The translations under genes were made by a program, and so were the position numbers. The notes under the pieces were generated by a model, which was given only the letters and a program-made list of their open reading frames with translations, was not told the DNA's origin and searched no databases. A stretch of 64,000 nucleotides of DNA from NCBI RefSeq assembly GCF_964204645.1, contig NC_134025.1, forward strand, positions 20,676,001-20,740,000, read 5' to 3'. The stretch is from Tubulanus polymorphus. Taxonomy: Eukaryota; Nemertea; Palaeonemertea; Tubulaniformes; Tubulanidae. Each line of letters opens with the position of its first letter. Position 1 is the stretch's first letter. Shown here piece by piece: positions 1-64,000 of the stretch.

Positions 1-949
1 TAGTTTGCAAGAAACGAGAAACATCGACGTTTCATTCAGTGTTTCAGCATTTCCGTTGTTCCGTGCATCGAGCGCGTTGGTCTTCTTCGACTGGATGGCA
101 ACTGGATTCGCGGTAAATTATCATGATCGACTGCTGAGAGATCCTACGCCGAGACCAATGTTATATCCCAAAAAAATATTTTCATTTACCTCGAATTCCT
201 TTGACAAAAAAGATTCATTCCATTCCACGCCATGTTTGGTACTTGGGATGCGATGCCAATGTAACTCAAGAAGTTCAGTCTGTAATCTGCATTGCCCGCC
301 TTAGCCATTTTATACTCTGTGAAATACTATATGATAAAACAAAAAAGAAGGCCTTACGAACAGGTGATAGTGGATGTAGTACAATTATTGTAATTCGTGT
401 AAAGAGAACTTTGAATCAACTATTCGTTATGAAAGTTAACGATAAGTCTAAAATGAATGATGGGCAGAATAGGGCAATATGAATTACGAATTGTTAAAAC
501 ATTTAATTCAATTGCAACGTACCGACTTCGAGGTCATGAATAAATGCCAGGGTAGCATCACTCCGATGCCTTGGAAGAGAAAAATGAAAAATACCAAACC
601 ACACCTGAAAAAGTACTGTATATTGTCATACAGTCGTCAGCAGGAATCAATTATTGATTGTACGCAGTTAGGTGGTAAGCACTCTACTCAGTTGCGCTTT
701 ACCTGAACGGAGAGAAATTCTTTTCCAGGAAAAAATTACCGAGATTGATATAGATATTTTCACAATTTGGGTTAAGTTTATATCAACGTACCTGTCCTTT
801 ATCACATCATTGCTGTAGTCGTCGGTGATCAGTGGGGTTGATTCGTCTGCTAAAGCCAGTCGTTCCACTCTACAGCGCCTATCGGTGTCAGTTTCAACGG
901 TGTTCCTAGTAGTTCGCAAACTACCGTAATCTATATCGGTTTCTTTCAT
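1..949 (-). CDS. SLC29-like: SLC29-like nucleoside transporter, copy 1 (5' part only)
   Basis: Partial gene running off the left edge. Coding exons on the minus strand are 949-792 (ATG), 604-523 and 314-190, joined by GT-AG introns in matching phase. They encode a polar N-terminus (MKETDIDYGSLRTT...), then TM1 with the equilibrative nucleoside transporter signature FQGIGVMLPWHLF, then a segment with DYRLNFLSYIGIASQVPN, typical of TM2 in this family. The same three exons occur in the paralogue at 14354-13621 with the same phases and near-identical protein, which confirms the splice sites. The exon that would follow (GSTTRIVVSLL in the paralogue) is not in the first 189 bases, so it lies outside the window. 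The ATG is preceded by a conserved acceptor (TTTTAG), so a 5' noncoding exon lies further upstream. SLC29 proteins move nucleosides or related solutes across membranes; the substrate here is unknown. Confidence 0.88.
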
Positions 950-2044
950 GTTGTTTATCACTAAAAGTAACATAGTTATTATATCTAGAAATCCAGTCTA
1001 GGATGGAAAAATGGAATGAAATTCATTTCCATTAACGAGACTTTGCAGACATATATTCGATGATTCCATCGGAACGCCACCATCCGGAGAGTCGATCTTA
1101 AAAGTTAAACATTTACATCTGGTTTACCTATTTTTGCTGTAGCAGACTCCACATAAAGATCCCCGTCAATTGATTCAGTTAACGCGATAGGCAAAGTAAG
1201 TGAAGTCAATCGTGAATATTTGGGAGTACGTCAACGCCTGTGTAGATGTGACAAATAAATATCGAATCCTACGGAATTGATAACCTATTGAAATATGGTC
1301 AATGGTCAATGCCAGCCTTTCTCGAAGCCTTGTAAATTGTTCTGATGGGTTTTATGACACTACACGTTGAGTAATGAAGAATTATACTGTCACTGAAATT
1401 CTGCAGAGATTTCGATAACATAGAATTGTTCTATGTGTTCTATCAATTGTTGACGTGTTAGTACTTCATTTTGTTTGCGTTACACTACGACTGCGAAAAA
1501 CGATCCTTAAGGCTGATGCAGAAAATCGACAAGCATGAAAACATATGTACTCACTGTGATGATCAGGCGATGTGGATGTTAGAAAAATATATTTTGGTGA
1601 TTTATTTTCTAACCCCTGTTCTTTTCCATTGTATATATTCTCTGCTTTATCATTCACATATGCATATGGCGCATGACAATTACATTATCATTTAGCACAA
1701 TAAGCCAAAGGTCAACCCTCGAACATATTTCTTAAAGTATAGTGAACTGTTTTTGATTCACTGATTACCAAAGATCTTGTAGTATCTTATATAGTATCTT
1801 ATATGATTGGAAAAAATCAATAATCAAACGGAAGCAATGCAAGTGGTGACGTTCCGACTAGATTATATAAGATATTTTCAAAAATGCTTTGCAATTGAGT
1901 CGAAACATCAATACTTGTATTAGGTATTCTTTCTCAATGCGGGATTTTACTTCAATTGAATATGTAAACGAGTAAATAAAGACAGTCGATGAAAACCAAT
2001 GTTATGATTGAATTGTTTACAATTGTTTGTCAGCATGTGCTTGA
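950..2044 (-). promoter_or_regulatory. 5' noncoding region of SLC29 copy 1
   Basis: This stretch has no credible coding exon but aligns, with substitutions and small gaps, to 14355-15430 upstream of the second SLC29 gene. Within it a donor (GTGAGT read on the minus strand, next to base 1555) follows CCTGATCATC and is conserved at 14937 in the paralogue, so a 5' untranslated exon probably ends there. The small ORFs in this stretch are not conserved as protein. The transcription start cannot be placed. Confidence 0.5.
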
Positions 2045-2279
2045 TTAAAGACTCTTTATATTAACTTGACGACAGACCTGAGAAAGTTTAAGTTTAACCG
2101 TGAGTGTATCCGTTTGCCCAGTGACATCAACTCTTCCTACGTACTCGTCCACTGTAGAGTATTTAGAGGAAATGGCTTTTCGCGGACGAATGTACATCGA
2201 ACGCAACAAAGATAGAGACTGGGAGATTGTCAAATGAAGCGAATCGGAATTATTGCAGTGATAAATTAGTTCACAAGTA

Positions 2280-2930
2280 GTTTACATAACGGGGAGGGAA
2301 GTCAGAGTTCATAGCAGTGGCTGAAGTTAGTAAACAACCTACGTAAATACTTACGTCGCACATAGGACATTGAACGATAGGTGAAAGTGACGTGGGTATC
2401 TGGGTAGGGATGCTGGATATAGCAGCAGCATTGAGCTCTGGTATGTATAAGTAGTAAACAAGTAGTCAACTCGTGACGTATAACATACGTACAAACCGAG
2501 CTATGTGGAAGTATACGTCGCGAGTAACATAAGAATAGTATAAAAAGGGCTAAAAAGGGAGGTTTCAGTACAGAAAAAGATCGAGAGTGGTGGGAAAGCT
2601 TATGATAGGAAGCTGCAAGGTATGCAGGAGTGAGAATTGTATCATAAAGCTGATGTTAGAATTAAGGAAGAAATATAGACCCACGAGAAGTCGTTAGTAT
2701 TAATCTGGAGACAGTGGAATATCTCGAATCGGATTAACCCTAATACTCGAAGGAATTAAACAACAACAACTCGAGTGGAGAACACAAACCAACACCACAA
2801 CATTGGTGTAGAATACAGATCCATAACAGAGATCAACAACAGCGGGGAAGCGTGATGGCCCATCCAGCCACAATACGGACTCGGCGTCACCGTCCAGCTA
2901 GTCTTGCAAAATGTAAGCGCAGTGTTAGAT
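2280..2930 (+). mobile_element. LTR-retrotransposon fragment (LTR plus start of internal region)
   Basis: There is a TATA box (TATAAAAAGGG near 2538), a purine-rich leader and a run of AACAACAACAACTCGAGTGG followed by CACCACAACA. Then TTGGTGTAGAATACAGATCC near 2802 has the look of a primer-binding site just after an LTR. The 2700-2800 part matches the reverse complement of 56281-56420, so at least two copies exist in the window. No gag or pol is present, so this is a fragment. Assignment to the Ty3/gypsy type is inference from the PBS-like sequence. Confidence 0.5.
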
Positions 2931-3458
2931 TATTACACTGGTCACTGAGGAACTGTCCGTTTCTTAGCATCATACCACAATAATAGGTTAGTAGCTTCAA
3001 GATACGTAGGGCCGGATCCCAAAAATATAGTACCTAGAATGAAGCAGAGGGCCCCCATAAAAGTTGCCATAATTCTGCAAATGGGATAGATAACGAATTT
3101 CGGTAATATGTATGAAATCCCATTGGTCCTGAGAGACAAATTGATGATGGACATTTTGCTTGGATTAAAGGTACCAAATATGGTGGGGGATTTCCTTCGA
3201 TATTCGACTCGGATGTGCTCACACCTGTACTTGGATACTCCTCCTTTCTAAAGGTTTGATTATTTCAAAAGTTAGGTTGGGTATGTGGGGCGAAAATCAC
3301 CTCCATGCGTTGCAAATATGCCGGCCTATAAGCCATAAGCAGGATTTCCCCTGAATTTACGCGCTTATGAGGGCTCGAATTTCTTGTTTTAACCATTGGA
3401 TATGAGAGATTTTGGAATAGTGGTCTGAGCTCCCCCGGTGAGATCAACTACTTTGTAT
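2931..3458. other. No recognised gene
   Basis: A minus-strand open stretch (3154-2942) encodes a hydrophobic segment (CRIMATFMGALCFILGT) that could be a transmembrane helix. It has no recognisable family, no convincing splice context and no paralogue here, so I do not call a gene. Confidence 0.3.
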
Positions 3459-3590
3459 TATGGTGGCTGATTCGGGCCACATTAAAAAAAAATTAAAATG
3501 ACACTCGGTCTTCACCAATTTTTTTCTAATTCTACATTTTTCGTTTTAACGCATCGTTAAAACCAGTTTTTCGTTTTAACGTGCCCTAAC
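3459..3590 (+). mobile_element. Palindromic MITE, TATGGTGGCTGAT family (copy A, half element)
   Basis: It begins with the family terminus TATGGTGGCTGATTCGGGCC. The interior repeats the palindromic word CGTTTTAACG / CGTTAAAAC three times. The opposite terminus is not found, so the copy is truncated. Confidence 0.65.
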
Positions 3591-4749
3591 ATAAACCGCA
3601 AGAATTGATATATGTTTTTAAGTAAGTCACACAAAATATCTTTCAAATTCTATATTGTGAAGTATGTTCAAAATATATATTTGGAGAATGCTCAAGAGAT
3701 TTTCATGAATCGTTGCTTTCAGATAAAGGTTAATCTGCACATCAAAAGTTTTCAGAATACATGGAAGCCAAGGACTCGCAAATCAGTGGTATCCGAAAAC
3801 AATCCAATTAAGAATAGTTGTTTCCTGGATACGGAAGGGCTACCCCAAACAGTTCTACTACGTTTGCTTCAGTTAATACCGGATAACGCCCTCGCTATGC
3901 TAAAAAACTGGTAAATTTTATTCTACAAAATTCTGCAAAAGGAGAATAACAAATCAAGATTCTCATAGCCCCAAGCCCCGCAACCCTGATTGCCAATCAC
4001 ATGTAAAATTCAATAGTTTTTAATTGAATTTTTATTACGCACAAAGACGAATATAATTTTCGTTTTATCTACGTTCACCGTGTCATCCGTTGTAAAGCCG
4101 GGCACACGCCTTTACGATCATTACAATTGCAAAAAGTCTTGAATGAACAGTGACCAGTGACAAAGATCAGTAGCTTCTAGACCTATTCGCCATAGACAAA
4201 AGAAGTATATAACTGACGTACGTTCGACCAATCGGCATCTAAGTAGGATTCACGATTTGTGAGGGTTTTCGAGAGTGTACTGACTGTTCACTGATAGTGT
4301 ACTATATGTCTGAGAGATTACTGACTATCTGCGAATGTTCTGTAACTGACTGTGTCTCCTCGCGTATTGGAAAATTAATCCTTTAACATAACTTTAACCT
4401 TGATATAACGATATAAGGAAAATTTTTTAGATACATGTTTTTAATTGTTAGCAGGGAGTTTTCTAATTTTCTTAAATATTTCAAAGTTTCTTAATCGTTT
4501 TTTGTAGCATCGTTGATCATATGATCATATATTACGAGCTTAACCGTCCTGCTTCCATGTGTTTGAAAGTTCCGCTCGAATCAGCTTTAACTCATCATCC
4601 AATACAACTTAATCACTCATGGCCGATCAGACACGGTATCCATGTATATAGAGGCTATAACACTCAAATTTCGATGATGATGATGATCAATATCATAAGG
4701 ACATAAAAGAATAACCCCATAATGATACAAATGGTAATTGTATTCTCGC
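3591..4749. other. Downstream of SLC29 copy 2; no gene recognised
   Basis: A 100-codon plus-strand ORF (3612-3914) is the only open stretch of note. It resembles no family I know and has no supporting context. The rest is AT-rich intergenic sequence. Confidence 0.3.
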
Positions 4750-4755
4750 TTTATT
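4750..4755 (-). terminator. Probable polyadenylation signal of SLC29 copy 2
   Basis: AATAAA on the minus strand lies about 270 bases past the stop codon of the second SLC29 gene. It is placed plausibly for its 3' end, with no transcript support. Confidence 0.45.
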
Positions 4756-5024
4756 AAAGCTATGGTTTTACAGTGATTGTTATCATGTCAAATCTAAATA
4801 GCTGCTGTAACCCACGGATTTATGGTACTCAGTGGAAGTTTAATGATAGACACAGAACTGAGAATGCCTGAGTATAATGCGTTTTAGCTTTGTCCTATTT
4901 TGCATGTGGTCTGTACCTCATTAAGATCTGGAATCGAAGAAAACACCCCAACCACGATATGTAAATATCGAATTATAAAAGTTTGATTAATAATGATAAC
5001 CGATTCACGTCCAATGAACCCGGA

Positions 5025-14354
<9,330 letters not shown>

Positions 14355-15430
14355 GTTGCTTCTTTATCACTAAAAATAACATAATATTATATCCGAAAAC
14401 CCAGTCCACGATCCAAGTGCATTGGTGAATATATATATTTCAATATATATTTCCATCAACAAAATGTATTCGCTGATTCCATTGGTAGCTGTATACATGT
14501 ATATACCATCACCCGGAGAATACTTTTTTAAATTAAAGGAGTTAAATTTCGGTTAACACAATAAGTGTTATCAATCGTAAATACTCGAGAGATTAACAAC
14601 TTCTGCGTAGATGTAAAAATATCGAATCCTATTGTATTTATTTCCAAAGTTGTAAACTTTTATGACAAAAATCGATATACAAGCATAAATGGCGGGATTG
14701 ATAACCTATTGAAATGACCAATTGTCAATGCTCATCTATCCCGACGCTTTGTTGATTGTTCTGAAGGGTTTTACGACACTACACGTTCGGTAATCATGTT
14801 TCATACTTGCAATTCTGCGGAGATTCTGATATATAGAATATCAATTCGACGTCTTCGTTTGCGTTATTCTACGACTGTGATAAAGGACCCAAGGCTGATG
14901 TAGAAAATCGACAAGCATGAGCATATATATACTCACTGCGATGATCAGGCGCTGTGGGTATATATATTTTGGTCATCTATTTTCTAACCGCTGTTCTTTT
15001 CCATTCATATACTGAACGTATGCTTTTTCGATCACACATATATGGCGTATGGCAATACGGCTTATCATTTTAAAAAATGGGCCCAAGGCCATCCTTCGAA
15101 CACGACGTCCTATATTTTCAAAAGGCGGTGAACTGTTTGCGATTCATTGATTACCAAATTATATCGACCGTTCACAATTATTAGGTCTTATAGTGACGTA
15201 TAGCCATTTAAAAACTGATTTTTAAGATGGCTCATTGTTATTGAGTCGAAACTTCAATAATCATATCGGGTTAGTATTTATAATTGCAGGGTTTACATCC
15301 ATTTGAAATATAATACATATATACCGGCACAGTCAGATATACAGACAGTCCACGGGAACCAATATTATGAATTGCGTAAAAAATATATCAGCGTGTGTTT
15401 GACTGCATACAAACAGTGACTTAAAGACGA
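14355..15430 (-). promoter_or_regulatory. 5' noncoding region of SLC29 copy 2
   Basis: Aligns to 950-2044 upstream of copy 1. A shared acceptor just before the ATG (TATTTTTAG, near 14370) and a shared donor at 14936 indicate a 5' noncoding exon ending at 14937, spliced to the ATG exon. Confidence 0.5.
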
Positions 15431-16763
15431 CAAGCCTCTGACATTTATGATGATAAACTCTGCTGTTTCTTGTATTTTTCATTACGAATGTCTCTTATCG
15501 AAACAACTAACTATGCGGGGTTTTTAACTGTTACGGCACGATTCGGACATTTCATCTGTATCCATATTGAAATCGAGAAAATAGAATCGTTTTGAGTTTT
15601 TTCGAATTCATAGTTATGTCATGGTAATTCCAGGAAGTTATTTCAACATTTCAATACGTCAAAAAGACAGTTGCCGTTTATGCATGGCAATTTAATTAAT
15701 AAACAAATATCTTTCCGAAGAAGAAATACATTTTGATTACGTCGTGTGGATTTCAAATTGACTTGTCATTATTGTTAACATTGCCAATGATCCAAAAAAG
15801 CATCAATTAGTTAAACGAGCTTAGTCTATTACTCCAAAATTCTATGTATACTGAAAATAACGAATTCTAGAGTTGGAGTTATCAGCTCCAAGAGGCTTCC
15901 AACCTAGTATTTTTGGTCTCAAGTCAGATTATAGCAGGGAATTGTCTCGCACAATATGCCCCAACGAAAAGCCATTTTAAAAACTAAATTCGTTTACATT
16001 TATTGAATAAGGGTTCGAAAAAACGGTAATGTGATTATATGATACATAATATGTTAAACAGCGAAATATCGAATATAAACTATTTCTTCGAAAAGTAGTG
16101 AACGACTGAAACATTTGAAAATAGTGAATTGTGTTGGCCGCTGCTCGTCCGTAAGCAGTTGGTATTTCCGAGTGTTTTATATTCCCAAAGTAGTCTTGTT
16201 GTTGCTGGTCGGCGCGGTTTGTTTCGGAAACGCCAACATCCATTATACATGCGCAGCGTTTACGTGATTTGTTTTGGCTCAAGGCACACATACAGATTTT
16301 TTTGTCGTCGTCCCTAATTACGTTTGAGACGCGCATGAAATGGGGGTAGATCCAATACTTTTTAGATACATGTATATGATACTACAATATAATTGTGTTT
16401 CTCAATGTATCCTAGAATCCTAGAGGTTGTTATCTTTGTTTCAATCAATGCGTTGGAAATTGAATACATCGATGGCCACAATGACGGCTTCGGGAGTTCG
16501 CAGACGATACTCTAGTTGAAAAAGGTAGTTTTTTCTGAAATGGCACCGTTTTTTTCCTGTGGCATTATGATATCAACCAGTGTGCATGACTGAATGGTAC
16601 ACGGTGGCAGCACCTACGTAGCCCTCAATTCAGCAGCCGCGTTCGCCAGTTCAGAAATCATAACAGTAACCAGTGATCCTGTCACTGGTAGCTCATCTCA
16701 CAGCTAGAACGGCGAGTAAGACTCTGTAATGTGACATCGGGCTAGACGCTACAAAGCGTGAAA
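15431..16763. other. Intergenic; no gene recognised
   Basis: This lies between the 5' end of SLC29 copy 2 and the first exon of the Ly6-like gene, which are divergently transcribed. It should hold both promoters. A 119-codon minus-strand ORF (16336-15977) has no family resemblance. I see no clear TATA box or repeat. Confidence 0.35.
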
Positions 16764-19700
16764 ATGAGGCCTAGGATGACACTGTTTTTACTACTCGGAA
16801 TTCTATCGACATGCTTCCAACAAGGTAAGGTTTAAATACTAACAACATCTCAAAAATGAAATGTTAAAATTCTTATATCGATGTATATAATTAAATCGTG
16901 CTGCGGGATAACACAATATTGTGATACTATTGTAACGTTCTATTTTACCTTGGTTCTTGAAATGATCAGCTGCATAATTGAGTTACAAGAATCTTTTGAA
17001 GCACTGTACAAGTTCAAACCTTCAATCGAAAATTGACGAATTCATCGTCCAGCGAAAAGTCGAAATAGTCGGTTTAAGTTCCCAGTGATTTCTCATCGAC
17101 GGGGCAAGGGATGGCTCAGCTGTAAATGAATATCAAATCAAGACCTCTTCGAACGAAATTATCGAAAATGGCAATGATGATATTTTCGTAAGGAAATTGA
17201 TAAAAAAAGAGAGAGATTACATGAAAAGACGAGAGCATTTGTGTGCGTCTGTGTTGTAAGTAGCCAGTTAAGCAACTGTTTGGGTAATGTGGACGGTAAA
17301 AAGCTATGAGAACACTATAAAAAGAATACCGGCGTTATTCATGTTGACAGCGGATTCTAGTGGATTAGCAAGGACGACGTGTTTTAGATAGTCATTAGTC
17401 GTAATCTGTTAGTTTCTCGGGTCGACCCACCGTGCTATCATTCACATCACATCTCAATACATCACCCAATCGTGTTACAAACGGCGAGTGGTAGTTAAAA
17501 CCAAATAGGAAGCAATACGAGAACGCATAATGAATTCAATTTAAATCGAAACCGCTTAAAGCGTGTTTGTAAAAACGACCCTGGGATGTAGACCTTTCTG
17601 ACCTTGAATACAATTGACAGAACACACGGACTCGAAGTCGGGATAAAATCTTTAAATTATTTGAAATTTAGTGTGTATTCAAGATGTTTTTATACAATAA
17701 AAGATGATTGTAGACATCAGATATCTGATGAATCGGAAATTTTAGATCTTTTAAGATGTAACGGTGTTCGGAAACTAATGATTTCAATCTATTTCGTGCA
17801 AGTACAAAAAGCGAAAATCTACGGAGCCCCGGAGATTACACGGTGAAATATAAATATTTTTTTTTCTTGGCGGAACGAAAAACCTTTCGTTCGAACGAAA
17901 AGATTATTTCGCTCCAACGAAAACAATATTTATTTTTCACCGTGTCACCTTAGGGGCTCCGTAGATCCTGTTATAATCAACTTATTTCATGTGACGAAAC
18001 GAGAATCATACAATAAATCGGCCAATTTATACATTCAGGTTTAGTCACGTAGATTAGTAAGATGATGGACATTAGGTACGTATAGTCATGGAATCGGTCT
18101 ATTACTGCCAAATGATTGTGTTTGACCACCTGCATGGATACAGGGGTCAGGGGAAATTCGAACGAAAATATTATATCGTTCACCATGTCACCTCCGGGGC
18201 TCCGTAATATAAAAAATGTGCCAGTTAGTTCGGTGGTAAAGCCCTATAGTGGATCACGGAGGGGTGGTGATCACGTTGTCCATGGGTCTGTCTAAAGAAC
18301 ATACCTCTAACCACCCTTTGGTTTTTCCTTTCGGGTGAAATATAGAACCCGGTCCGGGTTTTAGCTGATATCGAAGATTACCTTAAAGTGGGGTCGAGCC
18401 CCAAAATGTACAATTGACAACTACATTATTTTAAGCCAGGACAGGTGGATAGCATTGAAATGTGGGTGACTTTTGTATTCACCCTAGAACTACAGAGATC
18501 CCCCTACACTTGCAAACTCAAAATACTAGAAGGTTCCAAGTGTTTTATCTTTCTTTGAGATGATCAAAACTATATTTTTAATTTGTTTCGTAGCTCTTTT
18601 TGACGATTTTATCGGAGAAAGTCTAATCAATCACATGAGAATCTACGCAACACGCATACTCGCTTGCCGCAGCTTCATGATAGAATCTCAATATCTTCAG
18701 TTTAACAGACATAATTCTGTTATTTTCACATTTTATTGGTATCATTTATCACATTCTAACTTACATGGTTAACTCCTTTATATCTTCAAGATTATAATGG
18801 TGAGCAGTTTCCAAAAATATATCTGATAATAATTACCGTATAGTGCTGCCATCTATGGCCTGTACCAGTGATTATCGTCTTGTTATTGCATTGCAGATTT
18901 ATCTTATTCAAAGTATTTTTTCGATGAATCAATGGCAAATAACAGTAGACTGAAAAATTATAAAATACTTCAATCTTCAGTGCCCGGTGGCTCTTAATGG
19001 CTTATAGTTCGTTAATTTCGTTACATTTTACTCAAACTGTCGATTTCGGACGATTTTCTTCTCATTTCGCCTGTGGCCTAGGTGACCGAACACTACCGCA
19101 CCTAGCAGTGGCGGCAAACATTAAAATCATCTGAATAGAAGTACTCTACAACTGAGTAGAGGGGTAATAGATAATAAATTTTGAACCATAGTTTTAATTT
19201 CTAAATTGCAATTTTTCTGTAAAAACCATAAATGTGAACAAAATTTTATCAAATTTTAGTCAAATATTTTATTCATACAAAAACAGATTTATACAGTTGA
19301 TCATTCCATACCTTGTACATGAATAACTTTGAATGTATTTTTATTTGAAGTGGTTAATGAAACAAGTGGTTATGATACATCACAGCAGAGAAAAGCGCGT
19401 CCATCAATATAGCCTAAAAATGATGGTGGTGTTTTTTTAAATAATCTTCCATTCTTTGAGTTGTCTAGTCGATAATGAATGCACTGAAAACCTTAGTGTC
19501 GGTGGTATATCGCTAGACACACACGGACTCTAGCACACGCAGTATACGAGCGCCACGCTCAGGACTGGGTGAAGTCCTGTAATGAATCATTCAGGTTGCA
19601 TCTTAAACACTAAAATCAAAATCGGAACGAAAAAACCAAAGGGCGGTTAGAGGTATGCTCTTTAGGCAGACCCGTTGTGTTGTCCATAGGGCTATAACGT

Positions 19701-22700
19701 GTTTCCACGTGATCCCACGAAATATTCTTTTCTCTACGACATCAAAATTCCATTTCATTCCCTCACATTCGAATCGGCACTGATTTAATGAAAGGTAGAA
19801 TGAATCACGAGACGTTGTACGCGCGCATCTCTTCTCGACGTATTGAACGTTATCTATCACTCGCCACTGATTTCTAGGGAATCAGAAAATTATATTTTCT
19901 TCTGGAACAGGACTCGTATCATATAGATGGAACTACCCGTGTCAGCACTTCAATTAATTGCATACCAATCTTGTTAAGTAAGTTTAATAGCAATGTGAGG
20001 GAAACCAGAAACCATTACGCAAAGTATCATCTATAAGGCATCAATCCGGAGATACTTTGATGATTAGATGATTTTTTTTTTATCTCGAACGTCTAATCAG
20101 TCTGTTATGATACATGAAAGATTCACTCAACAATCACGAACAATGTACTTAACGAGCTTTGACACGACAATGCTAGGATGTTATAATATGTACTGTAAGC
20201 TCACTTTCTATATGCCAATAACTAAAATCGCGCCACCGAGGAGCTGTACGATCAAAGTATATTTTCATGTCAAATTTCGAAAATGTTCGTATCAAGCATG
20301 GTTTCACATTTCATGTAAGGAAGAAGAGCCATTAACCTGATGAGTCGAGATGATACACACTATCCGTGTAAGATGGATAATGAGAGATATCCCACAATGA
20401 TTCAGTCAAAGATGAAAAGTCTTGAATAGAAGAGTATATCTTGTTTTTGTCTGATTACCCCTTAGTTTGTCTTTGCCTTATAATCACTCGGGCTTCGTTT
20501 TTAGATTACTTTAAACTTTCTTTATACTACCCCTAGTTTGTCGTTTGCCTCCTTTGGTTTCTGTTTTTTGTTGTTTAATTACTTTTATCTTAATCCTTTA
20601 ATCGTAATCCTATTGTCTGATTCTTGTATAAATATTCTGTTATTTCATTTTGTTTCTCAGTACGCCTGATGATGGCTGATAGTGTTAAGCCGAAACGTTG
20701 CTCAAAATATATAATCTTCTATTCAAGAATTTTTCGTTACCTCCGTTAACCAACTGTCGCAGTATTTATTCACTGTCAAGTTCGCTGTGCTCAGAGCAGG
20801 CATAAAAAGATTAGTGATACACATTATCGAGTAGTTTTGAAGTAATCACAATTTTGAAGAAAAAATTCGTGATTTTGTATTCGTTAAATTTGTAGAGTTG
20901 AGATTCGAGAAGCGCGTAGCGCGTATTCCAATGTCGAATTTGCATGTCGAAATTGATCACAGCATAACGCGTTGAAACTAATTATTCCATTGCGTTAAAC
21001 AGCTCTTCGGCGAAAACACGCTGCGAGCGTCAAAAAGCCGAATCCGAAGAGTTTAAAAATCCACACGCTTTCCGGATTATAAAACACGTTAAGTCCTAAT
21101 TTGGGATAATGGATCGGTTATTTTTACGTGGAAAGGCATCGCCGAGGCAACGCTGTATAATCCCATAAATCACATTCAGGTAGCTTCCCCTGCCAGCTAA
21201 ACAAAATCATCGCTTCCGTCCTTTGATAATTACATCATTACACCGCCGAGCTCTTCGATCTCAGCAAGTAGTTGTAATCAGCATCGGAATGATCAAACCG
21301 CATTTTGAAATTAAGTTTACGGGTAGAGCACCAGCGATCTGCGACCTTCTCCGAGAAACGAGCACGTTCCCGGTAAGATTGCTTCGGGTTGCCATAAGTA
21401 ATCGTGCAATTTCAATTTGATTTGATTACTCAAAAAACCAAATGTATCGCCCCAATAGCGAATTACCCAATGTTATGAACTTGAATCCTGAAACATCAGA
21501 AATATAGACCACGTATTATAGATTTCGATATCATGCTAAATTCACGTTCAGAAGCTATCCCAGATGCTCCAAAGAACAAGTTAGCCTAATCTTTTGCATG
21601 ATTTGGGCTCTGGGAGCCACTTCAACTTCGTTGGCCAACCCTTTTCAGATCAAATGATCCAATAATCATCCCATAAACAAATATTCGTTGTAATCAAATA
21701 TTTGAGATAAATGAAACGAAGATAATTTGGGAATTTCCGGTGGAAAAGACAGGCTTTGCATAGCTGAGCCAGATTACTTTGTAAAGCCAAACGAACTATG
21801 ACCAGAAAGCGTAGTAGTTATAAATGGTAATATGATAACGTATATCTATCGCAGTCCAATCTAGAAGCTATAACAGGTAATACGGTGGCGTATTACTCGA
21901 CGATTTAAGTGTCATTCCCGTGATGATGTACACAAACAAGCGGCAACACCCCGTCACGAGACCTCATAACAACACATCGTGTACAAAATCATTCTAAGAT
22001 CGAATAGACTGAGTAATTAGGAGCCGTCAGATGAAACAACTATTTCCCAAAATGAACAACTAGGAGGAGATCCTTCTTTACATATGATAAGAAACCCGGG
22101 GAAACATCTTTCCTAAGATCATCACATATGTTGGGAACATTCTATTGAAAATAGATTGAATATCAAACGTTGTAAGTACTGAACCCAGAGATTCGACTAT
22201 ATGGCATTTATGAAATTTAATTTCAACGTACTTACTAGATGTTCGTTATACAGACCATGGTTACATACTTCTGCCAATCTTTATTTACCACGATATTGTT
22301 TTTAGCTATCGGTGTGATTATGCCAACGATCTTGTTTTTTGCGCCCTCTTAAGACGTAACCGTACATAAATGAGAACCATAAAAACTTTTCATAAGCCCC
22401 TACGAATGAAGAGATGTTAAACAGTCACACAAAACGTCATCGAAACATGTGCATTGTAGTTTACAACCAGCAGTTAGAAGCAATTAACCCACTTTAATAC
22501 CGTAACCTACGAGGCACTGCTCGTGCTGGTTCAAAACAATAGGGTGCTGCAAACATGAAACAGCTGCTTTTTCCTATCATTCCTAAAGGCAGAAAATTTG
22601 ATAATGACAAATTATTGCAAATAATATACAACCCATGGATTGACACCAGTGAAAAGTTATAACATTTACTTAATGACAGCCGACGTATTCTAGGTGATGC

Positions 22701-25700
22701 ACACCAGTCTTATAATCATATAAAAAGTGACCATGGTGTCCCTGGACCCCTAGTTACACGAAAAATCCCCGAATACACAAACCTCCATGTCACATTTCAC
22801 CTATATGTATAATTACTACATTATCCATTTTTCCACCTGGCGCCAATATTTTCTTCGTAAGTATTTTTCTTGTTTAGCTTTGTTGTCAACAGCTCTGGAT
22901 CTATACCCAACCAAACTTGAACTGAAGCTTGAAACAATGAATCTTTGGATTATTTCTTTCTAACTAGGCCGCAAGAAAAAACTCTTTATTCTTAGGATTA
23001 TCCGTTTGCACAATTTGCTTCGAGACGCATTTTCTCATTTTTTACGCCCTTATGCCAACATGAATCAAACAACATTTAAGTCTTCATTCACTGAAACTAT
23101 GGTGCTGAATTGCCACGATCGTGTTAGCTAATATACTGCTGTGCTCCTTTCCCCTCCCGTCGACTTAAAATATCTACGTGACCGGGATAGTAATGGTAAT
23201 GGGGTGTATACTTTCCTTGGTCGATGGAATGCAATGATTTCAAGACGTTTTGAGACGCAATTGCTTCTACGACATATCGGTATAGCCTACGCATATGCAA
23301 TAGTTAGCAAGGACCCCGTCAAGAATTATGTTTATTTACTTATTCTTGTCAGTTGTTATTGACATAAAGGGTTAATTAATTATATTTGAAGTTAAGCCTT
23401 GCTAACTGTGTTGAGTCATGTGACGTATTCAGTATCAAACTTGTGTAGAATGCAAATTTCTGTAATAACACTCGACGTGTTAGTCCTCTCTCTAGTATAA
23501 AATCATGACAAGGACGATCTATTAGCGTTAGAATCTAATTGCAGAACAGTAGTTGCTATGTTTGCCTTGCTTGTGTTTAAACTTTACTTTTTTCGATCAA
23601 ACGTTGGAGATTTGCAAGGCTAAAATGGACACAAGACATCACGTTCGCTTCGACTCCGTTGTAATTAAACGTAATGACCTAAATCATGTTTGGTGAAGAT
23701 TGGAAGAGGATATGTCGTTACCTCGCTAGCTATGTAAATCAAAAGAATTGATTTCACCGATCGACGACCTGAAAAAACCGGGGTTTGCGCGGTTGTTTTC
23801 CGCGTCGATTTCTGGTGAATTTTCTTTTCATCCTGATTCTTCATTTTGCAATACTGCGCGCAACGCCTTGTTCAGTGACGTATACCGCTTTTTAATCTAG
23901 ATTTTCAATCGATTCTCGACACCTCTCGGTTATCATCCTCCGGTCCCATTTGCATGCAAAATGCGTGGCGTATATTTCCCATCAGAGTAAAGTGCGTTTC
24001 CTGATTTTGCTACTAAGTAAAATTAGTTTTGGAATAATGCGCAAAATTTCTAATCCCTAGATAACGCGTATTAAGAGTATAATTATTAAATCTCATTTTG
24101 TTCGTATTGCCGGGGGCTGCCTAACCGACCCCTAAGAGACCGGGGATGCTACAGCAAATATTTTGCTTCAATCATCTGTGCGTCTTTGACGAATCAATCG
24201 AATATTTTGGAATTTAATGGAACGCATATTTCTGCAAAGTGTATCGTAACGACGGTGGTCATTGATGTATCATTTTGTCATGAATACCACAATCATGCGA
24301 TACAAGCATAGCTATTATGAGCGGTCAAATCTTCTGCGCCAAAGAATCCATTTTTCTCTGTGAGCGGACGCGTAAGCCATATACAAAAAACCCCAATGCT
24401 TACCCGTTAATCATCAATCATCTGAGAAACACGGTACACTTCATGATTCGCCGCCGAATGTTGTTTGTCCGAGTGGAATAATATTTCTCTTCGGCGTACC
24501 GGCAAGAAAAACTTATCCATACGTGTTAATCTTCATCCATTGCTTAGACGCAGTAGGTTCATGGGCTTCGGAATTTTTGTTACCATAAACACTACCAATA
24601 TGCGAGCCTAAATCACAAAAAGGTTACGAATTAAGACGATAACTTATTGCGTGCCGAACAAAACGAATTGCGGGATGGATCGTGCCTGGATCATGTTTAA
24701 GATTATAAAGTAGTCTTGTAAAGAACCGTTAGGCATCAATCTACTTCTGTGCTTATTATATCGATTTCAATTATGCATTCGATAGGGTTGATCGTTCTAT
24801 CTCTTGTATCAACTTGAAACCATGGGTGGAGAAAGAAATTTCAAAAATATCACGGCCATTTAGAAGAGTCACTAAAACGGAGCAAAATTCGAAAAAATAG
24901 GACGCATCCGTATGCAGATTATGTCTGCAGATTACTCGACCATCAATTATCATATTCCCTTATATGCGTAACGTTACGTACGTATTACATATCCACTTGG
25001 CATACCGAGGGCGTGCGAACATGTCTTATTACTACAAACCGTTGACTGTCCCATTTTCACCGAGACATCGGAGACATACGATTAAAATTCTTATACTCAG
25101 TATAGTTTTAACCTGTCAGGTAAGAGAAAACTTACTTATTGGTGAACGAGAAATGTAACATGGCATTACAGTAAAATGTCATCGAGCCACGAAAAGACGT
25201 TTATAATTTACCGATGAGCCGAAGAAGAAATTCTCGGAATGTAATCCGTATTACTTATCCGCTTCTTGGAAACGGCATTTTCAACTGGATCTTATACATC
25301 CAGTGCTCGTGGCTTACTAAGAGGAATTTCTTGGATCTCGTTAGCTTTAGCAGCAACGGAAATTATATTTGTCATTTTCGAAAACCCGTAGTCTGCAGTG
25401 TGTCGATGTCGAGAAAAATCGCTATGGGATTTAGGCTCAGTTTTATTACTTTCATCATCCGACTCAGACCATTAAAGTTATGCCATCTGAACCAAAGCCG
25501 CACTTGTAAGCTAACTCAATTGATGTGACATGTCTGAAGTAGATATGACGGTTGTTTATTCATAATATGAACTTGGAATATGCGATCAGCTACCACGTGG
25601 CCATCGGACGTCTCTAACGCATTATCCTCGCGTACTTATCCTCGCATTACCATATCTCGTATGGGTTTATCGTGTTGTGAAATCATTTATGATGCACTAC

Positions 25701-28700
25701 CGATGTAGTGTGATTTGATGCAGTAAAAACCGTTACAACAATGTATATACATTAGTACTTAGAATGCGTTATTTAAGGGCTTCTGTGTGAGTTGAGGTGC
25801 ACTACGTCATCCAATATCGGCATTTCAAATTAGAAATAACAATATTGTGAATTAAGGCGTCTATTTTGTAATTGAATGTATTTCATAACTCTTTATTTTT
25901 GATAATATCTCAAAGATTATTTTTGAGAGGATATGCACTACGTCATCAATATATCGGGGCTTGACTGGTTGCCGGTCAATTTTATTCAATTACATATATA
26001 TTTAAATCCAAAATAACTTTATTGAACTTCAATCTACATCATTTTATTTACTGTCGACAATATCAAGCAATATAATCGTTTTCAAGGCGTCAATAAACTT
26101 CCAAATTAGTTTTCTTGATTTAAGTTGCTCAGGGACAGAGCCAGGAATATGACCTAGGGGTTCACCAGTACCAAAAAAGCGGGTACTAGCCGGTTGGCTT
26201 TTGAAAGGCATGGCCCAACTCAGCTACCTTCCACGCTAGAGTGGTCTATTTGCATTTAGCTTTAGCGGGCAAGCGCACAAACTCGATGTTGGACCGAATA
26301 AGATGATCATTTAGCGTCTTAAAGGCCGGAAACGGCCAGGTAAAATGCTTATCATCCCCTAGCGCTTTATGAGTTCCTAGTTTCTCATCAGTTCTGAAAC
26401 CACGCGCGTCACATACAATGTGTCTAATAAAAGTTCGAATAAAATGCAAACGCCCCCTTCAAGAAATTACTGCTCGTCTTTTGTTATAAAAATCAAAATC
26501 CATGCTTTTATACCTAGAAATCGAAGAAGTTCATCGGCGTGTCCGTAATCCTACAAATATCATGATGAGTAAATTGCAGCATCTGATTTGGCGGTTAAAG
26601 GCACAATTTTTTTGGATGATATGGACATACGACTAAAACCTGACTAGCAAATGTAACTACGACTAAGCCGTCGACTGATGGACCGCTACTGCTATTGACC
26701 TCGGAGTTTGATTTACACGCGAGCTGCCAATAGGAAATAACGTATCGCAACATTCTTTATCGGTGATAATAAAAAGCGAATATAAATCATCGGGGACCTG
26801 TGCGTGGATTATGTTTGCGACTGAAATGTAATGGAAACATCTTTCTGATCGACGCCAGCCATCGATGCAAGGCAAATCCGCCGAGTAGAAGAAGCTGCTC
26901 TTCTGCAAGAATAATTTTTATTTATTGAGTGACTTTCATCCCGGGGTTGTTCCGGTCGTATTACTTGATCTGAACTGTCATCAGCCGAACGCCGTCAAGT
27001 CTTTTGGGGCGATTACTGCCTGATGTACGTAATATCTCTATGGATATATATGATTAAAAGAGTGTGGGTTGTACAAGTACGAGCAGTCACGCGCAGACGT
27101 ACTTCGGCGATCCCTTGTTATGTATTTAATTATTACATTCTCTCAATACTACCGCTAACTGAGGCACTGAAATGAATACATTCCCATGATTATGACGCAA
27201 AACATAAACGCCATAGTTTGGGCATATCGTCTGACGCTTAAGCTGTTCGACGAAGAGTGTCTGATAAGTGCAAGAAGATGTTTTACTAAAATCATATCTT
27301 GCAGGCTCGGATCGGTGCTCGGTTCATCTACACAAGACATAACGTAAAAATCTGAGGGCATAATGATAATTACAATAATAATTTGCATTAAGATCAGTCT
27401 CAAAGATATTTACACTGATAATAAAACTGACACGATGATTACCTATAAAATTAGTTCAAAGGTTGATAATGTTTTTAGGCAAACTATTCCAGGTGAGAGC
27501 AGAGACAGAAAATGATCATCGTTTGACTGCCACGTGTACAGAAATATTACCTTTCAATTGGATTAATTGTTGTTTATTAATTTTGGACGCCATTCGAACA
27601 GAGCTTGCTACAAATCAGCAACTTTTCCGCATTTTGCCCATTAAATCATTGACGAGGAATAGAGAATTAACCGATGCAATGGTTTGGTTGTACATGTGAA
27701 ATCCTTTTGCCACGATGGTAGTGATACAAGGGATGCAAAATCATTCGATTTCAGAGACAAAACATGCGAACAGACTATGCAGTGACGGTATCGTTCAGAA
27801 GGTTTCACATGAATCCAAAATCAGGCAGCTAACATGTACACGCAAGACGATATAATTAATTCTGTGATAGCCTTATGCATCCGCTCATGATCCTAAATTT
27901 CTCGTTTCTCACATTTAACTTTGAGCGAGCATACTCTTGTATACACATGGAAATTAGGACCCTTCTCATTAATTGTTCTATCAGATCACAGTCTTAGCTA
28001 AAATGTCTAATGCAGTTGGCAACATTTGCCGACGCACTTTCGGCACACGACGCATAAATCGCCTATAATCGCTACTAATTCAATGATAAGGGTGATACAG
28101 AAGACTGACTGTGGCGTAATTGGGTTTCAGAGAGCGAAGGCTTACATCGTTTTAATCGCGAACACGGTACCCTTGATATCGAATGATGACGATTTGGCAA
28201 CTCCGCGAGGGGGCTTGATGAAGATCGATCGTTGGGATATCGCTCGTGGTTCTAATGAAATTGTAATCCTTACTAAATCCCGATGGAAAATCTGGTCATT
28301 ATCGTTAACTAAAGCGCCCATAGCGCGTAATAGGTACGGAACACGAAATGCAAAACAGTAGACATTGTTTAGCGAAACGTCGTTTCGTGAAAGGAACTTG
28401 TTGGCTTCGATCGCGAGGTCGGAGTAGCTTAAACAAGAAAAACCTACGACTATGCAATAGCCAATCAGTATAAACGAGTGAATAAACCATTTCACAGTTG
28501 CTAGCCGCCAGAGTACTTATAGAGTACATTTGTCCCGTATTGTTGGGTCATTTTTTTCTCTTTTTAAAAACTATCTGTGATGCGTGTTTTATCATTATTT
28601 CATCTGTCCCTGGATGGATTTTGATAGTTTTAGTAACATTCAAACCGCGTGAATCTCATGGTTTCAGTTATGTAAAAATCATTTCTCAAATTTGCAACAG

Positions 28701-31500
28701 GAGAGCGTAATAGAATCGGTGGACAGTTTTTGCCGCGCGTATAAAAATCTAGAGTACTGAACTGTGAAGTTCATTATTTTCAGAAAGAATTTTCTAAAAA
28801 AATCCAAACATTTCAGAAACTGTGCGCATAAACGCCCCCTTTCAGGTGAACTTTACAATTTTAAGATATCTTGCCTAGTTTTTATCCTATGTCTCTTTAA
28901 CTGCAGCGCCCGTATTGTCATTCCTAGTTTCGGCGCTGTTTTCTATACGTGTATTTCAGTATATGGGTGTAATTTCTTTCATTTTTACTACACTTTTGTC
29001 TCCACGGTTTGTTTGTTTTTTTTTGTCATGAAATGATGTAATCACTTATCTTTGCTTTAGTGGCGCTTCTCTAAATGCTTTAGGTTTGTTTAGATGGGTT
29101 TGTACAATAGCAAAAAATAAGCATCGAAGCGCCTACGACTTTTCTTTTCGATATATTTCTTCCTCTGTATTTACTGTGCTTAAGGTGAAGACGTAGGCCT
29201 ACGGTAAAACCTGTCCTAGATCAAAGACTGCTTAGATCATGATGCCTGCGATTTTCAATTGTCTCGAGTTCTCCATACTGTGTTTCCAGTTATAGTTTTT
29301 ATCTATGAAATTTACCTCATCGGTTGTACCTGCACATGTACCTGCGCACCCGGTCCAGTGTGGCAGGTTTTCGTGCTCTGGCTGAGTCTAACATACTCGA
29401 ATCCCCACCGAAGCAGTATGGCGATCATGGCATTACTGGTTTGAAGCGAGATCATGAAACAGACGGCGAGACGTGTGTGATGAAAATCATTATCATCCGC
29501 CGATCCATCGCAGACGATTAGTATTCTGTACGGGCGTGCGCAATTGCTTCTCAGAGTTGCCACCCGTTTTAATCAGCAGTTTGCGTCCGATAATGGCACA
29601 TTCCATAACAGTGAGCGGATGTTGCTTTATTGTCAATAAACCTCTGATCAAAACCCACTAATTAAAAAATCCACATACCGATGATTATTAGTGATCACCT
29701 GCAGAGATAGATGCCCGCATTCTCCACCTTTAGTAGCCGAAGTTCCGATCATTCTGGCTTGGGATCAACAACTGCGATTCTTTTTTTCCGACGCGAACGC
29801 TACAAGAATCCCTGATCTTTCGGAAGCTTGATCTCATAAGTTCAACATGGCCTAAAAAGGAAGTCGTCTTGCTTCCAGGATGTAAACATTTGAACCGTAT
29901 TACATAGTATCTGTAGTCAGGACCCTGAAATAGCTTTACTCCGTTGATTCAGTACACTTATACCCGCAAGTGTCTATAGAGTTCAACCCGAAATTAGCTA
30001 CTCAAGACTAGCGACACGACTATAATTGAAACCAAAATTCTAGGGACTAGGACTAGGGAGTGACTAGTTTAAGCTCAAACAAATTGAAATCAAAATGAGC
30101 TTAGACTATCGTCTGATTTTGTCGTAAATGTGTATTTATTTTGTAGGTTTGGGGATTTACTGTTACAGTTGTAAAAATGAGACGACGAACGCTAGATGTA
30201 GCCGAAGCGAAGACGTCATCGACTGCGACTACTCAAAGGGCCGTGCCAAAAATGTTTGCATCACCATGTTCACATTTGACAGTAAGTTGATTCCTTACTG
30301 GATAGGAAGGGGTGTCTCAATAACTGAGTAGTAAGATTTTTAGGCCAACCGTAGGCTGGGCCTATTACTATACAAATGGAGCGAATTCAAATGACATGGT
30401 TTCCAGTACAAAGGGTCTTTGACTGTGCAGCTGCGCATATATCCATACAAATCATTCATTAAAGCATTATCCATTCACCACCAAACCCTATGAAGCTGAA
30501 TTTTTAAAAAGGGGCTCGCTAAAATTTATATGAGCTTTTTCGTGAAAATCTGAACGCAAAGATATCTGTTTTAAAAAGCCAATCAGAAAGCAAAGACTCC
30601 TCAATGATTGGCTTAGCCGTAGAGATCAGCAGGTGTTCACCCGCGGCATCGTCTACTGTTTTACCTCCGGGTTTTATTGTAAGATTTAGAATTGTATTTC
30701 AAGATCGATTTCTGGGAAATCTTCAGTTGATTTGGTTTTTTGGGAGGAATATTTTATTTGCACTACAGAAAATATCATTGACAATTGTGCAAAGTCCAGG
30801 AAAAATAGCTTTTTCTCGAATCGGATGGATGACCTTGATATGCTAATTAGCCATGTGCTCAAACTGAAAATTCAATGAAATATTATTCTGCAAAAAACAT
30901 CAAATCAAATTCAATTTTGCTTTATTGAACAAATAAAACATCAAATCCAATTCGATTGTGTTTTATTGAGCAATTTCAGAAAATTCAATTCTATTCCGCA
31001 TTCAAATCAATAAGACCTAGGGAAAAGATTTATCGGAAGTATTTGTTCCTGCCAGCTCCAGTCGCTACCTGTGCTACTTATGAAAACACAATCGTATTGT
31101 GTAAATTATAGGTATTGACTCTTGAGCTGGGAGTGTATTTTGATAAATTTAACCCATAGAATGCATCATTTGCCGTTTTATGAAAAGCTGACAGGCTGTC
31201 CATAGTGCCCCTTGTGGCTCTTGTATATTGCCATATCTGGTAAGTGCGTGTTGTATGTGTATCGTTGCAGAGAACGGTAAAAAACTCATAAACAAGGAAT
31301 GCGGTTCGGGCCCTTGCAGTTTGAGCAATAAACAGAACAGCGCGCTGGGTTTATGGTGTCCGGTCGGTTCGTCGTGTCCAAGGTGTTGTAACGAGGACAG
31401 GTGCAACATTAGTGTCGGAAACCGTCTGATGGCTGGCTCCGTGAGCGTATTCGCTGGCGTAATTCTCAACTGTTTACGGCGGCATCTAATGGCGTTATAA
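16764..31500 (+). CDS. Ly6/uPAR (three-finger) domain protein, GPI-anchored
   Basis: Three coding exons, 16764-16824, 30147-30281 and 31271-31500, with GT-AG joints in phases 1 and 1, give 141 residues. Residues 1-20 (MRPRMTLFLLLGILSTCFQQ) are a signal peptide. The mature part starts GLGIYCYSCKNETT and shows the LU pattern: paired Cys at the start (26, 29), then 38, 47, 58, 76, 81, 95, 101, 104-105 and the closing CCNEDRCN (104-111). The hydrophobic tail (LMAGSVSVFAGVILN...) after the last Cys-Asn fits a GPI-anchor signal. Twelve cysteines are two more than the common ten. Such proteins sit on the outer membrane and bind receptors, proteases or ion channels; the partner here is unknown. The first intron is 13.3 kb and contains several transposons. 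Another exon inside it cannot be excluded, but the reading frame is complete without one. Confidence 0.85.
17818..17965. mobile_element. Palindromic MITE, GGAGCCCC family
   Basis: The ends TCTACGGAGCCCCGGAG and the inverse of the form CTTAGGGGCTCCGTAGA are followed inward by ACACGGTGAAATA and its inverse. The core has CGTTCGAACGAAA palindromic words. A second terminus of the same family is at 18183-18205. It lies in intron 1 of the Ly6-like gene. Confidence 0.75.
18140..18205. mobile_element. Partial MITE, GGAGCCCC family
   Basis: The right terminus (CACCATGTCACCTCCGGGGC, then TCCGTA) and a piece of core (TTCGAACGAAAATATT) match the 17818-17965 element. The left end is missing. Confidence 0.55.
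20338..20740. mobile_element. Repeat with inverted ends and a CTGATGA...GAAA motif
   Basis: The part 20338-20405 matches the reverse complement of 43540-43615. An inverted pair (CTTGAATAGAAG near 20421 and CTTCTATTCAAG near 20717) brackets about 300 bp of T-rich sequence. Near its right end it carries CTGATGA, a possible GGCT/AGCC stem, then GAAACG. Similar motifs occur in Penelope-like retroelement repeats, but no coding part is present, so the class is uncertain. Confidence 0.45.
25722..26115. repeat. Dispersed 400-bp repeat (copy 1)
   Basis: Aligns along its length to 47121-47545. Shared blocks include GTAAAAACCGTTACAA, GAGGTGCAC, TGCACTACGTCAT and GACTGGTTGCCGGTCA. It is noncoding, and the class of element is unknown. 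Confidence 0.7.
28490..29010. mobile_element. Solo arm of the long foldback element family
   Basis: Matches the left arm of the 6302-8056 element over about 500 bp, starting ACAGTTGCTAGCCGCC and ending near TTTTGTCTCCACGG. No opposing arm was found nearby. It lies in intron 1 of the Ly6-like gene. Confidence 0.75.
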
Positions 31501-32456
31501 ATCATGGACGAACGGTATGCTTAGCGCAGGAAGGTCTATCCATTTCTACTCGTCTAGGCTCGGCTGTCGAACTTGAAAATCATTTCTTACGCCGTGAACT
31601 TATTATCGATGAAAACGTGTTCCAGTTTTAGTGTAAAAAATGATTAATATTCTACGTGTTTGTATGTGCGTAAAATGTATGTATTTTTAATATCATGGTT
31701 GAATATCTGCATAAATACATCTATGAAACTTGTCATCTAAATGTTATTTAACTATTTTTTGTACGATCGGTGTGATACCTATACACCACGGTAATCATCT
31801 ATATATGTGTGTAACTTGTGAATTATCTTACATGATGTACCGGCATATATATTAAACTAATCAACATATATATGTAAAATTGGCGATTCATTGAAAGTAA
31901 TGAATCAATCTTGTTTTCGTGAAGATTAATATATTGCATATGCATCTTATTGCTTTCATCTCATTGAAATAGTCAATCGATATACAATGAATGTATATTC
32001 TATCTATATTTCAAGGTGGTATTAAATGTCGATTTGAGGAATGTCATAATTTTGCGTGTTAGTATTCGATTGCTGTCCACGTGGAAAAAAATAACGAGTA
32101 GGCCTAGAGGTTTTGAAATTCTTTTCTTTCATTTCGATAATCTTTAATAAGTATACACTATTTACAATGTAACAAGACCAGCTTTAGATGACGAATATAT
32201 GTAATATCGTTTACATGAATTCTATAGTGTACAAAAAGTTTAAATTCCGATAACTGTGTGGCAGGACGGTGTGACAGTCGTTTCTACGGCTCGTTTTAGT
32301 GAACGGCCATCATCGGTTATAACGATAAAATCATTTAAAAACACCTTCAGGTAGTTGAAATTAAGATATAGAAATCCGAAATACTTTCAATAGATTTTCC
32401 CTCGTGAAAAATGTTTTCGATAAGTACCCCTTGGAACAATACAAAAATACTCGTGT
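31501..32456. other. Space between convergent Ly6-like and transgelin genes
   Basis: It contains the 3' untranslated regions of both genes. An ATTAAA at 31851-31856 is a possible polyadenylation signal for the plus-strand gene. No other feature is seen. Confidence 0.4.
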
Positions 32457-35329
32457 TTAATCTAATATCATACGTTGCTTGCCGAAGCTAACTCCGGACG
32501 CGTTGGCACATTTGTTCGTTCCCATTTGTAGTCCGATAATACTCTCTCCGGCTCGCATCTGCTCTTCGGAGAAATTACGTTTATTCTCCTCGCACTTCTT
32601 CGGCCACATCTTCGGAACATCCGGCCCGGTATAATCCTCTTTGCTTTGAGCCTGGAAAAAAGAGGATAGCGGCGGCTTGTCAGAAAATCCCTGAGTCCAC
32701 AAAAGATAGACAAATCGGACAAATTATGGCCTCCTAGGAAGTAAGTCTTACATACAGCTCTTAAAACCCAGGGCCGTCTTGCATACTCGCGACTTACATA
32801 TAAATTTAGTCTTGAGTCATTTAAGACTTGTCTTAAGTTTTTAGTTTGAGGACAAATATGGTCTTAAATCTAAGCGGACAAGTTGCACAGCTATGGCTTA
32901 GACTAAACCTATTGTTATAAGTTTAATTGGGTCATAAAATCTGAAATCTTGACGCTGTTTTTCTTCAAAGTGACGAACCATTTTGACCAAAAATTTATAT
33001 TGGAATTAGACGAAAAATCAATGACAGATTTTAAAATATTTTGCCCAACACGAAAATTCTGAAGTTCAACTTCGGGGATCGGGATGTTCTTGCACCATGT
33101 ACGCATACTTTTCCAGATATGATACGTTACGCCGTTGTAGTTGAGACATTACCTCCATTCCTAAAGCTCGAATGCATATCAAAACTTGGACAAGATTCGT
33201 TCTCTCGTAGAGAGCGTCGGTTTGAAAGAGGTAGGCATTAGGAACACCGTAATCTCGACAAGCATTCAGAAACGTAGCCACACGTTCACGTTCTCTAGCC
33301 TGTTGAAATGCGGCGAGCGTCACATTTTGAAACATCTTCGATTCGAAATTCACTTTTCCGGGCATGAGCACGTTGATGAGCCTGAAATGGAAATTTCGTA
33401 AACTAAACAAAAACGAATTTCATGAATATCTGAGGTCGTTATTACGGGAGCATCTCGGGGACGTATTTATGATAGAAAAGTAAACATCCGCTTGAGTTAA
33501 GAAAATAATTCAGGTATTCCTCGACGAGTTTTGTAAATTTTTGTCCCATTTCTGGCGAGTTTTGACGAGACAATGTTTGCCTAAGGTCTACGTAGATGTT
33601 CTTGGATGAAGATATTTCTAATCAGATTTGTTCAATTCAAAAAGAGAAAGAAAAATAGGAACGGAAGAATGTATTTTTTCAAGGTACCGTAAACAACTAA
33701 TGTCTCGAGTCCTGCTCCAAAAGCTATTTTATACATTTTATTACCCAAAGTGAAAATGTAACGGCTGAAAACAATATAAAAAAACCATAATTCCACTTTG
33801 TGGCCTTTACAGGAACATGATATTTGCAGTGGATATCGACAGGTGGAGGACGCAATCTCCACGGCCACGGTAGATCTCGTACCACAGACGTAATTCTAAT
33901 ATGCTCCTGCTAAATGCACTAGGCCAAAAAACATTTCAAATACTTACTTGCATAGAATAGTTCCCTCGTAAACTAAATTATAAAATACATCAGCGTCTAC
34001 CGAATCTGAGTCCGGAATCTCGTCGATATTCGTGACCAGTTTAATCCATTTCAGGCATTTAGCTGCTTCTTCAGGCTCGAAATTACGTTCGAGCTATAAA
34101 TAAAGATCAAGTGGAATTAAGCAATGTTAGAAAAAATGAGGAATTGAAGATGCACCGACTTGAAACCTCCCAGCGCGTATGGCGAAGAATAAATAGATAG
34201 ACAAAATGCACTCAATACGCTTAGATTCTTAGTTTTGATCAGTTCATCCTACTTGCCAAATTCTAGTTTCACTTTGGGAACGCATTGAATAGACACAAAG
34301 TCACCATACGAAACTCCTAAAAATAATTGTTGAATTTGTTTGGTTTTCTTTTCGTCGATTTACGTGATAATCGCAGTGTACACTATAATTTGCAGAGTGT
34401 CTGTCTATTTTTCGTTAATTGAACTCAAATTTGAGACAACTGCCACACGCTATTTCGTTGGATCGTCATTCTGATTTTTGACTATCTATATTGAACTACA
34501 GAAAGTTGAATTAAAGTGATTTAGTTCCGAGTTTAAATGTCGGAATTAATGACCACGGTTGGAAAAATATAACCGTAAAAGTGATTATTTGAAACAACGA
34601 TTATGTCCCCATGACGCCTGCGTAATTACGTGCAAACGAAAACGACGAGTGTTTATTTTAGGGCGTTTGATACATTTCACCGTACATATATGACTATATA
34701 TAGATAGGATATAGATCAGATTAAAGCGTATATATGCCAAAGATGAATTGAACAAACTGCTGATCAACAACATAAGCAACAGCGTGTTCGATAATCAGTT
34801 AACAGCGCTCTAGGTGAATCGTTTTAACCACACCCTATGTTGTCATGGTTATAGCAGCGTAGATTGCGTTCGACGTTATCGTTTCAATTCGCAGCAAAAC
34901 ACACCGCAGAATTTTGGCTCATTGACCATAAAAGTCTAGTTTATGCAATGAAAATGATACGATTAGATATATTTTCTTAGTCGTAATCGTTCATCTTGGA
35001 AATGTACTATATCTTTGGAAATCCTAGGTTATAATTGAGCAGCGGGATGATGCCCAAAAGGATTAGAAGTTTAGAATAAAAGCATATCCTATAATTATCT
35101 GCAAACGATGTAATTTCTAATCAATGAAAATGAATAAGGGGGAATGCGAGCATCAAAATAATCGTTTGTGATTTTATAACTACATTATTTTTTGCATTGT
35201 TTTTCTATGCCCTCTTTCGGTTATAAAATCTCCAATATATTTTCGTTACTTAGCTCTTACCTTTTCCTGTGCTTCTTTCGCGAATCCGGATTTTTCGACG
35301 CGGTAATCAAATGGGGTTTCACTTGCCAT
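32457..35329 (-). CDS. TAGLN-like: Transgelin / muscle protein 20 (calponin family)
   Basis: Four exons on the minus strand, 35329-35261 (ATG), 34093-33948, 33381-33153 and 32651-32457 (TAA), are joined by GT-AG introns with consistent phases and encode 212 residues. Residues about 24-145 form a single calponin-homology domain: LERNFEPEEAAKCLKWIK, then GTILCKLINVLMPGKV, then FLNACRDYGV and LFQTDALYE. The C-terminal exon carries one calponin-like repeat, IIGLQMGTNKCANASGV (about 186-202), near the end, as in transgelins. The expected role is binding and bundling of actin in muscle or other contractile cells. The gene is complete and shows no odd residues beyond Cys196 within the calponin repeat. 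Introns 3 and 1 are about 0.5 and 1.2 kb; intron 3 holds a short MITE. Confidence 0.93.
32769..32905. mobile_element. MITE, CAGGGGCC(A/G)GTT family (diverged)
   Basis: The terminus CCCAGGGCCGTCTTGCATACT and inner GTCTTAAG words resemble the elements at 35621-35765 and 38965-39094. It lies in intron 3 of the transgelin gene. Confidence 0.5.
34094..35260. other. Transgelin intron 1
   Basis: AT-rich intron with no recognised repeat, RNA gene or exon. Confidence 0.5.
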
Positions 35330-35620
35330 GATCGAGCGACGCGTTCGTCTGTCTATCCTGCTCTTGCAACGCGGTTGTTCTGAACAACTGTCAAACATCG
35401 AAGATGATGCATATCGGATGACGTTTGAAACGACTGTGCTTCTTCTATTCCATCCGTCGCTATGTCACCATGTACATACAATACATGTACAAAACTGCTC
35501 TACAGCCATTTCAGTATTTCCTCTTTTATCCATAACACATATAACGTACATACCTAAAGTAATGTCATACATCATAACAGCGATTGAAAACGTTGAGTAT
35601 ATGTTGGAGTACTTTACCAA

Positions 35621-35765
35621 CCAGGGACCAGTTGCACAGTCATGACTTAAGTCCAACAATGGTCTTACATCATAAGACCGGTCTTAAATTGTTAGATTGG
35701 CTATAGAACTAAGTTGGTCTTAGACTAGTCTTAAGTCTAAGCCATGACTATGCAACCAGCCCCTG
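35621..35765. mobile_element. MITE, CAGGGGCC(A/G)GTT family (complete)
   Basis: The left end CCAGGGACCAGTTGCACAGT is inverted at the right as TGCAACCAGCCCCTGG, with CATGACTTA and TAAGTCTAAGCCATG just inside. A second, right-truncated copy starts at once (35762-35838, GGGGCCAGTTTCACAGTC). Confidence 0.75.
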
Positions 35766-35837
35766 GGGCCAGTTTCACAGTCGTGACTTTAGTCCAAAAG
35801 TGTTCTTAAGTCTTAAGTTGTAAGATTGGCTAAAGAA

Positions 35838-36271
35838 CTAACGAATAACTTCTCTGGGTCCCCTATTTTCAGTGCCACCAATTACTTCTCCAGATCCTCC
35901 AATACCAACAACAACTACCCTAGGGCTTCCAATACCGACGACTATTCCAACAACAAATAAAATGACAACCATAACTACATCTATTTCTCCATCGCCAACA
36001 ACGACTCCAGAATCACCAACCTCTCCAGTATATTTTTTCAGTACCGCCATCAACTACTCCAGATCCTTCAATGCCAAAAACAACTACCCTGGACCTCTAA
36101 TACCGACACTATTCCAACAACAAATAAACCGACATCTTTACCACAAACAACTACTGCAAAACCACCAACTTCTCCAGGTATCTTATTTTCATGACCGCCA
36201 TCAACTTTTCCAGATCCTTCAATGCCAAAAACAAGTACCCTAGGGCCTATAATACCGACAACTCCGAACCA
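35838..36271 (+). pseudogene. Decayed fragment of the Thr/Pro mucin repeat
   Basis: About 2.5 repeat units align to the 174-bp unit of the gene at 39474-43079 (SPDPPIPTTTTLGLPIPTTIPTT is still in frame at the start). After the first unit small deletions shift the frame and a stop appears. There is no start codon, signal peptide or terminal exon. The fragment is flanked by MITEs on the left and a LINE fragment on the right. It is most likely a dead piece of a duplicate of the mucin-like gene. Confidence 0.75.
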
Positions 36272-37545
36272 TGAACTTGATAAATTGGCTGAGTGGTTCC
36301 AAGCCAACAAACTATCTTTAAACATAACAAATACACATTTCATGGTGTTCGGTTCCAATTTGCCCGTTAATACCTCAATTCAAATAAATGGTCAAGTAAT
36401 GAACAAGGTCAAAAATACTAATTTTCTAGACGTATCGGCCCCACTCCGCGCGGTTGCGCCACCGTGCGGGGTTTACGCGAAGCAGCAAACACAAACATGG
36501 CTACTCTCTCAATTTTCAATGATAGAAATCGTGTGTGCATTTCAATTATTTCGGCTGTTAGGGTTTTAAGGCACAATATAAGTTGATGATGTGATATGGC
36601 GATGTTAATTAATGATAATTCTGCGCAGTGAAGCTAGTAACGAACGGTGCTGATTGAGTGTACAGCTGCCAAAAACACTGAAATGTGCGTAGTTGCGTAA
36701 CTATTTGCAGTGAATTGCAGACGAAACATGAATCCTTAACGGCCGTTTAAAAAAAATTATACCAATCGCAATTGTAAAATAAAAATGAGATAGAACCTAA
36801 GTTAAAATTCTGGCCATTTCTAAAATGTTATTACTAATTTTTAGTCAGTACCGAACGTTTAGTTTTCCAACAATAATGAGGGGTGGTAGGTAGTCATGCA
36901 ATTCAAGTCATCATTTATTACACGTTACTTCCGTGTTGTTGAAAATCTCGCGAGTCCTGGACCAAACCCCATTGAACAATGTGATCTGTGTGCTGGCCAC
37001 AAATGCACACAGATCACACTACACTGCCCATTACACACTCCAGTACCCACAGCTTTCATATATCCATCCAAATGTTTAGAGTGTCTTTCTTCCTGGGTAT
37101 TCATATTGATGACAGGTTGAAATGGGATACTCATATTGATTATGTTTGTGTTAAGGTTGTCCGCAGTGTGGGCATATTGAATAGATTGAAACGCTCTTTA
37201 CCCAAATCTTTACTTACGTACTCGTTTATATTTCAGTTTAGTTGAACCATACTTAAGCTACTGTAACCTAGTTTTGGCAAGTAATAACAATGAATCTTCA
37301 ATCCTTAGTCTTGCTAAAGAAACGGCGTGCCGTAAGAATAATATCAGATTCCCATTACCTAGATCATAGTGATTCTCTTTTTAGTAGTTTAAATATTTTT
37401 AAAATTCATGAAATCAACAAATTACAGCTGGGTTGTTGTATGTTTAATTATGTGATTTCAAATACACCGCAGAGTTTTCAGAACTATTTTAGATTCAATT
37501 TCCAGGTCCATAGTTGTGAGACGCGTGTGTGGTGTGCGTGTGTGT
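36272..37545 (+). mobile_element. Broken non-LTR retrotransposon (C-terminal RT part)
   Basis: Two blocks of the same kind of reverse transcriptase tail are separated by about 640 bp of unrelated sequence. Block 1 is 36272-36434 (LDKLAEWFQANKLSLNITNT, VFGSN, IQINGQ). Block 2 is about 37085-37545 (FFLGIHIDDRLKWDTHIDY, then VEPYLSYCNLVLAS, then after a frameshift RAVRIISDSHYLDHS). These are hallmarks of CR1/Jockey-type elements. The catalytic core is absent. Confidence 0.8.
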
Positions 37546-38964
37546 GTTCAATTCAATTCAAATTCAAATTGTCTGATCCTCAACGTAAAAAGGCTAACAT
37601 TCCCCTATCTCATGAGTCAGTTGTTGCCGTTGGCGTCATAAGCAAGATGCGATGCATGATTGCTTGGATGGGAAAATAAGCCTTTTAGATTTTGTTAAGA
37701 ACGTTCACCAGTAGTTACTGAGGAGACATCGGCTCTTGTTGCTGGCTCTTGATCTAGTGGCTCGATCAGGTGTTAGGTTCGGGTCAGTGTAGATCATGAC
37801 AACATACCACCCTCTTGCAAATTCATGTAGACTGGTTGCCTGCCCCATAGATAGAGACCGGTAACCAGACTAAGATCGTGTACGCCAGTCGCCTGTACAA
37901 TTCTACGCAACCTGCATTAGCAGTCAGAAGAGGACAGGTTTAACTCGGTTTATTCTAAGAAAATACCCACATTCCCCAGGGTTAGCAAAGATAATTCATT
38001 TTCCTTAAACTTCATGTCATTAGTCTCAATTACTCCTTTCACAGAATGGAACCAAATGATTCGAATTTTATGATGTATGCGAGGACTGTCATACCGATCG
38101 TCTACACGACTGCGTCATACACATCCTTATGTCTTTACTACAACTACCTCGATTAGAAACAGTGCAACGAAAATACCCGGACTCGATGATATGCCGTGTT
38201 TTTTCGCTTGACTACGTAACAGTTCTATAAGTAACAGTTGTCACCGAAGATAAGGCGATACTATCCCGCAAATTTTTTCCAACTCGTGACAAAATATCAC
38301 CGAGCAATTCATGAAGTTTGGTGACAGGTTGCAACACGATACATTAACCGAGCATATAGATACTGTTAATCTCATTTTCACCATTGAGTTACAATGAACT
38401 TCGTGATCTATAATTCTAAGATAGTGGCAACGCAAGATGAAATCAGCTGATTAATTGAAATAGTTGAGTATAGACCTACACGTGTGGTGACCAGTTGGCT
38501 GCGTTACTTGTTGCATGAAAGGTATTTGTGCAGTTCGTTCTACTCGAAAGGTAAGATCTTTGTAGACAATGTTGTGCACAATTTCCGATAAAACCCAGCC
38601 GTACAAAGCATTTCAATGTTAGGAAGGCAGAGAAGCCCAGAATCGTTAACTAGGTAACCCTTCATGTAAAACATAAACGGAATGGCATTAAAAGTAGATA
38701 GGGATTCAACAGCAAACGACTTGATCAAAATTAAACTTTGAACAAACTTTCATCTAGATATATTGGCAGATCTTTGGAATCATATACGTTGACATGTACG
38801 ATTTTCACTGGTGCGCTTTATTGAGTAAGCAGTAAATTTCATAGATGATCAATTGTACGATTTTGACTGGTGCGCTTTATTGAGTAAACAGTAATTTCAT
38901 AGAGGTTCAATTGACGTTGAAAAAAATATTATTATCGTTGTTTTCCTACTGGATACTAACACAC
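37546..38964. other. Intergenic; no gene recognised
   Basis: No ORF with family resemblance and no clear splice pattern. A short near-repeat (TGTACGATTTTCACTGGTGC and TGTACGATTTTGACTGGTGC) occurs about 60 bases apart near 38800 and 38850. Confidence 0.35.
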
Positions 38965-39094
38965 CTTGGGCCAGTCGGTTCCATAATTGAGACGTAAGTG
39001 GTCTTATATCTTAAGAACTGGTGTTAAGTTGTAGATTGGCAATAGAACTAAGTCGGTCTTAAGTCAGAGCCATGACTAGAGAAACGGCCCCTGG
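38965..39094. mobile_element. MITE, CAGGGGCC(A/G)GTT family
   Basis: The ends TTGGGCCAGTCGGTT and AACGGCCCCTGG are inverted relatives, with the same inner GTCTTAAG and GATTGGCAATAGAACTAAGT blocks as at 35621-35765. Confidence 0.7.
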
Positions 39095-39473
39095 AGGAAC
39101 CTCATTTGCAACGCTTTTTCTAGAAATAGGAATTTCCCTCTTGATTTGACGCTTTACTCTTTTACGAACTCACTGCATCCGTCGCGACTCAAGCTGGGGT
39201 TTTGGTTCAAAGTACACCCTACAGATATACTGTAATGGTCGGTTAAATTCATGTAATTTATTGTTTAAATCGAACATAAGTGAGAATTTTGGTCTCGGTT
39301 GGTGTACTAACCTAACCAGCCTGAACCAGCAAAACTAACTGATTGGGTTATATTTTCATTGGCTGCTTAATGCACAAATTTCGGTTGACAATTTTGAACT
39401 GAAAATGGATTAAATTCATGTTACGAATGAAGTTATTCTTTCAGGAAAAAAATACGCTCCCGAACCATCGAAA

Positions 39474-42400
39474 ATGAAGTGTTTTCTCGTTTTCATCATT
39501 GCTGGACTCATCATTGTCACGGAAGCGTACACTGTACGCCATCATACAACAACTACTCCAGAACCACCAACAACTTCTCTAGGTCCCCCATTTTCATTGC
39601 CACCAAGTACTACTCCAGATCCTCCAATACCACCAACAACTACCCCGGAACCTCCAATACCGACAACTATTCCAACAACAGCTAAACCGATAACGATACC
39701 TACATCTATTCCTCCATCACCAACAACTACTCCGGAACCACCAACAACTTCTCTAGGCCCCCCGTTTTCATTGCCACTAAGTACTACTCCAGATCCTCCA
39801 ATACCACCAACAACTACTCTGGAACCCCCAATACCGACAACTATTCCAACAACAGCTAAACCGACAACGATACCTACATCTATTCCTCCATCACCAACAA
39901 CTACTCCAGAACCACCAACAACTTCTCTAGGCCCCCCGTTTTCATTGCCACCAAGTACTACTCCAGATCCTCCAATACCACCAACTACTACTCCGGAACC
40001 CCCAATACCGACAACTATTCCAACAACAGATAAACCGATAACGATACCTACATCTATTCCTCCATCACCAACAACTACTCCAGAACCACCAACAACTTCT
40101 CTAGGCCCCCCGTTTTCATTGCCACCAAGTACTACTCCAGATCCTCCAATACCACCAACAACTACTCTGGAACCCCCAATACCGACAACTATTCCAACAA
40201 CAGCTAAACCGACAACGATACCTACATCTATTCCTCCATCACCAACAACTATTCCAGAACCACCAACAACTTCTCTAGGCCCCACATTTTCATTGCCACC
40301 AAGTACTACTCCAGATCCCCCATTACCACCAACAACTACCCCGGAACCTCCAATACCGACAACTATTCCAACAACAGCTAAACCGACAACGATACCTACA
40401 TCTATTCCTTCATCACCAACAACTACTCCAGAGCCACCAACAACTTCTCTAGGCCCCCCGTTTTCATTGCCACCAAGTACTACTCCAGATCCTCCAATAC
40501 TACCAACTACTACTACGGAACCCCCAATACCGACAACTATTCCAACAACAGCTAAACCGACAACGATACCTACATCTATTCCTCCATCACCAACAACTAC
40601 TCCAGAACCACCAACAACTTCTCTAGGCCCCCCGTTTTCATTGCCACCAAGTACTACTCCAGATCCCCCATTACCACCAACAACTACCCCGGAACCTCCA
40701 ATACCGACAACTATTCCAACAACAGCTAAACCGACAACGATACCTACATCTATTCCTCCATCACCAACAACTATTCCAGAACCACCAACAACTTCTCTAG
40801 GCCCCCCATTTTCATTGCCACCAAGTACTACTCCAGATCCCCCATTACCACCAACAACTACCCCGGAACCTCCAATACCGACAACTATTCCAACAACAGC
40901 TAAACCGACAACGATACCTACATCTATTCCTTCATCACCAACAACTACTCCAGAACCACCAACAACTTCTCTAGGCCCCCCGTTTTCATTGCCACAGAGT
41001 ACTACTCCAGATCCCCCATTACCACCAACAACTACCCCGGAACCTCCAATACCGACAACTATTCCAACAGCTAAACCGACAACGATACCTACATCTATTC
41101 CTCCATCACCAACAACTACTCCAGAACCACCAACAACTTCTCTAGGTCCCCCGTTTTCATTGCCACCAAGTACTACTCCAGAACACCCAATACCACCAAC
41201 AACTACTCCGGAACCTCCAATACCGACAACTATTCCAACAACAGCTAAACCGACAACCATACCTACATCTATTCCTCCATCACCAACAACTACCCCAGAA
41301 CCACCAACAACTTCTCTAGGCCCCCCGTTTTCATTGCCACCAAGTACTACTCCAGATCCCCCATTACCACCAACAACTACCCCGGAACCTCCAATGCCAA
41401 CAACTATTCCAATAACAGCTAAACCGACAACGATACCTACATCTATACCTCCATCACCAACAACTACTCCAGAACCACCAACAACTTCTCTAGGCCCCCC
41501 GTTTTCATTGCCACCAAGTACTACTCCAGATCCTCCAATACCACCAACAACTACTCCGGAACCCCCAATACCGATAACTATTCCAACAACAGCTAAACCG
41601 ACAACGATACCTACATCTATTCCTCCATCACCAACAACTACTCCAGAACGACCAACAACTTCTCTAGGCCCCCCGTTTTCATTGCCACCAAGTACTACTC
41701 CAGATCCTCCAATACCACCAACTACTACTCCGGAACCCCCAATACCGACAACTATTCCAACAACAGATAAACCGATAACGATACCTACATCTATTCCTCC
41801 ATCACCAACAACTACTCCAGAACCACCAACAACTTCTCTAGGCCCCCCGTTTTCATTGCCACCAAGTACTACTCCAGATCCTCCAATACCACCAACAACT
41901 ACTCTGGAACCCCCAATACCGACAACTATTCCAACAACAGCTAAACCGACAACGATACCTACATCTATTCCTCCATCACCAACAACTATTCCAGAACCAC
42001 CAACAACTTCTCTAGGCCCCACATTTTCATTGCCACCAAGTACTACTCCAGATCCCCCATTACCACCAACAACTACCCCGGAACCTCCAATACCGACAAC
42101 TATTCCAACAACAGCTAAACCGACAACGATACCTACATCTATTCCTCCATCACCAACAACTATTCCAGAACCACCAACAACTTATCTAGGCCCCACATTT
42201 TCATTGCCACCAAGTACTACTCCAGATCCCCCATTACCACCAACAACTACCCCGGAACCTCCAATACCGACAACTATTCCAACAACAGCTAAACCGACAA
42301 CGATACCTACATCTATTCCTTCATCACCAACAACTACTCCAGAGCCACCAACAACTTCTCTAGGCCCCCCGTTTTCATTGCCACCAAGTACTACTCCAGA

Positions 42401-43079
42401 TCCCCCATTACCACCAACAACTACCCCGGAACCTCCAATGCCAACAACTATTCCAATAACAGCTAAACCGACAACGATACCTACATCTATACCTCCATCA
42501 CCAACAACTACTCCAGAACCACCAACAACTTCTCTAGGCCCCCCGTTTTCATTGCCACCAAGTACTACTCCAGATCCTCCAATACCACCAACAACTACTC
42601 CGGAACCCCCAATACCGATAACTATTCCAACAACAGCTAAACCGACAACGATACCTACATCTATTCCTCCATCACCAACAACTACTCCAGAACCACCAAC
42701 AACTTCTCTAGGCCCCCCATTTTCATTGCCACCAAGTACTACTCCAGATCCTCCAATACCACCAACAACTACTCCAGAACCCCCAATACCGACAACTATT
42801 CCAACAACAGCTAAACCGACAACGATACCTACATCTATTCCTCCATCACCAACAACTACTCCAGAAGCACCAACAACTTCTCTAGGTCCCTCGTTTTCAT
42901 TGCCACACACAACTAATCCGGATCCTCCCATTCCGACAACTATTCCAACAACATCTAAACCGACACCTACATCTATTCCTCCACCACCTACTTACGACCA
43001 AGATGCACTGTTTCAACGACTTCTCCAACTGTTGAACCAATATGCAAGACGCCATTATTTTTCCTGGAGAAGAGAGTGA
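39474..43079 (+). CDS. Secreted mucin-like Thr/Pro-rich tandem-repeat protein
   Basis: A single 1201-codon exon. The ATG follows a clear acceptor (TTCTTTCAG at 39445), so at least one 5' noncoding exon lies upstream. Residues 1-18 (MKCFLVFIIAGLIIVTEA) are a signal peptide. From about residue 25 the protein is about 19 full and one partial copy of a 58-residue unit (TTTPEPPTTSLGPPFSLPPS...TTIPTSIPPSP), with no cysteine. The tail (YDQDALFQRLLQLLNQYARR...) is non-repetitive, amphipathic and ends in basic residues. Dense Thr next to Pro suits heavy O-glycosylation, so a mucus, cuticle or extracellular matrix role is likely. That is inference from composition; I cannot name an orthologue. The frame stays open through all units because 174 is divisible by three and no unit carries a stop. 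Confidence 0.85.
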   Translation: MKCFLVFIIAGLIIVTEAYTVRHHTTTTPEPPTTSLGPPFSLPPSTTPDPPIPPTTTPEPPIPTTIPTTAKPITIPTSIPPSPTTTPEPPTTSLGPPFSLPLSTTPDPPIPPTTTLEPPIPTTIPTTAKPTTIPTSIPPSPTTTPEPPTTSLGPPFSLPPSTTPDPPIPPTTTPEPPIPTTIPTTDKPITIPTSIPPSPTTTPEPPTTSLGPPFSLPPSTTPDPPIPPTTTLEPPIPTTIPTTAKPTTIPTSIPPSPTTIPEPPTTSLGPTFSLPPSTTPDPPLPPTTTPEPPIPTTIPTTAKPTTIPTSIPSSPTTTPEPPTTSLGPPFSLPPSTTPDPPILPTTTTEPPIPTTIPTTAKPTTIPTSIPPSPTTTPEPPTTSLGPPFSLPPSTTPDPPLPPTTTPEPPIPTTIPTTAKPTTIPTSIPPSPTTIPEPPTTSLGPPFSLPPSTTPDPPLPPTTTPEPPIPTTIPTTAKPTTIPTSIPSSPTTTPEPPTTSLGPPFSLPQSTTPDPPLPPTTTPEPPIPTTIPTAKPTTIPTSIPPSPTTTPEPPTTSLGPPFSLPPSTTPEHPIPPTTTPEPPIPTTIPTTAKPTTIPTSIPPSPTTTPEPPTTSLGPPFSLPPSTTPDPPLPPTTTPEPPMPTTIPITAKPTTIPTSIPPSPTTTPEPPTTSLGPPFSLPPSTTPDPPIPPTTTPEPPIPITIPTTAKPTTIPTSIPPSPTTTPERPTTSLGPPFSLPPSTTPDPPIPPTTTPEPPIPTTIPTTDKPITIPTSIPPSPTTTPEPPTTSLGPPFSLPPSTTPDPPIPPTTTLEPPIPTTIPTTAKPTTIPTSIPPSPTTIPEPPTTSLGPTFSLPPSTTPDPPLPPTTTPEPPIPTTIPTTAKPTTIPTSIPPSPTTIPEPPTTYLGPTFSLPPSTTPDPPLPPTTTPEPPIPTTIPTTAKPTTIPTSIPSSPTTTPEPPTTSLGPPFSLPPSTTPDPPLPPTTTPEPPMPTTIPITAKPTTIPTSIPPSPTTTPEPPTTSLGPPFSLPPSTTPDPPIPPTTTPEPPIPITIPTTAKPTTIPTSIPPSPTTTPEPPTTSLGPPFSLPPSTTPDPPIPPTTTPEPPIPTTIPTTAKPTTIPTSIPPSPTTTPEAPTTSLGPSFSLPHTTNPDPPIPTTIPTTSKPTPTSIPPPPTYDQDALFQRLLQLLNQYARRHYFSWRRE
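39545..42890 (+). repeat. 174-bp tandem repeat array (about 19.5 units)
   Basis: Units differ by a few substitutions, and one unit has lost a Thr codon (IPTAKP). Variants recur in blocks: units 3-5 (DKPITIP, LEPP, GPTF) match units 13-15, and units 11-12 (PMPTTIPITAK, PIPITIP) match units 17-18. This shows duplication of multi-unit blocks. Confidence 0.95.
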
Positions 43080-43359
43080 ACGGATCTTTGTGGCAAACCA
43101 CGGACGTGATATCAACATTTTTCAGTAAGATTAACTATCGACTCCTCAAATGTCGAATTTTAGCTATTTGAAATCCTGAAGTGAATATAAGTATATAAGG
43201 AACAACCACCCATATTACCATGCATAAATTATTTTATTCGAGACTCTCGGTTCATTTTTTAGCAATTGGTCATTAAACCCTCGAACGCATCAAAGAAATA
43301 TTCACCAGAGACTATTTTGAAGCCTATCTATTCAAGATTTTCCTCATATTGTAAAAAAA

Positions 43360-43365
43360 AATAAA
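43360..43365 (+). terminator. Probable polyadenylation signal of the mucin-like gene
   Basis: AATAAA about 280 bases past the stop codon. Confidence 0.5.
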
Positions 43366-43463
43366 AGGACGTCAATGCACATAATCCATAATTTTACTTA
43401 TAATTTATTTTCTGTTTCACATAACCATGATTAACTACAAAATGATCGCAACACGTTGTGATA

Positions 43464-43620
43464 CCACGAGAGAAATCCCACAAAAAATTCAGCCAAAAAT
43501 GAAAATTTCTATATTAAAATGAAATAACGAAATAGAATACCGCTGAATTTATTGTGGGATTTCTCTCGTTATCCATCATACACGGATATTGTGTATCTTC
43601 CCGTCTCACGTTTTGATACA
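43464..43620. repeat. Palindromic repeat related to 20338-20405
   Basis: CGAGAGAAATCCCACAA...TTCAG is inverted at the right as CTGAA...TTGTGGGATTTCTCTCG. The sequence to the right (ACGGATATTGTGTATCTTCCC) matches the reverse complement of the start of the 20338 repeat. Confidence 0.65.
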
Positions 43621-43897
43621 AGATTTCTCAATGCACGGTAATATATTATCATTATCATAATCAACACTTTTTATAGTTATGCTTGTCGTAACATTTAGCG
43701 TATAGAAAAATACGAACTACACAAGATTCAAACATTTCTAAACAAACCACACTAAAGTCCAACCTTTTAGACGCATTACTGGAATAAATACCTAAATATG
43801 TAATCGCACCAAAATTATGAGAACTCTTACAATACATTTCCTAACACATTGAAGAACCTTGTAAGTTAGAACTCCTAAATCTACTGTCACAAGCAGT

Positions 43898-44069
43898 TAA
43901 AAGTTTGTTTTTGCGCGGGCGCAAAAAAATATTCGTTTTTGCGCGCGCAAAAACAAACTTTCTGCGCGCAAAAACGGATTATTTTGTTTTTGCGCGTTAA
44001 AAGTTTGTTTTTGCGCGTTTTCGTGGAGGACGGAAAAAAAATTTTACATGGCCCGAATCAGCCACCATA
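43898..44069. mobile_element. Palindromic MITE, TATGGTGGCTGAT family (copy D, half element)
   Basis: The right terminus is ATGGCCCGAATCAGCCACCATA. The interior consists of GCGCGCAAAAACAAACTTT words in both orientations. The left terminus is missing. Confidence 0.7.
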
Positions 44070-46220
44070 TGTATTGTACCAGTACGCAAGTATATTCTGT
44101 TCTTGCATTTAAAAATCACAATCGTTTGGAATTTCTATGAAATTCCATGAAGAATGAGAAAAAAACTAATTCTTAAATGGGCTTTGATGCTGCAAGAGTA
44201 AAATGTGCAGATTGAAAATTTATATATTATATTCATTCTTCCAAGGATATTTTCAATCACGAATCTAATGTAAATGGTCTAAATCAGTGTTCTAATTGCA
44301 GGGATGGATCCAGGGCAAACTTTGACAGGGGCACAAAAGAAATGAAAAGGCCATATATACTGAACAAGGGCAAGTTAAGTAATCCAAAACAGCTGTCTCG
44401 AAAATATTGAAATTTTAATGCATTTTAATGCAGTTTCTAGGCACTTGAAGGATATCTAAGAGAATATGAGCTAAATCTTGCGCTGCAGACTGCTGTTTTG
44501 TTAGTTGTCGAAGGAGAAATTGCCTTGTAAAATACTGCCATTGTATTTTAAAAAGAGCACGGGAAAATTGCGACGGCAACATGTGCTCCTTGTGCTCCCG
44601 TCTGTATCAGGAAGTGAATTGTGAGCCAAACTTTGTATCTATCTGGTGTTATTCTTTAGTAGAAAGTTCGTATGAAAAATAATGAACGTTTTATAGACAT
44701 ACCGCTGATAAGGGCTACATGCATTGATTTTTATACGACCTCGATCATCGAAAAACGCAAAACGAAACTTATTGTTCAATGATATCGTACGGTATCTGAC
44801 CCAGACATTGCGTAATCAAATCGGTAAAACGATATATTTGCACAATAGCGCTTTATATATGATATGTATGATTCTTGCTTTATACGGTGTCATTAATGCT
44901 TGATGAGTTAATGTGTAGACTATCGTGCCCTAGGTCATAGAATCCGTGGATAAAACGTAAACTTATTAACCTAACTCAGTCGTTTGCCTCTATCTCATAA
45001 TATATGTGTGTTTGTTTATCTTCCGTTACATAATCTTCCTCTATAAAGGCACAGTTACAAATCCAGCGTTTATCCATAAGTCGTCCCGTTTAACCCAGAT
45101 CCAATCATTCAGCTATCCAGCATGTACGAGCCCGATCTGATCTCTCGGTTTCTTCCCACTTAGACCTATGAACTTAATGACTATCTGACCGCAAGTTACA
45201 GCTTCTCCCTCTTCGTGTCTCCAGTCTCTTGTCTCTGGTAACTACTATGTAGTTCCTAGTTCCACGCATGTTGTGTCATAGTGTCCCCGAATCTACTGAA
45301 CTAACCCTTTTTATCTCCAGAATATCATAAGTCTTGATCTTTTTCTATTTGTTAATTACTGGATAAAACTCCCCAACATTCTATACTCTATTCAAAAATA
45401 CTCTAAAATCTCTTCAATTGGAGAGATCGCCATTCAAGACCTTTTTTAACCAATGTTTATATAATAATAAGCTTATGAATACTTACTATGAATTGGAGCA
45501 ATGAAGCCTAAAAGATACTAGTTTGAAGGGTATTGATTGTCGATATACACTAAATTTTACAAAAACACCAGATGTTCTCCCAAAAGTTATCTACAATAAT
45601 AGTTAGTTACAAACAGCATTACTATTTAGCCAAATAGCTAAATCGTAACACTGGTTTGCTCAGCTCGTGAGACCATTTTTACTGATTTGGTTTACAGAAA
45701 ACCCCTCCGAAAGAAAGGATTTCTTTGAAAAAAAATGAGCAAAAATGTCTGTGTTTTTGTTTTTTTCTTCACCACCGAATGAGAATCCCGGCTTGAATGC
45801 TGAAAAAATTTAAAAACGCAAGGTTCTTATCGCATTTTGCTGGATTCGACCTTCCCACGATTCATTTGTTTGGCCTTACGTAGGCCTATGTTGTCCTATC
45901 GATAGTTCCCTTGTTCTTCAAAAAATGATTTCATCTCACCGAAGGATTTTTAAAGACTTTCAATTTTTCCTCCGAAATGATGTTTGAAGAGGTCTACTCC
46001 GTAAACCAAGCTACAAAAAAGCGTCGGATTCTTCATTTTGCTATCGTTGCTTTCTTGTACAAGCTAACTGTTGTGTCAAGGCAGTGCACTTCATTGACTG
46101 TTATCAAATTTTTAATTCACATTGTTGATACATTGATTGTGTAAAAACCGTATATGAAAAATAAATCATATCATATCGTGTCACGGGGTACGGTGTCACA
46201 AACTAAATCAGGGGTTTTGT
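44070..46220. other. Upstream flank of ebony-like copy 1
   Basis: Part 44640-44890 aligns to 51470-51680 upstream of copy 2, marking the left end of the tandem unit. About 1.2 kb between 44895 and 46130 has no counterpart upstream of copy 2 and is an insertion in copy 1 or a deletion in copy 2. No gene is seen. Confidence 0.5.
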
Positions 46221-46291
46221 AATACACATACACGCCCGCTACATTAGACCATCGCTGAGGAACGAAGTCGACGGCCTGATTCCGAATTACA
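46221..46291 (+). promoter_or_regulatory. Conserved 5' noncoding exon and core promoter, ebony-like copy 1
   Basis: The block GAGGAACGAAGTCGACGG...CCGAATTACA is followed by the donor GTAAGT at 46292 and is shared with copies 2 and 3. The TATA-like position reads TAATACACATAC here, against ATATACATGC in the other two, so this promoter may differ. The exon would splice to the acceptor just before the coding exon. Confidence 0.6.
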
Positions 46292-46320
46292 GTAAGTGAT
46301 AACTGTTTCAGTGGATTATC

Positions 46321-46596
46321 TATGGTGGCTGATGCAGGCCAAGTTAAGAAAAAAGATCCGTGCGATACGCCAAGCACTGAATAAATTGTTTCGTTTTCTT
46401 CGCCGCGAAGAAATACAAAATAACGCCCAGAAACGCATCGAATCGAGTGCAGAAACGAACCTTCATTTCTGCGCGATTCTTTGCGGTGATTTCTCGTTTC
46501 TGTGCGGCGAAGAAACGCACACAAAAACGAAACAATACATTTTTACATGGCGTATTGCACGGGTTTTTCTTAACTTGGTCCGAATCAGCCATCGTA
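46321..46596. mobile_element. Palindromic MITE, TATGGTGGCTGAT family (copy E)
   Basis: Ends TATGGTGGCTGATGCAGGCC AAGTTAAG and the inverse CTTAACTTGGTCCGAATCAG...TA enclose a core of TTCTTCGCCGCGAAGAAA and CAGAAACGAA words in both orientations. It sits 30 bases past the donor of the 5' exon of ebony-like copy 1 and is absent from copies 2 and 3. Confidence 0.8.
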
Positions 46597-47120
46597 ATTA
46601 TCAAAAAGGCCATTGAAAAAGCAAAGTCGTCAGATTTTGATAGCGAGGGAGTCCCCAGTATATAGTTTATAGTATGCACCGATAGGTTACGACAGTGCAA
46701 CCTGTGCTGATCGTTGTATTTACGAAGCTTCCGTTAAAGTTCTGGCATTCTTTGGCGTGGACGCTGGTAGTTTTAGTAATTGAATGTCATCAAAATGCGT
46801 TACCCCTGATAACTTATGAATTCGTGAATATACTGTTCAAGAATAAAATTTATAGATAATCTTTTTTTCATGATTAATGTATTCGCCACAGCAGCGCGAT
46901 AGCATGATATATTGATTGATTGAAATTGATGAAAAATAATCTACATCAAATCATGATTTTACTTTGTGAAATGGACAATGTCCATAGTTTCGGTTAGAAT
47001 TTAGTTCAATTACTACGACTGCATCATGTATATAAATGTGTATCGGGAAAACATCAGAAAATACGTGACCTCATAACCATGGTATGTGCGTCGAAATATT
47101 TGACTAGATCTTTTTTACGC

Positions 47121-47545
47121 TGTAAAAACCGTTACAATAATGTTTATATACATTGATACTTAGTATGCGTTATACAAGGGGTTCTGTGAGAGTCGAGGTG
47201 CACAAAGTCATCAATATTCTTGGCGTTTCAAAATGACAATGACTATTATGAATTTTGGTGCTTATTTTGTAATTGAATATTTTTTCATTACTCTTTACTT
47301 TTGATTAATTTGAATGATTATTTTCTTGATAGGCGGTGCACTACGTCATTGATATATGGGGCCTAGACTGGTTGCCGGTCAGCTCAATCAGCGATATGTT
47401 CAAAATAACGACATTGATACTTGATGAAATATTTTCATCTTTATCATTACTATTCATTGTCGACAAAATAATGCAATACAATGCGATACAATGCATTACA
47501 GTAATTCTTCAAGGCGTCAATATTCGTACGTTCAATAGTTTTCTT
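47121..47545. repeat. Dispersed 400-bp repeat (copy 2)
   Basis: Aligns to 25722-26115. It is inserted directly before the coding exon of ebony-like copy 1. At the same place copies 2 and 3 run straight from GACTAGAAC.TTTTT to the TTTTGACATTT acceptor region, so the insertion postdates the gene duplications or was lost in the others. Confidence 0.7.
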
Positions 47546-47585
47546 GTTATCATGTTTTGACATTTTTAGATAAAACTCAATCAGT

Positions 47586-50236
47586 ATGCTGAAGGGTACC
47601 GCAAGACAATGGAATGGCCCGAGCCTCGTGGCCGAAATCTTTGAAGATACATGTCAGAAGCATCTACACGACGTAGCTTGTTACGATGATGATGGATCAG
47701 TAACGTTTAGGGAACTGAATGAAGCGTCAAATAAAATAGCCCTCGCACTGTTGCAGCAACTCAATTACTTTGATCACGTATCTTCCAATCAGGGCGAATT
47801 GAAATGCGTTGGGATTTTCATGGAACCTAATTACGATCGACTTGTTACGATCACAGCTCTTCTAAAATTAAACATCCCCTATGTGCCATTAGATCCAGTA
47901 ATCCCCTTTAAAAGGTTGAAGTTGATTCTTAGAGAAACTAATCCGATGTGCATCGTTTCTTCGACCGCGCTCTACGATCAGCTAATGACGGTCGAGATGT
48001 TAGTCGAAGGTCATGACATCTTCAAATACAGCCACTTATACAGCATCAGTAATCATCTTGATCGGGAAAATATTCATATTCCTTCTGAGAAAAGGTTTTC
48101 ATCAGGGATATCGGATCCGCTATTCTGCGTCCTGTATACCTCGGGCAGCACTGGTACGCCGAAAGGTGTCCGGTTACGCCACAGTAACGTTATCAACCGA
48201 CTTAACTGGCAATGGAATGAAGTACCTTTCAAAACTGATGATGTTGGATGCGCTAAAACCTCACTCCTTTTCGTCGATTCGATCACTGAAATGTTCGGAA
48301 GTCTCCTGAAAGGTGTTCCTATCGTGATCGTACCGAAATCAGTCATCCAAAATCCAGAAAAATTCATATCTGTTCTCCAAAAATATCGAGTAACGCACCT
48401 TATTCTGGTTCCTTCTCTACTCAGAGCTATATTTACCATGATTAAAATGAATAACTCGTCTGATCAGTTATCTGCTTTACGTTACGTAGTTTCCAGCGGT
48501 GAAGCCCTGCCGGTTGAACTTGCCCGCCAGTTCTTTGATGTTTTTCCAACTGACGTAACTCTAGCGAATTATTATGGTAGTACTGAGATAACTGGAGACG
48601 TCACATTTCAACGGATGAAATGTCTATATGACGTCGTAAAGTCAACTGTTGATGATAGGCTTTCTATTGGACGACCGGTAGACAATTGTAACATTTATAT
48701 TGTCGATGATAATCTTACTTTGACGACTGGAACTGGACAATTACTCGTCAGTGGGCTTAACGTAGCAGATGGCTACGTGGATAAGGAAAACATTACAAAA
48801 AACTTTCTTCCCAACCACCTTAATGACGAGAGAGGACACGAATACCTGTATCTAACTGGTGACTTCGCGCGAGTAGTTAACAATATGGTGGTATATGAAG
48901 GTCGTACTGATTCGCAGGTCAAAATCCGGGGCCATAGAGTTAACATGGCTGAGGTTGAGCGGGTTGTTTCAAGTTGCAGGGGTGTAGAAAAAGTTGTAGT
49001 TGTATTGTGCACACTGGGTGACGGAAATGAGGTCATCGTCGCGTTTTATACCACGCCCGATGGAGTAAGTGAAGACGTCATTAACGAGGCCTGCAAGAAA
49101 TCACTTCCTGGTTACATGTTACCAGAAATTATGCTTATTCCAGAATTTCCGCTTCAGGCAGCGACGGGAAAAATTGATCGGGTTGAACTTAAACATATCT
49201 ATTCTTCAGCCAAAAACCCGAAATGTGAAAATTTCGAATTTTTGGACAAAACGACTGATGATATCATGACCGCAGTCACCGAAGTGCTCGGAATCCCGAA
49301 GTCTAAACTGAACGTAGATGTCAATTTCTTCGACGTAGGGGGCAGTTCGATAAATGCGATTAGCGTTTTAGTCAAAATCAAATCCATGGGCTACTCTGCC
49401 GATGTTGCTTCCTTCATATCTGCCTCGACTATAAACGATTTCGTGAAATCCCTGAAATCGGCGTATCAAGTGGAGTCACCAGGTCAAGAAAACACCACCG
49501 ATTACGTTATTGTTCCATTAACTGAAGTGATTGAAAAAAAAGAAGAAATCATCAAAAATCTAGCGGATACATTCTTGAAGAAAGAAGCTGTAGTAAGGGC
49601 AATGGGGATAAGATTTGCCGAATTAGAAATATTTCTTTTATCTTTTTGGGACCATTTCCTTAGATCTGGAGCTTCGTGTGTTTGTCTGGATGGCAAGGGT
49701 AGCGTGATCGGCGTATCAGCAGTAATAACAGGAGAAAGTCCATCAGATATACAGTCGGATGGCATAAACACGATACTCAATTATCTGGAATATGTTGAGA
49801 GCCATAGCGCCGATCGCATTACTGATAATTTCGCCGATTCGTTAATGGTCATGGCATCACCTGATTTGTCCGCCCAAGAGAAGATACAAGTGATGTATCG
49901 TTTGGAACAAACGTCTATACAAATGGCGGAAAAGAAGGGGTACGATGGAATGATTACATGTAATACCAGTCAGTTAACAGCCGTAAGTAAAATGCATGCC
50001 TTTTGAAATTACAACATATGTTATCGTGACATTAATATGGAATGTATTAAATATTTCTCCGTATTTCCTAGGATCTAGCACATGGGTACCTCGGATACGA
50101 AACTGTTGGACGTTTTACGATCAGAGATTACGTGTCATGCGACGAAATGCAGCCTTTTGCATCTGCTCCTAAAGACGCTGTTTTAGTCCTACAAATAAAA
50201 TTGTTTAATCGGAGTGAATTAGTTTCACAGCATTAG
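47586..50236 (+). CDS. ebony-like: Ebony-like beta-alanyl-amine synthetase (NRPS-type), copy 1
   Basis: Coding exons 47586-49982 and 50072-50236 join in phase 0 and give 853 residues; insect Ebony is about 880. Adenylation domain, about 1-550: ATP-binding LYTSGSTGTPKGV (183-195), FVDSITEMFGSLLKG as in Ebony, NYYGSTE (328-334), YLTGD (422-426), GRTDSQVKIRGHRV (from 439) and the catalytic Lys in ATGKIDR (Lys529). Carrier domain: FFDVGGSS, with Ser587 as the phosphopantetheine site. C-terminal amine-selecting, acetyltransferase-like domain, about 640-853: it includes TCNTSQLTA and a last exon DLAHGYLGYETVGRF...DYV like the Ebony tail. Ebony activates beta-alanine and couples it to amines such as dopamine or histamine; the substrates here are unproven. 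The start is the ATG at 47586, shared by all copies; upstream in-frame codons in the other copies lie beyond the acceptor. Confidence 0.93.
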
Positions 50237-51469
50237 CTGGTTAATCGACAGAATGGATTGGGAAAATGTGTAATGCTCCTCCTGATTGCGTTCTCTCGTA
50301 CAAAACATAATTGGTTGGCTTTTAGATTAATAAGGCAATAGTAATGTTTTCTCTATTTTCTTGCAGAATATACATGTATGGTATAACACATGAAACATAT
50401 GAAATTCCGTTAGACTTCGATACTTGTATTAACCCACATTTTTCGTTTGAAAATATATCTACTTTATTACGAAATGAGGAATGAATTGAAATATGTAAAT
50501 CATTTTACAACTGGATGAAAAAGTACCACCCATTAAGCACTTCGATAACCATCATTTAGAAGATGATCCGCTGTACAAGCGCACTCCACAAAGGCAATAA
50601 TAACACTGGTGACATTTCAACATCTCCTATCGCAAGCTTGGTGGCCGGATGCCTGGATCAGAAAAGTATACGTTCCAACTTCTTGAAGTTCATTTGAATT
50701 AAGACCATATTTCCCTTATTTCTGCACAGCTAGACACAAGATACTCACATAAACACATTTTCTGTTTTCTGTTGGTTGCAAGAATTCTGTGTTAAGAAGG
50801 ATTTAAATGTGTAAGAATTTGCTAAGATGATAGACAGTTATTGCAGGATTAGAAACAGTCCCGTGGTATAGAGAAGGATCATTAAGGTGTTCATCGCGAA
50901 ATTGAAATCTGAAGTCCAGTGTTTAAACAAAAAAATTGACGTATTTAGGACCACGTCCCATATGAGGTTATTTCTATTCTCAGTATTCATTAGCATTTGA
51001 AGCTCATAACCCGTTTTACAACCTAAGTCGTACTTCTGTTAGCTATAGCCAATACTGTAATGCGTTTACTATAGTTTCTAGCCAATAGCACATATTATAT
51101 ATGTTAAATCTCTCTTTGGATGCTATTTTGTGACGTCATTCTATCTAATTAATGCTTATAATTTTCCCGCAATAAAGCAGTTTTCAAGCCCATATTGTAT
51201 CGGAACGTGTTACGTTTTCATTTCGAGTCCCAAAGATATAGTCACTAGTCTATCATGGTCGCCCGCTACACTAGCGCCGTGAATGCCCGCAATGGTTGCT
51301 TCCAAATATTTCATAAAATAATGCTGCCTGCCTGGTCGATATTTCCAAAAATTCATGTTTTCTTAAAAGAAAAATAAACACTGCCTGGTCATTTTCAAGG
51401 ATTTTGAAAATGAGAAACAAGGTATCATTTTTGGCCTGATCTAGCTCAGTGTTATAGTCGTGAGCTAAA
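50237..51469. other. 3' flank of ebony-like copy 1
   Basis: Bases up to 50794 are repeated almost exactly at 60876-61433. Bases 50850-51060 align to 55785-55990 in the flank of copy 2. No coding signal is seen. Confidence 0.6.
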
Positions 51470-51854
51470 TTATGTGTATATTCTGGTATTATTCTATAGA
51501 AGAAAGCTTGTTTAAAAAATGAATGTTTTATGGACATACCGCTGATAAGGGCTACATATGTTATTTTCTATATGACCAATCATAGATCATCGAAAAACGC
51601 AAAACGAAACTGATTGCATGCTCCGTGATTTTGAACGGTATTTGACCCAGCCATTGGTGTGAATAATCAAACTAGTTTTTCAGAGCTCATAATAACATGC
51701 ATAGCATAGCGGTAACACATTTCTAGCACATATCGTCTATTCATTGCTTCTGTAAAATATTCTATGTATATGGAATAGAAAATAAACCATGTCATATCAT
51801 ATCATGTCTAAAGGTCGATTGCGAGGAACTAACTCGTGTTCATTAAATACACTG

Positions 51855-51924
51855 AATATACATGCTCACTGCATTAGTCTATCCTTGAGGAACGAAGCCG
51901 ACTGTCTGTATACTCCGAATTACA
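51855..51924 (+). promoter_or_regulatory. Conserved 5' noncoding exon and core promoter, ebony-like copy 2
   Basis: TATA-like GAATATACATGC near 51854, then GAGGAACGAAGCCGACTG...CTCCGAATTACA, ending at the donor GTAAGT (51925). Equivalent to 46221-46291 and 57045-57135. Confidence 0.6.
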
Positions 51925-52416
51925 GTAAGTAATTGTTTTAGTCAATTATCTGAGTCAAAAATATCATTCAAAACGTGAAATCGTCAAAGCGAGTGGATGA
52001 CCAGAGAATTTACCGATAAGTTTCAACAGTGCATCGTTTGCTGATTATTTACAGACTACTGTTAAAGTTCTTGCGAAACTGGCAAACTTTGGCATGGACG
52101 TTATTTGTAGTTTTAGTGAATCGAATGTCATCTGATTAATCAGGGATTCAATGATACGCTTTTCAACTGTTAACTGATGGACTCGTGAAAATTCTGTTTC
52201 AGAAATCAATTTATAGGTCTGCTTTCGCATATTATATTACTTGACACAGCAGCGGGAGTTCGGTACACACATTCAATCAGGTATATCGATTGATTTATCT
52301 TGATAACATTTATAACAAATCATAACTTTGCTTTGTGAAGTGAACGATTTTCGTAGTTTGGGTTAGAGATTAAGTCAATTACCTTGATTGCATCGTGTGT
52401 ATGAATATGTATCCAG

Positions 52417-52652
52417 TATGGCGGGCGATAACCACCAAAATATAGCATCATCGTTTAACCTTTTCATTGTTTCACCTTTCCATCGTTTAATCTTTTTATC
52501 ATTATTTCACTATCTTTTCATTGTTTCACTATCTTTTCATCATCTTTTCACTATCTTTTCATCATCTTTTCACTATCTTTTCACTATCTTTTCATCATCT
52601 TTCCACTATCTTTCAAAGTTATGCTATATTTTGGTGGTTATCGCCCGCCATA
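52417..52652. mobile_element. MITE with 29-bp perfect inverted ends and simple-repeat core
   Basis: TATGGCGGGCGATAACCACC and the following AAAATATAGCA at the left are exactly inverted at the right, ending at 52652. The core is an irregular array of TCTTTTCACTA and TCTTTTCATCA units. TA flanks it on both sides. Comparison with the paralogous intron of copy 3 shows the whole element is an insertion in copy 2. Confidence 0.88.
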
Positions 52653-52804
52653 AACATCTGTCTAGAAAATACGGTACGGAGTACTGAAGCCGGTGTCATA
52701 TTCCAACGTCGTAACTGTAATGTGTGCGTCGATATTTTTGACTAGAACGTTTTTTTCATATTTTGACATTTATTTCAGTGAAAGGTGCGCTCTCCCCAAT
52801 CAGT

Positions 52805-55443
52805 ATGTTGAAGGGTACCACAAGAGAATGGAAAGGCCCGAGCCTCGTGGCCGAAATCTTTGAAGATACATGCCAGAAGCATCTACACGACGTAGCTTGT
52901 TACGATGATGATAGATCAGTAACGTATAGGGAACTGAATGAAGCGTCAAATAAAATAGCCCGCGCATTGCTGCAGCAACTCAATTACTTTGATCACGTAT
53001 CTTCCAATCAGGGCGAATTGAAATGCGTGGGGATTTTCATGGAGCCTACCTACGATCGACTGGTTACGATCACAGCACTTCTAAAATTAAACATCCCCTA
53101 TGTGCCATTAGATCCAGTAATCCCCTTTAAAAGGTTGAAGTTGATTCTTAGAGAAACTAATCCGATGTGCATCGTTTCTTCGGCCGCGCTCTACGATCAG
53201 CTAATGACGGTCGAGATGTTAGTCGAAGGTCATGACATCTTCAAATACAGCCATTTATACAGTATCAGTAATTATCTATATCGGGAAAATATTCCTTTTG
53301 AGAAAAAGTTTTCATCAGGGATATCGGATCCGCTATTCTGCATTCTGTATACCTCGGGAAGCACTGGTACGCCGAAAGGTGTCCGGTTACGCCACAGTAA
53401 CGTTATCAATCGACTTAACTGGCAATGGAATGAAGTACCTTTCAAAACTGATGATGTTGGATGCGCTAAAACCTCACTCCTTTTCGTCGATTCGATCACT
53501 GAAATGTTCGGAAGTCTCCTGAAAGGTGTTCCTATCGTGATCGTACCGAAAGCAGTCGTTCAGAATCCAGAAAAATTCATCTCTGTTCTCCAAAAATATC
53601 GAGTAACGCACCTTATTCTGGTGCCTTCTCTGCTCAGAGCGATTTTTGCCGTTGTTAAAATGAATAACTCGTCTGATCAGTTATCTGCTCTACGTTACGT
53701 AGTTTCCAGCGGTGAAACCCTGCCTGTTGAACTTGCTCGGCAGTTCTTTGATGTTTTCCCGTGTAACGTAACTCTAGCGAATTATTACGGCAGTACTGAG
53801 ATAACTGGAGACGTCACATTTCAACTGATGAAATGTCCAAGTGACGTCGATAAGGCAACTGTTGGTGAGAGGCTTTCTATTGGACGACCGGTAGACAATA
53901 TTAACATTTACATTGTCGATGATAATCTTTCATTGACATTTGGAACTGGACAATTAATCGTCAGTGGCCTTAACGTAGCTGATGGCTATATGGAAAGGCA
54001 AAACATGATGAACTTTCTTCCCAACCACCTTATTGATGAGAGGGGACATGAATATTTGTATCTAACTGGTGATTACGCGCGAGTCGTTGCCAATATGGTG
54101 ATATATGAAGGTCGTACTGATTCGCAGGTAAAGATTCGAGGTCAGAGGGTTAACATGGCTAAGGTTGAACGAGTTGTTTCAAGTTGCAAGGGTATAGAAA
54201 AAGTTGTCGTTCTATTGTGTACACTGGGTGATAGTAATGAGGTCATCGTCGCGTTCTGTACCACAGCTGAGGGAATAAGTGAAGATGCCATTAACGACGC
54301 CTGCAAGGAATCACTTCCTTGTTACATGTTACCGGAAATTATGCTTATTCAAGAATTTCCACTGCAGGCAGCGACGGGAAAAATTGACCGGGTTGTACTT
54401 AAACATATGTATTCTTCAACCAAAAACCCAAAATGTGAAATTTGCGGACAAAACGACCGATGATATAATGATATAATGACAGCAGTCACCGAAGTGCTCG
54501 GAATTCCGAAGTCTATACTAAACGTAGATGTCAATTTCTTTGAAGTTGGGGGCAGTTCGTTAAATGCGATTAGCGTTTTTTTCAAAATCAAATCCATGGG
54601 TTACTCCGCCGATGTTGCTTCCTTCATATCTGCCTCGACTATAAAGGATTTCGTGAAATCCCTGAAATCGACGTATCAAGGCGAGTCACCGTGTCAAGAA
54701 AACACCACCGACTACGTTATCGTTCCATTAACAAAAGCGGTTGACAAAAAAGAAGAAATCATCAAACATCTGGCGGATACATTTGTGAAGAAAGAAACTC
54801 TATCTAGGGCAGCGGGGACAAGATTTGCCGAATTCAAAATATTTATTTTATCTTTTTGGGACTATTTCCTTAGATCTGGAACTTCGTGCATTTGTCTGAA
54901 TTGCAAGGGTAACGTTATTGGCGCATCAGTTTTAATTACAGGAGAAGGTCCGTCGGATATATATTCGGAAAGTCTGAATACGATACTCAACTATTTGGAA
55001 TATGTTGAGAGCCATGGCACCGATCGCATTACTGATAATTTCGCCGATTCGTTCATGGTCACGGCATCACCTGATTTGTCCGTTGAAGAGAAGATACAAG
55101 TGATGTATCGATTGGAAAAAACGTCTATAGAAATGGCGGAAAAGATGGGGTACGATGGAATAACAACATGTAATGCCAGTCAGTTTACCGCCGTAAGTAA
55201 AATACATGCCTTTTGAAATCACGGCATAATACGTCACATTAATATGGAATGTATTAGATATTTCTCCGTATTTTTCAGGATCTAGCACATGGGTACCTCG
55301 GATATGAAACAATTGGACGTTTCACGATTAGAGATTACGTGTCATGCGACGGACAGCAACCTTTTGCATCTGCTCCAAAGGATTCTGTCTGTGTCCTACA
55401 AATAAAATATCTTCATCGGAGTGAATTAGTGTCAGAGCATTAG
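52805..55443 (+). pseudogene. ebony-like: Ebony-like synthetase, copy 2, interrupted by one TGA
   Basis: The exons would be 52805-55192 and 55279-55443, with the same intron position as copy 1. Adenylation motifs (LYTSGSTGTPKGV, NYYGSTE, YLTGD, GRTDSQVKIRG, ATGKIDR), the carrier motif FFEVGGSSLNA and the amine-selecting domain are all intact. In the linker between adenylation and carrier domains a deletion of about 8 nt and a later insertion of about 8 nt (an ATGATATA duplication) cancel each other. The shifted stretch between them reads EICGQNDR and then TGA at 54461-54463. Downstream codons are in the original frame. As read, the product is an adenylation-only protein of 552 residues. It could instead be a young pseudogene, or the TGA could be read through or be an allele. 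Everything else looks under constraint, so I call it interrupted, not long dead. Confidence 0.8.
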
Positions 55444-56464
55444 CTGGTTAATCGACAGAAAATAAATGGGTATTGCTCACTTGAATTATAAGCAATAATG
55501 AACTTTTGATTTGAAATATTCTAGATTCAAGCTAGTGTAATATATTTGAAATGTGTGATGAACCCTTTCATTAACTGCGATAACTTAAGTACGGTACTAA
55601 TACAGTATTAATGAACTGTTAATTTGTAGTATGCTTTAATTCAAATGGTATATACCATAGTCTGTATGCTCATGATATCCTTATGGTGTTCCACAGTAAA
55701 ATATGAATAAATTGGCTACATTCAAGAGGGGGATTTTTACCTACTTTGAAGAATTGGGGATTTTTACCTAGGAGATTTAGTAGAAGTAGAAACAGTTCCG
55801 TGATAGTAGGATCATAAAGGTGTTGATCGTGCAGTTGGAATCTGAAGTTCAGTTTGTAAACAAAACAATTGCGACTGTCACGTCCCGTGTGAGGTTATTT
55901 CTATATATTGACAGTATTCGTAGCATTTGAAGCTCATATTCCGTTTTACTGCCGTAAGTCCTACTACCGTTAGCTATAGCAAATTTACTCGTGATGCGTT
56001 TACTAGTTTCTTTTGATCTTAAAATAGGGATTGGCCGTGTTATTCATTTGATTGGTAGATTTCGTTTGATTTTTCTGTTTTGGTGTCCCTACAAACCCAA
56101 CACACCTGCCGGGAGCTAAACAGGTGGTTTGATTTTGAAATCGGAAGTCTAAGTATAGAATAACGTTAGTTGTGTGATGATTCGCACGCGTTGAATTTGA
56201 ACCGCGGTAGTAACTAATTTTGGGTCAAGGATCAGGGAAAATCAAGGAATTATCAGGGAATCTTGGATTTCCAGATCTGTAAGGTTGTGGTGTTGGATTG
56301 TGTTCTCCGCTAGTTGTTGTTGTTGTTGTTAATTCCACCGAGGGTTAGGATTTAATCCGTATTAGTGTCCTCCTGGTTTGAGTTGAGAGTAGTATCCCCG
56401 AAGCGTACTTAGGGTGTTCGATCCGATACGATGTATTCCACAGACTTTAGAATAATAATAACTA
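55444..56464. other. 3' flank of ebony-like copy 2 with LTR fragment
   Basis: Part 55785-55990 is the paralogue of 50850-51060. Part 56281-56420 is a reverse-orientation fragment related to the LTR at 2690-2805. No gene is seen. Confidence 0.5.
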
Positions 56465-56601
56465 CTTCTCGAGAAAACCAAAACGTTTTGTTTTCTCGCG
56501 CGAGAAAACCAAAAGTTTTGAATTCTCGCGCGAGAATACCAAGAAACATCGCTTTAGCCGTACAGAAACATTTTTTAGTATGGCCCGAATCAGCCACCAT
56601 A
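56465..56601. mobile_element. Palindromic MITE, TATGGTGGCTGAT family (copy F, half element)
   Basis: The right terminus is ATGGCCCGAATCAGCCACCATA. The core repeats TTCTCGCGCGAGAAAACC. No left terminus is present. Confidence 0.7.
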
Positions 56602-57044
56602 TGAAACCCCTAAGTATAACTGAACTGCATTGAGAGCAATTAAACTCAACCCGTGCTATTAGACTAGAGAGGAATTAGACAAACCCATTCAGATCATTCA
56701 AACAAATTCAATATTCTTATGTATTTTAAGCTGGTTTCTACACACGTCTCAACGTGGTGAAAACAACTAAAGCAATTTTTCTTTCGAAGAATTGGAACTT
56801 TTGTGACCCGAATCAACCGTTATCTGACCATCAAATGTTCAAATATTTTCCTCTGGAGGGCCCCAGGTTCACTTCCAACAAAATTGAAAACACGAGCATT
56901 CACATAGCCTTAAGTTCTTTCTGGTTCAAATTCCAGTTCTAGTTCGAATGACCCGAACAGATGGTCAACAAACAGGTGTATACACCTTTTATGTGGGGAG
57001 GTCAATTGCGGGACACACTATCGCCAACTAAGTCGTTTCCTTTT

Positions 57045-57135
57045 ACACTGTATATACATGCTAAACTCTTTAGACATTTTAAACATTTTAGCGTTGAGAA
57101 ACGAAGTCGAAGGCCTAGGCTAGCTCCGAACAACA
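57045..57135 (+). promoter_or_regulatory. Conserved 5' noncoding exon and core promoter, ebony-like copy 3
   Basis: TATA-like TGTATATACATGC at 57050, then GAGAAACGAAGTCGAAGG...CTCCGAACAACA, ending at the donor GTAAGT (57136). Matches copies 1 and 2. Confidence 0.6.
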
Positions 57136-57659
57136 GTAAGTGATATCTATGGATTATAAAAGAAGGTTTAGAATGAATTTTAGAAACATCATTCAAAAAG
57201 ACAAAATCGTCAATTTTTTCTAGCGAGCGAGTGACCATGAGTTTGTAGAGTACCTATTTGTTCGTATGTTTGTTTGTTTGTTTATTTTAAACAGTACAAC
57301 ATGTTCTGACTTATATATTGTTACGAAGCTACCGATCAAGTCCTTGCGAAACTGGCAAGCTTTAGTATGAAAGTTGTTGGTAGTTTAGTGAATCGAATGT
57401 CATCTTATTAATTATTGATGCGTTTCTCTCCTGTTAACTTATGGACTCGTGAAAATGCTGTTTCTGAAATCAAAGGACATAAACATAAACGCACAAGATG
57501 TATGTCTAAGTGTGCGTTTCTTGCATACACATATATACATACACATATTGCACACATATACATATTATACATTAGCTGAATACCCGTCCAATGGACGGCG
57601 CATAAATGCAGAATCCTGTTATTTTTTGCTAACGAAAATCATTCATTCATTTGGCGGGA

Positions 57660-57910
57660 AATAAATCTAAATGCTTCACATGTTTAGAGTTCTTGGAACC
57701 AACCCCACACCTCCCCTACCCCGTCTGACCTGTCAGTGGTACAAACCCTATCATTCTAATAACTAACCGTAAATTCTGCCCCAGCCGTTTTTAGGCCCCT
57801 CCTCGTTCGCTCTTTGTACTTTCTATATTGAATGTCGTGATCTAACGTGTCGAATGCTCGTGAAAGATCGAGACAGACACCTACAGTTGATATCCTATTA
57901 TCCAATCCAC
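57660..57910 (-). mobile_element. LINE reverse-transcriptase fragment
   Basis: Read on the minus strand, about 57900-57840 encodes GVCLDLSRAFDTLDHDI, the RT motif A of CR1/Jockey-type elements, and then decays. The sequence is absent from the matching intron of copy 2, so it is an insertion in the 5' intron of copy 3. Confidence 0.7.
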
Positions 57911-58230
57911 TCATTTAGTCAGCATTGTAGATTGATTGTTTGAAATTGATGATATAGTATTGAAAACAAATCATACCTTTGTTTCGTGAAATGGACGATT
58001 GTCATAGTTTGGGTTAGAAATTAGTTCAATTATCTTGATTGCATCGTGCATATGAATGTGTATCGGGAAGACTCAATGTCTAGAAAATGCGGCACTGACT
58101 CCTGAAACCGGTGTCATATACAAACGTTTTAGCAACATTTAATGTGTGCGTCGAAATATTTGACCAGAACTTTTTCATATTATGTGTTTTGACATTTATT
58201 TTAGTTAAAGGTGCACTCTGCTCAATCAGT

Positions 58231-60875
58231 ATGCTGAAGGGTACAGCAAGAGAATGGAAGGGTCCAAGCCTCGTGGCCGAAATCTTTGAAGATACATGTC
58301 AGAAGCATCTAGACGACGTAGCTTGTTACGATGATGGTAAATCAGTTAGGTATAGGGAACTGAATGAAGCGTCAGATAAAATAGCCCGTGCGTTGTTGCA
58401 GCAACTCAATTACTTTGATCACATATCTTCCAATCAGGACAAGTTGAAATGCGTTGGGATTTTCATGGAGCCTACCTACGATCGACTGGTTACGATCATA
58501 GCACTTCTAAAATTAAACATCCCCTATGTGCCATTAGATCCGGTAATCCCTTTTAAGAGGTTGAAGTTGATTCTGAGAGAAACAAATCCGATGTGCATCG
58601 TTTCTTCGGCCGCGCTCTTCGATCAGCTAATGACGGTCGAGATGTTAGTCGAAGGTCATGACATTTTCAAATACAGCCATCTATACAGTATTAGTAATTA
58701 TCTCGATCGGAAAAATATTCCTTTTGAGAAACGGTTTTCATCAGGGATATCGGATCCGCTATTCTGCATCCTGTATACCTCGGGAAGCACTGGCACGCCG
58801 AAAGGTGTCTGTCTACGCCACAGTAACGTTATCAATCGCCTTAACTGGCAATGGAATGAAGTACCTTTCAAAACTGATGATGTTGGATGCGCTAAGACCT
58901 CACTCCTTTTCGTCGATTCGATCACTGAAATGTTCGGAAGTCTCCTGAAAGGTGTTCCTATCGTGATCGTACCGAAATCAGTCATTCAAAATCCAGAAAA
59001 ATTCATCTCTGTTCTCCAAAAATATCGAGTAACGCACCTTATTCTGGTGCCTTCTCTGCTCAGAGCGATTTTTACCGTGATTAAAATGAATAACTCGTCT
59101 GATCAGTTATCTGCTCTACGTTACGTAGTTTCCAGCGGTGAAGCCCTGCCTGTTGAACTTGCCCGCCAGTTCTTTGATGTTTTTCCAACTGACGTAACTC
59201 TAGCGAATTATTACGGTAGTACTGAGATAACTGGAGACGTCACATTTCAACGGATGAAATGTCTATATGACGTCGTAAAGTCAACTGTTGATGATAGGCT
59301 TTCTATTGGACGACCGGTAGACAATTGTAACATTTATGTTGTCGACGATAATCTTACAGTGACAACTGGAACTGGACAATTACTCGTCAGTGGGCTTAAC
59401 GTAGCAGATGGCTACGTGGATAAGGAAAACATTACAAAAAACTGTCTTCCCAACCACCTTAATGACGAGAGAGGACACGAATACCTGTATCTAACTGGTG
59501 ACTTAGCACGAGTCGTTGACAATATGGTGGTATATGAAGGTCGTACTGATTCGCAGGTCAAAATCCGGGGCCATAGAGTTAACATGGCTGAGGTTGAGCG
59601 GGTTGTTTCAAGTTGCAGGGGTGTAGAAAAAGTTGTCGTTCTATTGTGCACACTGGGTGATGGAAATGAGGTCATCGTCGCGTTCTATACCACGGCCGAT
59701 GGAGTGAGTGAAGACGACATTAACGAGGCCTGCAAGAAATCACTTCCTGGTTACATGTTACCAGAAATTATGCTTATTCCAGAATTTCCGCTTCAGGCAG
59801 CGACGGGAAAAATTGATCGGGTTGAACTTAAACATATCTATTCTTCAGCCAAAAACCCGAAATGTGAAAATTTCGAATTTTTGGACAAAACGACTGATGA
59901 TATCATGACCGCAGTCACCGAAGTGCTCGGAATCCCGAAGTCTAAACTGAACGTAGATGTCAATTTCTTCGACGTAGGGGGCAGTTCGATAAATGCGATT
60001 AGCGTTTTAGTCAAAATCAAATCCATGGTCTACTCTGCCGATGTTGCTTCCTTCATATCTGCCTCGACTATAAACGATTTCGTGAAATCCCTGAAATCGG
60101 CGTATCAAGTGGAGTCACCAGGTCAAGAAAACACCACCGATTACGTTATTGTTCCATTAACTGAAGTGATTGAAAAAAAAGAAGAAATCATCAAAAATCT
60201 AGCGGATACATTCTTGAAGAAAGAAGCTGTAGTAAGGGCAATGGGGATAAGATTTGCCGAATTAGAAATATTTCTTTTATCTTTTTGGGACCATTTCCTT
60301 AGATCTGGAGCTTCGTGTGTTTGTCTGGATGGCAAGGGTAGCGTGATCGGCGTATCAGCAGTAATAACAGGAGAAAGTCCATCAGATATACAGTCGGATG
60401 GCATAAACACGATACTCAATTATCTGGAATATGTTGAGAGCCATAGCGCCGATCGCATTACTGATAATTTCGCCGATTCGTTAATGGTCATGGCATCACC
60501 TGATTTGTCCGCCCAAGAGAAGATACAAGTGATGTATCGTTTGGAACAAACGTCTATACAAATGGCGGAAAAGAAGGGGTACGATGGAATGATTACATGT
60601 AATACCAGTCAGTTAACAGCCGTAAGTAAAATGCATGCCTTTTGAAATTACAACATATGTTATCGTGACATTAATATGGAATGTATTAAATATTTCTCCG
60701 TATTTCCTAGGATCTAGCACATGGGTACCTCGGATACGAAACTGTTGGACGTTTTACGATCAGAGATTACGTGTCATGCGACGAAATGCAGCCTTTTGCA
60801 TCTGCTCCTAAAGACGCTGTTTTAGTCCTACAAATAAAATTGTTTAATCGGAGTGAATTAGTTTCACAGCATTAG
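58231..60875 (+). CDS. ebony-like: Ebony-like beta-alanyl-amine synthetase, copy 3 (mosaic)
   Basis: Exons 58231-60621 and 60711-60875 give 851 residues with every key motif: LYTSGSTGTPKGV, NYYGSTE, YLTGD, GRTDSQVKIRG, the catalytic Lys of ATGKIDR, carrier FFDVGGSS and the amine-selecting domain. The start is the shared ATG after the acceptor TTATTTTAG (58204). The first third differs from copy 1 at roughly 8% of sites and shares indels with copy 2 (PFEK in place of HIPSEK). From about 59160 it turns copy-1-like. From about 59725 to 61433 it is identical to copy 1 except for one visible change, GGC to GTC (Gly to Val) at 60029, just after the carrier Ser. The open frame suggests a working gene. 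Confidence 0.92.
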
Positions 60876-61428
60876 CTGGTTAATCGACAGAATGGATTGG
60901 GAAAATGTGTAATGCTCCTCCTGATTGCGTTCTCTCGTACAAAACATAATTGGTTGGCTTTTAGATTAATAAGGCAATAGTAATGTTTTCTCTATTTTCT
61001 TGCAGAATATACATGTATGGTATAACACATGAAACATATGAAATTCCGTTAGACTTCGATACTTGTATTAACCCACATTTTTCGTTTGAAAATATATCTA
61101 CTTTATTACGAAATGAGGAATGAATTGAAATATGTAAATCATTTTACAACTGGATGAAAAAGTACCACCCATTAAGCACTTCGATAACCATCATTTAGAA
61201 GATGATCCGCTGTACAAGCGCACTCCACAAAGGCAATAATAACACTGGTGACATTTCAACATCTCCTATCGCAAGCTTGGTGGCCGGATGCCTGGATCAG
61301 AAAAGTATACGTTCCAACTTCTTGAAGTTCATTTGAATTAAGACCATATTTCCCTTATTTCTGCACAGCTAGACACAAGATACTCACATAAACACATTTT
61401 CTGTTTTCTGTTGGTTGCAAGAATTCTG

Positions 61429-62347
61429 TGTTAATTTCTTTGAAGTTGGGGGCAATTCGATAAATGCGATTAGTGTTTTAGCCAAAATCAAATCTATGGG
61501 CTACTCCGCTGATGTTGCTTCCTTCATATCAGCCTCGAGTATAAACGATTTCGTGGAATCCTTGAAATTGACGTATCAATTTGAGTCACCATGTCAAGAA
61601 AACACAACCGATTACGTCATCGTTCCATTACACAAAGCGATTGACAAAAAAGAAGAAATCGTCAAGAATCTAGTGGATACATTCGTGGAGAAAGAAACTC
61701 TATCTAGGGCATTGGGGATAAGATTCACCGAATTAGAAATATTTGTTTTATCTTTTTGGGACCATTTTCTTAGATCCGGGGCTTCGTGCGTTTGTCTGGA
61801 TGACAAGGGTGACGTTATTGGTGTATCAGTTACAATAGCAGGAGAAGGTCCGTCGGATATATATTCGGATGGTATGAACACGATACTCAATTATCTGGAA
61901 TATGTGGAGAGCCATGGCACCGATCACATTACTGATAATTTTGCCGATTCGTTCATGGTCGCGGCAGCATCTGATTTGTCCGCCCAAGAGAAGATCCAAG
62001 TGATGTATCGATTGGAAAAAAACGTCTATAGAAATGGCGGAGAAGAAGGGGTACGATGGAATAATTACATGTAATACCAGTCAGTTTACAGCTGTAAGTT
62101 AAATGGATGCCTGATAAAATTACAACATATATTATCGTGACATTAATATAAAATTTATTAGATATTTCTCCTTATTTTCCAGGATCTAGCACATGCGTTC
62201 CTCGGATACGAAACTATTGGACGTTTTTCGATCAGAGATTACGTGACAAGCGACGGAAAACAACCTTTTGCATCAGCTCCTAAAGATTCTACCTTAGTCC
62301 TACAAATAAGATATTTTAATCAGAATGAATTGGTTTCAGAATATTAG
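61429..62347 (+). pseudogene. ebony-like: Ebony-like copy 4: 3' remnant (carrier plus amine-selecting domain)
   Basis: Homology begins abruptly inside the carrier motif (NFFEVGGNSINAISV) and runs through the amine-selecting domain to the donor at 62094. The last exon is 62183-62347 (DLAHAFLGYETIGRF...). No adenylation domain, start or promoter precedes it; the sequence before 61434 is a copy of the 3' flank of copy 1. One extra A in an A run near 62020 (GAAAAAAACG) shifts the frame before the end of exon 1. Otherwise splice sites and the last exon are preserved. It is best read as the stranded original 3' end of copy 3. Confidence 0.9.
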
Positions 62348-62777
62348 CTGATTAATCGAAAACTTGCATCGTTCCTCCCGATTGCGTTCTCTTAGCTGGT
62401 ACAAATGATGGTTGGTCGGTTCTTGGGATTGAATCGGTTACAGAGTCTTTGTAATAAGGGAATAACTGCTTTCTTGCGGCAATATGGAATAACATGATTT
62501 ACATATGACATTCCGATAGACTTCTATGCTTTTATTACCATATACATTTTTACGTTTGAAAATGTATGTCACACATTACCAAATGAGGAATGAATTCAAT
62601 GTTTTATATTAGGGCATATACACAATCATTTACAACCGAACGAACAAAAGTGCCATCTATTAGGCCATTGGTGAATTTGAACTTTTAGCTTTCAATCGGT
62701 ACACCGTATCATTCAAATTGCATACAAATGTTTTAGACAATATGATAGATTTTAATTTGAATAGAGATAGTCTTTTT
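62348..62777. other. 3' flank of the ebony-like array
   Basis: AT-rich, with loose similarity to the other 3' flanks (GAATGAATT..ATG blocks). No gene is seen. Confidence 0.4.
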
Positions 62778-63237
62778 AATAAGCCTTTTTACAGTTTCAA
62801 GGCGCCATTTTTTGGGTACCCGCCGAAAATGTTACTTAAAAACTAATAAAGATAAGTGAAAACGGTAAAAAGCACGTAACACTACATATAGATGTCTATC
62901 GATCCTGAAAATTTCAAAAATGTCGATTAAAATTTGTAAGAATTACGAACTTTTGAATGACATGGGCAATAATTCAAGTTCGGGAAGACGATATCAATGT
63001 TGATAACTTCACCAGCGCACATTGTAGCATTAACTTGATAAATGAGTGATATCATAAAAAAGTTAATTATCAGCCGAGTTCATCGATATTTTCACTTTGT
63101 TTCTATCTTATTCCAATCCAGAGGTATGAACGAAATGAGAAAATCAAACGGGGCAAAAATAGGGACAAAAAATTCAACAATGCGGACCCGGCGGGTACCA
63201 CAAAAAATGGCGCCTGGAAACTGTAAAAAGGCTTATT
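62778..63237. mobile_element. MITE with about 44-bp inverted ends, relative of the foldback family
   Basis: The left end AATAAGCCTTTTTACAGTTT then CAAGGCGCCATTTTTTGGG is inverted at 63194-63237. The inner part ACAGTTTCAAGGCGCCATTTT resembles ACAGTTGCTAGCCGCCATTTT of the 6302-8056 element. The interior (about 370 bp) is not palindromic. Confidence 0.75.
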
Positions 63238-63595
63238 GTGTTGTTTTTTTCATTTTCAAAAATTTTGTTGGAATCTAGTAAAAACTGTTAAACAAATATT
63301 ACTTCTGTTAACAATATTTAGAATTTATAATAAACTTGTACGTGAAATAGTTTTGCTACTAGATACTGTTCAAAATCTTCATTGTTATTTGGTTGACTAT
63401 ATTCACCATTGGTTTTTAATTTGATTTTACTAAGAGCGCGTTCTAGTGTTCAGAATATGCGTATAATTTCTTCGATATAAATTTCGCGATTAAGATATTT
63501 TGTCAGCAGCTATTTGAGCCATATGAAAAATATTTACAATGTCACTACTATTTACAATGTATACAATTTATAATAAACTTGTACATGAAATATTT

Positions 63596-63955
63596 TTAGA
63601 ATAAAAGTCCCACTTGACAATCACAGGATCGAAATTGTTTTTGAAATATCGAAACTATTAAAATTTATTAAAAACCCGAATTTTCGGTTTTATACTAAAA
63701 AACCATTTTCAGTAACGGAAAAGAACTTTAAAACTAAATTTAGATCCATGGGTAACATGATTACGTGGTAAAACTACGCAATGAACCTTGTGATGAATCT
63801 TATGAATCTTGCAATTAATTCTAGTATGAAACCGAAAATTCGGGTTTTGATTAATTTGAATGGTTTAGATTTTAAAAAAGTTTTTTCAATCATGTGATTG
63901 TGGGACTTATATTCTTTTCGTCTCTCGCGATTCATTGCGTAGTTTTACCACGTTA
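63596..63955. repeat. Imperfect palindromic repeat at the right edge
   Basis: AAAACCCGAATTTTCGGTTT (about 63670) is inverted near 63830, and ACGTGGTAAAACTACGCAAT (about 63763) is inverted near 63930. AAGTCCCAC..GACAATCA pairs with TGATTGTGGGACTT. It may be a foldback element or MITE, and may extend past the window. Confidence 0.65.
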
Positions 63956-64000
63956 TGAAATATTTTTGTTAGAAAATGGTGCTATCTTCAGAAAACCCAT

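Follow-up and report, generated by a model that had tools for sequence, protein, structure and literature searches.

Organization of the Ebony-like array

The stretch of DNA analysed here (the window) is 64,000 bp long (NC_134025.1, positions 20,676,001 to 20,740,000, forward strand) and belongs to a 32 Mb contig of the Tubulanus polymorphus assembly GCF_964204645.1, which comprises 268 Mb in 77 contigs. From position 47586 onward, Ebony-like genes are arranged head-to-tail and include: (i) C1, which is intact, (ii) C2, which is damaged, (iii) C3, which is a mosaic, (iv) C4, which is a fragment, and (v) C5, which lies past the window end and is given in window numbering (Table 1). Start-to-start distances along the array genes are 5219, 5426 and 7464 bp. 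C1 and C3 are each composed of one long exon, an 89-bp intron and a 165-bp open-frame last exon, in which C3 is identical to C1.

Table 1. Coordinates of the array genes and of the tracts, flanks and joint discussed in the text (window numbering).
Feature	Position	Strand	Description
C1	47586-50236	+	Intact Ebony-like gene, ~853 aa; open frame, Pfam AMP-binding and PP-binding
C1 exons and intron	exon 1 47586-49982; intron 49983-50071; exon 2 50072-50236	+	Splice sites and last exon assigned by eye
Probable source stretch in C1	49079-50795	+	1717 bp, 1 mismatch to 59718-61434
C1 downstream flank	50796-51079	+	Absent behind C3
C2	52805-55443	+	Damaged copy; premature TGA at 54461-54463
C3	58231-60875	+	Mosaic, open main-exon frame
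C3 own 5' part	58231-59142	+	First 665 bp similarly distant from C1 and from C2
Older C1-like tract in C3	59143-59717	+	96.7% to C1, 87.1% to C2
Recent, probably C1-derived tract in C3	59718-61434	+	1717 bp, 1 mismatch to C1
Single difference in recent tract	60029	+	T in C3, G in C1 (Gly600Val in C3); Gly in C1, C2, C4 and C5
C3 intron and exon 2	intron 60622-60710; exon 2 60711-60875	+	Inside the recent tract
Joint of copied C1 flank and C4	61429-61434	+	AA certainly common; TGTTAA only if C4 already had GTT
C4	61429-62347	+	3' fragment of an older gene, starting in the carrier domain
C4 parts	exon part to 62093; intron 62094-62182; last exon 62183-62347	+	Last exon in open frame
C4 own 3' flank	62483-62599	+	78% to C1 50377-50490
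C5	from 65695; last exon near 72552		Beyond the window

An adenylation (AMP-binding) domain followed by a phosphopantetheine carrier domain is present in C1, C3 and C5; in C2 the carrier domain sits behind the premature stop. The C-terminal 217 residues of C1 (exons joined) match the Ebony chain 6dym_A, residues 13-203 (phmmer, E 5.5e-12). C1 was the sole query for this amine-selecting domain, whose sequence C3 shares. Together, the domains and the 6dym_A match make the name Ebony-like, given in a preliminary description of the locus, right for the architecture, by which C1, C3 and C5 are candidate Ebony-type single-module peptide synthetases that would activate beta-alanine and link it to biogenic amines. 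Six adenylation-domain strings were looked up, some of which we take to line the substrate pocket; five of these (YTSGSTGTPKGV, FVDSITEMFG, NYYGSTEITGDVTF, THLILVPSLLR and QVKIRG) occur in C1, C2, C3 and C5, and the sixth, YLTGD, is absent from C5. No report of a tandem ebony array was found among the titles and abstract openings of the papers screened, and an Rfam scan of the window gave no match.

Genome-wide DNA searches placed 5' gene halves at C1, C2, C3 and C5 only (all four scored candidates) and 3' halves at C1, C2, C3, C4 and C5 only, a sixth match being the last exon of C5. The array thus holds one extra 3' half and no extra 5' half, all copies lying within it; these counts are lower bounds drawn from DNA similarity, so that distant Ebony-like genes may exist elsewhere.

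The premature stop of C2 precedes the carrier domain and arises from the loss of 8 bp and the gain of 8 bp a short distance apart, without net change in length. Since the frame stays open past the stop to the exon end, C2 looks freshly broken.

The surrounding sequence includes several putative mobile or repeated elements. Retroelement-like frames in the intron of C5 put its last exon ~4.4 kb away; a putative non-LTR retroelement with zinc knuckles and reverse-transcriptase motifs, recognized by eye, spans 68681-71855 (window numbering, beyond the window). A LINE-like element at 9091-11089 has endonuclease and reverse transcriptase Pfam matches in the first two of its three open frames, which were the ones searched. 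Just upstream of C1, 47113-47381 matches 25714-25978, 21 kb away, at 79%, with none listed upstream of C2 or C3. Downstream of C4 are inverted repeats (62778-62825 with 63189-63237, and 63598-63700 with 63819-63915), which are possibly small mobile elements. Two further open frames were noted: one of 1221 residues at 39414-43079, with TTTPEPP-like repeats, is mucin-like by eye and has no Pfam match at E 0.001, and one on the minus strand at 86210-86731 (window numbering, beyond the window) has a putative achaete-scute-type bHLH domain, also by eye.

A recent copied tract in C3

Base-by-base comparison of C1 and C3 at an offset of 10639 finds the last mismatch before the recent tract at 59717, the first after it at 61435 and the sole internal one at 60029. 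The tract is thus slightly longer than the match of 59725-61433 to 49086-50794, with one mismatch, that had been described earlier. It takes in the end of the adenylation domain, the carrier domain, the amine-selecting domain, the 89-bp intron, exon 2 and 559 bp of 3' flank past the C1 stop, in agreement with the intron and ~560 bp of flank previously estimated.

Divergence along C3 is stepwise rather than uniform (identity to C1 of 92%, then ~97%, then one difference in 1717 bases). Over 58231-58895, 58896-59142, 59143-59717 and 59718-60892, C1-C3 identity is 92.2, 96.4, 96.7 and 99.9%, and C2-C3 identity is 93.7, 97.2, 87.1 and 87.2%, counted over the columns in which none of C1, C2 and C3 has a gap. 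The first of these segments bears out the earlier observation that the first third of C3 has no special identity to C1. Gene conversion, for which a test had been proposed, was assessed by permutation of the 310 variable sites: the longest run at which C1 equals C3 covers 109 sites and was reached in 0 of 10000 permutations, which gave runs of 46 sites at most. Identity changes abruptly at 59718, with 19 mismatches in the 572 columns of 59143-59717 compared to 1 in the 1717 of the tract (Fisher p 4e-11). C3 is a mosaic gene, and the clearest mosaic of the array.

At 1/1717 (95% Poisson range 0.00001-0.0032), the tract has so little divergence that the copying event is estimated to be very young relative to the between-gene Ks of 0.2-0.25. 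The main-exon proteins of C3 and C1 differ at 33 aligned positions, two of which are residues missing in C3; 32 of the differences lie at or before residue 496, and Gly600Val is the only one in the copied part. The predicted C3 protein is thus composed of its own adenylation domain, except the end, and of the carrier and amine-selecting domains of C1.

C1 had been named as the source of the tract, and its flank agrees. C1 50850-51079 is homologous (78.6%) to the C2 flank at 55787-56011, and the C1-like sequence behind C3 ends at 61434. Because the C1 flank continues past 50795 into this homology, C1 appears to preserve the earlier arrangement, which makes it the likely donor and C3 the acceptor.

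Several simpler origins of the tract were rejected. A retrocopy is ruled out, as the intron and flank were copied and the template was therefore DNA rather than RNA. A repeat-mediated jump is rejected since a genome search located the flank 61135-61433 only at C1 and at C3, and it is therefore no common repeat. A simple recent partial tandem duplication of the 3' half of C3 itself is countered by the identity of that half to C4, which is only 81.6%. Of the template switching or break-induced copying proposed in the preliminary description, DNA copying in place of simple tandem duplication thus stands; a single event and a 6-bp microhomology are not established.

Older exchanges within the array

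The mosaic as first drawn overlooked that the middle third of C3 was already closer to C1 than to C2. Within 59143-59717, Ks is 0.081 for C1-C3 compared to 0.262 for C2-C3, and quartet sites favour C1+C3 by 26 to 2 to 0. Among the 160 variable sites outside the recent tract, C1 equals C3 at a run of 14 (59519-59623), a length reached by 24 of 10000 permutations. By these measures, an older C1-C3 tract also exists in the middle third.

Other exchanges are suggested only. Quartets of the first third favour C1+C2 by 13 to 4 to 1 (13 of 18 informative sites), which may reflect a C1-C2 exchange. A C2-C3 exchange may likewise have occurred in 58896-59142, where these two genes are closest (Ks 0.032), the 15 variable sites split 8, 6 and 1, and only one of three quartet sites supports the pair. 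Outside the recent tract, 968 and 620 of 10000 permutations equalled the longest C1-C2 and C2-C3 runs, respectively, which are non-significant alone. Sequence exchange has probably taken place repeatedly within the array.

The amine-selecting half might also evolve faster, as w is 0.40-0.54 there compared to 0.16-0.25 in the first third (C1, C2, C3 and C4); this idea was set aside, the direct test giving p 0.076 and w for C2 comparisons being raised in the middle too (0.31-0.58).

The joint and the C4 fragment

At 61434 the sequence jumps into the carrier domain of C4, such that the right edge of the tract joins the homologue of C1 49319 and not further C1 flank. The C1 flank reads CTGTGTTAAGAAGG, the joint reads CTGTGTTAATTTC, and the homologous coding site in C1, C2, C3 and C5 reads GATGTCAATTTC (TGTCAA, with a GTC codon). 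The match had been described as stopping at a shared TGTTAA: the stop and the jump hold, the 6-bp microhomology is possible, and AA is certain. Because the other four genes read TGTCAA, sharing of the full TGTTAA would require that C4 carried the synonymous T beforehand, and the true microhomology may be as short as 2 bp (AA) or as long as 6 bp (TGTTAA). The C1-derived sequence runs right up to the joint and leaves no strip of other flank, a result that is robust and is expected if copying and joining were linked or if the joint came later.

C4 has one frame lesion, an extra A in the A-run at 62016-62022; its splice sites are intact. It has 12 nonsynonymous and 5 synonymous private changes, a ratio similar to that in C1 (10 to 5) and C2 (16 to 5); long-standing neutral decay is not supported by these small numbers.

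That the 5' part of C3 and the 3' part of C4 would together make one full older gene, as earlier claimed, is likely, and C4 is thus viewed as the probable stranded 3' end of that gene. Three observations point this way: (i) the half count, (ii) similar Ks, which for the 5' third of C3 is 0.234 (0.155-0.329) to C1 and 0.202 (0.128-0.294) to C2, with intervals overlapped by those of C4, 0.255 (0.172-0.362) to C1 and 0.245 (0.163-0.350) to C2, and (iii) spacing, as removal of a net gain of ~1.5 kb brings the last start-to-start distance from 7464 bp to ~6.0 kb. None of these is proof, as Ks and spacing would come out alike for an independent C4 gene that was just as old and had been truncated by a deletion. 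The identity of C4 is not readable from a tree, since C4, C1 and C2 split as a three-way star (10, 10 and 9 supporting sites).

The age of the C4 lesion bears on the state of the older gene. The substitutions expected in the 932 bp of C4 since the event number 0.27 (upper bound 1.5), and indels are rarer than substitutions. The extra A, if real and not a homopolymer sequencing error, thus probably predates the event, and because a frameshift is hard to place after so recent an event, the older gene may already have been damaged. A tentative extension, which we regard as somewhat unlikely, is that copying rescued a failing older C3: the frameshift would already have been present, C1 would have supplied an intact carrier and amine-selecting end, and the damaged end would persist as a fossil. 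If so, the array would keep working enzymes by patching copies from one another.

Origin of the mosaic gene

The reading favoured here, with more confidence than doubt, is that one older C3 gene was split by an inserted copy of C1 sequence through copying that was started by homology and completed by end joining. The array would have begun with four Ebony-like genes (C1, C2, the older C3 and C5), and the older C3 would have undergone an internal break or fork collapse. Its 5' side would then have paired by homology with C1, 10.6 kb upstream, and ~1.7 kb would have been copied rightwards, intron and 3' flank included. The copied end would have been attached, at a place of scant or no homology, to the far part of C3, starting ~240 bp to the right of where the tract begins, with ~240 bp lost and, on this one-gene reading, ~1.5 kb of DNA gained. 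The products would be a whole mosaic C3, with its own adenylation sequence to about residue 496 and the rest from C1, and C4 as the leftover 3' end. We infer the direction from C1 to C3, the single event, and break-induced or long-tract copying with end joining on the far side. Two limits apply to this reading, in that equal Ks is also expected for a separate C4 of the same age and the strict microhomology is maybe 2 bp.

The same end product could come from two steps, in which an unequal exchange or duplication formed a C3/C1 hybrid followed by more C1-derived sequence, and a deletion then fused the 3' flank of the hybrid at 61434 with the interior of the older C3 or of an independent C4 gene. 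Unequal exchange is common in tandem arrays, the joint is compatible with any small microhomology, and the exact tract end is easily explained by a later deletion that cut a longer copied stretch, or by copying and joining in one event. However, both steps would have to fit into the period in which 1717 bp gained about one substitution, and no trace of an intermediate is seen, the genome DNA search having found no further C1- or C2-derived copies; this course is judged unlikely.

The exact tract end is less easy to explain if C3 and C4 were joined long ago, by deletion or partial tandem duplication, and C1 only recently converted the 3' half of C3 up to the joint. Since homology inherently goes no further than the joint, a conversion tract could end at that point; an older C1-C3 conversion is present in the middle third, and C4 has a frameshift. 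Yet the conversion would have to reach the last base before the joint and leave no own flank of C3, where old array flanks differ at about one base in five (as in the C1 and C4 flanks), and C4 has a single frame lesion and has not gained amino-acid changes in excess of those in C1 or C2. An old joint is therefore considered quite improbable.

An assembly artefact, in which a chimeric or mis-resolved contig puts a C1 segment before C4, is suggested by near-identical sequence 10.6 kb apart in one contig that is judged from the assembly alone, but is very improbable given that the window has no N, the copies differ at 60029, C3 retains its own 5' half and upstream flank, and the contig spans 32 Mb. 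The likelihoods assigned to these three alternatives are matters of judgement.

On the favoured reading of a C3 split by copied C1 sequence, both edges of a recent copying event and the probable replaced end are preserved, such that donor, acceptor and leftover can be read from one assembly. Copies in the array can apparently hand on to one another the half that holds the carrier and amine-selecting domains, with the adenylation half of C3 remaining distinct, and such half-gene transfer could change the amine preference of an enzyme in one step.

Comparison with known systems

The predicted enzymes resemble Drosophila Ebony, a beta-alanyl amine synthetase, in having adenylation, carrier and C-terminal amine-selecting domains. 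By contrast, the genes described here form a tandem array of several copies, with one damaged and one a fragment, and their substrate is putative.

The tract in C3 is like those of ectopic (interlocus) gene conversion between tandem paralogues in that it is directional and near-identical, includes an intron and starts at a sharp identity step, the raised identity being borne out by the permutation result. A canonical conversion tract, however, has homology on both sides without gain of DNA, whereas here the right edge joins a different place and DNA was gained. Kilobase-scale copied tracts with homology on one side and little or none on the other are outlined for induced breaks in mouse cells (PMC5104497). 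The C3 tract is similar in its one-sided homology and kilobase scale; it differs in that the breaks there were induced in mouse cells and the copying here is deduced from one genomic product. The class of event is well known, and the locus is a clear example of tandem-gene reshuffling rather than a new kind of system.
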